The position numbers were made by a program, and so were the translations under genes. Below, piece after piece: positions 1-64,000 of a DNA stretch of 64,000 bases (position 1 is the first letter of the stretch; the number at the start of each line of letters is the position of its first letter). Below the pieces are notes generated by a model that made no database searches, was not told where the DNA came from, and saw only the letters and a list, made by a program, of their open reading frames with translations. This DNA comes from Gracilaria vermiculophylla (lineage: Eukaryota; Rhodophyta; Florideophyceae; Gracilariales; Gracilariaceae). The stretch covers positions 114,469 through 178,468 of the forward strand of contig JAHNZQ020003148.1 in NCBI GenBank assembly GCA_019155205.2. The letters run 5' to 3'.

Positions 1-123
1 ATTCCCCCGGCTCGCGACAGCGGATACCGGAGACCACCTTTAGGAATACGCGCCTTTGGAGTCACTAAAAACTCCTAACGGACGTTGTGCTTTACTACCT
101 CGACAGGAGGGCTGACAGTACCA
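1..123 (+). repeat. LTR family A, 3' part (cut by window start)
   Basis: This stretch is nearly identical to 29,458-29,582, the 3' end of the 5' LTR of the plus-strand family A retrotransposon. Both contain cggataccggag, cgcctttggagtca and ctcctaacggacgttgtg, and both end in gctgacagtaccaca. The bases after 123 do not match the leader that follows the 29.5 kb LTR, so this is more likely a 3' or solo LTR than a 5' LTR. The rest lies outside the window. Confidence 0.75.
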
Positions 124-980
124 CACCCTGAGTTGAGCAGCGCACCAGTGGAGATGTGATGCACTTCAGGGTTGGACGAAGAAGTAGACGTTTGGGCTCA
201 ATAAGTCATGCCAGATGTGTAGGAAGTTGGAAAAACGGAGACCGAGTGTATAAAAGCACCAGAGGAGATTGACGAAACAACACTGTAATACAAGTCCGCT
301 ACTACACACCTATCCACGGAGGGAATCGGGTCACGAAGCCATTGATAAATACGCAGAGAAGATGGAAAAGGAGAGGCGGGGGAGGAAATGAGCACTACCA
401 TAGGGAGCGGGTTCATATCATATGGAAGCTGGCGGTATAAGAGAAGGGAAGAAAAGGAGCGCCAAAGTCTCCAATGAGGATAAACGAGCGAGCATAACGA
501 CTTGAGCGTTTCCCGAAAGAAATCCTCCAGGAAATCGGAGGGTGGAGCGTCGTGGGGGACCCAGCGGCACAGCACCACGAGTAGAGACCACCGAACAGCG
601 CACACCAGTCCACGCCACGGCTGGAAACGGCAGGCCGTCTGCGCCGCATGGACGCTACTCGGGATGCACGGGAAAGATCACAGTCGACTGGCATTATAGA
701 ACCAGCACGATACGCCAAGAAGGAGAAAATGAGGTTGGGTCAAGAAGAGTTAGGAACCCGAAAACGCTTCAAATGAGGTATGCAAACCCGCGGTCGGTTC
801 GCTGCGCAAATATTAGAGAGCTGGAAGGAATCTTCTGAAAGGGGGGATTTGTCGCTTGTGGGATACCGTTATGACGTAACGTCCGTTAGGAGTCACTTAA
901 GGATCGATCTATGAGAGAATGCATCTCAGGGGCCTGGTTCAATTCAGGAAAGGGGGTACTCGACGGACTTTGTGCGCTAT
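124..980. other. Unassigned repeat-flank sequence
   Basis: No protein family could be recognised on either strand. Several overlapping open frames exist (for example minus 198-605 and plus 542-838), but they are arginine/serine rich, lack domain motifs and overlap one another in all frames, as expected of non-coding GC-rich sequence. The last 100 bases resemble the tail of LTR A (ggagtca, then cgacgga and ttgtgc), which suggests a second degraded copy. Confidence 0.4.
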
Positions 981-1050
981 CACCTCAAAAGAAGAACTGA
1001 CAATACTGCACCTCAAAAGGAGAACTGACAATACTGCACCTCAAAAGAGA
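981..1050 (+). repeat. 28-bp tandem repeat in an LTR A tail
   Basis: The unit cacctcaaaag(a/g)agaactgac + aatactg occurs twice in full (981-1008 and 1009-1036, one mismatch), followed by a partial third copy. The unit corresponds to the last bases of LTR A (acctcgagaggtgggctgacagtaccac), so it is probably a local duplication within a decayed LTR end. Confidence 0.7.
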
Positions 1051-1849
1051 TAGTAAAGTTCCTGTTTGACTATGTACTTTTAAATCAGAGGAAGTCCCAT
1101 ACTTTTATTATGGACCAGGAATTGGTTTCCCAGGCACGTGTTTCTTAAGAACTGCCCAGTTTGCTCAATTTTCCCGAGGTCATGGGCACAAAGAACCACT
1201 CAGAAACATTTGGTCAGAAGGTGAATAAGATCCGAACTTTCTCGTCGATAATCCGAGGCAAGATCCGAGAAGGGACATCAAGGTGGGATAAGGTACTATG
1301 TGACACGGAATATCAGCCTATCTCAAGATCAAACATAAGCACTGGCCTTAGTGCACTAGGAACAGATTTTCGAGAGATCCTTCAGTCAGAACGGACACGG
1401 ATCATTTGGTAGGTCAGTACCAAATGTCAACCTGCTTGTGACATTTTTATTTGCAGGATAACGATTCGATATCTCACAAATAAAACGCTCTTCAATGTCG
1501 TTGCAAGGTAGTTATTTAAGGCTAACAAGAAAAAAGGGCGTAAAAATGTTAAGATAGATAGCGTTGTTCCGGGAATAAGTAAAAGAACCAATGCTTTTTC
1601 TCAAACTGCGATAGCAAAAGTGACAAAACAGGTTTGCGGAACGTTTTAAAGTTTTCAAATTTCTTTGACCTGTAGCGTACAAGATCAAACTACTTCCGGT
1701 TTTTTGTAGAACACGCAATGTGCGTTGACGGTTTGACGAGTGGTTCCGAACTTGAGTTCGGTCTTGCAATAAGGCGAGTACCGTGAACGTAAATAATGCA
1801 TCAAAGCACCCACATGAACATTTTGAACCGGGTCCAGAACCTAATGACA
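1051..1849. other. No recognisable gene
   Basis: Open frames at 1161-1412 (plus) and 1512-1850 (minus) are short and show no known domain. I see no transposon ends here other than the piggyBac-type end that begins about 1850. Confidence 0.4.
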
Positions 1850-1912
1850 CCGTTTGCTGGTGTCTATCTGACCAACGACCTCATATGAGGTCAAATGACC
1901 TCATATGAGGTC
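1850..1912 (+). repeat. Left terminal repeat with two palindromes
   Basis: The palindrome gacctcatatgaggtc is present perfectly at 1877-1892 and again at 1897-1912, exactly 20 bp apart. It is preceded by gtctatctgacc (1862-1873), which matches the reverse complement of the outer right end. The paired self-complementary sites could be transposase binding sites; that role is inferred. Confidence 0.7.
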
Positions 1913-2182
1913 AATTTTAATTACTTTGTAATTAGGTGGAAACATTAAAACTTTTCCCTTTTTTTGTTCGGATATCCTTATCGTGTTGTCGACGCCGGCA
2001 GCGCTGAACTGTGTCCACAACAACAATGGGTGTATTGTGACTGTTACATCAATCAGAGCCGTCAGCAACATTCGTGAACTATGGCATCGTCCACAGATCC
2101 TTGCAGAACTGCTAGAACAACTGTCAACAGCCGCGCTCGCCTGGTTACCACTAACGCGGAATGTAAACGATAGTATGGATCG

Positions 2183-4203
2183 TTGTGGAAGTCCAAAACG
2201 GTAAAAGGAATATTTCAAAATGTTGATGTTCGCAGAATCAACAATCAAAATTTAACATTCTTGACGGAAAACTTTCGTTTACTCAATCGTGAGAAAGACG
2301 TTACTCTGCCTTTATCGAGTGTCAAACTCTGTACCGGTGTTAACGAGACCCCCAACGCTGCAGAAGAACAAAATCAGTCGATTGACGCGAATAACATCGA
2401 AATTGTTGAAGAAGAAGCGATTGTTACACCACCGAATATGAAAGTTTTGCAAGGGCAGACAGATAATCAAAATCTGCATACAATCTGCCAATCAACTATT
2501 GCTCATGCTTGGAAATGGGAAACATGTGCGACATTGAGTCCTCTGAATGGTTGTATGCAAATTCATCAATGGGAAGTTATTGACCCAGCAGGAGATTTTA
2601 TCTCACCGCGTCACGTTCCTTCAAGAATGACTGCATTGGATTTCTTTGTCTGGATGTTTCCCATGCCTCATTTGCAATTTATCGTGAGCAGAACAAATAT
2701 CCGGCTGGAAATCAAAGGCGCTCGGAGGACAACAGGAGGGGAGGTGCTCAAAATTTTCGAAGTTCTTATTTTTATGACTCGTATTGAGTTTTCAAACAGA
2801 TGCGATCTTTGGAGCATTAAACCTTTTTTAAAGTTCATTCCACAACCTAAAATTGGGCTTGCTATGTAACACAACCGTTTTCAATCGCTTAGAAACTGCA
2901 TATGTTTCAGTGGAAATGGTGTGACTGAAAAGCAAGGAATCGTGAGATGGCCGTTTATAGCCGGTTTTGTGAAAGCGCTCAATAATCATCGCCGTTCTTT
3001 TGTCAAGCCATCACACGCATTATGTGTTGACGAAGGAATGTCACGATGGTACGGACTAGGAGGTCATTGGCTTGATGTGAGGCTTCCACATTATACTGCG
3101 TTGGACTGAAAGCCCGAAAATGGCCTTGAAATGAAAGCTGTTTGTTGTGGACGAAGTGGTATGATGCTCAATATTGAACTCAATATGGGTGCTAATAATC
3201 TGGAACAGGATTTTGATTCCGATAATGCTCATGAAACGGCTATTCTACTCCGTTTAGTACAACCGTGGTTTGGATAAAATCGTTTTGTATGCGCTGATTC
3301 TTTTTTTGCATCCGTCAACACCGCTAAAGCACTCATGGAAAAAGGGTTGGGATATACTGGAGTAATCAAAAATGCATCTCGAGAGTTTCCTATGAAGCAC
3401 CTATCTGAAAGTACTTTAAGGAACAGAGGCAACTATATATCTATGATTTCAAAATGAAGCCTCCGTAATAGTGACATGATGGCCGTAATGCAGAGGGATC
3501 GCGATAAAAATTATTTATTTCAACCTCAGGCAGAGCTAATCCCCGTACTCCTATTGTTAGGGAAAGATCGAGGCAGGAGGGAACTATTTCCAAGAAAATG
3601 GAATTTGAGGTTGCAATTCCTGAGATTTGTGAAGAATATTACAAAACATGTTCAATGATCGATCGCCGAAACAGATGCCGACAGGGTGATTTAAATCTGT
3701 AAAAGAAACTGGAAGTGAAAGAATTGTCAGTTCGAGTCCATTGCTCTCTTTTAGCAATTTGCATTGTGGATGCATGGAAACTGTATAAAGCAGAAAATGG
3801 AAGCAGGAGCGTTAAATGTGGACATCACTTTTATTATGAGCTGGCTGATGAATTATTAGACAATACTTGGGACACGACTGGTTTAATGAAAAGAAATGAA
3901 CCGGAAAATGAAAATAATATTGAACAGCCAATGTTTGCTGGCACTGGCCTGCATTTAATGCAAACCAAAAGAAGAAGAAACACAAAAAATGGAATGATTA
4001 CAAAAGCTTTATATCAAGGACGATGCAATTCTTGCAGAGGTAATACGAAATCGAAGTTTTCATGTTCTGCATGCTATTCAAGGAAAGAAAAAGAAGTGTT
4101 TTTATGTCACACTGGTACGAACAGAGATTTTTTAATGAAAAGAATTCAGGAGTGTCACGGTATAGAGAAGCATAGTATCTACAAGAAATGTCAACAACGT
4201 TGA
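2183..4203 (+). pseudogene. piggyBac-like transposase (DDE_Tnp_1_7 type), broken
   Basis: This encoded the cut-and-paste transposase of the surrounding element. Three frames together recall the family order. 2183-2869 has the N-terminal piggyBac region (DFFVWMFPM, VSRTN). 2921-3450 covers the first catalytic aspartate (CVDEGM), the KP-GLEMK stretch and the second aspartate (CADSFFAS, then GYTGVIKNA). About 3640-3690 holds a probable third aspartate (SMIDRRNRCRQ). 3715-4203 carries VDAWKLYK and a cysteine-rich tail (CNSC, CSAC, then C and H) like the zinc-binding end of these enzymes. Stops after 2869, 3109 and in 3290-3700, plus frame changes, make it non-functional. All three catalytic aspartates are still readable, so decay is moderate. 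Family assignment rests on motif order, not on a search. Confidence 0.75.
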
Positions 4204-4454
4204 CAACATTCGTTATTTTAAGTAAAATACCTCATTTCAATGCAATTATTGAGAAAAAGTTCTTTGACCCTAAGCCCCCAACTAATTCAAGCCGCATTAT
4301 TTTGACTTGCTAGATTATTTAAAATCTATTACGAAAATTCTCCTTAAGCAGATGTCACCTTATTCTGTCTGCTGTTCAAGTGGGTGTTGAAAACGATCTG
4401 AGAGTTGAAATATTTTTAGAATTTGTCGAGCTTTCGAAGGAGTTTTGAGTTTTT
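4204..4454. other. Transposon 3' non-coding part
   Basis: AT-rich sequence between the transposase stop and the tRNA-like segment. No open frame of interest was seen. Confidence 0.5.
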
Positions 4455-4530
4455 AGAAACTCAGCGAGGTTCGAACTCAGGACTTGTTGCTCGCATGTAG
4501 TCTGATGACCACTGAGCTGCTGTGGTAGCT
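4455..4530 (-). other. tRNA-like sequence (relic or SINE head)
   Basis: Read on the minus strand it has an A-box-like agctcagtggtcatcaga and, about 30 bases later, a B-box-like ctgagttcgaacctcg, in tRNA order and spacing. The T arm can form about four pairs. The acceptor stem and the anticodon stem do not pair convincingly. It is therefore a tRNA relic or the tRNA-derived head of a SINE rather than a working tRNA gene. It lies inside the piggyBac-type element, near the right end. Confidence 0.4.
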
Positions 4531-4664
4531 CAGCGTTCGGCCTACAACTATTTATTGTGTACAGGCAATCCTGGAGAACGGGTTTTTAAATCTAAAATTT
4601 CCAAAATATTAGCCTACGGGTCAACTTCCAATTTTCTATTTTTAGTTTTGCGTAATGGTGCGCT

Positions 4665-4732
4665 GACCTCATACGAGGTCGACTTGACCTCATATGAGGT
4701 CGGCGCACCGGTCGAATAGACTCTAGAAACGG
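4665..4732 (-). repeat. Right terminal repeat with two palindromes
   Basis: Palindromes lie at 4665-4680 (one base altered: gacctcatacgaggtc) and 4686-4701 (perfect), 21 bp apart. They are followed by ggtcgaatagac and aaacgg, which match the left end when reversed. The pair is also enclosed by ggtgcgc and gcgcacc, so this end could form a larger cruciform. Confidence 0.7.
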
Positions 4733-5354
4733 ATGGGCCTGTCCGAGTTGATCTGTGTGCCGTTGCTTCCTGAGGAACTGAATATTCGAGGCTACCCTAC
4801 AGAAGAAACCCGTTGCGCGTCACTGACCACTGCCGAAATACAGCAGATGCCAAGATATATGCCCGTTCTCTTGGTACCGCGCGCACGCGCCCTATCCCAC
4901 TCTCACAGTTCGTGGTCATAGCGCACGCTCGCCTACGTAAAGCCCTTCAATAGTTAGCAAAGTGTTTTGACGAGAACGCGTATGTTTTCGGATGTCCCTT
5001 TGTTCTCAGGATGGCTGTGGCACGAAATTATGGCATTGTGTCTGTCGAGATAACATCGACGCTGAAGTTGGTGTTCCAGACGGCTCAGACCAAATCCAAC
5101 ACTAAATTGACAGCCTGCAAGGCTAAATTTGACAACGTGAACATATTCCACGATGAATAAAAGCAAATGCATTCAGTCTCGATCAAATACTACGGTTAAG
5201 CTTCTAATCTGCAGCACTGTTCATCATGGCTGAAATAAAAGGCACCAATTGCTTCGAGGGGCCTACGGCCGATGTTTTTCAGGCGTATATTAATGCGGCG
5301 TCGACTGCCGCTTCCAAGTGAAGTGCACGCCAGTTTTTTGGGGTACTTCGCATA
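4733..5354. other. No recognisable gene
   Basis: Short overlapping frames on both strands (for example 4733-4921 plus and 4954-5172 minus) show no domain. The segment separates the piggyBac-type element from LTR B1. Confidence 0.4.
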
Positions 5355-5589
5355 TGTTCTCTTACTGTGACATCTGCCACACAGAGTTAATATGACTAAA
5401 TCCCCCGCAAGCGGCCGTCGGCACGCGTCTCACAAATGTGGCACAGGGAACTCCCAGAAGAACTGGTGCGTGATACGGTGCACCGGGGATGGCCCAAATG
5501 GCCCGATAATGTTTTTTAGTAGTTACTTTATTTATTTAAAAGTACTGTAGTTAAGGGCGCTGGCGTCACCATTGCAACCCTCAGTAAAG
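5355..5589 (+). repeat. LTR family B copy 1, 5' piece
   Basis: Aligns with the starts of the LTRs at 50,949 and 60,033: a TG start, then gcaagcggcc, tgtggca, a T-rich stretch, a cagta-c/t-ttaagggc block and ccctcagtaaa. The match stops at 5588-5589 where LTR C begins, and resumes at 6462. The two pieces add up to about 727 bp, the same as the intact copies (720 and 727 bp). Confidence 0.8.
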
Positions 5590-6461
5590 TGCAAACGTTT
5601 TCCAGGGAGGTTTATGATGGCTCGTTGCCTACCCACTGGATTCTGGCTAGGCCGAATATACAAAAACGGTTACTGTTTCGGGCGCCATTCACGTCCTTTT
5701 GTACTGCGCATTCCATAGTAGCCCACCAGCACGTGTCACGCGACGTAGCACGAGCGCTGGATGACCTTTTGTCACGCCCGCGGTAGCCACACGTGGCCTG
5801 CTGGCTACCATATGGGTGCCGGAAGGCGTCTGCTTTGCACCGTCAGTTTCGCTTTTTCGATATTTACTAATTTACTTATATTGGCTATTTCAGCCTTAGA
5901 GCTACAGTACTTCACGCCATGGCACTCCGGCCTTTGCGCCCAGTAAATGGCACCCACCCATATCTCCGGTCTGAACTTTTCGCCAAGGCGGGTATCTCTC
6001 CCCACATTGGAGAAGTACGCCGTGGACTGCGGACGTCAACCGCCCGTGATGCCAAGAACCATCTTCTGGACTAATCCTTTCTTCTTTCTCGATCACCCTT
6101 GCACGAGGTCTTCCCCAACGGACCTCCTGTTTAACCCCTTTCGGGCTACGTCTGCCACCCGCCGAACACGGCTGGCCCAATACCCGCGCGGCGCATTACA
6201 TTACCTGGCCGCGCCGAGATGGTCCGATATTTAACTTGGGATTCTCACCAAACATTACGGAAACAGCCTCAATCTCAGGACTTCACGGATCCCTTGTTCT
6301 AATATTTGTCTTTTCTCCTGGACCCCTTGCGACGACTTGGCCCCGTATTTACGCCCGGCTGAGGTGACTCGCCTAAGAAAATCTCTGCCTCTGAACATCT
6401 TGCTAGGGAGAGGTTCAGAACATCCTCCGTAGTTCTTTCGCCTTTAGGTCACTGCACTACA
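5590..6461 (+). mobile_element. LTR family C copy 1, solo, inserted in LTR B1
   Basis: 872 bp starting TG and ending gcactaca. It is similar along its length to 53,436-54,265 (shared blocks include ggaggttta, gattcacgtcc/attcacgtcc, ttggagaagta, gccgtggact, cccgtgatgcc and ggcttggcccc). The sequence ctcagtaaa occurs directly on both sides (5580-5588 and 6462-6470). No internal retrotransposon genes accompany it, so it is a solo LTR. Confidence 0.75.
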
Positions 6462-6953
6462 CTCAGTAAATGGTAACCCTGGTTCCGGCTTTGAGCCTTC
6501 CTTCTACGTCGGTATTTACATCTCGCGGGGAATACCCCTTGGCGTACGGTTGCTCATCCGCCTTGGTCGCTGGGAGCGCCCATACTCGGATATACTACTA
6601 GTTTAACTGTGCTCAATATTTGCAGAAAAATCTTTACAATTTCTATTCTTCGCCTTACGGCTCCCCACCTTTTTACCACCTTGGTGGTTCCTCCCCCATC
6701 TTGTGGACCGCGCGACCCGCGGTCCTCCTTCCCCTCCCATCTTTTTCTCACAAAAAGGCATAACAAACCCATACAACCATCTAGTGGGGATCCTTCTTTT
6801 ACCTCTCCACGAAAAGCTGCCGGGGCATCCTCGGTCATACACCGGACATTGCCTTGGTGCTCCCCCAAGAGGGCTTTACCTCCAAACTACCTCTGTAGAG
6901 GAAGATTCTGACGTCTTTGTGTGCTTTTCCTGCTTGCGGACTATTTCACTATA
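6462..6953 (+). repeat. LTR family B copy 1, 3' piece
   Basis: Matches the remainder of LTR B: ggttccggctttgagcctt, gtacggttgctcatccgcc, gaccgcgcgacc-like and gaggaagattctgacgtctt blocks, ending in a cactata variant of the usual tgcactaca. It is the continuation of 5355-5589. Confidence 0.8.
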
Positions 6954-6984
6954 CCAAATATCTGCCGAATTGCATCAATGCAGC

Positions 6985-7500
6985 GCTTATTGATGTATCC
7001 TACGAAGCAAACAAAAACAATCCTGCCGGAGAAGTAACGAACTTTGTTGTGAACACTATTATGGCGTTGGATCGGAATAACGCGTTAGAGGTCCTGAAAG
7101 ACAAGGATCTTGCCAAGGCCTTCAGCGAGCGTGTGGTAAAAATTTTGTAGGGCCCTCTCTTGAAAGAACGTATCAAAACTCGCCGCCGTGGTTGGACAAA
7201 GAACCAGCTTTCCAACATCAAGTTCTTCAAAAAGAGGTCTGCATGCTGGCACGCGATCTGTCATCAACTAAGATGGCACGCCAACGCGTCGGAAAACAAC
7301 AGAGCTCTCGGGGATCGAGATTTACGCGTGTGCGATGCAATGGCAACCATAAATCAACCGGCGTTACTCCAAGCAAAAAGCCTCCAGCGCGCAAGCGCAA
7401 GAGTGACATTTGGATGGATGACTGTCTGAACCTGGATTCTGATTGCATGATCCCACTGAAAAACCGACAGCATACCAGCAAAACTCGATAAGAAGATCTC
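6985..7500 (+). pseudogene. gag-like remnant
   Basis: A readable frame (about 6980-7150) gives a helical segment (FVVNTIMALDRNN, LAKAFSERVVKIL) and breaks at 7148. A second frame (7192-7491) continues with MARQRVGK and a lysine/arginine-rich tail (KKPPARKRKSD). Position before the protease-like section suggests a Gag capsid and basic tail, but the family is too divergent for me to name the domains. The gene is split by frame changes. Confidence 0.5.
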
Positions 7501-7589
7501 TTCGACAAGCACTACAAAAAGAAGTTTGCCAAACGAGCAAAGTAGGTAACAAGCACTACTTCTTCGTGCTGACTTGCGACGGACGCCGA

Positions 7590-7970
7590 TGGAGGCCACA
7601 TCCGAGGTACGTTTGAGCAGGTTGTTTTCGACATAAACCTCGGAGGTTGAGGTCCCAATTTCAGTGCGATATCCAAATCTTCTTTCCAAAAAATGAAAGA
7701 AGCGAAGGCTTTAGAATCAGAGCAGTACGTTAAGGAACCTCTCACGTTGGTGGGCGCGTTCAAGACCGTCAAGAACTCTTATTGGGCAACTGCAAGGTTC
7801 TCATACACCATCACTATCTAAAGGTTTGGCTCTAATGTACCAATTTGCGTACGAGGTGTTTTTTTTCTCAATGAAGACAGCAGTGTGGAAGAGACTTTTC
7901 TTTGCCGGACTCTCCTGAAGGCTATCGTTTTCGACCTCAACGAAAATCTCCTCCGCGCTCATCCGCTCAT
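7590..7970 (+). pseudogene. Retroviral-type aspartic protease remnant
   Basis: Frames around 7600-7960 read as a protease neighbourhood: FDINLGG, then a GPNFSAISKSSF-like segment where the family has its active-site D-S/T-G, then LTLVGAFKTVKNS and VRGVFFLN, ending in the ETFLCRTLLKAIVFDL block. Such a block (LLGRPLL-GFD) commonly precedes the reverse transcriptase in Gypsy elements. The catalytic aspartate itself is not clearly preserved. Stops at about 7646 and 7820 break the frame. Confidence 0.45.
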
Positions 7971-8902
7971 TCATAACGACCACATTAACTCATTAGAAAA
8001 GAAGCCTCTGAAGCTTGCTGTTACCTTCCAGAATGGCCTATCGTACATGGCAGCCGACGATGGCCCCACGGAATTGCCAGACTGCCTCACTATTGATATT
8101 GGAAAGGACTCCGACGAGTCTATCTCGAAGGAAATCAACAAAATTGACGGTGAAGCTGGGGAGAATGAAATCTCCGAAATTTGGTTGCGCCACATAACCG
8201 TTATGCTCCAAGAGTATCGCGACGTTTTTCGAATAAAGCTTGGCAGTGATGCTCCCGGAGACGTTCTGTCTCTTGTGATAACGCCAATCAAATATGCGAA
8301 ACCGCAGTGCCCCTTGCAGCGTCGATACATTTTACGGTAACAGTAGATCCTCTTCAGTACCATTAAGGAGCTCGAAGCAGTCGGGGCTATTATCATCCGC
8401 GTGCTAGGCAAGTCTGGGTCTAACGGTGCCTAAGCCAGGCACGAACCAGGTGCGGTTGACTGTCGATCTGCGAAAAACTAATGTGAAAATCGTGGAATTC
8501 ACCTCAGCAATGCCTTGTCTGAACTCGAAATACAAGAACGTCACCATAAGTAATTATTTTGCCAATATTGACCTCACGCACGGTTACTGGCAGGTCCCTC
8601 TCTCTCCGGAGTCGCAAGAGATGATGTTCATCCAGACATCCATCTTCGTCTATTCTTACCGCCGCTGGTTGCAGGGCGGCAGTAAATCTGGAACCCATTT
8701 CCTAGCCATACTTCAACTGCAGCTCGATGAACACATAGAAAAAATGATGCAATCGATCGCAGATATCTTATTTTATGCAAAGGACGAGACAAAACTCCAT
8801 GACTGTATCGGATCCTTTTTCCGCATTTGTAGCGAAATCGGACTGAAGTTACACGAAGAGATATCCACTATGTTTTTAAAATGTCCTGTTTTGCTGCCAT
8901 AG
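7885..8902 (+). pseudogene. Reverse transcriptase, Gypsy, broken
   Basis: Two frames make up the domain. 7885-8340 ends with the usual lead-in to the RT (MLQEYRDVFRIKLG, then PLQRRY). 8426-8902 contains VDLRKTN, FANIDLTHGYWQVPLSPESQ (first catalytic aspartate in IDLTHGYW), LQGGSKSGTHF and the palm block IADILFYAKDETKLHDCI. The YVDD-type box is damaged (I-A-D instead of D-D), so the enzyme would be dead. Wording such as WQVPLSPESQ, FYAKDETKL and SEIGLKL resembles Gypsy polyproteins known from oomycetes more than the two chromoviruses elsewhere in this window. Confidence 0.75.
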
Positions 8903-8949
8903 TATTTCTACATAAGAAATCCAGTACCATCTTCGACATTTTGACTCCT

Positions 8950-9690
8950 TAGTGGCAATGAAACGACCCGTAATGGCTAGCAATTTGCAAGAATTCAATT
9001 GCACAACGAACTGGATGCGTACTTCTATTCCTGCATACGCTGAACAAGTCGATCCGCTTATCGAGTTATTTGGATGCTGTTGCAACCACACCGGTCAGCG
9101 CACGAAACGGACGCTTCGCAAGCTCTGCACAACTAGCTCGTGAGGCAGTGATCATGATGCTGCTTTTGCCGACATCATGGATCAACTCGCTGTCCTTGAC
9201 AAGCTCGCGCATCCCGACTTCGGCCGGCTACCATCTTTCTCTTTTTACCAATTCGTTGGACACTCATCAGGCTGCGGATCTCACCTATGTACCCAATGAA
9301 TACCGCGCCGAAGATATCAAAGACCAGCATAACGAACCGCTATGCTTCCAGTCCGGTGTCTCCTCGGGATCAGCTGCAAACTGGTCGGTTCCTGAAATTT
9401 AAGGGTACGAAGTCGTAGGTGCCATATGTCGTTTGGACAACCCCGTCTTGAGACTCAAAGTGAACATGTTTGCGGATCACGCGAACCTTGTTTTATATCC
9501 ACGACCCTTACGGCAAAAATCCTGAAATTGGATGCCTTACCGCAAGTGAGCTCATGCGTTGAGCAATCAAGCTTTCCCCGTTTCGGTACCTTGTCGAACA
9601 CCTGCCTGGTAAACGAAATGCCTGAACCGACATGCTTACTGGTTGGCCGAGAACTTTGAAGCGTTGCGTAAACGCAACCAGGGTTCAACG
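8950..9690 (+). pseudogene. RNase H region of the Gypsy polyprotein, broken
   Basis: Starts with a connection segment LQEFNCTTNWMRTSIPAYAE, followed by QRTKRTLRKL. Fragments in changing frames then read as DPLIELF, HNEPLCFQSG, SSGSAANWSVPE, FADHANLVLYPRPL and TCLLVG/YWLAENF. These correspond in order to the connection, the N-W-S/T-P-E-K-E box and the D-H-x-N-L strand of Gypsy RNase H. At least three frame changes occur. The role would have been removal of RNA from the RNA/DNA hybrid. Confidence 0.6.
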
Positions 9691-9699
9691 ATCCAAGGC

Positions 9700-10708
9700 G
9701 CTCATGTGCGCCCCAATAAGCCCTGTCTTGGATCCACTAGCCTAATGAACAAGACATACAAACCTCGCAGTCTGCTTCGAAAGAGAAGTCACTTACATCT
9801 TTCAGAAAGATTGAGAACGTTTTCAAGACCATCAATGACATCGTGTGAATACCAAGATTTAATCAGTCTCTCAAGCTTCACGTCATGGCAGCCGTTCACA
9901 CAAGGCATGGTGGTCACCGAATGTGGCGCATCACTCTTGCTAATATCCTAGCCCATTTATAATGGGCAAACATGAGTTTTGACGTCAAGTCACGAGTACG
10001 TTTCTGCCTACACTGTCTCTTTACAGAGACCAGTAAGATCGTACAGCGTCCTCTACCTCACGTTGTGCACGCTTCAGAACCCAGCAAGTTGCTCCATTTC
10101 GATTTTCGTTTCATGTGAGACGGAGAGAATAATTAGACATATTTGCTTGTTTTCAGGAACGACCATAGCGGGTTTGTGTGTCTAACACCGACCTATGACA
10201 AAACTTCCAGGACCGTGGCTATAGCATTCATCGATTCGTGTGACAGAATTCGTGTTCCTTTAACATTATGCGCGTCGTGAAGTCCTCTCTGTACAATTGG
10301 ATTTTCAGCCGCCTTAATAGCCTTTAACACCTCACCGTTTTCACGGATCATCGGCAAGACACACCGCTACATGCGATTTCGCGTACGGTCCGGCCTAAGG
10401 TTCAGGTGCGTTACATGTAATTAATCCGCTGTTCCCAGTGCAAGTAAGAGACAAAGCTTGTCGAATCTCTGGAAGCAATGCACAAAGATGTAGCAGGACG
10501 TTCAAACAAGACACGGGAAGCTGCGATGTACCTGCACAAATGGGAGACGCACGTACGTGCTACCAACCTCAGCGAGGGTGACTACTTCCTACGCTGCATA
10601 CCGGAACGATACACCATGCGCAAACCTTCGTTGAAATGGCAAAAAGCCTTCCGAGTTTTCGAATGTAGAAGCAAATTCATATTATTAGTCGACAGCCTCA
10701 ATAACTGA
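9700..10708 (+). pseudogene. Integrase remnant with C-terminal GPY/F-like end
   Basis: The central core is too decayed to read. The last frame, 10,478-10,708, gives a typical integrase C-terminus: NKTREAAMYLHKW, LSEGDYFLRCIPERY and LKWQKAFRVFE, ending FILLVDSLNN. This is the small SH3-like domain that follows the catalytic core in Gypsy integrases. The G-P-F/Y of the family motif is replaced by Q-K-A-F. No chromodomain follows. Confidence 0.6.
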
Positions 10709-10710
10709 AA

Positions 10711-11639
10711 ACGAGAGGAAGATCACGGAATTAGGCTGTTGATCTTCACAAACAAGGACTTTGATATTAGAGAGGAAATTTCCAACAATGTTCCATACCG
10801 GTCGGGTGAGCTTAAGTCAAAGTCCTCTGTGACACGGTTTTATGTCTCCGAAAATGTTTCCAATAATAATTTTCTACAAGAATCGAAAAAACTGCACTCA
10901 CACCTACGAATGATTCGAATACCTTTTGCGCCTTTGATGCTATTTCTGGATTTTGTTATATATCTTGGTCACATTCGTCAAGGGCGCAGAAAATGCGCTA
11001 ACATTTCTAATACATCTTCAAAAGATCTGAACCAATGTAATTTTTTTATCGATAATTCAGTAAATGTCGTTGTCTTTGGAGAACTCCCCAGAACTTCGAT
11101 TTTCTTTAAATTGATTCTGACAATTTATTTTTCAAATATCATTCCCGAGATTTCGATTTCTTCCTTTGTTATTGAGTACTCCAATGGCGACACATGAGGT
11201 GCGCGGAAAGCTCATATTGTCAGAATGATCAGCATGTTGCAATTATTAAATGTCTTGCAGAATATTTTGCGCTCCCGAAAAGTGCTGTAATCTTCTAAAG
11301 TAGTCATTCCAAGTCACGGAATCTAATAAATGTATAAAAAAGATGCCAAGCTTTCATAAGAGAGAGAAACTCTATTCTGCAATTTATATGTCACTGAAAA
11401 AAGCGCGCCATTTTTGCAGACTCTCTATACTATAAGACGATTAATATAGACTTATCAAAATCTTCTTTTGTTCTATCTTCAGTTTTAAAAATCGATATTT
11501 TTGATGCAGCGTGGAACAGATCTTACAAATTTTGAGACGTGCCGAAATGTTTCTTTAAACAGCGAAGCATGTTTTGTACCTCACATCGCTAGAACTTTGC
11601 TGCGCTCTTGGTGTGTTATTTGCAACTCTTTAAAGCATA
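10711..11639. other. AT-rich spacer, no recognised gene
   Basis: An open frame at 10,739-11,197 (152 codons) is rich in phenylalanine, isoleucine, serine and asparagine, with repeated ATT/TTC codons, and looks compositional. 11,218-11,640 may hold the decayed N-terminal part of the Tc1-type transposase that follows, but I could not align it. Confidence 0.35.
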
Positions 11640-12440
11640 CCAATCTCTCTCATTGACGACCATTTAAAGCCAGGCATAAAAAGGTTTCATGAACGGTCAA
11701 AAAGGAACCTGTTATAGCTGTTACACTTCAAAAATATCAGCTACAGAAACTCCAGAGGACTACACAAATTCCGTTACTGTTTGAAGGATAAAGTAAAGTT
11801 TACAGTAGATTCCATACCCAAAGTATAAGAAAATGAAAAGCGGTTCGATGATGACGTCCAAACATAAAATTTTAATTGTGGAATTTGCTAATAAGCATTT
11901 GAAATTGGACCCTGGGATTTGGAAGAAGGTGGTTTCTAGTGGTGAAGAGAAGTTCAAAAAAGACGGCTCAGATGGATTAAATCCCTACTGACATGATCTT
12001 CGAAAGGAACCTTTTTTAATTTTTGAAAACGTCAAAATGGTGGAGGCTCAGTCATATTTTGAGAAAGCAATTCCTATATTTGCGATCCGCAACGTTCTTT
12101 AGGTGAAATAAGTTTAAAGTCGGACCAGTATATTACTTTTGTGTAAGAGAATGTATTGCCCTTTTGTTTCAAAATAATTGGGGGATAACTTGATTTTCAG
12201 CAAGATGGAGCTCCTGTGCATATATCAAAGTGAGCTAAAAACTAGTTTTCAGAGAAACGTGGAGCGGGTCTAAACTTTCCAGCAGAAAATCCAGGTTTAA
12301 CCATTATCGAGAATGTTTCGGGAATGTTGGAAAGGGCTGTGTAGACTAAAAACGGCGAATTAAAAGTAAGGAGGACATAATAGAAGCCATAGGGGTTGCT
12401 TGGTCGAATAGTCAGGAACAGTACATTCGCAGACTGCGTA
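11640..12440 (+). pseudogene. Tc1/mariner-type transposase relic 1
   Basis: Across three frames the order of Tc1 motifs is preserved: a WKKVVSSGEEKF segment (where the family has W-x-x-V-x-F-S-D-E-x-x-F), DGSDGLNPYxHDLRKEP, NGGGSVI, FQQDGAPVHISK with the second catalytic aspartate (about 12,195-12,230), and LTIIENVSGMLERAV, corresponding to the P-D-L-N-P-I-E-N-x-W-G box with the third acidic residue. The first aspartate is lost (G in its place) and stops are frequent, so it is long dead. Terminal repeats were not located. Confidence 0.7.
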
Positions 12441-13751
12441 ACTCTATTCCCGACAGATTGCTGTTATATTTATAAAAACATTAAGAAAAATGGCAGGATA
12501 AAATTTCACTTTCGTATAGTACCTACGCTTCAAAACAACATTTTTCTACTATTTCTGCCCTGCTTTAGACCTAAGGAAATATAGACAATGGTTTTATTAT
12601 TAGATAGAATATAATAGACGCAAAAAATATTTTCGTGCAGTGATTGGAGCTCAAAAAGAAACATTGTGTGTGCTTGTATTATAAAAATTTTGCAAGTAGT
12701 AATAGGCGTATTGCATAAAAAGTTACAAGGAGATATGTCATTATTTTAGATGCAAGATCTCATTCTGGCTAAATACTAACACGTCATCCATATTTACAAC
12801 TGAAAACTTGTCAATACAATAGTAGAAAGCCTTGTCCATTAGGAACTAAATAGTAGAGAGAGTGTCGCACATTCCCATTAGAATGCGGTATCCAAACTAT
12901 AAATACTTTTAATTACATACGGATTGTCGCATATCGTTTGGTCAAGCATGGATTCGATTGGATCCTGGTCTAAAGCATAGTTCGTGCTCCCAAGCAATTT
13001 AAACATCTACTCCTGATTCGGAAAAAATACTTCAAATCTATTTGTAATACAGATTAATTTAAGAAAGTCTCCCAAACCTCGCAACGGCATTGATTTTTCA
13101 TTCAAGAAGTATAGCGGACTTCTATATGTATATTTCTGCGTTCTATTCCTTTTTTCTCAAATGATCTTTGACGCCATTCTTTGTCACTTGGAGCCCGGTC
13201 GAAAGAGGCTGGTACAAAGCTCTTTTCGGCAGTTCTGGATCTTCATCGACTTTGATCTCGTGACCAACTTCTCATCTCGGCCTAAACTCTTTCAAAAACT
13301 CTCGCCATAATACTTCATGGTACTTTCAAGTTATACTTCAAATCCTCGGATTTAAGGAACCTAACAACGTGCTATTTCTTACAAGCATTGTAGTTCATGC
13401 AGAAGTGACTTGTGTAGCCAGAGAAACTTGGTTTTAAGATGCGCCTCCCTTCGATGTTTTGCTAAACGATTTACCACTGAGGCGCATAACCCAAACCTTT
13501 GAATTACTCTTTAAAGCCACTCCGTCAGGTTTTATCTATAAAGTACACTCTATATACTCAAGAGACGGGTTTTTGACAACAAAGCCGGGCAAATTTAAAG
13601 CAGAAATTTATATTGAGAATCGGCGATAAGGCACTGAGACATGAGAAGGTGGCTTCTGAATGTAATTTTTGTGTGAAATACAACTTTTGATGCTCCCTTT
13701 TTTATGGATTCTTCGAGTTTTCCCTTTCCATATCGCCCCTATGATGAGAAC
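12441..13751. other. AT-rich spacer
   Basis: No protein family was recognised. Frames at 12,396-12,584 and 13,608-13,838 are short and low in complexity. Confidence 0.4.
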
Positions 13752-14495
13752 TGCATAGGTGTAGATAAACCCGTAACCCTTGATCCCGCAAGAAAGGATT
13801 AATATAACTAAGTCTCGCATAAGTGATGGGTGGCTCACTAACTACAACTGTGGCACAGAAAACTCCCGGAAGGACTGCCGCCTGGTACAGGGCACGGGCG
13901 GTGGCCCAGGTGGCCGCATATTTGTTTTTTTAGAAATTACTTTTTTAATTTAGTGAGCCGGAAAGTTTATAAGGGCACCGGCGTCACTGCTGGCACCCTT
14001 AATGAAAGATAACCATGGTTCCGGCTTTGAGCATTCCATCTACTTCGTTAATTGCCTATCCCGAAAAATGTCCCGTATCGTACGGATGCTCATCCGCCTT
14101 GTTCGCTGAGAACGCCCATACGTGAGTATATTGCCTATCATACTGTACCCCCTGCTTTTACAAGGATCTTTACTGCTCGCCATTGTTTTCTGCATTACTT
14201 CCTTCCCCCCCTTTTTCCTATATTGGTGTTAAATTCTTAAACTTGTGAGTCTCGTAACCCGCGCTCCCCCTTTTTCCCATCTCTTTCCTACAAGGAGGCA
14301 CCGCACACTCATACTCCCACCTAGTCCGGATCTTTCTTAAACCCCTCCTGCCAAGTGCTGCCTGGGCAGCTTCGGCCTTACCCCCGGTATTGTTGTGGTG
14401 TTCCCTCGACAGGGCTCTATCGCCGAACTACCTCTGCAGATGAAGATTCGGACGTCTTCGCGTGTTTTTCCTGCTTTCGGGCTATTGAACTACGC
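13752..14495 (+). repeat. LTR family B copy 2
   Basis: About 744 bp aligning along its length to the other B copies: ctgtggcacagaaaactcccgg, gtggcc, taagggcaccgg, ggttccggctttgagc, gtacggatgctcatccgcc, ctgcagatgaagattcggacgtctt and a degenerate gaactac end. It may be the 3' LTR matching B1, or a solo copy. No PBS-like motif follows it. Confidence 0.7.
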
Positions 14496-15514
14496 ATTTT
14501 AACTGCGAAATCGGAGTCCAGAGATGGGCAATTTCCACAATTCACAGGTGCACTAGATAGTGTGGTTTATGGGGTCTCTCTCGAAGAGGAGTAGATAATG
14601 ACGTCGATGGAACGTTCAGAGCCAGAACCTTGATTGTCGTTTACTAAGGGCGGTGGTGGCTACACCAGCGGCCTTGTCTGCCGTATTACAGAAGAAAACT
14701 TCATAAATGAAGTAAAGGTTATGCAAATTGTTCCCTCCATCTACGGTGCACAGTGTATCTCACGCAACACCCAGGTGATGGCCATTGCACACACTTGTAA
14801 CACGAATATTCACGCGTAGTAGCTGCTGCATGTATTCGTAAGTGATTCCAAATCGAAAATAAGAGAAGAACGCAAGTAATGGAGAGTTTACATCTGAAAG
14901 TGCATACAATTCAGTTAGGTTGAGTCTTACCAACATCGGTTTGATAAGCAATTTTTGTAGGCTATGTAGTTGTTATTGCGAGAGCTTATGGTTCTCAAGC
15001 GTGATCATCTGCTGCTTTTGGATGTATGCCCAAGTCTATCGAACATTGTTTGGAAAGAGGTTTTATTTGAAAATGTGGGATCTCTACATTCCTTTCGTCT
15101 TTTGTAAGAACATCCGTATTGGATACACATAATATTTTAAATTTGTGTAAAATGGCATTAAAGCAGAATGTTTTCTAAAAGAATAATGTAGCTTTAAGAT
15201 CATTTGGATAGGAGGCAGACCTGCGGTTGACTGTAGAAATATAAGGTTTGAAGACGTTGTGCAAAAAGTGCATAACGTTTTTTGGTAGAAAGGAAGGAGG
15301 TTCCTAAACGTCTTAACTATATACAATGCTCAGGTTTCCTCACAGTCAATCCAGGGTCTGCCACAGAAACACTCGTACGCTACCCACTGTACCGTGCCAG
15401 CATCAATGAAGAGCTTCCCAGGATACGTAGACTACTCACTAATAATTATTCTTTGCGCTTATAGGCCACGGTTGATAGCATACAACAAAGATGCTTCGCT
15501 TACTATGCTACCGA
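14496..15514. other. No recognisable gene
   Basis: Short frames on both strands (for example 14,920-15,132 plus and 15,084-15,326 minus) show no domain. Confidence 0.4.
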
Positions 15515-16215
15515 TCACCTCTTCTTTTTGACGGCTCCAGCCGAGACCAAACGATTTTCATCTGAGTGCTCCAACTTTCGTTGCCTTTTGGGTTTTCGTT
15601 TTACTTCTGTATGCACACTGATTGTCATCTTTCTGGGCTTCAACCCATTTGCTTTCTCAAATTTCATTTCAACTCCAACCAGCTCCTCATATGCACACCT
15701 ACCGGAATGGCTGCGGCCAAATGGGCTCCGAACAACTATCTTGATCGCTTCATCGCTTGGCATCACGTCGGTACCCAGCACTTAATGCCTATAGGTGTTC
15801 ACCATGGACATCCTTTTGTACGTTTTACAACTTTGTGAGCCTTTTTATTCAAATAAGCACCTGTTTCGAAGACTTTCGGACCATTGCAAACGATAGCGAA
15901 GCATTAGAAGTCATCGGACTCGGGTATTACCGTTTGGGCATCAGAAGACGCAAAAATGAACGACTCTGTCCCTTCGTCACCATTGGGGCATGAGAATCGC
16001 CTCTTGTAAACCGCTTGAAAGTCATGTTCACCCTTACATTTATGTGAACGAGTGCGTGGCAATGAAAGCGTCGGCTCCACTGTAGATATCCGGACGGTCA
16101 CTCGTTCTAGAGCGGAACCCCGTCGCGGCAAAACACACAGGCATTTGGATACTTTTCTCACTAGGAGCTCTTTCCGATCTTGCACACTGGTCGGATTTTT
16201 CAACGGGATTTCCAA
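15515..16215 (-). pseudogene. Unrecognised minus-strand coding remnant
   Basis: Two minus-strand frames lie close together, 16,215-15,904 and 15,781-15,515. They read like former coding sequence: the first has FSCPNGDEGTESFIF and the second has DEAIKIVVRSPFGR and a basic end (KRKPKRQRK). Between them a third frame gives CFAIVCNGPKVFETG. I do not recognise the family. Composition and setting suggest a transposon gene, but no ends were found. Confidence 0.3.
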
Positions 16216-18509
16216 TCTGATCCAGACAATATGGGATATTTAGCAATCATCGTTGGTACACATGGTTTGGACGCTGTCATCAATCGCCATCCTTGAGACG
16301 GGCCTTCAGGGTGCCTCTCTAAACGAACCCCATGTTCCACGATCACAGACGCCAAAATAATAGCTCCGATCTAAGGGTGCCGAGTGGTGGTCCGTTTTGA
16401 ACATAGCGGCAGTACAATTTGTTCTCCTTCAATCCCGGCTGGTCATACTTCTCCCGGTGACGATGACTTCCTTCCCGTTACTACCCGTACTTTTAAACGT
16501 ACATCTTTGGCTTCACCAAATGTTGATCCTGCTACAGTATTATGGGTAGGTATAGAGTTCGGTCAGCTATTTTAGTCTTCCAGCCAATACGACTGCAATT
16601 TCTCGGATGTTGGTCCCGCAGCATTTTTTTCAAAGGCGGATTTTCTGCTCCTGAATATCGCGTTCCACGTCTAACAGGCCATATAAACTATATGGACTGC
16701 CCAACAGTTACAGACATTTGGCCGATGAGTGACCAGATGTATACTTAACATTGATGGTCACAGTATGAACACAATTTGGTCAGGAAATGGCTCATAAATG
16801 GATGGCATTCAAAGACGATGAACGGGCTTGTTCAGAACTCCCAGATGTAAACCAGAAGGGAATATAGGCTGTTCTCCGCACCTGTGCCATCAAAAACTGA
16901 AATTGGGAGAAACCTTCACTTTATAATGAGATATTTGTAACGAACATTGAAATTTTTTGTGTCTTTTTAGGTTCAAAAGCAAACTGACTTACGGATATTT
17001 ATTATATGTCATAAAGTACGCAGTACAGTCCATGGTATTCATCCGGATATCGAACATAAGTCTCGCACTATCCCATTTCTGAAGCCCTGAGTTTATAGTC
17101 TAGAACTGCTACGCACACCAACGCATCTGAGTATGAGCATTAAATATTCTGCAGCAGCTCACTAGAGCAACTTACTGTCACTATAAGAGGGCACAAACCA
17201 GCTACCTAAAATGTAAAGGGAGACCTTCCGGTGTCTGATTGAACATGACATCCCTGACACTAACTTTTTCTTCAGTCCACGATCCAACTCATATTTTCCT
17301 GATATTTAGCATGGCTGAAATATTTTCAAAGGGAGCGCAGACCTTTCTTCGAAAATGCCGGATGAAGTTGCAGTCAATATTTGTATCGTTTCTGAATTTG
17401 GAAGCGAATTACAACGAGTTTGCATCAGGTGAAGCTATGTTTCAGGATGCGATTCAAAGTGAGGAGCTGATGAGAAGATCGGGTCGTGTGCAGAGAGATT
17501 GTGATACAGTGGTCAAAAAAATGGAGACTGTCAACTGACGTGTGGCTGATATGTGTTTAATGATAAACGTGTCAGTCGCAGAAAAATGTAACATTAAATA
17601 AACTACAGAACCAAGAGGAGCACGAACTCGGGATCCGACGCTGCCGTCGTTTCAAGGACCGCATCTAAAAGTTATCAGAAACTAGTATGAAGTAATTAAA
17701 AGGTTCAAAACAGTTTTTTAAGTCATTGGAGTGCTGCAGATGCGCTCGTTACCTTCTCTACTGTCAATTCTGAATGGCTATCATCGCCAGCAGGCAGAGA
17801 AGATTCTACACGGATTACAATGGAAGGAAATATACGCACCGTTCTCGCACTATTTCAAATGTCTAGCGACTAGAGACAAGCAGATTGGAGGGAGCATGAA
17901 TACTGCTCAGCAAAACCCTGAATAAGTGCAATAGTATAGCGATCGGTATGCTGGTTTTGCGGCCCGCATGGGACGGAAATATAACTACGAAATATTCGTT
18001 ACAATCTACATTGAAGGCCGTTACTAACGTTTTCAGGACCTCATGCACGTAGTACGAGCATCACTTTTCAACATGTGAAAAAGAACAAACCAAAGAATAT
18101 CTCTAGTCTCTATCTCTGATGAGATCTCAAGCGCAATCATTCTATACTTTTCACTGCTGTCAAGAAAATGGAAAGAGCAACATGGAAGTGATGGTAAAAC
18201 CGAAGCGCAAATTGCAAGTGGTAATGAGAATCATCGCTGGGCGATATCAATGCCGAGCTCTTACTCGACAATGAACCATTTAGGGAAGCAAATAAAGTCA
18301 ACTGAGTAGGAGAAAAAATCTTTGAAACATAGGACAGGAGCGTGGCTAAAGAAGTAAGCGAAGTGTTTAAAATGCTTAGAACTATGAAATAAAAGCATAA
18401 ATGCACGCCACATTCAAAGAAAGCGCCTCAAGCCGTCCTGATGCATCTAAAAGAATCTACCAAACCAACGAACATCTGGAAGAACATAAATGGCAGACTT
18501 GGCCCGTAA
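16216..18509. other. Unassigned sequence, weak ORF traces
   Basis: Plus frames at 16,384-16,575 and 17,239-17,538 were inspected. The latter predicts a mostly helical 99-residue peptide (NEFASGEAMFQDAIQSEEL) with no known domain. Neither has convincing gene context. I see nothing else identifiable here. Confidence 0.35.
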
Positions 18510-19020
18510 TGTGGTACTATCAGTTCTCCTTGAGAGTTGGTAGTGCACAACGTTTGTTAGGAGGTTTTGGGGACTCCAAAGGCACGAGTTACCAAAAGTG
18601 GTCTCTGATAGTCGCTATCACGAGCTGGAAGAATCCTGATAGTGGATCCGCAAACACCAAGTAGAGAATGGGGTTCAGGGGGCGGAAAATTCTCATATAG
18701 GTGCTTCAATGAGGCGAACGCGGGATTGGAGGCTTGGGAACCTAAGGATGTTCGGCGAAAGTCCCCAACCAGAAAAATAGATGAAGGCTCCTGGTTGCTT
18801 CCCCAAAGGTGGAGCTCGGCCGGCGGACTAAGTGCCACGACGTGAGCCCGCCTCGGCAGGTCTCACTACTGTAGTAAATACCTGCACCAATTAACAACAA
18901 TAAATCTAAATTGAACCGTTCCTCAAGGATACTGTAGCACACCACGGCCGAGTAATGCACCACGCGGCTCATTTAGTAAAATACGCACCCTCCATAGGGA
19001 TAACCCGTGGTAGAGCCACA
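18510..19020 (-). repeat. LTR family A, minus orientation
   Basis: 511 bp matching 26,171-26,687 and the reverse complement of 29,061-29,582. In minus orientation it starts tgtggctcta, shares gcaggtatttac and cctgccgaggcgggctc with the other copies, and ends in the agttctccttgag/gtaccaca block. It could be the 3' LTR of the minus-strand element at 20.8-26.7 kb. However, the bases just inside (19,021-19,060) are not a polypurine tract and no target duplication is visible. Confidence 0.75.
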
Positions 19021-19239
19021 TGAAAATGTCACCTAAGAAATTTTTGTACTACATAGACAATTTTCTGAATTGCACCACGTCTCCGAGGTGCATCTTTCTA
19101 AAGCTTTGTCCTTAAGCAGCTACGAACGGTGTGGATCTCAGAGCGGACTCCTGCAATGTGAGATATCCCCTGCTCTAGTCACTCCTTCGTTTTCCCCCGT
19201 TCCCGCGCGGCGTACCGACCGCGGGCTCCTGCATCTCCA

Positions 19240-20476
19240 TTGAGGCGGTTATGGGCCCTTTCCAATTTTCGATTTATCCTGGTCACTCCTTCTTGGTACA
19301 TCCCGCTGATGCCGGAGCGCCCGGCATTCCGATTTCCTCGAATATCCCTTTCAAGAAACGCCCGTGACGTCGCTTCCGCTCGTCTATTATCAATAAAGAC
19401 ATCGAAGGTATACTTTTCGCTTCTGCTTGATCGTTTCGACATAACTTGCGGTCGGCACCCCTTGCCGCTTATCTCCAGGCGGAAGAAGAGGACATCGCTT
19501 CCTATATTCGGTTCGGTGACGGTCGCCTCTACATGGACTCTTCGTATCAGTTAACCGCCGGATGCATCCTTCCCTTATCGGTGCAAACTACCCGAGTCCT
19601 GCGCTTCTTTGGAATTCAGATTGAGTTTAAGGGCACCGCAGGCAGCGAACCCGAGGCGTAGATGTTGCTGGATTAAAACCTATAGGTAGCGTGAAATGCG
19701 ACGTCGGGTTTCTTTTCGCACGATTATGGCGAAGAAAAGGTTTACCCCGTTCTGAGAAGCCCAATAGAGACGATGACGGGCGATTTTCTCCGCCTTGCCA
19801 CTTCTCGGGTTCCTCAGGTGCCACGGCTGCGTGTCCTCGATTATGGTCTCATCGTGGAGAGTCTGGCGATCCACACGCCCATTCCGATACAGGCTCCATC
19901 GCAGGACGTGGCTGCGCCTTCTGAGGTCAAGCCGCAGCCTCCAGCATCGATGACGGATCATCCCACAGTGGCGGCCGATGCGTCTCCTATGAAGGAGGAC
20001 GAGATTAATCCTATCCCGACTGCTTCGTCCCCGGTGGTTCAACCCCAACTGCAAAGCGTTCCGGTGCCGGTTATTCAACCTCGCCTGGAAGCGTCCCGGT
20101 TCATGTGTCGCCGTCAGCTCCGGTGTCGGCTGCTCCATCCTTGGCCCTACTGACCTCTGCTGCAGTGCCTGCAGACCCCGCTCGGGAGCGTACCGTCCCA
20201 GTTGTTCCGTCGTCTGCTACTCCTTTTTTGATTGTTGATGTTTCGTCGATGGAGATTGCCGCCTCTGGTGTACCCTCGGGCGGTATATCCTCTGGATCTC
20301 TTAGTACTGCTCTCCAGAAGTTGGTGCGGGCTTGCCTGGTAACCGGCCGTAATGATCCTACTTCTCCTGGAAAGGCTCTGCACGAGGCTCGCAACTGGAG
20401 CATAGAGCTGCATAAGGCCCAAGCGGACCGAGCCTTAATGACTGCCATCAAGGAAAGCCTGGCGGAGTTCTTCTAG
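19240..20476 (+). pseudogene. Unrecognised plus-strand gene remnant, proline/alanine-rich
   Basis: Three consecutive plus-strand frames look like parts of one former gene. 19,446-19,661 reads AAYLQAEEEDIASYIRFGDG. 19,773-20,100 is proline rich (PIPIQAPSQDVAAPSEVKPQ). 20,105-20,476 continues in another frame through VSPSAPVSAAPSLA to a helical C-terminus (SSGSLSTALQKLVRACL, ARNWSIELHKAQADRAL) and a stop. The switch near 20,090-20,105 is a frameshift. I do not recognise the family; a Gag-like protein with a disordered linker or a captured host gene are both possible. It lies between the polypurine tract of the minus-strand element and the nearest LTR, so it is probably a later insertion. Confidence 0.4.
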
Positions 20477-20783
20477 AGGCCAGCTCCAACAGCGAGGGCT
20501 CGCCTGAAAGCGGAGTATGGGACGCGGTTTGTTTACCTGTAGGCGTGAGATATCCCGGCAATGGTAGTTAGTACAAGGTAGTGCCGGAGTAAAATATTCT
20601 TGAGTTGGAGCAGAAGCTCCCTGAACGGTAATTGCAACACAAAGGGACGGTTCCCAAGTGCCCAGCGACACGAAGTGCCGCCGCGGGAGCTTCCGAAAAG
20701 CGGTTCATGGCGGCCTGGAGGCAAACAAGAGAACTCCAGGTGAGGTAAAGATAGCTGAGAACGAAACACAACTCTGGATTTTG

Positions 20784-20801
20784 CCCCCCCCCCTTCTTTT
20801 A
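20784..20801 (-). other. Polypurine tract of minus-strand element
   Basis: On the minus strand this reads aaaagaagggggggggg, ten Gs after an A/G run, just downstream of the chromodomain stop. That is the expected position of the plus-strand primer site. An LTR should begin next to it but none does; the nearest LTR A is 1.8 kb further on. Confidence 0.6.
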
Positions 20802-20814
20802 TAAATGAAAATGC

Positions 20815-21147
20815 TTATCTGGAAATGCATTTCCGCTCCAAATTGGCGTCGTATCTCCTGACGAAGTTCTTTGGGATGTATCCAGGAGGTTTTTCGATAT
20901 CATCTTTTGAGGCGTACCCGTGCCAGCGTATGTGGTACAGTAGCCCTGCAGGGGTTTGCCGTTGAGAAAAGATATGGTCCACCGTATCCGGGATGTCACC
21001 TTGAGGGGTCATGATGGCGTCGGGAGCTTCTATCAATGGTTCAACGAGAGATGTGATGAAAATTTTATTTTCCATTGGTTTCTTCGCTCCTAAACTGGTC
21101 GTGGAAGGACGTTCTGCCTGTTTCCCTGGAGGTGAGGTAGGGGGCAT
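20815..21147 (-). pseudogene. Integrase C-terminal tail with chromodomain
   Basis: This is an open frame of 110 residues. Residues about 54-99 match a chromodomain: DTVDHIFSQR, then LLYHIRWHGY and a FVRRY end. Two residues of the usual aromatic cage are present (W75 and Y78). The first cage aromatic and the usual T-W-E-P are altered (here D-D-I-E-K-P). In chromoviruses this domain follows the integrase core and steers integration toward marked chromatin. The upstream part (PSTTSLGAKKPMENK) is linker. The coding path from the integrase core into this frame is broken. Confidence 0.7.
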
Positions 21148-21499
21148 TCATTTAGGGCTGGGCGTCGGAACTTTCATTACCCGATTACAGGAGACGACAT
21201 CTCGGCGCCTGTGTATCTCGATGGTGACATTGTCCCTGTAGTTGTCCAAGACTTTGTAAGGACCTGAAGTGTTTGGAGCTAACTTACGCGTGACTTCCGG
21301 CGTTTTATTGGATGTCTGTCCAGTTTTTTTAATTAAACTTCGTCACCTTCCCTCCTTTAGCTTAGGGGTTTCTTTCAAATTCGGGTCGAAATCGTGTTTA
21401 TATCTTTTCTGCGAGGCGTTGAGTCTCACTTTTGTGAGGCAACGTGGGTCCTTATAGTGCCTTAAAATGAAGGGTTTTTCTCGACCCGCTCTTTAAGCC

Positions 21500-22440
21500 T
21501 GTGGCCTATCCGCCTTGTGCGCCGTGGCGCGTGTCGCAATGATGCGCGAGAGCACCAGACTGAACGGAGCTGTGTCCGTAGAGCAGTGTACCTGAAGATT
21601 GTATGCAGAGGTTAGAGGGCTCAAATATGTTTGCCAATCCTTCTGGTGGCATGCGACGTAGTCTTTAAAGCTTGATACGATGGTTTTGTTAAACCTCTCC
21701 GCCTCTCATTTGCTCAGGGAGTGATATTCAATGTGAAACACCTGCTTCATCCCCCGCCTCCCTGAGATGGCGTTGAATAGCCTCGCCACAAACTACAGTC
21801 CGCTCTCCGTACAAAGGCACAACGAGATCCCATACGGGTGAACCCAGTTCTCCAGAAAGGTTTTGCCAATCACTGCTGTCGTTGTGCTCCTGAAGGGATT
21901 TTTGCGCGTGATGTTCGGTAACCGATCGGTGATAACGGGGATAAATCGGTAACCTCTCTCCGACTGGGGGAGTTGGCCCAAAATGTCCATAGCCACGAAC
22001 TGGAAAGGTTCTGAAGGCAGGAACAGGGTGGGCGGCTTCCGATGTTTGCGGATATTCCTTCAAGCGGCGGCACATGAAAGACAGTTCGCCACCATCTGGA
22101 AGGCCTCATTACCCATGTGCGGCCACTAAAACTCCCTCCTCATGGTGAAGTACATGTTCGATCCACCAGGGTGCCCTGCAAGGCGAGAATAGTGTGAAAG
22201 GTACAGCACCCTTGCCCGTCGGCTCGTCGGGACCACCTTCTGGAGAGCTCAATCCAGGGGAGCGCGGCGTACGCGTACGCCGTCTCGGTCGGCATCCAGT
22301 GACGATGTTAGACTTCGTACAGTGTGGAGGCACTCCATGCAGTATGCATGCGTACTCTACTCCTTCAGGAACTTCGCCATATTGATGAAGAGAACTTCTG
22401 TTTACTCCTCGACGAGGACCACTACTTTTGAGAGTCAACT
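21500..22440 (-). pseudogene. Integrase core, Gypsy, broken
   Basis: Aligns to the plus-strand family A integrase (33,700-34,529). Readable minus-strand pieces include MAMDILGQLP with the first catalytic aspartate, RFIPVITDRL, STTTAVIGKTFLENW, HPYGISLCL and, further on, EAERFNKTIVSSF, which keeps the catalytic glutamate. The second aspartate box, T-D-N-G in the family, reads T-E-S-G here. The tail continues with QKDWQTYLSPLTSAYN and APFSLVLSR before 21,500. Frameshifts occur at about 22,080 and 21,800. Confidence 0.7.
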
Positions 22441-22559
22441 GAGAATGTATCCAATTTTACAGCATTCCAAGCATCCTCCTTCGGACCCTTCTTTTCTGTC
22501 GGCGTTCACGATGACTGGAAACTGGATAGTGTCATCCAATCATGTTTCATATTCTCCTT

Positions 22560-22960
22560 TCGAGCAGATACGAGACAGAACGTCTGCCGTCTGGTGTTTC
22601 ATGCCAAGGCGGTGGAAGGCGTCTAACGAGTACTCTAGGAGGTGTACTTTTCACCTTTCCAGGCGAACGAATGCATCCTTCAATGACAGTATCCAATGTA
22701 ATGCTGCGTGGTCCATTTTCGAGGAAGAATGCGCGCCTTCCAGGTATGGGCGCAAAGGCAACACCGCCAATAAGATGGCGATGCATTTGCGCTTCATGAT
22801 GGAATGCTTCCGTTTGGTAGGTGAAAGGCTACCACTCCGGTGTCCTCTAGGATGAAGGCTACCTTCAGTTTATTCCTGTAGGAGGGCCAATCCCACCTGA
22901 TATTAACAGGCGTCTGTTTCCAGCACCATTTTGTCGTTCCGCTTCGGAAGAACCAAAATC
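22560..22960 (-). pseudogene. RNase H region, broken
   Basis: Nucleotide alignment to 33,241-33,663 of the plus-strand copy is clear (ccaggtatgggcgcaaaggc and related blocks in inverted orientation), but the reading frame changes several times. The longest plus-strand frame here (22,322-22,855) is its antisense shadow. Confidence 0.6.
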
Positions 22961-23029
22961 GGTGGCTCTATTAGTCTCCTCTTCAAATTGTGAAAGGCTT
23001 CAAACTCGTCGTCTGTCAAGAGACCTAAT

Positions 23030-23790
23030 TGTGTTGGTTTATCTTTCGCCAAAAGGCGATTTAACGGCAGCGCAATGCGAAAGAAGTTCGGGACCGACCT
23101 TCAAAAGGCATTGCACAACCCCAGAAAGGAGCAGAGCTCCGTCTGGTTTGTTTGGAAGTTGAAGCACGTACTTCACATGCATAAAGTGCTGCCCCACTTT
23201 GTGGAAGTATATTATGACATCGTGACTATAAACCAGAGCGTAATCTTATCTGACCTACGACAGCATTATGTCCACCGCTCGTTGGAACGTAGTGGGTGCA
23301 TTCTTCAATCCAAATGGCATCTCTACGAATCTAAAAATTCCACAGTGCGAGAGAAAAGTTGTCTTATACTTATCGAATTCATCCATCTCAATCTACCAGT
23401 AGCCGTTGCTTACATCCAGCGTGAAGAAAATAAAAACGACACCGAAAAAGTCAATACATTCAGCCATATGTGATATCGGGTACGAATCGAGTACTATTAT
23501 CTCGTTGAGGCGTATATGGTCAATGCAGAACCTCAAGGAGCCATTTTTATTCTTGTAAAGCACCACCAGGCAGGCCGATTCTGAAATGAAGGGCTCGAAA
23601 ACGCCCTTGTTTTGCATCTGGTGGACCTCATCGCTTTCGAAATCGAACGTATGGGGCGCCGCCCTCCTCGGAAGTTGGTATACCAGTTTTGCATCAGGTG
23701 TGAGCTGGATCCGCTGCTTGGCCACACTAACGTGACCCAGGCGACCGTATGAAATGTCCTGAAAACCGGATAGCATCTCCACTATCCTTT
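23030..23790 (-). pseudogene. Reverse transcriptase, family A, broken
   Basis: The frame 23,782-23,393 carries the N-terminal half: MLSGFQDISYGRLGHVSV, HRIQLTP-type lead-in, FDFESDEVHQM, SLRFCIDHIRLNE and FTLDVSNGYW with the first catalytic aspartate. The following palm box reads Y-S-H-D instead of Y-V-D-D. Compared with the plus-strand copy, roughly 150 bp are missing just after this box (around 23,155), removing the thumb and the YLGH segment. Non-functional. Confidence 0.75.
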
Positions 23791-24673
23791 GGAAATACTC
23801 TTCGAAATCTTCGAAAATTTGGAGCTTCTACTGCCAAGTGGCAGGCTTCTCTTTCTCTGGAGTCGTCAATGCCGCTTTTGGGCGTAGGGTTGGCATATAA
23901 TCGTGTTCATTTCGGCCTCCCATACGATGAAAATGAGCCAGTCCAGCAGGAGCTGCTCATACCAATCCGACAACAGATCCTTTCTGGAACCGTAAAGGCA
24001 ACTCCTTCAGGTTAGCATGAACAACAATGAAGGGACGTTTTGGCACTATTACCACACCGCCACTCGCAATCATGTAATCCTGCTTCGTCATAAGATGTGA
24101 ACTTCCCTGTAGGAATGAAATTCCAGATGCAAAGGTCCCCAACTAAACATCTGCCTCACTCTTCCTGGGTATTTCGATACTATTCGCCACCTGGAGCTTA
24201 TTGGACTTCGTGTCTCTTCTAAGAATACCCACGTGACGCGCATTGCCGTTCGGTCCCAGAGATGCAGACACGATGCCTGCAGGTGCGGCGTGGTGAAACT
24301 TCACCTTCCGCAGGCGTGTGAATATTGCACGTACATACAGATCCACAAAGAAATTGCCCAATTTGCATTTTGCTGCCAAGATGGTCACCACTAAGAACCA
24401 CATCCTGAACTGTAGGGAGCCCAGCCGGTGATATAAGTGTAGTGCTCCAGGGATGCTCAATGCTCGACGCGACGCGTCGCGTACAAATTACCACACCGGA
24501 AGATTTTCGTGCACAACTTCTGTGAGTCCTCCGTTTTGGTCATTCTCGTACCCTGCCTTATAGGAGGTGAATTCAGCATCCGAGTCTGCGATTACCTCAT
24601 CCGTTGCGAACATTTTATGGAGGAAATTTTACCACCTCCGGGTACGTCGTCAAGATCTCCGTTTTAGGATCAT

Positions 24674-24982
24674 CTACAATGGTGCTGGATCATCTACAAT
24701 GGTGCTCTTCCCGGTAGGGCTCGACTGCACCAGCGAGTCCACTTGACCTGTGACGTAAAACTGAAAGCGCCAGACGGTGGCACCTGTACGCATACTATTG
24801 CTATTACACGCCGAACGGAAGCGTGTTCGAAAACTCAACACCGAGACGGGGCCTTCGCCTGAAAAGAAGTGCCTCTTCACCTGGATATCTATGCGGCGCT
24901 GGATTTTTGTAAGAGGTGTAGCGACCGACGAATCGTAAAGAGTGAAGCGATCATTCAACCGATAGGTGTCATAATCCACCAC
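24674..24982 (-). pseudogene. Gag capsid part, family A
   Basis: Starts VDYDTYRLNDRFTLYD and continues with LTKIQRRIDIQVKRHFFSGE and VSVLSFRTRFRSACN. It is collinear with 30,766-31,010 of the plus-strand element (VDYDTYRLNYRSTLYD). This is the helical capsid region of Gag. The frame is lost after about 100 residues, whereas the plus-strand copy runs for 160. Confidence 0.7.
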
Positions 24983-25732
24983 TTTGGCAAAGAGCTCGTT
25001 ACGTGGGACGACCTCCTTGAACCTTCTGCTTTTCTCCTTAGTATGATTACTGTCCTGCCTGCCAGCTGGAGCAGTTAACGGGTTCAGAGTCTGAGACTCT
25101 CCTCAAATCGGTGTCTCGCTTTCTGCTTTTCTTCCTCCATTTCTTTTGGCTTCTTTCCTATGGATTGCCGGGGTTCCTGAAGATACGCCCGCTATTGCGA
25201 CTCACCCGAGGGGTATCTTGTCCTTCTCTCCTGGCAGAAGTACTTCGAAACCGATATCCTGTCCTCCTCCGTAAGCGACAATTTCAGACAGTTTATAGCA
25301 ATGTGATTGAGGTGTTACCGTTTCCCTACCACAATAACCTTTCCTCTTCTGGCGTAAAATGCGGAATTATCCTGTCGTTCTCTACTCGGGGCCTGATAGT
25401 GTATTGATAGAGGAAACTTTCTCCAGTAAGAAAGAGTAACTTTGAAACGCCGCTGTGGGGAGCAGCTGCACGGCTTGGGACGAAACCTCCGCACAAATTA
25501 CATCTGAGATCACCTCGGAGAAGGGGTCTGAATCCAGCTAAGCATCGTCAGCACGGTGAGCACTTTGCAATGCGATATCCTCTACGTGGGCGTGGCGGCG
25601 CGCTTCAAAATGTGCCTCAACACCTGCAGTATTTTTTTCGACTACCTCATGTGATAATCAATCCGTTAAGCGCGGGGCCAGTGACTCTGACTCTAGGAGG
25701 GAGTTATCCTCCGGCTGTTCCCGTCCCTGCAG

Positions 25733-26047
25733 CTACTGAGGTGGCGACTGCGATGCCGTGTGCGGTTCTTCAACCTCCAGGGCGGCGTTATCCAGAAATG
25801 TTGCTGGGGGTTTTGCTTCCCTCCGATCATGCACTCTCTTAAGGCGACTTCCGAAACGCTCCATAGAGGAGCCAGGATTTTTAAGGAGACTTTCAGGGTC
25901 CTCCAGTCTCACGGCCATCTCCCGAGCAGCGCTGCACGTGCTGCGCCCACCGACGGAGTTGGTCGCATGAGGTTCCTGTAGACGGGTTTTGAATAAGGGG
26001 TTCTGAGGGGTCCATATAAGAGTATGTTGGGGGTGATTTCTTTCCAC
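25733..26047 (-). pseudogene. Gag N-terminal part, family A
   Basis: Contains HATNSVGGRSTCSA, LEDPESLLKNPGSS and FGSRLKRVHDRREAKPP, matching 29,780-30,020 of the plus-strand copy with about 70-80% identical residues by eye. The frame starts upstream of the plus copy's ATG and is offset by small indels there. The function of this Gag segment is unknown to me; it precedes the capsid region by about 700 bases in both copies. Confidence 0.7.
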
Positions 26048-26146
26048 TTCCGAATACTCTTAAAGAAGAATTCATCTGTTGTGTTTCGATCTTTGCAAAT
26101 TGGAATCGCTGTTCAGTCGTGACTTTTTCGTGTTCTTTACAAATCT

Positions 26147-26160
26147 GACCTATTAAGTCG
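26147..26160 (-). other. Leader motif next to LTR A (possible PBS)
   Basis: Minus-strand cgacttaataggtc lies about 10 bases inside the 5' LTR. The same motif follows the LTRs at 29,593 (cgacttagaaggtcac) and 51,679 (cgacttagaaagatcac). The position suits a primer binding or packaging signal. Confidence 0.45.
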
Positions 26161-26170
26161 GGAGGCCATT

Positions 26171-26687
26171 TGTGGTACCGTCAGTTCTCCTTTCGAGATA
26201 GTGGGGCACAACGTCCGTTAGGGGTTTTAGACGATTCCAAAGACGCGAGTTCTTAAAGGTGGTTCCCGGTACTGGCTTTCATGAGCCGGGGGAATTCTGA
26301 AAGGGGGTCCGTAAAAACCACGCGTAGAAGGGGGATCACGAGGCGGATAATGCTCCTAAAGGCGCTGCTACGAGGCGACCTGGGGATGGGCGGCTTGGAA
26401 ACGTAAGGATGTTCGACGAGAGTCTCCAACCGCAAAAAATAGACGTATACACAAGGTTGCTTGGTTTACTTCCCCAGAGGTGGAGCTTGATCGGCAGATT
26501 AAGTTTCACCCCGGGAGCCTGTCTCGGCAGATCTCATTACTGTAGAAATTACCTGCCCAAATTAACTAAAATAAATATGAATTCTACCGTTCACAACGGG
26601 TATTGTAGTGCACGTGGGCCGAATTATGCACCGTGTGGCTCAATAAAATTCGAGCCCTCCTTAGGAATATCCCGTCGTAAAGCCACA
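26171..26687 (-). repeat. LTR family A, 5' LTR of minus-strand element
   Basis: 517 bp, TG...CA in minus orientation (tgtggctttacgacggga to ctgacggtaccaca). It aligns over its full length with the other two A LTRs. A leader motif and gag follow on the minus strand, so this is the 5' LTR. Confidence 0.8.
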
Positions 26688-28497
26688 CCACCTTATCACC
26701 TTAGGATCCACTGTAATAAATAAGGGTCCTATAGGGGAGATTCCATTTCTGAGCGTATTAAACAAGTTCGTAAGTCTATATCTGGAACCATCTACGACAT
26801 AAAAAACTTGGCACAGTTTCAAATTATTGCATGAGACCTGCTGTTTTTGGGAACTTTAACAACGCTAACGAATACTGCGCGTATGGAAAACCGAACTCTT
26901 TGGGGGGAGCTTCTTTCTCAACGTATAACATCAATCGTTTTAAAGCTGACGACTTCGAGCGTCATTCAGAGCTATTTTTTCTTTTCTTGTTCTTATAGAT
27001 ACGATGTGCAGAAATATATAATTGTTCTGGAAACTTTATAGAACAGCTTGGAAATGTTAATTTCACTTTCATTTGCAATGAACGCGTCAATTTAATTTTA
27101 GCGATCTGCGCAATAATGAGTGGTATTTCTTGGCTGGCCTGCTCAGCTGCTAAAAACGCAGCCATCGGGATGCCCGGGACTCCTTCCAGCCGTGCGCTCA
27201 AAAAATGGTTACAAAACACATACATGTCCTCAGGCGTCTAAAAAAACCAATCACTCGATGGGTTTGCGCGCCATATACACCCATAGCGCTCGGGATCCGT
27301 CGACTCCATCTAGTGTTTGTATTGAAGTTAACATTTAAATGCCATTACCGTTCGATCTATTGCGCGACTGAACGGGCATGAACGCCCTTTTTCACCGCCT
27401 GGTGTCAGCGCAACCTCCGCTTGAAACCTCTATAGTCTTCCCACCCGATTTCCTGGCGTAATAGAGCGTAAAACAATGGTATTGGCGGCGGCATAGGCGT
27501 GGGTTGGTACTCTTCTTAAAGGCTAGTCACTTTTTCACTTAACAGTTTCGGTATTCACTCTTATATCTATATGATTAAAGATTCTTAAATTTCTTTTGTG
27601 CTTCTTTTGTTCTGTTCTCCTTCCCTTCTGCTATTGTCTTCTATTTAATGATTGCGATAAATATACCCTATTTTCTTTTCAGAATAGCTGTAGCAGAGAA
27701 AGGTTAAACACACCAACTGGCGGGCACGGGTTCTGACTGCGTCCACACTTGAGGAGGACGTGGTGCGAGTTATTTAGCGGGGGTTCTAATTTATTTTGTG
27801 AGGGATCTTATCTATTCGGTGGGACACAGTGATGAACATTGTTTGTGGTGTAATCATTTTCCACGATGATTTCGACAAGCACCATGACAATTTTGAGTTC
27901 CGGTTGGTCACTTGCGTTAGACGCCCCATGGCATACGTGAGGACGTTCCACTAAATGCGAGGGATTTCTTTTCGTCGTTATCATCAATAGCCTCCTGTAG
28001 GAGGCAAATTTCACGATCGTAAAAGTACACCCAGTAGCCAGCAGAATTGATACGAATGGCATCATAGTCTAAGACAGCCCCCATACTTGAATAATTCTCA
28101 AGATGTCTACGGGGGCGCCACTCAGTCCCCCTGTGAATGCAGAAAATCGGTGAACATTCTCAAACAACTATCCCGTAAGGCGAAGTTCCTTTTCAGTTTT
28201 GCTGCGCTCCACAACTGACCCTCAAGCCTTGAGCCAGTTGGAATCGATTTCAGGTTCTTCCAGTGTTTTCTCCATGGCCTGAAACTTTGTTATTGCGGGA
28301 TGGTTTTTCATTTTCTTCCAGCTAGATAAAGCAAGATACTGACGTCATTTTTGTATAGTTTCAAACGTGGTTTCGATGCCGTTCACTCTAGCCTTACTTC
28401 TTTTCGCCGCACTAGATATTCGCCTGCCAAAGAAGTGCAAAGAACTCTTTCGATAAAAAGAGAGACATAAAACAGTGGCAGCACGCCTCCGAAGTGC
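26688..28497. other. No recognised gene
   Basis: Small frames at 26,847-27,041 (plus), 27,225-26,962 (minus) and 28,065-27,808 (minus) were inspected. The last region also reads, in another minus frame, as AGYWVYFYDREICLLQEA, which could be transposon-derived, but I cannot assign it. Confidence 0.35.
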
Positions 28498-28730
28498 AAC
28501 AGTGTTTCATTAGATGAAGAGCAACTGAACGCGTCTGAAATTGAAATTGGGTGTACAGTACTATGGAATTCTAATTTGGCTCATGGTAAGAGTCGTGAAA
28601 GTATCACAAAAGCTATATATAAGCGTGCTGGAAGAGAAAGGAGCACAGAAGAAGGAGGATATCGAACTGTCAGAGAGAAAAGTTTTCTACCCATCTCAGG
28701 GAGTCTACTACCCTTGTTGCACCGATGGCA
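28498..28730 (+). repeat. Family D repeat, plus copy
   Basis: Similar to the reverse complement of 49,328-49,557: shared atgaagagcaactgaacgcg, gtcgtgaaagtatca, taagcgtgctggaagagaaa and gtcagagag blocks. The plus copy runs directly into a gag frame, so it is the leader or LTR end of an element of type D. Confidence 0.7.
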
Positions 28731-29035
28731 CCGCTGCAATGGAAGCTCAGAATCTCCCTGTGTCAATCAACCTCAAGCCCAATATAGCGTCATGCTTCAG
28801 TAGAAAGCGCGATTTTCTCGTTGTCAACACTTGGCTCTACAAAATGGAGCAGTACTTTGTTTTAATTCAAGTTGCAAATGCCAACGTGATGCTTTCCGAT
28901 GACACTCGCATATCTTTTGCTACAGTAATTTTAACTGGTACAGCAGCAATTTGGTGGTATACGGTTCTGAAGGCGAATAAAGTCCCACAGTCACGGGATG
29001 GCTTTGTTCCAGCAATCAGACGTGAATTTATGTAG
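28541..29035 (+). pseudogene. Gag of a fourth retroelement (type D), truncated
   Basis: An uninterrupted frame of 164 codons. From about residue 90 it shows a Gypsy/retrotransposon Gag capsid pattern: FLVVNTWLYKMEQYFVL, TRISFATVILTGTAAIWWYT and FVPAIRREFM. The L-x-G-x-A-x-x-W-W motif is characteristic. The N-terminal part corresponds to the repeat leader and may not be coding. The frame ends where LTR A begins at about 29,040-29,061, so the rest of the element was displaced. It is not seen before the gap at 34,530. Confidence 0.65.
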
Positions 29036-29060
29036 TACAGTGGCTCCTAAGGAAATAGGG

Positions 29061-29582
29061 TGGTACGGCCTTGTGGTATAATATTCCTAAGGAGGGCTCG
29101 TATTTTATTAGCTGGGCCACGTGGTGCATAATCCCGCCCACGTGCGCTACATTATCCTTGAGGAACTGAAGAATTATTATTTATTTTAGTTAATTTATGC
29201 AGGTAATTAGTACAGTAGCGAGACCTGCCGAGGCGGGCTCCAGGCTTGATACTTAATATGCCGGTTGAGCTCCACATCTGGGGAAGTAAAGACAAGCACC
29301 CTTGAGTCTTCATCTACTTTTCCGGTTGGATTCTCTCGTCGATCAACGCAGCTTTCTAAGCCATCAATCCCCAGGTCGCATCATAGCAGCGCCTGTAGGA
29401 ACATTGTCCACTCAATGAACCTCCCCCTTCTTGGTGTTTTGCGGATCCCCTTTCAGAATTCCCCCGGCTCGCGACAGCGGATACCGGAGAACACCTTTAG
29501 GAATACGCGCCTTTGGAGTCAACAAAAACTCCTAACGGACGTTGTGCTTTACTACCTCGAGAGGTGGGCTGACAGTACCACA
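29061..29582 (+). repeat. LTR family A, 5' LTR of plus-strand element
   Basis: About 522 bp from tggtacggcc to gacagtaccaca. It aligns with both minus-strand A LTRs and, at its 3' end, with 1-123. Leader motif and gag follow. Confidence 0.8.
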
Positions 29583-29592
29583 ACAGATCTTT

Positions 29593-29608
29593 CGACTTAG
29601 AAGGTCAC
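29593..29608 (+). other. Leader motif after LTR A (possible PBS)
   Basis: cgacttagaaggtcac lies 10 bases after the LTR end. The same motif lies at the same place after LTR A at 26.1 kb (minus) and LTR B at 51.7 kb. A primer tRNA could not be named. Confidence 0.45.
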
Positions 29609-29736
29609 AGTTCCTAAATGATTTGCACAAGTCGCAGCAGAACCGTGTTCTAGTTCGCGCCGACCAGCCCCCAACAGTGGATTCTTCCTCAAGGTGATTC
29701 GGAAGTGGAAGCAAATCACCCCCGACCTACTCCTCT

Positions 29737-30279
29737 ATGGACCCCTCAAAACCCCCAATGGAAACCCTCTTACAGGATCCTCACGCAACTGATTCCGTCG
29801 GTGGGCGCAGCACGCGCAGCGCTCCTCAGAAGATGGCCATTACACTGGAGGACCCTGAAAGTCTCCTTCGTAATCCTGGCTCCTCTGTGGAGCGTTTCAG
29901 GAATCGCCTTAGGAGAATGCATGATCGGAGGCAAGCGGAATCCCCCGCGACAGCTCTGGAGAACGCCGACGTGGGGGTTGAAGAACCGTACACGGCATCG
30001 CAGCTGCCACTTCAGGAGCTGCAGGGACGGGAACACCCGGAGGCTAACTTCCTCCTAGAGTCGCTGGCCCCGCGCCTTACGGATTGGCTCTCCCAAGAGC
30101 TGGTCGAAGGAATATCTGCATGTGTCAAAGCCAACTTCGGAAGGCGCCGCCACATCCTTGTGGAGGAAATCTCGGGGGAGACCGCTAACCGTGCTGTGGA
30201 TGCTTTGCAGGATTCCGATCCCATCCTTGAGGTGATCTCAGATGTTATCCGTGCAGAGGTTTGCTCCCAAACCGCGTAG
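29737..30279 (+). pseudogene. Gag N-terminal part, family A
   Basis: 180 codons opening with an ATG. Contains HATDSVGGRSTRSA, LEDPESLLRNPGSS, RRMHDRRQAESPA and LTDWLSQELVEGISACVKAN, and ends with a TAG that interrupts the longer gag frame. The middle is predicted helical. The matching part of the minus-strand copy is at 26,047-25,733. I know no named domain for this segment. Confidence 0.65.
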
Positions 30280-30348
30280 CTGCTCCCCGCAGCGGCGTTT
30301 CAAAGTTATTCTTCCGTACAGGAGAGGTTCCCTCTATCCATACCTAAG

Positions 30349-30675
30349 GTGACCCCGGGCAGAGAAGGACAGGATACTGCCGTGAAAAAGCAGGACCACC
30401 TCAGGAATCTTGCTTTGCACCGTCTCGACCTGAGGCCGCGCGGAGGAGGCAGGATACTAGTCGCGAAGAAGTCCACCAAAGAGCAAAGAAGAGAAAGACA
30501 GGATACTCTTCGGGTGGATCGAGATAACGGGGGTATCGTCAGCAACCCAGACCACCTTAAGGAAAGACGACGAAAGAAACAGAGGGAGAAAAAAAGAAAG
30601 CGAGAAAAAAAGAAAGCGAGAAAAAAAGAAAGCGAGAAATCGATTCGAAGAGAAGCTCAGACTCCGAATCCGTGA
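30349..30675 (+). pseudogene. Gag basic linker, lysine/arginine/glutamate-rich
   Basis: Same frame as the flanking gag parts. About 108 codons, strongly charged, ending in a K/R/E run encoded by three perfect 16-bp tandem copies (30,586-30,633). It separates the N-terminal and capsid parts of Gag and is probably disordered and nucleic-acid binding. The TGA at 30,673 looks like a CGA-to-TGA change. Confidence 0.55.
30586..30633 (+). repeat. 16-bp tandem repeat, three copies
   Basis: gagaaaaaaagaaagc is repeated perfectly at 30,586-30,601, 30,602-30,617 and 30,618-30,633. Because 16 is not a multiple of three, each copy is read in a different frame, but three copies (48 bp) keep the overall frame and all give charged residues. 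Confidence 0.85.
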
Positions 30676-30765
30676 ACAGTTCCAGCTCGAAAGACAGTAA
30701 ACCTCCCAAGGACAAGAGCAGAAGGGTCAGCAAAGGTCATCCCGCTCAACGACCTCTTCTCCAAA

Positions 30766-31245
30766 GTGGTGGATTATGACACCTACAGGTTGAATTATCG
30801 CTCCACACTCTACGATGCGTCGGTCTCTAAACAACTGACGAAGATGCAGCGCCGTATGTATATTCAAATGAAGAAGCACTCCCTCTCAGGCGAAGACCCC
30901 ATCTCGGTGTTGAATTTTCTTACGCGCTTCCGTTCGGCGTGTAACACCAATGGTGTCCATGATGGTGTCGCCGTATGGTTTTTTCAATTCTACGTCACAG
31001 GTCAAGCGCACTCGCTGGTGCAGCCACGCCTCACGGTGGAGAGCACCATTATGTATGATCCTGGAACGGAGATCTTGACGACGTACCCGGAGGTAGTCAA
31101 TTTCCTCCTTAAAAGGTACGCCACGGACGAGGTGATAGCCGATGCTGACGCTGAAGTCACCTCCTCTAGGCAGAACACCGGAATGACCGAGACGGAGTTC
31201 TCACAGAAGCTGTGGACGAAAGCTCTGCGGTGTGGAAATGTGTAG
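30766..31245 (+). pseudogene. Gag capsid part, family A
   Basis: 160 codons: VDYDTYRLNYRSTLYD, LTKMQRRMYIQMKKHSLSGE, ISVLNFLTRFRSACN, YVTGQAHSLVQPRL, VVNFLLKRYATDEVIADADA and MTETEFSQKLWTKALRCGNV. The layout (GEDPI-VL-FL-RF) is shared with the family B gag at 62,300-62,430, which shows that families A and B are related chromoviruses. A TAG ends this piece, and the frame continues at 31,258. Confidence 0.75.
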
Positions 31246-31257
31246 TCCAAACGGCAG

Positions 31258-32160
31258 TTGAAGTCGTTGTTTGTCGAGGGATTCCTTCACTCAATACGCG
31301 CGAGGGTGTGTAAACACCGGAAGACGCACCCAAAGACCACCTACACGGAGCTAGCGCGTTTTGCGGTATCCTACGGGGATACCCACCGTGCCGCTCGCCA
31401 CAGTCATGCTCCACTTTCGGACAAACGGGCCGCCTCAAGGACCCGTCGGGCATCCGCCCTGCCGTTGGACTCCAGCACCTCGGAGGAAGTCGACGAGCTC
31501 ACGCTTGTAGGAGAGCAAGAGGCCCTTGCCCTCACATACGCCTCCTCTCAGGGGTGCACCGTCTAGGATGAGGACGCCCTCGTCTTCCACTTCATACGCC
31601 TCGGCAGGATCTTACAGGAGCGTCCGATTTGCGAACCCTCGAGGCTACCCACCGCCTTGCAGGATATGCTCGTCACGAGAGCCCGTACACTCTACGACTC
31701 TCACCCCGGCAATGAGCGACGCCATCCTGCAGGAACGGAAAATAAACTTCCAGGACCTGAACGACACACCAATGGAGAGCAGGAGTTATAGAACCGCGTA
31801 TCATGACATCCGCTCCCCTCAAGGAAACTACGGTTACCGTGCTTCACCGGGAGTGCAGCCTGTCCAAGTGTGACTTGCACCCGCAACGCAGGTGCCGGTG
31901 TCCCAACCGGTTGCATCATAAGGGAACACGTCTCATCGCGATGCACAACCACAGCAGCTGTCCCCGCCTTGAAACCAGCCCCTCTTCCACCAAGAAAAAC
32001 CTCAGAGCCACGCGTAGAGGCTCCGCGCGGCTCTCTAACATCGAGCCTCAGCTCCACGGAGGTCGCCTTTAGGAAAGGGGAAGAGGCAGTCTGCTCCATA
32101 GAGGGGACGGAAAACCTTGCGGACCACGATGCATTCGCCACCACGGAGGCGGAAGTGACT
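31258..32160 (+). pseudogene. Gag-pol junction region
   Basis: 31,258-31,566 (frame 1) continues the capsid (FLHSIRARVCKHRKTH). 31,526-31,873 is open in another frame and reads more like coding sequence (SYRSVRFANPRGYPPPCRIC, LQERKINFQDLND). 31,870 onward is frame 1 again. A protease active site could not be found. The frame excursion could be a pair of compensating indels or a remnant of programmed frameshifting; sequence alone does not decide. Confidence 0.45.
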
Positions 32161-32169
32161 TCCTTGGCT

Positions 32170-33240
32170 CCAGAGGAAGAGAATCCTGCCATGTGGCGGG
32201 AGAAGCTCCAAATTGGTGATGATTTCGAAGGGTATCGCCATAAGATAGTGGAGATGCTATCCGCCTTTGAGGACATGTGGTCTGGTCGCCTGGCTCAGGT
32301 CAGCCTGGCCAAGCACAGGATTCAGCTCACAACGGATGCGAAGCTAATACATCAACTCCCGTGTAGGGCCTGACCCGATGCACGCGATTTTGAAAGCGAT
32401 GAGGTCCACCGGATGCTAGAGAAGGGCGTTATAGAGCCTTCCATTTCCAAATGGACCTCCCCGGTGGTGTTTGGAAAAAAGAAAGATGGATCCCTAAGGT
32501 TCTGTATTGACTACAGACTCCTCAACGAGGTGAAGGTATGCGATTCGTACCCGATACCCAGGATGGATGAATGTATCGACTCCTTAGGGGATGCGTCCGT
32601 TTTCTCCACGCTGGATACCAACAGCGGCTACTGGCAGATTGAGATGGACGACTTCGATAAGGATAAGACAACGTTCACCTCGCACTGTGGGATCTTCAGA
32701 TTCCTAAGGATACCATTTAGATTGAAGAATGCACCCGCTACGTTCCAATGAGCGGTGGACATTATCCTGTCAAAGGTGAAATGGCAGTACGCATTGGTGT
32801 ATATAAATGACGTCATCATATACTCCCGCAGCGTGTTCTAGCACTTCATTCATGTGAAGCACGTGCTCCAACTCCTAAAGGATGCTGGCTTCATCTTAAA
32901 GCTGGAGAAATGTTTCTTTTTCAAGTCGTCGGTGGATTACCTGGGGCACATTGTGCTTCCGGGCGGCCTACAGGTTTCCAGAAAAACTCAGGACGCCATC
33001 AAGGAAGCTCACCCTCCCACAAACCAGAAGGAGCTCCGTTCCTTCCTTGGGTTTCGTAACGCCTTCAGGAGGTTTGTACCAAATTTCTCTCGTATAGTGG
33101 CGCCGTTAAATCGCCTCTTGGAGAAAGACAGGCCGACGCAATTGGCTATCTTGACGGATGAAGAGTTTGAAGCCTTCGACACCCTGAAGAAGAGACTAAT
33201 AGAGCCACCAATCTTGGCACCTCCGAAGCGGCACGGCTGA
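32170..33240 (+). pseudogene. Reverse transcriptase and connection, family A
   Basis: One frame with stops only at 32,371 (TGA), 32,749 (TGA), 32,839 (TAG) and 33,238 (TGA). Motifs in order: EDMWSGRLAQVSLAKHRIQL, VIEPSISKWTSPVVFGKKKD, SLRFCIDYRLLNE, FSTLDTNSGYWQIEM with the first catalytic aspartate, FRLKNAPATFQ, VYINDVIIYS, VDYLGHIVLPGG, and ELRSFLGFRNAFRRFVPNFS of the connection. The Y-V/L-D-D box reads Y-I-N-D: one aspartate has become asparagine, which would abolish polymerase activity. The first premature stop lies in the lead-in; two of the four stops fall where the minus-strand copy still has a sense codon (CGA and CAG). Confidence 0.85.
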
Positions 33241-33663
33241 ATGGTGCTTGACACTGACGCCTGTAAATACCAGGTCAGATGTGCCGTCCTACAGGAGCAA
33301 CCGAAAGGTGGACTTCAACCCATCGGATATTGGAGTCGCAGCCTCACCCATACAGAACGCGATTATTCCACCTCGGAGCGCGAATTTCTCGCCATCGTGT
33401 GGGCGGTTTTGCCTTTACGCCCATATCTGGAAGGCGCGCACTTCACCTTCAGGACGGATCACGCACCACTGAAGTGGATACTGTCCTTGACGGATGCTTT
33501 TGGCCGCCTACAAAGGTGGAGGTTACGCCTTCTGGAGTTCGATTTTGACATCCTCTTCCCTCCTGGCATAAAACACCAGGCAGCGGATGCGCTCTCGCGA
33601 ATCTCCACCGACGGCGAAGACAAAACACCTTTGGGGGACACCATCCCGTCTCTGGTCATCTAG
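33241..33663 (+). pseudogene. RNase H, family A
   Basis: 140 codons in the same frame as the reverse transcriptase: MVLDTDACKYQVRCAVLQE with the first acidic residue, PIGYWSRSLTHTERDYSTSE, REFLAIVWAVLPLRPYLEG, FTFRTDHAPLKWILSL and HQAADALSRI. These are the standard Gypsy RNase H boxes, all recognisable with the D-E-D set apparently present. The TAG at 33,661 separates it from the integrase. Confidence 0.85.
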
Positions 33664-33699
33664 GACGCCGAAGGGAAAGAAAGATCCGATGGAGAATGT

Positions 33700-34529
33700 T
33701 TGGAGTGCTCTAAACCTGGAGGAAATTACAGTGGAATTCCTGAGGTGATGGCTCTTGTTGAGGAGGAGAAAGAAGTTCTCCGCATCACTGTGGTGGAGTT
33801 CTGGAAGAAACAGAGTACGCGTGAGTACTGCAAGGAGTGTCTTGCCACGGTGGGGAGTTTGACATCGTCATTCGACGTCGACCGAGACGGCGTGCTTGTA
33901 CGCCGCACCCCCCTGGATGGGGCTCTCCAAAAGCTGGTCCCGCCGAAGCTACAGGCGGGAGTGTTGTATCTCTCGCACTATCCTCGCCTTGCTGGGCACC
34001 CCGGTGGATCTCGGATGTATTTCACCATGCGGAGGGAGTTCTGTTTGCCGAACATGGCTTACGCCTCCTTCCAAACGGTGGCGGATTGCTACTCCTGCGC
34101 TTCTGCTAGGGGGAATATACGGAAACACCGGATGCCACTCACGCTGTTCCCACGTTCAGGACCGTTGGAGTTTGTGGCCATGGACTGCTTAGATCCTCTC
34201 CCCAAAACGGAGCGAGAGCACCAATTTATCCTCGTGATCACAGACCGCTTTTCCAAGATCACGCGTGCTGTCCCCCTCCGGAGCACTAGTGCAGCAGTGA
34301 TTGCCGACGCCTTTCTGGAGCATTTGGTTTACACTTACGGGATACCATTGTACCTCCTAACGGACAATGGCCCCCAGTTCGCGGCGAAACTCTTCAGCTC
34401 CGTCTCCGGAATGCTGGAGAAGAAGCAGTTGTTTACAACTGCCTATCACCCCCAGAAAAACGGACAGGCGAAAAGGTTCAACAAGACCATCGCCTCGAGG
34501 CTGAAGCACTACATCGCTGACCTCCAGAA
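33700..34529 (+). pseudogene. Integrase, family A, cut by assembly gap
   Basis: Open to the gap. Contains the zinc-binding H-H-C-C region (LSHYPRLAGHPGGSRM, then VADCYSCASARGNIRKH), the core with the first aspartate (VAMDCLDPLPKTE, QFILVITDRFSKITRAVPL), STSAAVIADAFLEHLVYTYG, the second aspartate (LLTDNGPQFAAKLF) and YHPQKNGQAKRFNKTIASRL. In the last box the family has E before R-F-N; here it is K (codon aaa), so the third catalytic residue is lost. The C-terminal part lies in or beyond the gap. Confidence 0.85.
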
Positions 34530-34629
34530 NNNNNNNNNNNNNNNNNNNNNNNNNNNNNNNNNNNNNNNNNNNNNNNNNNNNNNNNNNNNNNNNNNNNNNN
34601 NNNNNNNNNNNNNNNNNNNNNNNNNNNNN
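34530..34629. other. Assembly gap (100 N)
   Basis: Exactly 100 undetermined bases, a conventional size for a gap of unknown length. Sequence after it does not continue the integrase, so an unknown amount is missing or two contigs were joined by scaffolding. Confidence 0.95.
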
Positions 34630-35108
34630 ACACATTGCTGTATGGACACGAGTGGTGGCGGAATACAGAGAGTGTAAGGTGGTTGAGTGAATTTGTGCAC
34701 TGTGACGGTCTCGTGAGTGTACGGAACTGTCATGCCTTGTTGTGCCTTGCTGTTGTCAGCATTATTGAATTGTGGCTATTACATTTATGTCATGCTACAA
34801 TATGATTGGTAGTATTGATTGTCTCGCCTTTGTAGTGTAATTTCTGATGGAACCTAGTCGGTGCGACTGAACCACTATATAAGTCGTGGTCGAGGCACCT
34901 CCAAGTAAATCCAAGCCAGAGCTGGCGAACATTCTAAATATCCCTCTAACTTTCCCTTGCCCCTCTGACCTCCAATACTGCCAGGATCGCATACTCGAAT
35001 TTGAAGAATCGACGAGGACGTCTGATTCAAAAAGGGGGTGAATGTAATATAGTATTAAGCTACTCATTTTAGACTACTGCTAGCCACGACCGCTTATTTC
35101 AATTCATA
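34630..35108 (+). other. Possible retroelement 3' end: promoter-like box, polypurine tract, LTR start
   Basis: ctatataagtcgtgg near 34,875 has a TATA-like core. At 35,029-35,042 aaaaagggggtgaa looks like a polypurine tract and is followed at 35,043 by tgtaatatag, a plausible LTR start. No second copy of this LTR is in the window, so the call is tentative. The sequence is interrupted at 35,107 by a Tc1-type element. Confidence 0.35.
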
Positions 35109-36390
35109 CAGTGCGTTTCAAAAACATATTACCCCTCAAAAGTGCGCCAAAACTGTACTGTAGGCTAGATTTTGCACATAGTCTATGTAAAATTGTTTCA
35201 AAAAGATATGTACACCGCCTTCTTTCTAATAAAAATGGCTCGACGTCCGCCACTTTCCAAGCAAGAACAGCTTCTAATCGTTTAATTGAACGCCGAGAAG
35301 CAATCTAACAGTGCTATCGCTAAAAAATTTAAGCGTTATAGGGTCACAATTGCTACTTTTCTCAAAAACCCGACTCTATATGGCTTAAAACGATCTCCGG
35401 GACGTCCGAAGAAGCTCAGCCCAGCAAACAAAACAAGAATTTAAAGGGAGTTGTGTAAAGGAAAAGTATCGTGCAAAAAAATTGGAATTAATCTCAATCT
35501 CAACGTTTCAAAATCAACTATATAGAGGCAGATAAACAGTATAAATTTATTTAAATAAAAAAAAATGAAGAAAACTTTCTTTTTCCAAGACCATCACAAG
35601 CAAAGGAAGATTGACTGGTGTGCTGGAAAAGATTACTGGAAAAAGTAATGGGAAAATGTTATTTTTACTGATGAAAAAACGTTCAATTTTTGGACCGACC
35701 AGATTGCTACAAAAATTATTTGCACGATCTTTGTAAGAAACTTCATTAATTTTATACCAGGCACTCTGGTGTAGGCTTTGTAATGGTCTGGGCGGGCATT
35801 TCTAAAAAAGGTCTAACGAAAATTGCCTTCATTGAAATGAACATGGATGCAGAAAAATATCAAGAAGTTCTATACAACTATTTGCTACCTTTTGGTTTAT
35901 GTTTCCATGAAGAAAATTTCATTTTTCAACATGATAATGCGCCTGTACACAATGCGTCTTTAATCAAAAATTGGCTACAGTAGTCTGAGGTATCTGTTTT
36001 AGAGCGGCCAGCCCGCTCACCAAATTTGAACTCAATCGAAAACATTTGGGGACTGCTGACAAGGATGATTTATGCGCCTGGAAGGCAATTTCAGACAGTT
36101 TTTGAACTCAAAAACTGTATTAAAACTTGCTCGAAATCTATAACAGTTTCAACTGTGGAAAAGTACATCAATTCGATGCCGAAACGCTGCATTAGCGATA
36201 TAGAGCAAAAAGGATGCAAAATAAACTATTGCGCGTCGCGCAGTAAAGATTTGTTATTGATGATCATATGTTTTTGAAACGTTTTTTTGACTTTACTTTT
36301 TTCTGAAACCTATTTTTGTAGGCATACAGTATACATTTGTTCGTTTTTTTTGAGATTTCACAGCATGTCGTATGTTTTTGAAACAGTCTG
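35109..36390 (+). mobile_element. Tc1-type DNA transposon with complete ends
   Basis: 1,282 bp bounded by TA on both sides (35,107-35,108 and 36,391-36,392), the target duplication of the superfamily. Ends begin cagtgcgtttcaaaaaca and finish ttttgaaacagtctg. Each end has a second copy of the core gtttcaaaaa(c/g)atat: left outer 35,115-35,129 and inner 35,195-35,209; right inner 36,266-36,280 and outer 36,370-36,384 (inverted). This is the IR/DR arrangement. Confidence 0.85.
35234..36277 (+). pseudogene. Tc1-type transposase, broken
   Basis: Starts MARRPPLSKQEQ with a helix-turn-helix segment (NSAIAKKFKRYRVTIATFL) and a GRPKK AT-hook-like patch, then KIDWCAGKDYWKK, NVIFTDEKTFNFW with the first catalytic aspartate, MVWAGISKKGLTKIAFIE, FIFQHDNAPVHNASLIKNWL with the second aspartate, SPNLNSIENIWGLL with the acidic third residue, and a C-terminal NSMPKRCISDIEQKG. 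The family's P-D-L-N reads P-N-L-N. Stops and frame changes occur at about 35,282, 35,440, 35,650-35,780 and 35,981. All three catalytic residues are still present. Confidence 0.85.
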
Positions 36391-36392
36391 TA

Positions 36393-36784
36393 TGTTCGAA
36401 TCTGATTCAAATGTATGAACAGGGGGAGACATGCCTACAAAAGGCAAGAGTCTCATAGCAAACGACGGAAGCAGTAAGTTTCATCGTTGCAGTGAGTAAA
36501 CGTGAACTTCAATTTCTTTCCCCTCTCCTCTCTTACACCACCCGGCTATCACAATGATTTTTTGTCTCTCAAGTATCTTATCCGCCCCATCAATCGGTTA
36601 TCAGTAGCCTCCAAATTAGTCCAACCTACAGTCGTCCCCGTTCTGTCTTTTTCATCCTCTGATACTCATTGAACTCACCTTTATGTCCAGCCACATCTAT
36701 GCTCCGTAAACCAGTTTGCGTATTCGACACCACGGCCTGTTTTTGCGTGCACTGCGCTCTCTATTACATTATGATCAGATGAAC
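36393..36784. other. Continuation of pre-insertion sequence, no gene
   Basis: Sequence following the Tc1-type element. It contains aacagggggagaca but no recognisable coding region. Confidence 0.35.
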
Positions 36785-37265
36785 ATAACTTTTCCGAATG
36801 CAATAATGAAGGAAATTTTGTTATGGTTGGTGCATCCTTTTCTGTACAAGATAAAAGCTTTGTAGTATACCTGAATGGTATTTACAACTAGGTAGCATAT
36901 GGTTATATTTTGAAGCACTTCTTTATTTCATCTATTAATGAACTTCACAAAGAAGGTTGCTGTTTCAGCAAGACAATGCACTTGTTTAAATTTCCAAGTA
37001 CTAAAAGAATTAGTTTCATGACGAAGGAACTTTACTTGTAGTCTGGCCCGTGTGCCCTTGGACCTGAACCCTGTTGGAAATACATAGAGCAGTGCTGCAT
37101 ATTTCGTGTATTCTGATGATCACCGATTTGACGCCGGAGACGAACTGAAAGTTTTTTCGGGGGAAGAGTGGAACACAAATGACATGAATTTGTTATGTGT
37201 GCTAACACGGAGCATACCAAGCCATAGAATGGCAGTCATCAGAGTAAACAAAAAACAAAATATTG
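36785..37265 (+). pseudogene. Tc1-type transposase relic 3, C-terminal part
   Basis: Fragments in changing frames follow the Tc1 order: NFVMVGASFSVQDKSFVVYL with LNGIYN (family: G-S-V-M-V-W-G, then F-x-x-G-x-M-N), a F-Q-Q-D-N-A-like block read as a frameshifted FSKTMH/ARQCT near 36,965-36,990, SGPCALGPEP/CPWTxTLLEIH in place of P-D-L-N-P-I-E, and 37,106-37,260 with FDAGDELKVFSGEEWN and IPSHRMAVIRVNK, which match the C-terminal helices. It is from a different lineage than the element at 35.1 kb and shows no terminal repeats. Confidence 0.6.
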
Positions 37266-39008
37266 ATTGTACATTAAAGAGTGAAAAGGGCATTTTAATT
37301 ACATCTTTCGGTTATTTTTGACGAGCACAAAGTCTACTATAGGTTGGCTCCGTGAGCTCCTTCACAACCATATGCGTAAAAAAATTACTTGTGTTGTAAT
37401 GTTGGCCAGTAAAAAAGCAATGAAGCAATGGTTATGAATCGGGGGACGAGAGTATTGATTGCATTGTGTTCTGGGCTGTCAACGCATTTTTTGCCTTCGC
37501 GGATACTACTAGTGCTTCGACAAGCGAAGTATCGAACTAGGGAAGTAGCGCTGGGGTTTCTAAGTTAGATTCTAGAGTCGGAATAGCTGCAGTCCATACA
37601 GCTGCTCGAGATGCACCCCTAGCTTTTCAGATGCCTCTGGATTTCAAATCATAGAGGCGGCAGCGAATTTAAGAGGGTCTGAAGGAGCCGAATACTGCCT
37701 TGAAAGTGCTGCAGAGCTCCGTGGCCTTGTTAAGCTCGCTCCGAGCAGAGATGTGCTAATGGAGCTTCTAGCGGAGACTCGCAAGCAGAGGCGCAAGAGA
37801 TCTGCTTCTCGTGGTGCTCAGAAGCGGGCTTTGAACTGAGTTCATAATAAGTTGGTTGCAAAGTCCCCAGTTGCAGCGAGCAATGGAGTCGAAAAGACGG
37901 ATCGTCCTTGGTTGATCTCAAAGCTTGAAATGATTGAGGTGTAACCGAATTGTGTAGCCTCATACAGGCTCTGTAGGCGCTGATGTCGGTTGTCGAAACA
38001 AGATTGGCACGCGCGACACATTTAAATTATATGCGCAAACAGTACCATTTGGGACGCTACAGTTCTTTGCTTACTACGACGTTTGTTTTTCCGTGTTAGA
38101 AGCCAAGATTTTGTACACAAAAAGCTAAGACACCCAGCTCTCATATGAGGTATCGAACGTCAGGAGTACTGCAGAAAAACGGAAATGAGGTGGGCTTTTC
38201 TTGCCAAGTTCAAAGTCGTATTTACTTTCCGACACAATACATGGTGAACTGTTTACTGAGTAACGCTAGGGCTTAAGGCACGTGTTCTATTGTGTGACCA
38301 AGCTGTAAAGTATTCGATACTCTGGCAGTCAGTTTTACTGCATTCCAAAGCATGTAACATGTAAACCGGCGTCATGGTGGATGTTTTCTCGCCGAAAAAC
38401 AATAACCTAACTAGAAACGGTCCAAAGGAATAACGGCACAATTTTGAAATGTTGTGAACTCTACCTAGGAAAGAAATCGGAGAAAGTGTACCGCATCACC
38501 ATATCCACAGTTAAGGTTATGTACAGTAGATCGAGGATCTCTTCTAATCAATTTTTTTTTCATTTTTATCACATTGGTGCCCCGATGTACCTTCAAATGC
38601 CCCATATTCTGCAGTCCCAAGGTATAATCCAGCCCAACAATTTTAAAGCTTGACACCGGTATCGGATACTCTTTTTGGTGGCCCTAGCAATAATACAAAT
38701 ACATCACGAATGTAGCTTGAACAAGGCTGTGGGCATGCCTTCTGCTTCTCGAGACACTTATCTTGCGGAACGCCGTTCACGATAGCGAAATTATCCCGTC
38801 AGCCAAAGTGCTGCTGATTCCTCAAATTAAAACTAACAGATGTCCCGTTCTGCACTATCTTCTTCGTAGTTATGTATTTCATCGCTGATCCTCAGCTCTC
38901 TATTATACCTAGAAAATACTTGTCCCTTTTCTTACCTTACGAATGAGATGTCGTCCTGTGTAGTTTCTACCCCTCCATTTCGATGTTTTCATTCCCGAGC
39001 CCTGTCTC
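37266..39008. other. Unassigned; one coding-like fragment at 37,500-37,840
   Basis: Around 37,620-37,837 a plus frame without a start reads SDASGFQIIEAAANLRGSEG, then AAELRGLVKLAPSRDVLMEL and a basic end (RKQRRKRSASRGAQKRALN). Just upstream another frame gives GVSKLDSRVGIAAVHTAARD, so a frameshift is likely. It looks like a gene remnant of unknown family. The remainder (37,970-39,008) shows nothing recognisable apart from the promoter of the next gene. Confidence 0.35.
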
Positions 39009-39016
39009 TATAAAAG
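39009..39016 (+). promoter_or_regulatory. TATA box of the 39.1 kb gene
   Basis: tataaaag lies 76 bases before the ATG. Transcription would be expected to begin near 39,040, giving a 5' leader of about 50 bases. The leader is C/T rich (aactctcaccatcgttcgat). Confidence 0.6.
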
Positions 39017-39091
39017 CTCTCCCATACATGCAAACTCTCACCATCGTTCGATATCTTCTGAAGAACCCATCATCTCTAAGCTACTCGCAAC

Positions 39092-40306
39092 ATGATTAGA
39101 CTGGCGATCCATCTATTTGTGCTCATCTTGTGTATAGCCTTGGCTTCTGCCCAAGTAGAACGCCCTGATGATGATGTTGCGCCAGCACCCCCATCGATTG
39201 GAGCCGATGTTCCGCTGACGTATTTTGGACCCGCACCTTCTCAGGTTGATCGACGACTGATAGGCCCAGTTCAACTTCTCAAGTCAGGGGTTATTAATTT
39301 TGATGAAGGAACGATCACCATCCCTCTTTACAAGGGTAGGTACTACGATAATACCACCCATTATTACATTCTGACAGATACGACGGATCCAGCTAACGCT
39401 GCTGCTCTTGGACTCAATCATGCTGCCAAACTCGAGTACATCACTCCGGAATCCGGAGCTACAGCCGATCTTTCTCCAAAAGGGATACTTGTCAACAGAA
39501 CTGGAAAAATTGACTTTTCTCCCAATCGAATTCTTCAACCGGGTCCAGATTCGGCTCCGTTCCCGCCAACCGAGTTTGGTGCTCCTCAGGTGGGCGACAA
39601 ACTTTATTCTCCGTACGTGCGTATCTCGAACGCCGGTAGCCGTTTGTACAATGCCCCCATCGTTGCCGATGGAATGAACTCTGAGGAGCTCGATGAGTAC
39701 TGTGAGGGTATTCCAGAGAACAGCACAGAGGCGTATGATCATATTCACAGCAAAGTCGTGGCTATTTGCCCCAGTGAGGCAACCGTAACTGTGAAACTGA
39801 CACCTGGGTTCAGTTTCTCAAAGCCAGTGCTGTATTTGTCAATGGATGCTTCAGCTGCGCTTCCGGCTGCTATGGAAGACACCACCCTCGCTCCCCGACT
39901 AGCCACGTTGCTTGTGGGAACAGATGATTCAGCCTTCTCCCCTGTTGAAAGGCTCTTTGCGGTGATCAACGGTTTCACCAATCGTGATTTGGCACCCGGT
40001 GCTCCTCAGAATGAAACAGTTCATCCAAGCCGTCAAGGTTTCTTTTCGGCGCTTTTCGAAGAGGGTAGCCCTCTCAACGTTTTGGGCGGCATTCCAACGG
40101 TAGCCACCGATTACTCTCCCGCTTGGGATCTAAACGTTGGTGAGTGGACCCGGTACTCTGTGGAGAACGGTATTCGGGATCGCCTAATTGAAGAGTTTCA
40201 AGTGCTTGGCTTTGTGGAACGTGGGTACATGACAGGCCCCGGAAATTCTACCTATGGAAGTAGTGGATTCATTGTGAATTGCCCAATTGTACACAGGTTT
40301 CTGTAG
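39092..40306 (+). CDS. Secreted protein of an uncharacterised family, 404 aa
   Basis: A complete single-exon gene. Residues 1-20 form a clear signal peptide (hydrophobic LFVLILCIALASA with likely cleavage before Q21). An acidic/proline-rich stretch follows (23-50). The mature protein has a conserved-looking core at 57-115 (GPVQLLKSGVINFDEGTITI, then ILTDTTDPANAAALGLNHA). I recall similar wording in uncharacterised secreted proteins of fungi and bacteria, but no function is known to me. Five N-glycosylation sequons (N87, N135, N210, N307, N385) and three mature cysteines (204, 226, 397) fit an extracellular protein. There is no transmembrane segment after the signal and no GPI-type tail. ATG context is acaacATGA. 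A TATA box lies upstream. Neighbours are not functionally related as far as I can see. Confidence 0.85.
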   Translation: MIRLAIHLFVLILCIALASAQVERPDDDVAPAPPSIGADVPLTYFGPAPSQVDRRLIGPVQLLKSGVINFDEGTITIPLYKGRYYDNTTHYYILTDTTDPANAAALGLNHAAKLEYITPESGATADLSPKGILVNRTGKIDFSPNRILQPGPDSAPFPPTEFGAPQVGDKLYSPYVRISNAGSRLYNAPIVADGMNSEELDEYCEGIPENSTEAYDHIHSKVVAICPSEATVTVKLTPGFSFSKPVLYLSMDASAALPAAMEDTTLAPRLATLLVGTDDSAFSPVERLFAVINGFTNRDLAPGAPQNETVHPSRQGFFSALFEEGSPLNVLGGIPTVATDYSPAWDLNVGEWTRYSVENGIRDRLIEEFQVLGFVERGYMTGPGNSTYGSSGFIVNCPIVHRFL

Positions 40307-40590
40307 ACGTTGGTAACACTTCGTGGTAATCCTCATTGAGTCGTGGCCGTGATCCCAGGTAGTGGTGTATCGAGGTAATGGGAGTTTTGTACCCGTTTCA
40401 GCGCTTTCTGAACCCAATATTTGTTGACAAGTGTAACAGGGGTTGCTTTTCTGAACCCAGCTGAACCCTGATTTTAGGCGTGTTTAGAGGGATGGGGTTT
40501 TGTTTCATATTAGGGGTTGTAATGTGGGTACAGATTTATGCCGATGGCATGATTTTGTCTCGCAGTTTTCAAAAAGGGGCCCATTGTCTC
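40307..40590. other. 3' flank of the secreted-protein gene
   Basis: Presumed 3' UTR and flank. No canonical aataaa signal was seen close to the stop; a repeated ctgaacccag/ttctgaacccaata phrase occurs at about 40,408-40,470. Confidence 0.4.
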
Positions 40591-40670
40591 CCATTTTGAC
40601 ATTTCATGGTCCGTGCCCTGGCATTTTGACTTTTTGTGTCCCATGCTCCGGCCTTCTGACATTTTTGTTG
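40591..40670 (+). repeat. Degenerate 30-bp tandem repeat
   Basis: cattttgac or its variant recurs at 40,592, 40,622 and 40,652 (ccttctgac), with a shared (t)cc(c/g)tgc(c/t)c(t/c)gg in between. About 2.7 units. It is non-coding. Confidence 0.6.
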
Positions 40671-42624
40671 TTGTTTGTCTCACGAAGGTATAAAGGGTAA
40701 TTGCAGGACGAGGGCAGTTGAACGTATCCTACCATCCATAATCTGGACGAATTCTAAAACTTCAAGAAAGTAAAAAAAGATAATGACCAATTTTTTTTGT
40801 TCATATATCGCATCAATTTCAATACAACCACATTGCTGCGCATGTTTTTCCATGAACCACAGGTCAAATCGAGAACCGAATTGAGGAGACAAAATCGAAC
40901 TCAACTGGTTGCGTCGCGGCGATTTCTTTGGAGTACGAAGCCGAGTCCAAACGGCTCTCAATGATTATTTTCCCTAAACCTGTTCAAATATAAGAAATGT
41001 GGAGATCATATATCCTGAACTTTGCTGTCAGTCTTTGCAGTGAAGGAAAGCAAATAAAGGTGTCTCTTCCTCCTGTACAAAAAATTTGCAACAAATCTGA
41101 AGGATTCATGAAAGATAATAAAAGCAATTTGAAAAACGAATAGTGTATTTTTGCGAGGTCAATGTGTTCTCACAACTCTTCAACGATACTGCTCCTTGTA
41201 TGGCAACAATGATACGTTGACGCCGAGATGCGAACATAAGAAACATACCTAGCTGGCGGAAAAAAGCCTAGCAATGTCTGTTTGATTACGACTTATGCAT
41301 CAAGGACTGTCGAAAAGACCGACAAGTTACGTACCCTCTGGCCTCATTGCTCTTTAGCAGTGTGACGTTTTTCTGTTAAACGTTAAAACTAATTATTTTA
41401 ATGCTCCAGCATCGGCTAATGAAGTCTGGTCAAGGTTTCGTACTGAGACTTGACGAGAACTGTCGGCATCTTCGTTGTCGTGCTGTGAAAGGATGTCGAC
41501 TAATTTGGTAGGTGCTTGCCGATGAAAGAAAAAGGCGCCAAAACGCGATCTTCAAGGGGCAAACCTGGTCTCAAAGCTTTTGTCTTATCAAAACCCCATC
41601 TCTGCATGTTTTTGCCTTGACACTGATTCCTTAGCTTTTCTTTCGGAAAATTTTTAGTCGTCACAGGCCTCTTTATCGCGCGAGTCAACGTCTTGTGCCC
41701 CACTATAAAGTAGCAATACTGTGCGAAGTTCGTACTCAATTCGCAGATACGTTGTAGGCGCTTTGTGATGGCATTTCTGTAATAAAAAATTGTTGGTCTC
41801 GAAGTTCATGTGGTATCGCGGAGGACATGCAGCACTGAAAGAAAGTCGTTTCGACCGGACTACTGCCTTCGGCTTTCTTGTATGTACCGGATCTTTGCTT
41901 TTCTTAAAACGTTATTCTTTCTCACAAAACGAAGCCCTTCAAACGGCGCGGCTGCACGATACAGTACTTCGGCTACAATACTTGACCGTAAATACGAAAC
42001 ATACGCCAAAAACAACCGGCTTTGAAATTGATTGTGTGAGTGAGAAACGCCCACTGCTGCTATTCGGCCTTCATAACGTCCAGCCACTAAGGAGGGACGA
42101 AGCACAACTGCTGTACTGCAAGCGGTAGTCGGGCAAAACACGCGACAGTTCGTACAGTCACATCTTTTAGTGAATATGACAACCACAGCGAGGACCATAC
42201 TGAACCTTTCGTTCTTGAAACCGTTCTTGAGTTGCTGTCAATGGTTGGAAACGGCTCTGGTCAACATTCTTAAGACGCATTGCATTGTTGACGGCAATCC
42301 ATGTCTCGCCAGTTCTGTGGATAACGAAAAAATTTTGCGCCGAGCTTGCCACACAGCCGTATTCGATGGCTCGTACAGTATAGAAAACCTTGCTGTTGCC
42401 TACTCACACGCTGCCACGCAAACACGCGTTTCTACGATTAATTCCTGAACACAGAATATTTCGCTTGAACTCCCCCTCAAGCACATCTCCGCGGTTCATA
42501 AAGGGATCACTTTCGCTCCGTCTCCAGTAATTGCTGACGAGTGTCCTCCTTCTCTACTTCACTCGCTTTCCATCAGATATCAGGAAGTTTCGAGAACAAC
42601 GTTCGCACCCGATTGAACTTCAAA
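40671..42624. other. Intergenic, no recognised gene
   Basis: Frames at 41,500-41,739 (minus), 41,790-42,128 (plus), 41,860-42,198 (minus) and 42,170-42,448 (plus) overlap in conflicting frames and show no domain. 42,480-42,624 would hold the promoter and leader of the next gene; cataaaggg at 42,498 is a weak TATA-like candidate. Confidence 0.45.
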
Positions 42625-43305
42625 ATGGAGATGGTCGATCCTATGTTGGTTGCGAAATTTCGCGCCAACGTCACAGTGAAAGATAGGAGATATCACTTCA
42701 ACAAATACAAGCAGTGTTTTGTTGGAAGTGAAGCGGTAGACTGGCTCGTCGACTCTGGACATGCGAAGACCCGGAAGGCTGCGGTTGATGTTGGTGAGAG
42801 GATGCGCCACATGGGACTCTTCGACCACGTCGTCTTTGAACATGGTTTTGAAGATAAAAACTACTTTTACTCCTTCAACGACGACGAACCGTTGGCCATG
42901 GATGACCTTCCAGATATGAGCCAGCGCAAGGGAATTGCCCTTATAGCTCACAACAACCTTAAGTCCACTCTTCTCGAATGGGCTCAAAAGCACAAGGACG
43001 CCCTATCGAAGCACAATCTGGTGGCCACGGGAACCACCGGGTCGTTGATATCAGAACATACTGGCCTTGATGTTCGGCTCATGAACAGTGGGCCTCTTGG
43101 TGGTGACCAGCAAATTGGGGCTCTCGTAGCTGAGCAAAGCATCAGCGTTCTGATTTTTTTCTGGGACCCCCTCACAGCTCAACCTCACGAAAGCGATGTC
43201 AAGGCCTTACTTCGCCTCGCAGTTCTTTGCAATGCCGCCATTGCGATGAATGTCCTCACTGCTGATCTCCTCATGTCTGCAATTTCGGATTCGAAAAAGA
43301 AGTAA
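42625..43305 (+). CDS. DEP domain-methylglyoxal synthase fusion, 226 aa
   Basis: Methylglyoxal synthase converts dihydroxyacetone phosphate to methylglyoxal and phosphate, a glycolytic bypass known mainly from bacteria. The C-terminal two thirds aligns with the bacterial enzyme: GIALIAHNNLKSTLLEW, ATGTTGSLI, MNSGPLGGDQQIGALV, SVLIFFWDPL, PHESDVKALLRLA and MNVLTADLLM. Numbering from this ATG, equivalents of the E. coli residues are H109 (H19), K113 (K23), T137/T138 (T47/T48), S155 and G156, D161 (D71, the catalytic base), D181 (D91), H188 (H98) and D191 (D101). The residue matching E. coli D20 is N110. Before it, residues 7-85 form a DEP domain (LVAKFRANVTVKDRRYHFNK, VGSEAVDWLVDSG, ERMRHMGLFDHV, DKNYFYSFND). 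DEP domains commonly mediate membrane or receptor association. The frame is open 28 codons further upstream without an ATG; the chosen ATG has a good context (caaaATGG). No introns and no obvious transit peptide. I know of no described DEP fusion to this enzyme. Confidence 0.88.
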   Translation: MEMVDPMLVAKFRANVTVKDRRYHFNKYKQCFVGSEAVDWLVDSGHAKTRKAAVDVGERMRHMGLFDHVVFEHGFEDKNYFYSFNDDEPLAMDDLPDMSQRKGIALIAHNNLKSTLLEWAQKHKDALSKHNLVATGTTGSLISEHTGLDVRLMNSGPLGGDQQIGALVAEQSISVLIFFWDPLTAQPHESDVKALLRLAVLCNAAIAMNVLTADLLMSAISDSKKK

Positions 43306-43733
43306 CTGGCTTGTGAAGTACTGGGTGTGCCGCGTACCACGTTCGACCACAAACCAAGATCTATAGAAAAGGCATGAACCAAGCCAGAGAAAAGCGAACC
43401 AGTGATTCTCGAGGATTGGACGCTTCGCGCCTCTGGGATTGGACGCTTCGCGCCTCTGGTTATTCATGAAGTGTACAAATATATCGAGAAAGTATAGTCG
43501 CTTTTCACGTTAAAAGCCGAAAGAAATGGCAATTCTAATAAGCTTCGTTATAAACAATGTCGTGCATCTTTCCGGTGGTCTATTCTGTTGCTTGAGGCTT
43601 TGTCTTTGTCATTAACGTAGGGTTGTTTGAGTGGTGCTCCGCAACTCATTGTCAATTTCAGAAGTAAGGAGGATGATCGGACAGATATATAACACATCAG
43701 ACATTTTTCATGCATTTGTGCACAGTCATTCTT
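43306..43733. other. Convergent 3' region between two genes
   Basis: The DEP-synthase gene (plus) and the coiled-coil gene (minus) converge here, about 430 bp apart. Contains a 23-bp tandem duplication. Confidence 0.5.
43414..43459 (+). repeat. 23-bp perfect tandem duplication
   Basis: gattggacgcttcgcgcctctgg without spacer occurs at 43,414-43,436 and again at 43,437-43,459 with no mismatch, about 110 bases after the stop of the DEP-synthase gene. Perfect identity implies a recent duplication or slippage event. Confidence 0.9.
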
Positions 43734-45023
43734 CTATGCGACCTCGAGATTAGAATTGTGTACAGCTAACGATGAGCGTTTGTTTCCAAGCTTCAAGACA
43801 TACATTCTCCTAGCTTGTGTTTCCGCCTCCATTAAGGACAACATCTTGAGACAAGAATTGAGATGTGCTGCAACATCTTCCCGCCATTTAGGATTATACG
43901 TCGCGGTTTTCGCAAATTTCAGTTCACCACGCTCAATGGTCGCTTTCAAGTCCTCATATATTTTCGATTCCGCCGCGAAGAACCGCATCCCGTCCTCCAT
44001 CAATTTGTTAGCCTGATCCCAAGTATCTGCCTTTTCCATCTCTGCCTTCAATGCAGCCTTTATCCCCTCTCTGTCACTGAGATAATCGTTTGCCTTCCTG
44101 AGGGCTGATTCCAACTCAACAGCTTTCTGAGAAACAAGCCTATCCGCCTCCTCCCGGAGCCCGCGCTCCTTGGCTAGAATGTGCTCGGTCTCACGAGCAA
44201 GTTGCTCAGTCCTCATTAATGCGTCTTCCTTCTTCTTCGCGCGGGTTTTTTCTTTGTCAAGTGAAGTCTTAGCTTCCGTTAACGCCGCTTGAATGACTTC
44301 TTTTTCCATCTGAAGTCCATCCGATCTAATTTGAATTTCGTTGATTTGTCTTTGAGATGCTTCAAATCGCCTATTGGCTTCGTCTTTTTCTCGCCTGGCT
44401 TCCTCTGCAACGTGCTTGTTTTCGATGGCCTTGGTTCTCTCCACTTGCAACTCCTTTCTGAGCGCGCCAAGCTTCTTGTTATACTCGTCCTTTCGTTGCT
44501 GCAATTCGTTCGCCTTCTTCGTAAAGTCGCTCGATAAGTTTTCGTAATCACGCCCCCTCTGCTCAGCTTTGATTGTTAACTCATCGTTTTCTTGTCTCAT
44601 CTGATTCACTTCAGACAGCAACTTCTCGTAGTTATCCCTGGCTTCGTTGAGTTCGCCTTTCAGTATCGCTATTTTCTTGTCAGGATGCATGATATCTGAA
44701 TGTACATTTGAATTCCTTGAACCTTCACTGCTATTGTCATAGAAAGAATCGGGTTGCACGTACGACAAGGAGTCTCGCTTTCGCCAAGCGACTCTTTCCC
44801 AATGCTTCCGTTCAATCTTAAAATTAAAGTTCTCGTTTTCCATTTTCCGCATGCGAGAATCTGTCTCGCGGACCGAAGAAACCATGGGCGGTCTGGAGTG
44901 CGATTCGGAGATCATTGTTGTGGGCTGGTGAGGCGGAAGAATGGAGAGTTGTGAGGAAGTCGTGACGGGCGGCAGACAAGGTAGACGAGATACAATGAGC
45001 ATGCCGCCAAGCTGGTGCCGCAA
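43734..45023 (-). CDS. Long coiled-coil protein, 429 aa
   Basis: A complete single open frame. Residues 1-55 are proline/serine rich and likely disordered. Residues 57-78 (DSRMRKMENENFNFKIERKH) vaguely resemble the short N-terminal motif of centrosomin/Mto1-type proteins (E-N-F-x-L-K), which would suggest a centrosome or spindle role; this is weak. From about 115 to 345 the sequence is a nearly continuous coiled coil dominated by E, K, R and Q (KKIAILKGELNEARDNYEKL and so on). The last 80 residues (TWDQANKLMEDGMRFFAAES, then FAKTATYNPKWREDVAAHL) are helical and more conserved in appearance. The first ATG may not be the true start: M8, M37 and M47 are alternatives. No membrane segment. Function unknown; a cytoskeletal or scaffold role is the generic expectation. 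Confidence 0.75.
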   Translation of the reverse strand: MRHQLGGMLIVSRLPCLPPVTTSSQLSILPPHQPTTMISESHSRPPMVSSVRETDSRMRKMENENFNFKIERKHWERVAWRKRDSLSYVQPDSFYDNSSEGSRNSNVHSDIMHPDKKIAILKGELNEARDNYEKLLSEVNQMRQENDELTIKAEQRGRDYENLSSDFTKKANELQQRKDEYNKKLGALRKELQVERTKAIENKHVAEEARREKDEANRRFEASQRQINEIQIRSDGLQMEKEVIQAALTEAKTSLDKEKTRAKKKEDALMRTEQLARETEHILAKERGLREEADRLVSQKAVELESALRKANDYLSDREGIKAALKAEMEKADTWDQANKLMEDGMRFFAAESKIYEDLKATIERGELKFAKTATYNPKWREDVAAHLNSCLKMLSLMEAETQARRMYVLKLGNKRSSLAVHNSNLEVA

Positions 45024-46417
45024 GTACGGAGTAATTGGGTGGAACTCAAATGCCTCTTAATTTTGATAAGGAAATAATTATTTGAACTTGAATATTTGAA
45101 AATTCGAAAGTCTTGAGTGGAGATTTGTCTCTTGTGTTATTAAGGATTAGAAACCCTCGGGACATTTCAACGCACGCGTGCAAGATTCGGAGTGTCTATC
45201 CCTCTCTACCTGATCAAGCGGAAGAATAGTTTTTGTAGTGGAATGTAGTTTGCATCACATGACAGCTATCAACTCTAAATGATTTTTGGTTAATTAAGAA
45301 ATGTACAGAGCGTCGTTTACATGGTTCATCCAGCAAAAGCGACATGCATAGAACCGGTGACATTTGAGATCCAAACAGTAAGCATGTTTCTCCCTCGTTC
45401 GTCCATTCCCTGCGACACTTAATGCGTTTCCTTGCGTCCGGTTTGAAAACCCGAATACAGACTATGTTCCATTAATAGCCTCTGAGATGCACTAAGATTT
45501 TTTTGACGCCTTTACTCTGTCTCTTCACTGCAATTGATTTTTTGATATTCACAACTACTTACAATTCGCTCCTCGTTGTTTTTCGTACTGGGAGAAAATA
45601 TCATGATAAAAACCGTTTCTCCTTGCAATAGCTGTGACAACTGCAATACCTGCCACTAACGCGGTGTACAAGGATAATAGTTCGGCGATGTCGTTGAGAT
45701 AAGACAACTGAATCATGTAACATATTTTGGCAAACATGGGCGCTATGGTTCTTATGTCCAAGTTTGAGAACTACGTAAGGTCTTAGTTCAACAACGAGCT
45801 TTCTGACAAAATAGATGTATGTAAGGGCAAGTGTAGAGCCTTTATGATGGCGGATTGAACTTTCAGACCTCTTGCAAACGGCTGGTTTAAAAAATAGTGC
45901 ACAACAATTCGAATTGTTTTCAATGTTATGGGTAATCTAGGCCTCTGCTTGCTATATAGACACAAATTCCTTACTGCTGTCATTACCAGACATTTCTAGG
46001 TGGATATCTTTTCGCGAAGCGACAAAAATACGGTACCCTAAATTGTACAAAACCGTGCTCCTAAATTGGGTTACGAGATCTTCGTTGGGTGGACTATTTG
46101 AATTTCAAGGTGGATAGCAGAAGGGGTTGTGGCACAAGATGTCTTCTCAGAAACAGTAGGGTGCTTACTGCACAAAATCCCCCCAAAATAGTGCGTAACC
46201 AATCTGGGTAGCTTGAAATGGATTTGTGGCACGAAAAGTTTTGTAAGCTCACCACAAAGGCAATGTTTAAAGCTGTATATGGTTTTCAGTTCTTCTCTCG
46301 GCGGTGCTCCAGCATACGACGTGCTTTCAGTTCTCGCCTTTTCGATTAACAATTCCATATCTTTGTAATCTGTGGATTCCTCAAAAGTGCAGTTGTCTTT
46401 TCTCTTTCGAAGAAAAG
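45024..46417. other. Divergent intergenic region
   Basis: About 1.4 kb between the coiled-coil gene (minus) and the F-box/WD-like gene (plus), expected to carry both promoters. Small minus frames (45,555-45,761, 45,783-45,983 and 46,071-46,445) have no domain and are not accepted. No transposon was recognised. Confidence 0.5.
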
Positions 46418-47950
46418 ATGGATGATGGTCAGCATGTGCAAGCACCCACTTTGCCAGCAGATAGCTGGGCTGAAATCTTACGAAGAATACCTGGCACAGA
46501 TCGTCGCTTTGCTGCTCTTAGTGGAAATGTGGTCCACGACGCATGTCGGTCGCTGCAAACAAACCATCTTGACCCGACAAGCTTGACATCAAAGGTTATG
46601 ACAGTTGCCGAATCTGTTGAATTTCATACTATGAGTCCCGACGGATCCCTTCTGGCAGTATTCTTTCGAAGATATCCTATGATCCGGGTGTACGAATGTA
46701 AAACGGGGACGCAGCTTCTCATTCTCAGGATGGGTATGATGCCTGGAGTGCTGGATATGGCTTTTTCGCCAGACAATTCAATTTTTGCTATATATGGAGA
46801 TCGGGCATATCTTATTCATCGCTTAACCAAATCTAAGACCAATGAGGGAGAGTGGCATGTTGACCGGATACGAACTATTGAACGAAAATACACTGTGAAC
46901 GTCGGGATTATGGCGAAAGAAGTGGGAATAAGCTTTTCGAGAGATAACAAACATGTCGTATTTCAGGAAGTGTCCGTGGACCTAAGGAGAGGCAAAGCTA
47001 AAGGCTTAAAAGTCAGATATGAAGACGTTGATATTTCATTTCGACGGGATTATTTCGATCCGGATCAAGGACTGACAACCAAGATTATTCGCTGGAACGA
47101 AAACAACTCCGACAAAAGCATTGTATATGATGCCAGAAGGTTTCGATTGGTCAAGTTCTGCTTTAGTGCAAGCCCAAGTAGGACATATATTCCCCCTGGA
47201 TGCGTAAGCGAGATGTTTGGAGTTATTTTGTCCGCAGAGAAGAGTCTTTCGCGACGTATTCCGGTAGAATGTCAACAAACTGGAAAGCTTGTCGAAGCCC
47301 AGCCGAGTGGATGTGGAAAATATCTGCTTGAACTTCGAGAACAGCAAAGCTCTAAACACCTCATTCGAAAAATTGATATGAACAATTTGAGAGACATTAA
47401 TGTATCAGAACTACCTGTACTTCGACCACCCAAAACCCTAACTGTTGTCAGTTTTGTTGTGAGCGACAATATTGCTGTAGTCATTTTCTCGAATGGTCCT
47501 TGTCGCGGCATTTGTGCAACAGGGTTTCCTGAGAATTCTTACTTGGCATTCAGACCTCACGGTTGGGCCGTTTATGATGCTCGGCATTCAGGGTCCTTCT
47601 ACACAGTTTTTAAACAGACGACTGGCTTTGAGTATCGAGCAGCCCGGGAAAATCTGACTTTGAGTTACGATGGTCAACTTCTTGGGCTCGTGCCTATCAG
47701 TCAACAAAGTGATTCTGACTGTGAATTACATGTCTTTGACGTTGCCAGTGGTGTCATTTCTCAGATGCGAAGAGTGCCAACTTGCTGTATCTCTAGGAAT
47801 GCGGAGTATGCACACAGTGCGAAAACCCAATGTGGGTGTAGAACCGTTATCGGAGGTTTGGGCAGTAGTGCATCGATTTCATCATTCTCCAGGACCTTCA
47901 GAAAAATGTCATTCGCATGTACCTTTCATAACAATATTATAGAGAAGTAA
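46418..47950 (+). CDS. F-box-like / WD-like repeat protein, 510 aa
   Basis: Single-exon gene. The frame is open 38 codons upstream, but the ATG at 46,418 (aaagATGG) has the better context and directly precedes the domain start. Residues about 10-46 (TLPADSWAEILRRIPGTDRR, then FAALSGNVVHDACRSL) fit an F-box, which would connect to an SCF ubiquitin ligase through Skp1. Residues about 65-140 contain two repeat-like blade motifs (SPDGSLLAVFFRRYPMIRVY and MAFSPDNSIFAIYGDRAYL). Further blade-like segments recur to residue 470 (for example LTLSYDGQLLGLVPI, LHVFDVASG), suggesting a degenerate beta-propeller that binds a substrate. Few blades have the W-D signature, so the family is divergent. Ends in a basic, serine-rich tail. 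Confidence is high that it is a gene and moderate for the domains. Confidence 0.75.
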   Translation: MDDGQHVQAPTLPADSWAEILRRIPGTDRRFAALSGNVVHDACRSLQTNHLDPTSLTSKVMTVAESVEFHTMSPDGSLLAVFFRRYPMIRVYECKTGTQLLILRMGMMPGVLDMAFSPDNSIFAIYGDRAYLIHRLTKSKTNEGEWHVDRIRTIERKYTVNVGIMAKEVGISFSRDNKHVVFQEVSVDLRRGKAKGLKVRYEDVDISFRRDYFDPDQGLTTKIIRWNENNSDKSIVYDARRFRLVKFCFSASPSRTYIPPGCVSEMFGVILSAEKSLSRRIPVECQQTGKLVEAQPSGCGKYLLELREQQSSKHLIRKIDMNNLRDINVSELPVLRPPKTLTVVSFVVSDNIAVVIFSNGPCRGICATGFPENSYLAFRPHGWAVYDARHSGSFYTVFKQTTGFEYRAARENLTLSYDGQLLGLVPISQQSDSDCELHVFDVASGVISQMRRVPTCCISRNAEYAHSAKTQCGCRTVIGGLGSSASISSFSRTFRKMSFACTFHNNIIEK

Positions 47951-49327
47951 AAGATCGACCGAACAAATATGGATCACATACAAGTGAAATACACATGGTT
48001 GATCTTCAGAGAAAACTTCAAAACACACTTTCATGTTTACAAACCAAAATTTGTGTAAAAAGAAAACCATTCAACCCAATACAAACCGAGAATATTTAAG
48101 GGGCGCTAGAAAAAAAATATTTCGAATGGCAGAAAAAGCATCCTTTCTAATGCATTTCTGAAAAACCTGAAGAGAAGAATCACATGAAACCGGCCGAATT
48201 TTCTTTTTTTTTAAAATGATAAACCACTAAAAGATTTGATGCCAAAGCGTTTTATTAGTGTATTTCTGCAAAAAAAAGCAAAAATCAATTGTAGAAAAAG
48301 AGATAATGAGCGTATAAAATAAAGTGTCATATCAATTTGAAACGATTTTTGAACTAAAACGTTTTCAAAAACTAATTAGCACAGTTCTACTGTACTAAAA
48401 TGGATTATTTGCACCAAAATGACAGGTGTCCTGTAATTTTGAAACAGGCTTTACAACATTTTTTGAGCCATATTTTAAAATCTTTATTTCACTACTTTAA
48501 ACTTCTGAAAACAATTTGAAATAAAACGTTGGAACTTTTTTACTCTACTTATTGGTACCCATGTATTCTACAATCTACTGATTAATTTACATAAATATAC
48601 TTTAAACAACTTAATAAAAAACTGTCGCTTTCCATATTTTTCTAAATATATTTCAAGGGTAGACCTCAACAATTGATATTGGGAACTTTTCAAACTCCCA
48701 TTTACCCGTGCAAAAAATAAAAGGGTTTGTCTTTTCAGAGCCCTCTGTAAGCGATATATCTATTTTTTTGTTATCATAACATTCACGAAAGTTTCCTATT
48801 TCAATTAAATTCTGTTTCATTAAAGCTATCTAGCACGTGAAGAAATCAATCACAAGGGTTGTAAAGACGTTAAGTCAATTATTCACATCTAAAAGTTTTA
48901 CTTTACTATGGTTAAAACGTTTCATATTTACGTTATGACGAGTCACATAGGATTAGCACCAATACTAATTATATAAAAGGCTGTTTTTCGACATTACATA
49001 TTTGTACTGGAAATTCGATTTACATCTATTAATGCACTTATATGAAACTGAAAAGTGTTTCTAGAATATCTTAAATGCAAAGATTTGAACTATTGTTTTA
49101 TAAATACCCTATTCTGCGTGAGGATTTTTGTCTTGTACTCTTTTTTGTCTGGAGGAGACTTTTTATCCTAGACGAAACATAGCGACGACATGAATACCAA
49201 GGATATCCACACAAGGGGTACAACACGCCGTGTATGCAATTCGTCATGAGCGGATAATTAATTCGAATTGAGTTAACCACAATCACCGCCTTCCGCGCTG
49301 GACCGCGAAATTGTTTCGATATCGTTA
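47951..49327. other. AT-rich intergenic sequence
   Basis: Very AT-rich, with many stops in all frames. gtcctgtaattttgaaacagg at about 48,428 resembles the Tc1-type end at 50.9 kb, so an old Tc1 remnant may be present. Nothing else was recognised. Confidence 0.45.
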
Positions 49328-49557
49328 CCCTTCGTGCAAAAATGGTAATAGACTCTCTAAGATGGGTAGGAATCTTTACTCTCTGACATCTCGATGCCCT
49401 CCTTCCTCTGTGCTCTTTTCTCTTCCAGCACGCTTATATGTAGCTTTTCTGATACTTTCACGACCCTTACCACGAGCCCAATTAGAAGACCATAGTACTC
49501 TACACCTAATTGAAAGTTCAGACGCGTTCAGTTGCTCTTCATCCAATTCAACACTAT
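49328..49557 (-). repeat. Family D repeat, minus copy
   Basis: The reverse complement aligns with 28,498-28,730 over about 230 bp with roughly 80% identity by eye (tgaattggatgaagagcaac, gcgtgctggaagagaaaaga and others). The gag frame that follows in the plus copy is not present here. It is therefore a solo LTR or leader fragment. Confidence 0.7.
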
Positions 49558-50820
49558 TGCAGCATTGTCCTCCCTGCCTCATTGACGACCACGTCAATGC
49601 TTCAATGCAAGTGTGTAAGAAGGATATTCTTGACAATATAATCATGAAATGCTTTCGTTGGTGTGCCATCTGCATCCACTAAATCTTTTGTGGGTTGACA
49701 TTAAGCATCATGCGTGATACAATTCTCCGAAAGCGTAAGCCATTGATAACCTCTTCCTCTTTTCCGGTTAGGACATTTTACTTTCAAACTTCATTTTGCT
49801 TTCTACGGTAGTTGATTTTCGCTTTTATGTACTAAATAATACTAATCCAACGCTTTTGTATCGCGTTTCTCTAACGTTCCATATTTAAAATATTCATTGT
49901 TTTCCCGCTATTTCCAATACTTCTGCTTTAATCAAAACCTGTTCCGAATGGCCTAAATGGCCGTACATTAATCTAACGAGTACATCTTATTCATTTCCAA
50001 AAGGGTTTAAGTGAACTTAACGCGTCAGGATCTGGATGGCATTACTTCATAGCAAGCAAAGAACCTTTTTCATTGCTAAAGACTACTAAATGGCGGCGCT
50101 ACCTTAGTGAATAACCAGTTTATATTTCTGATAAGATATGTAAAGTTTTACAAAACGTTGTGTGAAAGCTTTTGGAAGCCTTTTTGAGTCTGTAATACTT
50201 ACTGCAAAGGCTTCATATGTAGTTGTATACATCGAAAGTCCAGTGCATGGCATAATATAAGCTTTGATAGAACTTTTATTTGGTCAAATTTTGTTAAATA
50301 TTTTTTGCTTATGATAAATATATATAAGACACTGTTGTTAATCACAATCAAAGTTTTACTCAACTCAGAATACATTCTTTTCGTAGCTTTCTTTTTTTTC
50401 AATGTTCCTTGCACACTGTGGCAGCATGTTTTGTGTATTCGCAGCTTTGAATTGGAAATGATGTTCAGTTTTATTAACCGAAAGAATTTTGAAATGTTTT
50501 TCATTTCCATTTTATTCATTTTTTGGTAAACGTATCGTTCTTTTCATGGGTTTTTTTAGAGCAAAATGCATATCCAGGACAATACTCTTGCAGAAAGTTA
50601 TGCATATTGTTGCAGCTGAGCATTATTCGGATATCAATAAAACTTTATGTTTATATTACAGTAAATATTAAAGAAAATGATATAAAGATCGGAAGAAAAG
50701 GTATAGATCTGTGTAACTGATTGAAGTATTGTGTTGCAAGCATTTAATGTAGAAGATTTCATGTCTTTTTGAGGAAAGAAAACAACGTGTTGTGGAAATA
50801 ATCACGCGCGAGTTTGAAAT
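49558..50820. other. AT-rich spacer
   Basis: Frames at 50,199-50,519 (minus) and 50,305-50,529 (plus) are phenylalanine/isoleucine/lysine-rich products of AT richness. No family was recognised. Confidence 0.45.
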
Positions 50821-50936
50821 GTCCTATACTTTTGAAACGCGTTTTTGAGGGTTTTAACGAATGGGGGTGGCTAGAGTAGGCAAAAATCCATATTTTTGCG
50901 CGCTTTTGCACTGTCCTATTCTTTTGAAACGCACTG
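50821..50936 (+). repeat. Orphan Tc1-type right end with direct repeat
   Basis: gtcctatacttttgaaacgc (50,821-50,840) and gtcctattcttttgaaacgc (50,913-50,932) differ by one base. The second is followed by actg and TA (50,937-50,938). This is the reverse complement of a cagtgcgtttcaaaag end and has the same outer/inner arrangement as the element at 35.1-36.4 kb. The matching left end was not found. Confidence 0.6.
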
Positions 50937-50948
50937 TATTCCCGCATA

Positions 50949-51668
50949 TGGGCTCTTACTGAGAAACCCGCGTTAGAAGATTGGCATGAATAAATACCGC
51001 GCAAGCGGCCGGCGGCACGAGTCGAACACGTGTGGCACGGAGAATTCCCGGAACGACCGGTGCCTGGGACAATGCACAGATGGTGGCCTAAACGGCCAGG
51101 TATTTAATTATTTATAAATTCCCTTATTTACGTACTTAGCACTACAGTACTTAAGGGCGCCGACATCACCGCCGCTGCCCTCAGTAAAAGGAAACCAAAG
51201 TTCCAGCTCTGAGCCTTCCGCCTACTTCGGTATTGGCCTCTCACGAGAGATATCCCGTAACGTACGGTTGCTCATCCGCCTTGCTCGCTGAGAGTGCTTA
51301 TACTTGGGTATACATCCAGTCTTACTGTGCCAGCTCTTTGAAAAAGCTTCACGCCCCGCAGTTGTTTGTCCCATGGATACCTCCCATTTTCTCACCTTTG
51401 TGGTACATCTTCCATTTTGTGGATCTTGCGAGCCGCGCTCCACCTTTCTTTCCGTCACTCTCCCCCAAGGAGGCACCGCACACCAGTATACCCAACTAGT
51501 GGTGATCTATCTTATACCTCTCGTGACAAGTGCTGCTAGGAAATCCTCGGTGTTACACCCGACATTATCCTTTTGTTGCGTCGAGAGGGCTCTGTCGCCG
51601 AACTAACTCTGCAGAGGATGATTCGGCGTCTTCGTGTGTTTTTCCCGTTTGCGGTTTATTGCACTACA
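50949..51668 (+). repeat. LTR family B copy 3 (5' LTR)
   Basis: 720 bp from TG at 50,949 (tgggctcttactgagaaaccc) to tgcactaca. It is followed by tggtcttccgacttagaaag, the leader motif also found after LTR A. It aligns along its length with copy 4 at 60,033. Confidence 0.85.
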
Positions 51669-51678
51669 AGTGGTCTTC

Positions 51679-51695
51679 CGACTTAGAAAGATCAC
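51679..51695 (+). other. Leader motif after LTR B (possible PBS)
   Basis: cgacttagaaagatcac lies about 10 bases after the LTR end, preceded by tggtcttc. It is shared with both family A elements. LTR B copies 1, 2 and 4 are not followed by it. Confidence 0.45.
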
Positions 51696-51769
51696 TTGCA
51701 TGTGTGTCTCCTCCTTGAAAATTTGTTTGCAAAAGATCTCAGTGGATTTTCCGTTTCTATGGTTTTGGG

Positions 51770-52740
51770 ATGTCGAAGAAGCCATCTAGGACGGAGCCAG
51801 TAATCACTCGTAATCGCTCGCATTAAGGTAGTGATCAACCAGGCGATTGGTAGCCTTCAAGGATCCCGATCCGGTCTGGATCGATTCTAGCCGCGGGGGC
51901 TCGCAAAGCTTTGGGCCATAACTCGAAAAACCGGGATCTTTTTCCAGCTTTGCTGGATTGTCTGACACCCGGTGATGGCCGTTTACGGCAATTCCCGCCA
52001 GAGCGGTTGTCCAAACAGCACCTGATACTGTTGGAATTTCCGAGATCGAGGACCTGGTGGGGTAGTTCTGCGCTTTACGAGCTGCGCATGAAATCCTTTC
52101 GAGGAAATTCGCCACCCTACGGGGGTTTGTTGAAGCTCACCCCCTAAAGAAGGTGGTCGAGGACTTGCGTCTTTTGATTTCAGATGGCAACACGGTACTA
52201 GCGTATTTGAGTGGACCGGCTGCCTTCGTAGAAAGGGTTGACATCTTGTTTAGCCGTGTTCGATCTCTTCTCGAAACGTTATAACAGGCACTTCTAAGAG
52301 AGCATCCAACCCGGACTTGGCCACCTACAGTCTCTCAACGAGATAATCAGAGAGGGATGCAGAAGAATCGCCGTAGGCGGAATTAAAAAGATGACATGCA
52401 TGTCCAGTATGATGACAAATAGACTTCATTGAGTTCTTTACCGAGTGATTCTGAATGTTCTTAGAGCTCGGAGTCGGATGCTGAGGTTTCAAAAGAGCGC
52501 TCATCCCACTCCCAGAGGTTTTAGGCGACTGCCAGTGCCATTAGAGCATGGAAGAAATGGAGAAGGCACCTTGGTTTTAAGGAGTTGAAGTCGACAAAGC
52601 CGATGTATCGGAAGCTTTCATCTTACCGATAATACCGGCCGGAAGATTACTCGTTGGAAAGATCCCCTTGTGACACGAGATGAGTGCGAGATTGCATTAA
52701 GAAAATGGAACTCACACTGCGTTACTAGACATTTCCTGTA
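51770..52740 (+). pseudogene. Gag N-terminal part, family B, decayed
   Basis: An ATG at 51,770 opens a short frame (MSKKPSRTEPVITRN) that stops early. Further frames continue with NSKNRDLFPALLDCL and RLSKQHLILLEFPRSRTWWG. A region rich in aag/gat codons follows (about 52,330-52,640), comparable to the basic/acidic linker of the family B gag at 61.9-62.1 kb. The gene is heavily broken; the better copy downstream shows what it once was. Confidence 0.5.
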
Positions 52741-52752
52741 TGAGACCCCGTA

Positions 52753-53142
52753 ATGGTATTGGAATTCTTGGCACAATTTGGTGCCAAAGCTAATGTACTC
52801 GGGAAGAAAGAGAGGAACGACTACGTTATTTTGCCGTATTTCTTACGGGAAGTGGCTGAAGACCAATACAACTCTGTCAGAGATTCAAGCCGAACATCCG
52901 AAGGAAGGATAAGTTGCTGGCCAGAAGCGGTGGAGTACCTGCCGCGTTTCTATGCTACCAAGCAGTCGATTCAGTTCACCATTCTGGCTCTGCGAGACAC
53001 CCGTCAAAACGACGGAGAGAAGGGAACGGACTATTCTCAGAAACGGGTACCACTCTCTGCTGCCCTGGATCCTCCCCCTTCCTTGCGGGAATCGAAAACG
53101 CTTCGAGTAGTTACTTCGATTCGGACACCGGCAGGTACCTAA
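52753..53142 (+). pseudogene. Gag capsid part, family B
   Basis: 130 codons open: MVLEFLAQFGAKANVLGKKE, VILPYFLREVAEDQYNSVRD, WPEAVEYLPRFYATKQSIQF and ILALRDTRQNDGEKGTDYSQ. It is collinear with the gag at 62,340-63,120, where the same segment is split after PYF by an inserted element. This copy provides the empty site. Confidence 0.75.
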
Positions 53143-53149
53143 ACTATGG

Positions 53150-53435
53150 TGTATGTGAACTCCGGTCATCACGATGTACGGATTTTTTAACCCCTTACTT
53201 CGTTGTACGATTAGCATCAATTAGACGTTGCAAACGGGATGGGCAGATAACACAGGATGCCCCTTTTCGCATTCTCGTTGCCAACCTTGGTAACACTCCG
53301 CAGTTTCTTGTGAAAAACTACGTCATTGGCTTAGTCACGCCACACCCACTGGCAATGGTTCCAACCAAGATGCCCACGGTCGAGATCCTCCGGAATGTCA
53401 CCGATGACAGCGCCGCAAATGGAATTGGAGTCTTG
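53150..53435 (+). pseudogene. Protease/RT-linker region, family B
   Basis: The frame (part of 52,914-53,501) reads APFRILVANLGNTPQFLVKN followed by YVIGLVTPHP. This is the N-T-x-x-x-x-L-x-K-N-x-x-I-G-x-V pattern that commonly lies between the protease and reverse transcriptase of Gypsy elements. It ends at about 53,435 where LTR C begins. The final residues of the open frame (to 53,501) are LTR sequence. Confidence 0.5.
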
Positions 53436-54265
53436 TGTAATACAACGCTCTCCATGGAGGTTTATCTTGGCACTTTGCCGATTCACCAGATTCCGGGTTG
53501 ACCGTAAGGCCGCAAGAGCGATTCACGTCCGTTTGCACGGTAGGTTCCGGAGCTACCCATCCGTAGCTTGTCGCGCAACGCGGCAGCCGCGCTCGGCCCG
53601 ATGGCTGTAATATGGGTGCTGGGTGGCACCTGCCTTGCTGGGTTGGGTTAGTTCAGTATTTCTGCTACTTTAATTATTTATTTATTTAGGCCATTCCGGC
53701 CCTAGAGCTACGATACTTAGTGCGACGGGACTTCGTCTGTCGTGCCCAGTAAACCGCACCAAGCGGGATCTTCGGTGTGAACGTGCCGTCCACGCTAGTG
53801 ACTCTCTTCACCTTGGAGAAGTATGCCGTGGACTACGGAAGTCAACTGCCCGTGATGCCGAAAACAAATGTCTCGACTATTCTTCCCTTCTTCCAGGTTG
53901 GCTCTCGTACGAGGTTTTCCCCACTGGACCTTCGGTCTACCCCTTTCGGACTACGTTCGCCACGCGCTCACCACGGCTTTCCCAAAACCCGCGTGGCCCA
54001 ATATATTACCCGGCCGCATCGAGATAGCCCGATATATTACATGTAATTCTCACCGAACATTACGGAACGTTATTCAATTAAAGGAATTGGCGGATCCCGG
54101 GTTCTTTAGTTGTCTTTCCTCTTGCACCCGTTATGACGGCTTGGCCCCGGAGTTACGCCTGGCTCGTGTGCCTCGCCCGAGGAAGGCTCTGTCCCTGAAC
54201 AAGCTCGCGAGAGGGAGATTCGAACATCCTTCGTGGTAATTTTCTATTTGGGGTATTACACTACC
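53436..54265 (+). mobile_element. LTR family C copy 2, inserted in family B pol
   Basis: 830 bp similar throughout to 5,590-6,461. Starts tgtaatacaacgctctcc and ends in a decayed acactac. It interrupts the pol sequence between the protease-linker and the reverse transcriptase lead-in. No clear target duplication (tcttg before, cccgg after). Confidence 0.7.
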
Positions 54266-54399
54266 CCCGGTATCCGGGAGAGGAGATGCTATTGCGTACC
54301 CACCATTGAGAAACTTCGCGTGAATAGGTCAAGGGAGAGGCCAGTGAGAGAGAAAGCCGTACAACGACAGGCTTCAACGCGGTGGGCCCTTAGAAGGCA

Positions 54400-55080
54400 C
54401 TCGAGGAATTCGACATTGGACACGTTTCAGAGTCACACCACGAGCGCCTCCGCAACATGCTGCGGAAATTCATCACGATGGAGAACGGCTCTTTTGGGAA
54501 AATTACTGCAAGGGAGCACCGTTCTTATCTGCAGCCGGGAACTAGGTCGCTGGCACAGCACCCTTTCAAGGCCGGACCAGAGGCCGAGAAAGAGGAACAG
54601 TTCCAAGTAGACACGGTGCTCCGCGCAGGTGTGCTCGAGCCTGCTTAGGCACCCCGGGTATCTCCAGTGGTACTAAATCTGTTCTGCGCCGACTGTCCCC
54701 CGGTTCAATGTCGTGACGATACGTGATGCGCCTTCCCTTTCTCATATGGACGTGTGTCTTGACTTCCTTGGGAGTGCCACCATATTTACGTCAATGGATA
54801 CGAATTGGAGCCAATAGAAATTCCACGGTTGGGAAGATTGCTGCGTCGAAACCGCGTTCGTTTGCCATTCTGGCTCTTTTCGCTGCAAGCGGATATCCTC
54901 TAAACTATCCAATTCCCGCGCTACCTTCCAGCATGCCATCGACATCCTGTTGACCCGCTTCAAGTAGAGGACGTGTCTCGTGTATCTGGATGACATCTTC
55001 GTCTTCTCAGATAACCTGTATGTCCACTATACCCATGTGAGGGAGGTCATAAACGTTTTCGGGATGCAGATGTGACCCTC
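54400..55080 (+). pseudogene. Reverse transcriptase, family B, broken
   Basis: Lead-in frame at 54,457-54,648 contains EHRSYLQPGTRSLAQHPFKA and VLRAGVLEPA, the typical start of a Gypsy RT. A stop follows, then VSPVVLN. The fingers region is deleted or scrambled (54,660-54,760). Palm pieces recur as SMDTNWSQ (where S-L-D-x-x-S-G-Y-x-Q is expected), TAFVCHSGSF and ATFQHAIDILLTRFK. CLVYLDDIFVFSDNLYVHY carries an intact Y-L-D-D box (about 54,974-55,030). Several frameshifts make it inactive. Confidence 0.7.
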
Positions 55081-55830
55081 AAACTGAGCATGTGCGAGTT
55101 TTTCACAATTTCGGTGTTGTATCTGGGGCACATAATCCTTCCAGGATGGTTTTTAATCGAGGAAGCTCTTGTTACATCCCGGGCCAGGGCAAAAGAAGAC
55201 ACAACACATACAGAGCTTCGCTCCTTTCTAGGACTGGTAATCGTCTACCGATGGTTCATCCCGAGTTCTTCAGATACTCCCGTGCATCTGAAGGCGCCGG
55301 TGCGGAAACGTCGACAATCTAAACTAAAACACTTTACATCCGCTCAAAAGGATGCTTTCAATTCCCTTCCGAAGGCAATTTTTTCAGCACCGATCTTTTA
55401 ATTACCCAAACCAGATCTTTGTGCTCCGTCTGTACCGATTAAATCGACTACGAAGTTGGCTGTGCGTTCTTCCAAATAACATGGGAGGGGGAACGATACT
55501 CAATTGTCACTTGGTCAGTTTCTCTCAATGATGACGAGCGTAACTATTCCGTCTCGGAAAAGAAGTGCCTAGCAGTCGTGTGGGAATTGCCCATCCTTCG
55601 CCCATATTTTTTGGGGGTGTTTTTACTTTTTACATGAATCAATTCTCACTGAAGTGGTTGGTGAACCTTTCGGATCCATCAGGTCGCCGCATGCGAAGGA
55701 GACTCAGCATAGCAAAATGCTTCTTCCAAGTCGATTACAAAAAGCGTGCACAGAACACTGAGGCTGACATTCTGCCGCGCCTTCCCATTGCCGATAGAGC
55801 ACTCCCTCCGGAAGATGATAAACTCCCGTG
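55081..55830 (+). pseudogene. Connection and RNase H, family B, broken
   Basis: 55,072-55,401 gives KLSMCEFFTISVLYLGHIIL, HTELRSFLGLVIVYRWFIPS and FTSAQKDAFNSLPKAIFSAP, the RT thumb/connection. 55,400-55,830 contains RNase H fragments in shifting frames (RNYSVSEKKCLAVVWELPIL-like, QFSLKWLVNLSDPSGRRMRR, NTEADILPRLP). All boxes are recognisable, but the aspartates of the active site cannot be verified. Confidence 0.65.
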
Positions 55831-57515
55831 ATTCATGGCAGAGTCACCCGGTCCGGGAAGGATAGATCCATATTAGCTAGAGTGGCCAGTCAACTGGAGC
55901 TTTGGAGCTGATGATGACAATATGTTCGCCGAAGGCAAGATGAATAATGAGAAGCCCGTACAAGGATTTTGTAGGGCAGTAAAACCGTAGAAAGGTGCCT
56001 GAGAATAATTTACCGATCCCTTTTGCACGGAAATGCAAGCCCGTGTCAATGGTTGTCAATTTCTGCCTTTCAGAGTTAATAAACAGGGTGTCACTCTTTC
56101 CTTTGGTGCTGTCCTGGGCTCCACCCACGGTGGACTTGGCACCTCAAGCTACGCTTGGCATTTCACCACTAGTCAATGCCCACCGCCAACAGGGGAAGGG
56201 CTGGTTGATGAAACTAGTCAACGCTAGGATGAAGTCGATAGCACATGCCTAAGACGCTTAGAAGCGAGTTGTCGACGCCCGCTTACGACAGAAAAAAGCT
56301 ATACCCATTGCAACCAGCGACTTTTTGACCGTGTGGAAGGAATTCTCGAATCCCGAAGAGGAGAAGCGCATCAACATCTCGCCTTTAGCAAACGGGCCGT
56401 GTACAGTCCCCTCGGTAGCAACCAATTCTGTCGTGGTCTCCAAAATCGACAACCGCGGACGTCTGTTTCGTGATCGAGTTACATGAGCTGCTCCGCTCTC
56501 CTTAGAAGTAATCCTTCACCGCCCAATATTGCGGGATACAGCAGCCTTACGTCCGCTAGCAGCATATTCCATACCGGCGATCATACGGCCTTCCGTCTTG
56601 CCGCACCTCTCCCAGGGTGTTTTAGACTCCGGTAAGTTTCGGGAGACAAGCGTATTTTGTGGGACCTCAGAGCCCACATGGCCACCCCTCCACAAATCCA
56701 TTTCGAACTGGCATATTTACTGCCAAGCGGTGTCTCTCACCTCTCCGTTTGAAAAGAGGGAAGACCTCTCTTCCATTCTCTTCAAGGAGGTTGTTTGCTC
56801 GCTGTCGCAATGAGGAACTCACCATGACCTAGGGATAAGTGACCCCCCGTCTTACCCCACACGGGATAACGTCCTGGAGACGACACCGTCAACGACGAAG
56901 GTAAGCACCAAAGAGGCAGTGACCTTCACCACGAACTCCATGGCAATCTCTATCGAGAACCCGTCCGCGCCAGAAGCATTTCTAGACCGAGGCGAAACCA
57001 CCGTCTAAGTCGGAAACGGGAGCCGCAAGACGCCACTGCCTTGCGTCCCAAACGGGAGAGGCGAAAACCAAAACCTGTGACAACAGGTGCAGAGCAGGCA
57101 TGCGGTTGGTTGGTCACAAGTGGCAAGCCGCCAAGTGTGGGCCTCCGGAGTGGAAGTACACATGAAACATGGAGATTTCTACCCAAGACGGGGCAATTTA
57201 GAAGTCACCCCTACCCTGACAAACGGCACCAGTTCATCAAGAGAGACCGATCGCCTGCCGAACTACGCGTACCCGTCAGTGGGGCCACGAACTCTCGGAA
57301 CCGAACCACGCACGGAAATACCGCAGCCTGCCCACGGCGAAATTGTCCGAGTTGAACACCCCACGGTACCATCCCACGAACGAGAGCCGTGCAGGCTGGT
57401 GGTCAGACCAGAAAACCCAGAGGCGGAAGCAAGTATCCCATGGCGGAAAAGAAACCCGAAATGGGGACACACAACGCAGCGCAGGAGGAAACCACGATAA
57501 CTCCGCAATGCCGGA
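55831..57515 (+). pseudogene. Presumed integrase region, unreadable
   Basis: By position this should be the integrase, lying between RNase H and a chromodomain remnant. I could not find the zinc-binding or D-D-E boxes in any frame. Open frames such as 56,529-56,813 and 57,087-57,500 are long but show no family motif. The latter is rich in R, P and T and may be the integrase-chromodomain linker. Confidence 0.3.
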
Positions 57516-57522
57516 AGGTTCA

Positions 57523-57690
57523 CGTACAGGAATATGTTGTGGGATACATTGCTGGACGCTCTTACTACGACGATAGGGTGCTAAAGTACCACGTGCACTG
57601 ATACGAAAGCGACCCTTTCTTCCTACACATCCGAGCCGATCGAACACCTTCCGCGTTCTCTCGTGGTACGCTCTCAAGCAAAGCGGGTAC
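57523..57690 (+). pseudogene. Chromodomain remnant
   Basis: YVVGYIAGRSYYDDRVLKYH, then V-H and a stop where W is expected, then YESD, matches the first strands of a chromodomain. After a frame change TSEPIEHLPRSLVV corresponds to the usual T-W-E-P-x-x-x-L-p end. It supports assignment of the element to the chromoviruses. Broken by a TGA at 57,599-57,601 and a frameshift shortly after. Confidence 0.6.
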
Positions 57691-60032
57691 AGCGACTCAA
57701 GTGACACTATAGAACGCCCACCCAGGCTAGGTCTCTCGTCGAATGGGAATCTTAACGCGGAGGTATTAGTGCTGGTAATCGCCGCTGCACCAGCGCTTCA
57801 CTTTCTTGGAGCAAGCTTTAATAGTTTTTTCCAGCTAGCTGATCGATGATCATGGTGACCATAAGTATTTTGGTTCCCACTCACATAGCGTACTGTTTCG
57901 GCGCCACCGTAACCAATTTCATGTCCTGTTGGCTTAGTTTTGGTGCCATCAAGCGTAAGAGTTACTCAGGGAGATGCAGCAGCAACCCTTCAGGCAGGAG
58001 AATGGAAAGCAAGTGACACGTTTAATGCAACAGACCCCTTGGGGGAGAACTGCAAAAAGGCTAACTCTTCTAACCGTTACCCGGTAGAGGCACTCCGCTA
58101 GGGCGGCTCGCAAGGAGTTCTTGCAAAGCAGACAGATTACAAAAGGTGTCCGGAACGTTCAATCCAATGCCGCGGAAGTAATTCGCGATGACATTCTACT
58201 CGTCGGCACCAGTCGCTTGGGTCTTATTACCAAAGAAAGAGCCACTGGGATTTCCAGGGAGAGCTGGAGCTGGCAGCCATGCTAGGCTACCCGGAACTGC
58301 CTCAGTTTCCGCCTGCGCCAAGCGGATGGCAAATCAATCACTCGTGCCTCGGCCCCTATTCATGCAGGTCAATGGTGGCCATCGCTCCTTCGTCGTCCTC
58401 TTTGAGGTCACCTCCTACAGAAATTTTCCGCTCGTTATGGACCATAGGGTCGTCCTTCTCGGAGGACCTGTTTCCATCATTGGTGTACCATACCCGATCG
58501 GGTGTCCAGCTGGAATACTTTTCGGAGCCCTTCGAGATTCCCTCGCTTCCTTGCGGCTAATTTCCCGGACTTTCCATGGGTCGAAGGAGATGAAATTTCT
58601 CCCTCATGTGTTGTTCCCTTCCAAGCTTCGGATAGAACCGCCGGTTCCGCCGTCATGGTGCCCCCTCTGTTCCAGCGGTACTTCTTCGAAATGGACAGAA
58701 TTGATAGACTCTAGAAGGCCCTCAACTTCTTCGCAGTCGGCCACCCCTACGAGGGATATGCCCATGTCAAGGTGACGAATGAAATCGCACACACGCGGTT
58801 GAATGTATCACATTAGGTACTGATCGCACACCTCCGCAAGAAGGTACGCCGCTGCAAGGACAGCTCATTCGGTAATCAACGCCAATCACATCCCGTAATG
58901 CGGTTCTTTTCAGAAGTATTACCACAGATACGTTTGCACCGGAGCGGGCTCGACGAAGCAACCGCGACAAGTCTCCATGTGAGCCCACCAATATAGTAAA
59001 AGAACATAACGCGCTTGTCAGTGGGCTGGAGTGCTCCCTTTGACTTCTACATTCTGATACGGAACGAAATATCTCATTCGGAACCGTGTCTTACGGTCAA
59101 AACGGATTATGTTCTGCAAAACGATAGAACATTACGACCGGAATAAGTATCGAAACTCTTCCCGGAGGACCGGTCGAGTACAACAAAGGGCGTCCTGCCT
59201 TGCGATGGGAATTTTCTGCCACGCAAGGCTTTCCAAAACTGCAAAGCGTTCGCAATAGCCAATCTCTTCGCAAGTGCGGTAGATCCCCACATCGAAATGA
59301 AGTTCATCCATGATCATCACTTCAAACAAGAAACTGCTTTACCATTGGTAGGCTAATCTTATAAGCGCAGCGTGCGTCGCAGCATTGAGATCTTTCAAAT
59401 CTCATCGGCGTTGATGGGTAAGTACGGCGATGCGGGTTCTCCGATCCCAAAACGTCATCACAATGGCGCGAGGATCGCTTAAAAGGCCACCAACCCCTTC
59501 GACATAATGGTACAGAAGTTCCGAGTTCCGTACGGCAGAGGGGTCAAACTACGGTTCAAACCGGAGATAACTTTCCCCATGTGGGTTACAGGGTTGATTC
59601 TCCCCATGGAAGCGTATGACGGACACTGTCGGCTGTAGGCGTCCTCCAAGGCGGACAAACTCATTCTGCGTGCAATACTATAAGCAGCCAGAGGAGTTGG
59701 TACCGAGCGAAATTCTATGGACAGGTTATTGTTGGCATCGGGCAGTCGTTTTGCAATGCAGTCGAAGGGTTCTGAGGTGGCGCGCTCATGGTGAGTTCAA
59801 GAGTTTGTGTAACCTGAAAACTCGTTGGAGACAGAAGCGATTGTCGTCTTGAAGAAGCTGGGTCAACGCTTGTTTTGTGCACTATGAGCTCCTCGTTTTG
59901 ACCCACCAGCGAATTGGATAAGGGTGCACACTTAGGCATCTTACCCGCCTACGGCACGCCCACCTTGGGTTTGTGCCCTTGGCTAAGAGGAAAGATGTGA
60001 AATGCACGCCCGTTTTTCGGGGTATTATCGCC
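57691..60032. other. Unexplained 2.3 kb between chromodomain and 3' LTR
   Basis: Chromoviruses normally end soon after the chromodomain. Here 58,188-58,775 is open for 195 codons, with overlapping frames 58,279-58,560 and 58,502-58,714, and fragments such as HPYEGYAHVKVTNEIAHTRL (about 58,740) and MVQKFRVPYGRGVKLRFKPE (about 59,505) look like coding sequence. I do not recognise them. They may be an extra 3' gene, a captured host gene or another nested element. Confidence 0.35.
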
Positions 60033-60759
60033 TGTGGAATCCCACGGAGAAACCCGCGTTATAAGATTGATATGAATAAGTCCCGTGCAAGCGGCCGGTG
60101 GCACGATTCCAACATGTGTGGCATGGAAAACTCCTGGTAGGACCGGTGCCTCCGACAGAACATGTGTGAAGGCCAAAACGGCCGTGTATTTATTTATTTA
60201 GATTTCTCTCTACTCCCTCAATTAGCACTACAGTACTTAAGGGCAACGGCTCCACCGCCGCCGCCCTCAATAAAAATTAAGCAAGGTTTCGGCTCTGAGC
60301 CTTCTGCCTCCATTGGTGTTTTTCTCTCACAAAAGATATCCCGTAGCGTCCGGTTGCTCCTCCACCATGTTTGTAGAGAGCACCCATACTTGTATACAAT
60401 TGCAGTCTCACTGTGCTCACTTCCTGTACAATGATCTTTTACGGCCCGCCGTTGTTTGCCTCATGGCAACCTCTTTGTTTCCCATGTTGGTGGTAGATCC
60501 TCCACTTTATGAATCTCGCGACTGGCGCCCTTCCTTTCTTTCCGTCTCTCTTCGCCAAGGAAGCACCACACACTCATACACCTACATAGTGCGGATCTTT
60601 CTCATTCCTCTCATGCCAAGTGCTGTCGGGAGAGGCTCGATCTTACACCCGAAAATGACGTGTTGTTCCTTTGAGAGGGTTCTACGGTCGAAGTAACTCT
60701 GCAGAGGAAAATTTGGACGTCGCCGTGTGCTTCTCTCGCTCGCGTACTGTTGCACTACA
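60033..60759 (+). repeat. LTR family B copy 4
   Basis: 727 bp, tgtggaatcccacgg to tgcactaca, similar throughout to copy 3. It is followed not by the leader motif but by gaacccgtagccag, so it is best read as the 3' LTR of the element starting at 50,949. Confidence 0.8.
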
Positions 60760-61368
60760 GAACCCGTAGCCAGCATGATGCTGCGTTTCACTGAGTGGGA
60801 AGAAAGAAGCTCCCGTACGTTCTAAGGTATGGTGCAGAGCTCTGGCTATCTCGCAACAGTCCATTCACGTGACAACTGTGACATGAAGAGTGTACGTGGC
60901 AGGCTTTCTAGTGTACCGAGCTGCCATGAATCGAAATCTACAATTGCTGTTCAGAATAGCACTAGTATTCAATCATAGAGCGAAAATGTTCACAATTCAC
61001 ACCCAACCATTAACGCATTTATTTATTGTTTTACAGACCCGTCTCTTATTGGATGGCTGAAATCAACGGGTTACAATCATCGTCTAGCGGCAGCACGGTG
61101 GGGCGTTTTTCAATGGCTATACGAGTTTTGTTCAAGAGCTTTGGTGCCCCAGGGCAGAAGGTAGAGCCTTGCATCTTAGGTTCGGTTCATTCGTTCTATT
61201 TGGGTATTGGTTTGCAGATGGTAGGCAGTCATGAAGTAGTGCTTCAAATCTAACAGGGCACACATTGATTCGAAGAACGTAGACACCAAGTTAGATCCGT
61301 TGTCCGTAGTGAGCAGTAGAGGTGCACCATATGAATGTGTACAGAACGAAAAGTACTAAGAGCTGAGC
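60760..61368. other. Spacer or leader before the second family B gag
   Basis: No LTR or leader motif was recognised directly before the gag start. A 75-codon frame at 61,026-61,253 has no domain. The segment could be flanking DNA or a long leader. Confidence 0.35.
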
Positions 61369-62429
61369 ATGGTAGATTTTAGCACAGATAACAGCGAAAG
61401 ATCAATTTCCCGCAAGCGAGACGCGCAAGACATGATCAATATGCTAGAAACTGAATGTCTTTTTCAACATGACCCCCGTCAGAGCTTCATTGCGGGTCCA
61501 GAAGGTAACAGCCAAGTGCTGATGATCTTGCTTTCTGTTCACAAGATCAATGTTTTGGACGGCCTATCGAGGGCATCATGGAAAACGGTAAAGTGGAAAG
61601 CAACAAGGAACTATTCCAACGCATTTTCGAACGCTTATTTCGAGAACGTTGGATCGCTTCAGCACAATGAACTTCGCGCTTTGCGCGAGACTCAGATCAC
61701 CATGGCAGAGGAATTAGCCACGCTTTGTGAGAAGGTTAATAGCACTGCTGTGCAGGAGTTTGCAGAGAATCTCCGTATACTACGTGCTGATGTGAATGGA
61801 CTTCTCGAGTGTCTCGGACGCCCCGCTATGTTCGTGGAGGACATTGAAGACAAGTTCTCGCGTGTCGGACACCGTCTCCAGACGTTAGAACAAATGCTCC
61901 TTGAAAGAGATGGAAAAGACCCGGTTACTCCCGTCGCAGTTTCTCACCAAGCCAAGAAGACGGAACGTCCGAAGAGCCGAAAGAATCGGAAACACGATGA
62001 TGACGAAGCTGCGCCATCGGACTCCTCCAACGCGTCTTCTGATTCCGACCAGTCCGATTCTTCGGTTAATGATCTCCGTCGTGGACGTTCGTCATGCTCA
62101 AAGCGGTCGTCAGCCACCAAAGGTGTGATTCGTACCCGCACGAAGGGCAGGAAGCACGCCGAACTCAAGGAATTACGGCCGACCAACCCGCTCTACAAGA
62201 AGCTTCTTTCATATCGGTATTACCGTCTGGAGGACTCCTCGTTGGATCGCACACCCCGGGGTACGGGCAAAGTGAAAGACTGCATCAAGCGTATGCAGCT
62301 GTCACTTCGGAATCAACTGTTCACAGGTGAGGATCCAATCCTTGTGTTGGATTTCCTTGCACGCTTTGTAGCGGAAGCTGACATTCTCGGAATGAGCGAA
62401 GGAAAGGTTTACATTGCCTTGCCGTACTT

Positions 62430-62885
62430 CGTCGGTGTTCTCGGAATGCTAGATAAGGGTGCTAGATTGCAAGTTTGTTAGGGAATCACTCAAAAAAACT
62501 ACGAAAACGCTAGATTCTGCTAGTTCGCGGTGGTTGGCAAGCAAAAAAAATATTTTTTGGAAATCACTCTTTCATATTTTCTATTGCTCTCCGTCCATAG
62601 TACCGCAATTCGCTANNNNNNNNNNNNNNNNNNNNNNNNNNNNNNNNNNNNNNNNNNNNNNNNNNNNNNNNNNNNNNNNNNNNNNNNNNNNNNNNNNNNN
62701 NNNNNNNNNNNNNNNAATGTGAATGGGTTTGCTAGTTTTTACTTTCAAAAAACTAGCAGTGTTGAATGTGTGAAAATATTTTAATGGAAATTGATTCATT
62801 CAAAAGTGGGTTTTAAGAGTCGATATCCGTCCATTTTAATTCATTCTCTTTTGATTGTCAAACTAGCATTCCGAAAACACCGACG
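62430..62885. mobile_element. Small terminal-inverted-repeat element (MITE-like) inside gag
   Basis: Left end cgtcggtgttctcggaat plus gctag (62,430-62,452) and right end (62,863-62,885) are inverted repeats matching at 22 of 23 positions. Comparison with the uninterrupted gag at 52,838-52,860 shows the insertion point between gccgtactt and cttacg. The flank duplication is TT or TTC (2-3 bp; the border is ambiguous). gctag/ctagc recurs several times near both ends (62,458-62,525 and 62,730-62,870), like subterminal binding sites. There is no coding capacity. The true length is unknown because a 100-N gap lies inside. Confidence 0.8.
62616..62715. other. Assembly gap (100 N)
   Basis: Exactly 100 undetermined bases inside the small inserted element; probably a placeholder of arbitrary length at a repeat that failed to assemble. 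Confidence 0.95.
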
Positions 62886-63374
62886 TTCTTACGCGGCTTG
62901 GCCGAAGATCAATACCACTCTGTAAGAGGTTCATCACGCGCTTCTGAAGGAGGGGTTACTTGTTGGCCTGAGGCTGTCCATTGTTTGCTAAGGTCATATG
63001 CCACGAACTCAGCAATTCAGGACGCCATCCTCGCTTTGCGAGACACACGCCAGAACACGAGGGAAACGGAAACCGATTATCCGGTACGCCTGAACAAGGC
63101 TTTCCACCGCAGTGCTCACGTATATCCCGCCGAGGAACGTTGCACCATATTCGTGGATGGCTTCGACCAGGTTATTCGGATATTAGTCGCTCGACGACGA
63201 GAAAACAAACCAAAAGGCGACATACCTGGAACTGGTCCAGTATGTTCGCGCCGAAGGTGATGCCGCTCGCGCCCACACCCGCACTCCAGGAACCCGGGCT
63301 CGATCCGCAAAAGCGTTGTTGATGCACCCGGGAACCCTGACGACTTCCATCGGATACGATCGGTCTTTAAACCA

Positions 63375-63919
63375 TGAGTACGACAACGTTCAGTTGGCCG
63401 GGGACGCATTCGGTTCGATCCCCACCACTGAACTGCCATCTACCACGGAGGGTTGTGGCTCTGAACTTTTCCGCCTCCGGCGTTGCTTACCGCTGCTGCG
63501 AGTCAGCACCCGTTTGCAAGGCAGTTCATCCTCCCTCGAGACTTAGAGAGTGTCACCACAACTTGTGTCTATCCCTTACCGATATTGTCGTATACTCGCC
63601 TCAGTATTGGGTCCTGTTTTTGTTGCTCTTTTCGTCCCGTGCCCACACACCGGTGGACACGCTGTCGCTCCGGATCCCTACCGTATCCCTTCTCTGACAC
63701 TCGCTTGCGAGACTCCGTGCCGATTACTCGTGATTCCGGCCACTTTGTATAGGAGGAATCTCAGACTCAACACTCTAGGTAACCGCCTGAAGGGCTGCCC
63801 TCGGTCTTACCAACTGACTTCGCCGTGGCACGCCCAGAGTGGCTCTGTTTGCTTTGTTACCCAAAAAGGGGAAGATTCCGAACGTCTTCGTGGGGTTTTA
63901 CCGCCTCTGGCGTTGCACT
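63375..63919 (+). repeat. Probable LTR (family B/C-like), 545 bp
   Basis: Starts tgagtacgacaacgtt, comparable to the starts of LTR C, and ends gaagattccgaacgtctt ... gcgttgcactaca, the same end as LTR B and C. The interior does not align well with either, so it is a third related LTR type or a rearranged copy. It directly follows the broken gag. Confidence 0.5.
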
Positions 63920-64000
63920 ACACACACAAAGTGAGAGGCGAAGCTTCAACATTAGGAAGCGGAACACCAAAGCACATGGGCGGATTTCGTTCAGCCCTAA
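63920..64000. other. Window edge
   Basis: Eighty bases after the LTR-like end; gag or leader sequence may continue beyond the window. Nothing assignable. Confidence 0.4.

What the first reader, a model, noticed from the sequence alone, without database searches (positions are those of the whole stretch)
42625..43305. Methylglyoxal synthase fused to a DEP domain in a eukaryotic genome
Seen: residues 7-85 match a DEP domain and residues about 102-226 match the whole of bacterial methylglyoxal synthase, with equivalents of E. coli H19, K23, D71, D91, H98 and D101 all present and only the D20 position changed (to N110). Established: the enzyme makes toxic methylglyoxal from dihydroxyacetone phosphate and is mainly bacterial. 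Inference: a horizontally acquired enzyme has been joined to a signalling/membrane-association module, so methylglyoxal production might be switched or localised by membrane signals or phosphate status. I know of no description of such a fusion.
Basis: partly seen in the sequence, partly recalled or inferred. Interest (0 to 1): 0.88.

Follow-up and report, generated by a model that had tools for sequence, protein, structure and literature searches.

The report
Red-algal methylglyoxal synthase with DEP domain
A red seaweed genome encodes a bacterial-type enzyme predicted to make the reactive compound methylglyoxal, joined to a eukaryotic signalling domain; related joined proteins exist in other red seaweeds, and what the joined part does has not been tested.

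Summary
Window 42625-43305 (+) is one uninterrupted 226-residue ORF: a DEP domain (Pfam E=3e-22), then a methylglyoxal synthase (MGS) that passes NCBI's equivalog cut-off (169 bits; cut-off 147). The genome is that of a gracilariacean red alga; the gene lies on a 1.73 Mb contig. Relatives: Gracilaria domingensis, Agarophyton chilense, Gracilariopsis chorda and 11 unnamed database proteins (15 with the window's, two N-terminally short). Their synthase domains form one clade (support 100/95) apart from 47 non-fused ones, so one bacterial acquisition and one fusion is the simplest history; the donor is unresolved. H19, K23, D71, D91, H98, D101 and the phosphate loop are kept in 15 of 15. Two things differ from 171 non-fused relatives: D20 is N in 13 of 15 fusions (D in 171 of 171), and the C-terminal tail is short in all 15, so "the whole of MGS" is slightly too strong. 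I think it is an active synthase that DEP places at a membrane or partner; activity and DEP function are inference. The genome has a second DEP-metabolic enzyme fusion (DEP-disulfide oxidoreductase), a family also present in diatoms. The searched open-access library held no paper on DEP-MGS.

The parts
42625..43305 (+). single-exon coding sequence of the DEP-MGS fusion, 226 aa plus stop
   Evidence: near-full-length relatives
42670..42876 (+). DEP domain, residues 16-84
   Evidence: Pfam PF00610; fold
42877..42930 (+). linker, residues 85-102, variable in length (13-21 aa) and sequence among the 15 fusions
   Evidence: pLDDT 59 for residues 91-100
42925..43287 (+). methylglyoxal synthase domain, residues 101-221
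   Evidence: TIGR00160; PDB matches
42949..42963 (+). active-site stretch H109 (E. coli H19), N110 (D20), K113 (K23)
43105..43107 (+). D161, equivalent of the catalytic base D71
43165..43197 (+). D181, H188 and D191, equivalents of D91, H98 and D101
43252..43302 (+). shortened C-terminal tail: 17 residues after N209 (E. coli N119), where E. coli has 33

Best explanation
This is a working methylglyoxal synthase of red algae. Shown by sequence: a bacterial-type mgsA domain, one clade among the fusions and with its catalytic residues kept, carries a eukaryotic DEP domain at its N-terminus through a variable linker, and the arrangement is retained across divergent homologues. Inferred from knowledge of the family (recalled): bacterial MGS is a hexamer, so each particle would display six DEP domains. 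Inferred: these place the enzyme, by avidity, at a cytosolic membrane face or on a membrane-bound partner, so that dihydroxyacetone phosphate is turned into methylglyoxal and phosphate there. Inferred and weaker: D20N and the short tail alter the phosphate feedback of bacterial MGS, leaving control more to DEP. The methylglyoxal would be removed by glyoxalases, for which the genome holds candidates. My odds by step: fusion real 0.98; enzyme active 0.8; DEP localises or regulates it 0.6; phosphate feedback changed 0.4.
For: Domain matches and equivalog cut-offs. Predicted structure with mean pLDDT 90.3; MGS and DEP structures are found in the PDB. 15 fusions, 13 near full length and 2 N-terminally short; their synthase domains are one clade, 100/95 with 47 others and 100/100 with 15 others and column 110 left out. 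Of 15 active-site and neighbouring positions examined, 14 are the same in 15 of 15 fusions; the exception is D20. The synthase part is better conserved than DEP in each of the 14 comparisons with the window protein, e.g. 83% against 63% for G. chorda and 62% against 33% for P0012. Glyoxalase I-like and glyoxalase II matches in the genome. A second DEP-enzyme fusion in the genome, DEP-disulfide oxidoreductase; DEP found in 98 of the 120 listed relatives of it.
Against: No activity, localisation or expression data. D20 is changed in 13 of 15. Only 9 of 79 DEP positions are invariant in the 13 full-length fusions, against 49 of 118 synthase positions in 15, so a single DEP ligand shared by all is not obvious. 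How the domains sit to each other is uncertain in the model (pTM 0.63, linker pLDDT 59). Short tails alone do not go with D20N: all 171 non-fused relatives keep D20, including the 4 with tails under 20 residues. None of the 4 TIGR00068 glyoxalase I matches reaches that family's cut-off (best 97.7 bits of 120). Hexamer assembly was not modelled.
Confidence: 0.55

Rival explanations
1. Active synthase, but DEP is a passive N-terminal module (solubility, assembly or stability) without targeting or regulation.
For: DEP diverges faster than the synthase and keeps only 9 of 79 positions in the 13 full-length fusions.
Against: DEP is still recognised by Pfam in 13 of the 14 database fusions (the 14th, P0014, is cut short), although they differ from the window's DEP by up to two thirds; the fold is predicted with high confidence; the genome joins DEP to a second enzyme too.
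Confidence: 0.25
2. A changed or silent enzyme: the pocket still binds dihydroxyacetone phosphate or phosphate, but D20N has turned it into a sensor or given it another reaction.
For: D20 is D in 171 of 171 non-fused relatives and N in 13 of 15 fusions.
Against: D20 is not in the list of important residues quoted in PMC1877815 (H19, G66, D71, D91, H98, D101; passages), and all of those are kept in 15 of 15. Two fusions have D at 20 (P0009, P0012) and the tree needs 3 changes at this site, as for a tolerated swap. A silent pocket should drift.
Confidence: 0.15
3. Artefact: bacterial contamination, misassembly, or two neighbouring genes read as one.
For: No transcript reads could be examined.
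Against: One frame without stop; 1.73 Mb contig; near-full-length relatives 72-89% identical in three other named Gracilariaceae, in separate records; similar GC in both halves, 0.48 and 0.51, within the spread of neighbouring ORFs, 0.44-0.50, or next to it.
Confidence: 0.01

Closest known systems
Bacterial methylglyoxal synthase MgsA (TIGR00160; solved: E. coli 1b93, B. subtilis 6f2c, Thermus 2x8w)
   Same: Fold, catalytic residues, phosphate loop; 52-64% identity over the synthase part in the non-fused rows
   Different: N-terminal DEP and linker; D20 to N; tail 16 residues shorter than E. coli's; eukaryotic host
DEP domains of DEPTOR and P-Rex1
   Same: Nearest solved DEP domains by sequence (E=1.2e-27 and 2.4e-22), among the DEP hits by fold
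   Different: There two DEP domains sit in large signalling proteins; here one DEP precedes a small metabolic enzyme
DEP-pyridine nucleotide-disulfide oxidoreductase of red algae and diatoms (L022 1364-3514; P0187-P0306)
   Same: Single DEP N-terminal to a metabolic enzyme; its DEP is 48% identical to the window's, against 21-34% for the four other DEP domains of the genome
   Different: Unrelated enzyme; named rows include red algae and diatoms, whereas named DEP-MGS rows are Gracilariaceae only (3 of 14)
MGS-like domains of PurH and two carbamoyl-phosphate synthases in this genome (L001-L003)
   Same: Same Pfam family PF02142
   Different: Parts of purine and carbamoyl-phosphate enzymes; of the 4 PF02142 matches in the genome only the window's is of the mgsA kind

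Membership tests
Methylglyoxal synthase (EC 4.2.3.3) | Passes the curated equivalog score | tested here: met
   169.1 bits against 146.9 (TIGR00160) and 183.4 against 84 (PRK05234); six other fusions also pass both
Methylglyoxal synthase (EC 4.2.3.3) | H19, G66, D71, D91, H98, D101 (list quoted in PMC1877815) | tested here: met
   Kept in 15 of 15 fusions, the window's included
Methylglyoxal synthase (EC 4.2.3.3) | Phosphate-binding K23, S65 and T45-G49 (PMC7843640) | tested here: met
   K23, T45, T47, T48, G49, S65 kept in 15 of 15; the G46 equivalent G136 is invariant too
Methylglyoxal synthase (EC 4.2.3.3) | D20 (universal in the sampled relatives, not in the quoted catalytic list; I do not count it as defining) | tested here: not met
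   N in the window; N in 13 and D in 2 of 15 fusions; D in 171 of 171 non-fused
Methylglyoxal synthase (EC 4.2.3.3) | C-terminal tail of E. coli length (not defining: thermophile enzymes are also shorter there, PMC7843640) | tested here: not met
   10-24 residues after the N119 equivalent in 15 fusions; median 33, range 14-61, in 171 others
Methylglyoxal synthase (EC 4.2.3.3) | Makes methylglyoxal from dihydroxyacetone phosphate; hexamer; inhibited by phosphate | not testable with these tools
   Needs purified protein
DEP domain | Profile match over the gathering score, and DEP fold | tested here: met
   78.7 bits against 32.7; pLDDT 80-98 in the ten-residue blocks of residues 1-90; PDB DEP matches
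DEP domain | Binding to a membrane, receptor or other partner | not testable with these tools
   No binding data

The most novel reading that the evidence does not exclude
Red algae have a membrane- or receptor-addressed methylglyoxal synthase: a bacterial overflow enzyme that has lost part of its phosphate feedback and is placed or gated by DEP instead, so that methylglyoxal is made on purpose and locally, as a signal, a defence compound or a phosphate-release valve. It would be one case of a wider algal habit of putting DEP on metabolic enzymes.
Probability: 0.3. Interest if true: 0.8.

Novelty: new variant of a known kind. Interest (0 to 1): 0.6.

Why it matters
Methylglyoxal in eukaryotes is usually taken to be an accident of glycolysis; a dedicated, retained synthase in seaweeds would mean that some make it on purpose. 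The DEP part would then show how a eukaryote brought a hazardous bacterial reaction under its own control, and D20N with the short tail gives a direct test of the feedback that limits the bacterial enzyme. It also bears on Gracilaria vermiculophylla, which contains the methylglyoxal-scavenging amino acid gigartinine (PMC13208526).

Tried and rejected
Contamination or misassembly: rejected (contig size; relatives in three named Gracilariaceae).

Finding the bacterial donor: failed. In a 62-row tree the fusions are one clade but no bacterial group is its supported sister. The one scan of genome contigs used patterns from the window's own synthase and confirmed 1 relative among 71 matching stretches, an Acidimicrobiia MAG, so it is no census.

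Deriving the fusion's DEP from the DEP of the disulfide oxidoreductase: not shown. Pairwise identity makes it the nearest DEP in this genome (48%), but a 52-row, 79-column tree needed 2 changes for the fusion group and 2 for the oxidoreductase group, with long branches and an unsure root.

Coupling of D20N with tail loss: not supported as a general rule. All 171 non-fused relatives keep D20, including 4 with tails under 20 residues. That D20 pairs with an arginine near E. coli residue 150 to pass the phosphate signal is my recollection; searches found no passage on it, and the paper that I thought most relevant is not held. A tail count mis-anchored one row (P0012) and was not used.

Distribution: 11 of the 14 database fusions have no name, so I cannot say which algae they come from, nor whether their contigs are DNA or RNA. 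Both searches scored only the 8000 best candidates, within 0.55-1.75 times the query length, and list 120; longer MGS fusions in other eukaryotes would be missed. Absence from other red algae is not shown.

Two extra DEP and glyoxalase checks gave context only.

Full report
What is there. Window 42625-43305 (+) is an ATG-to-TAA reading frame of 226 residues without an internal stop. Residues 16-84 match the Pfam DEP domain (E=3.2e-22) and residues 116-200 the MGS-like domain (E=4e-15), both over the curated cut-offs. NCBIfam's two methylglyoxal synthase equivalog models also pass their cut-offs (183.4 against 84 bits; 169.1 against 146.9). The frame continues upstream only from a GTG at 42541; the ATG at 42625 is taken as the start because relatives begin near there.

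Where it is. The window lies at 114469-178468 of a 1,729,393-base contig in a 44.8 Mb, 27-contig genome. The protein is 89% identical to one of Gracilaria domingensis, 88% to one of Agarophyton chilense and 72% to one of Gracilariopsis chorda, over 96-98% of its length. The host is therefore a gracilariacean red alga; I did not determine the species. GC of the DEP half is 0.48 and of the synthase half 0.51; three neighbouring ORFs have 0.44-0.50. The downstream neighbour, 43734-45023 on the minus strand, is convergent and unrelated.

How widespread. Two database searches gave 14 fusions besides the window's: 3 named, listed above, and 11 without a name. Thirteen of the 15 are near full length; P0013 and P0014 are N-terminally short. 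No other named organism appears among the fusion rows. Because candidates were capped at 8000 and limited in length, and 120 rows were listed, this is not a census, and I cannot say that other red algae lack it.

The synthase domain. PDB alignment to E. coli MgsA is ungapped (query 99-218 to 9-128). [quoted passage not shown] PMC7843640 (passages) adds K23, S65 and T45-G49 for the phosphate. Of 15 active-site and neighbouring positions that I tallied, 14 are the same in 15 of 15 fusions; the exception is D20, which is N in 13 and D in 2. Among the 171 non-fused relatives listed, D20 is D in 171; these are the top-scoring relatives, not a random sample. The tail after the N119 equivalent has 10-24 residues in the 15 fusions, with a median of 33 and a range of 14-61 in the 171. 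On a tree that leaves out this column the D/N site needs 3 changes, so it has gone back or been gained more than once.

History. In a tree of 62 synthase domains the 15 fusions are one side of a branch with support 100/95, and no bacterial group is a supported sister; a 30-row tree gives 100/100. The non-fused rows that carry an organism name are bacterial. One acquisition from bacteria and one joining to DEP is the simplest reading; donor and date are open.

The DEP domain. Nearest solved relatives are the DEP domains of DEPTOR and P-Rex1. In the genome six DEP matches fall in five genes: the window's, a kinase-DEP-DUF547 protein, a DEP-disulfide oxidoreductase, a two-DEP protein and one more. 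The oxidoreductase's DEP is the nearest to the window's, 48% against 21-34%. The DEP tree could not settle descent. DEP is less conserved than the synthase in each of the 14 comparisons: 9 of 79 DEP positions are invariant in 13 fusions, 49 of 118 synthase positions in 15.

Structure. AlphaFold2 on a 41-sequence alignment gives mean pLDDT 90.3, with the linker block at 59 and pTM 0.63, so the folds are sure and their relative placing is not. Foldseek finds bacterial methylglyoxal synthases (best E=7.7e-14) and DEPTOR and P-Rex1 DEP domains (1.7e-07, 3.5e-06).

Metabolic setting. The genome has 8 glyoxalase-family matches, 4 matches to the glyoxalase I model, none over its cut-off of 120 bits (best 97.7; two lie close together and look like exons of one gene), and 1 glyoxalase II match, E=3.4e-29. 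PF02142 matches elsewhere are PurH and two carbamoyl-phosphate synthases. PMC13208526 (abstract, passages and introduction) reports that gigartinine, isolated from Gracilaria vermiculophylla, scavenges methylglyoxal; it does not mention a synthase. The link to this gene is mine.

How it most likely works. Kept catalytic residues, slow change of the synthase part and single origin speak for an active enzyme. MGS is a hexamer in bacteria (recalled), so six DEP domains per particle would give avidity for a membrane or a membrane protein; DEP domains elsewhere bind acidic lipids, receptors or phosphatidic acid (recalled). D20 and the tail are where I recall the E. coli phosphate signal to run, so feedback may be changed; I could not verify this in the held papers, and the lack of any D20 change in non-fused relatives with short tails is against a simple coupling.

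Known or new. MGS and DEP are well known. The combination is annotated in databases only as methylglyoxal synthase (G. domingensis, G. chorda) or unnamed product (A. chilense). No paper in the searched open-access library holds both terms; searches with eukaryote plus horizontal transfer (8 papers, listing), red alga (1, listing) and alga (29 papers, 25 listed) showed no title or abstract start on a seaweed synthase. Subscription journals and preprints were not searchable. I file it as a new variant of a known enzyme.

Noticed in passing
L022 1364-3514 (-), G000:C9 near 374700: DEP joined to a pyridine nucleotide-disulfide oxidoreductase (716 aa). 98 of the 120 listed relatives have DEP; named rows include Gracilaria domingensis, Agarophyton chilense, Hildenbrandia rubra and diatoms such as Seminavis robusta and Nitzschia inconspicua. 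A DEP-redox enzyme family whose function I did not look up.
   Followed up: partly
L005 331-2682 (+), G000:C9 near 982300: Protein kinase, DEP and DUF547 in one 783-aa frame.
   Followed up: no
L008 817-1800 (-), G000:C11 near 1200500: Protein with two DEP domains in a row, no other domain found in this frame.
   Followed up: no
window 33700-34677 (+): ORF with integrase core and zinc-binding domains (rve, Integrase_H2C2), probably a retroelement piece.
   Followed up: no
window 39092-40306 (+): 404-aa ORF with a DUF7482 match just over its cut-off (30.8 against 27.5 bits) and a hydrophobic start that looks like a signal peptide.
   Followed up: no
window 43414-43459: A 23-base unit occurs twice head to tail in the 3' flank of the fusion gene (read).
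   Followed up: no
L023 841-1918 (+), G000:C11 near 1165000: Two glyoxalase I-like stretches about 300 bases apart (TIGR00068 97.7 and 89.1 bits, below cut-off), perhaps exons of a tandem-domain glyoxalase I.
   Followed up: partly
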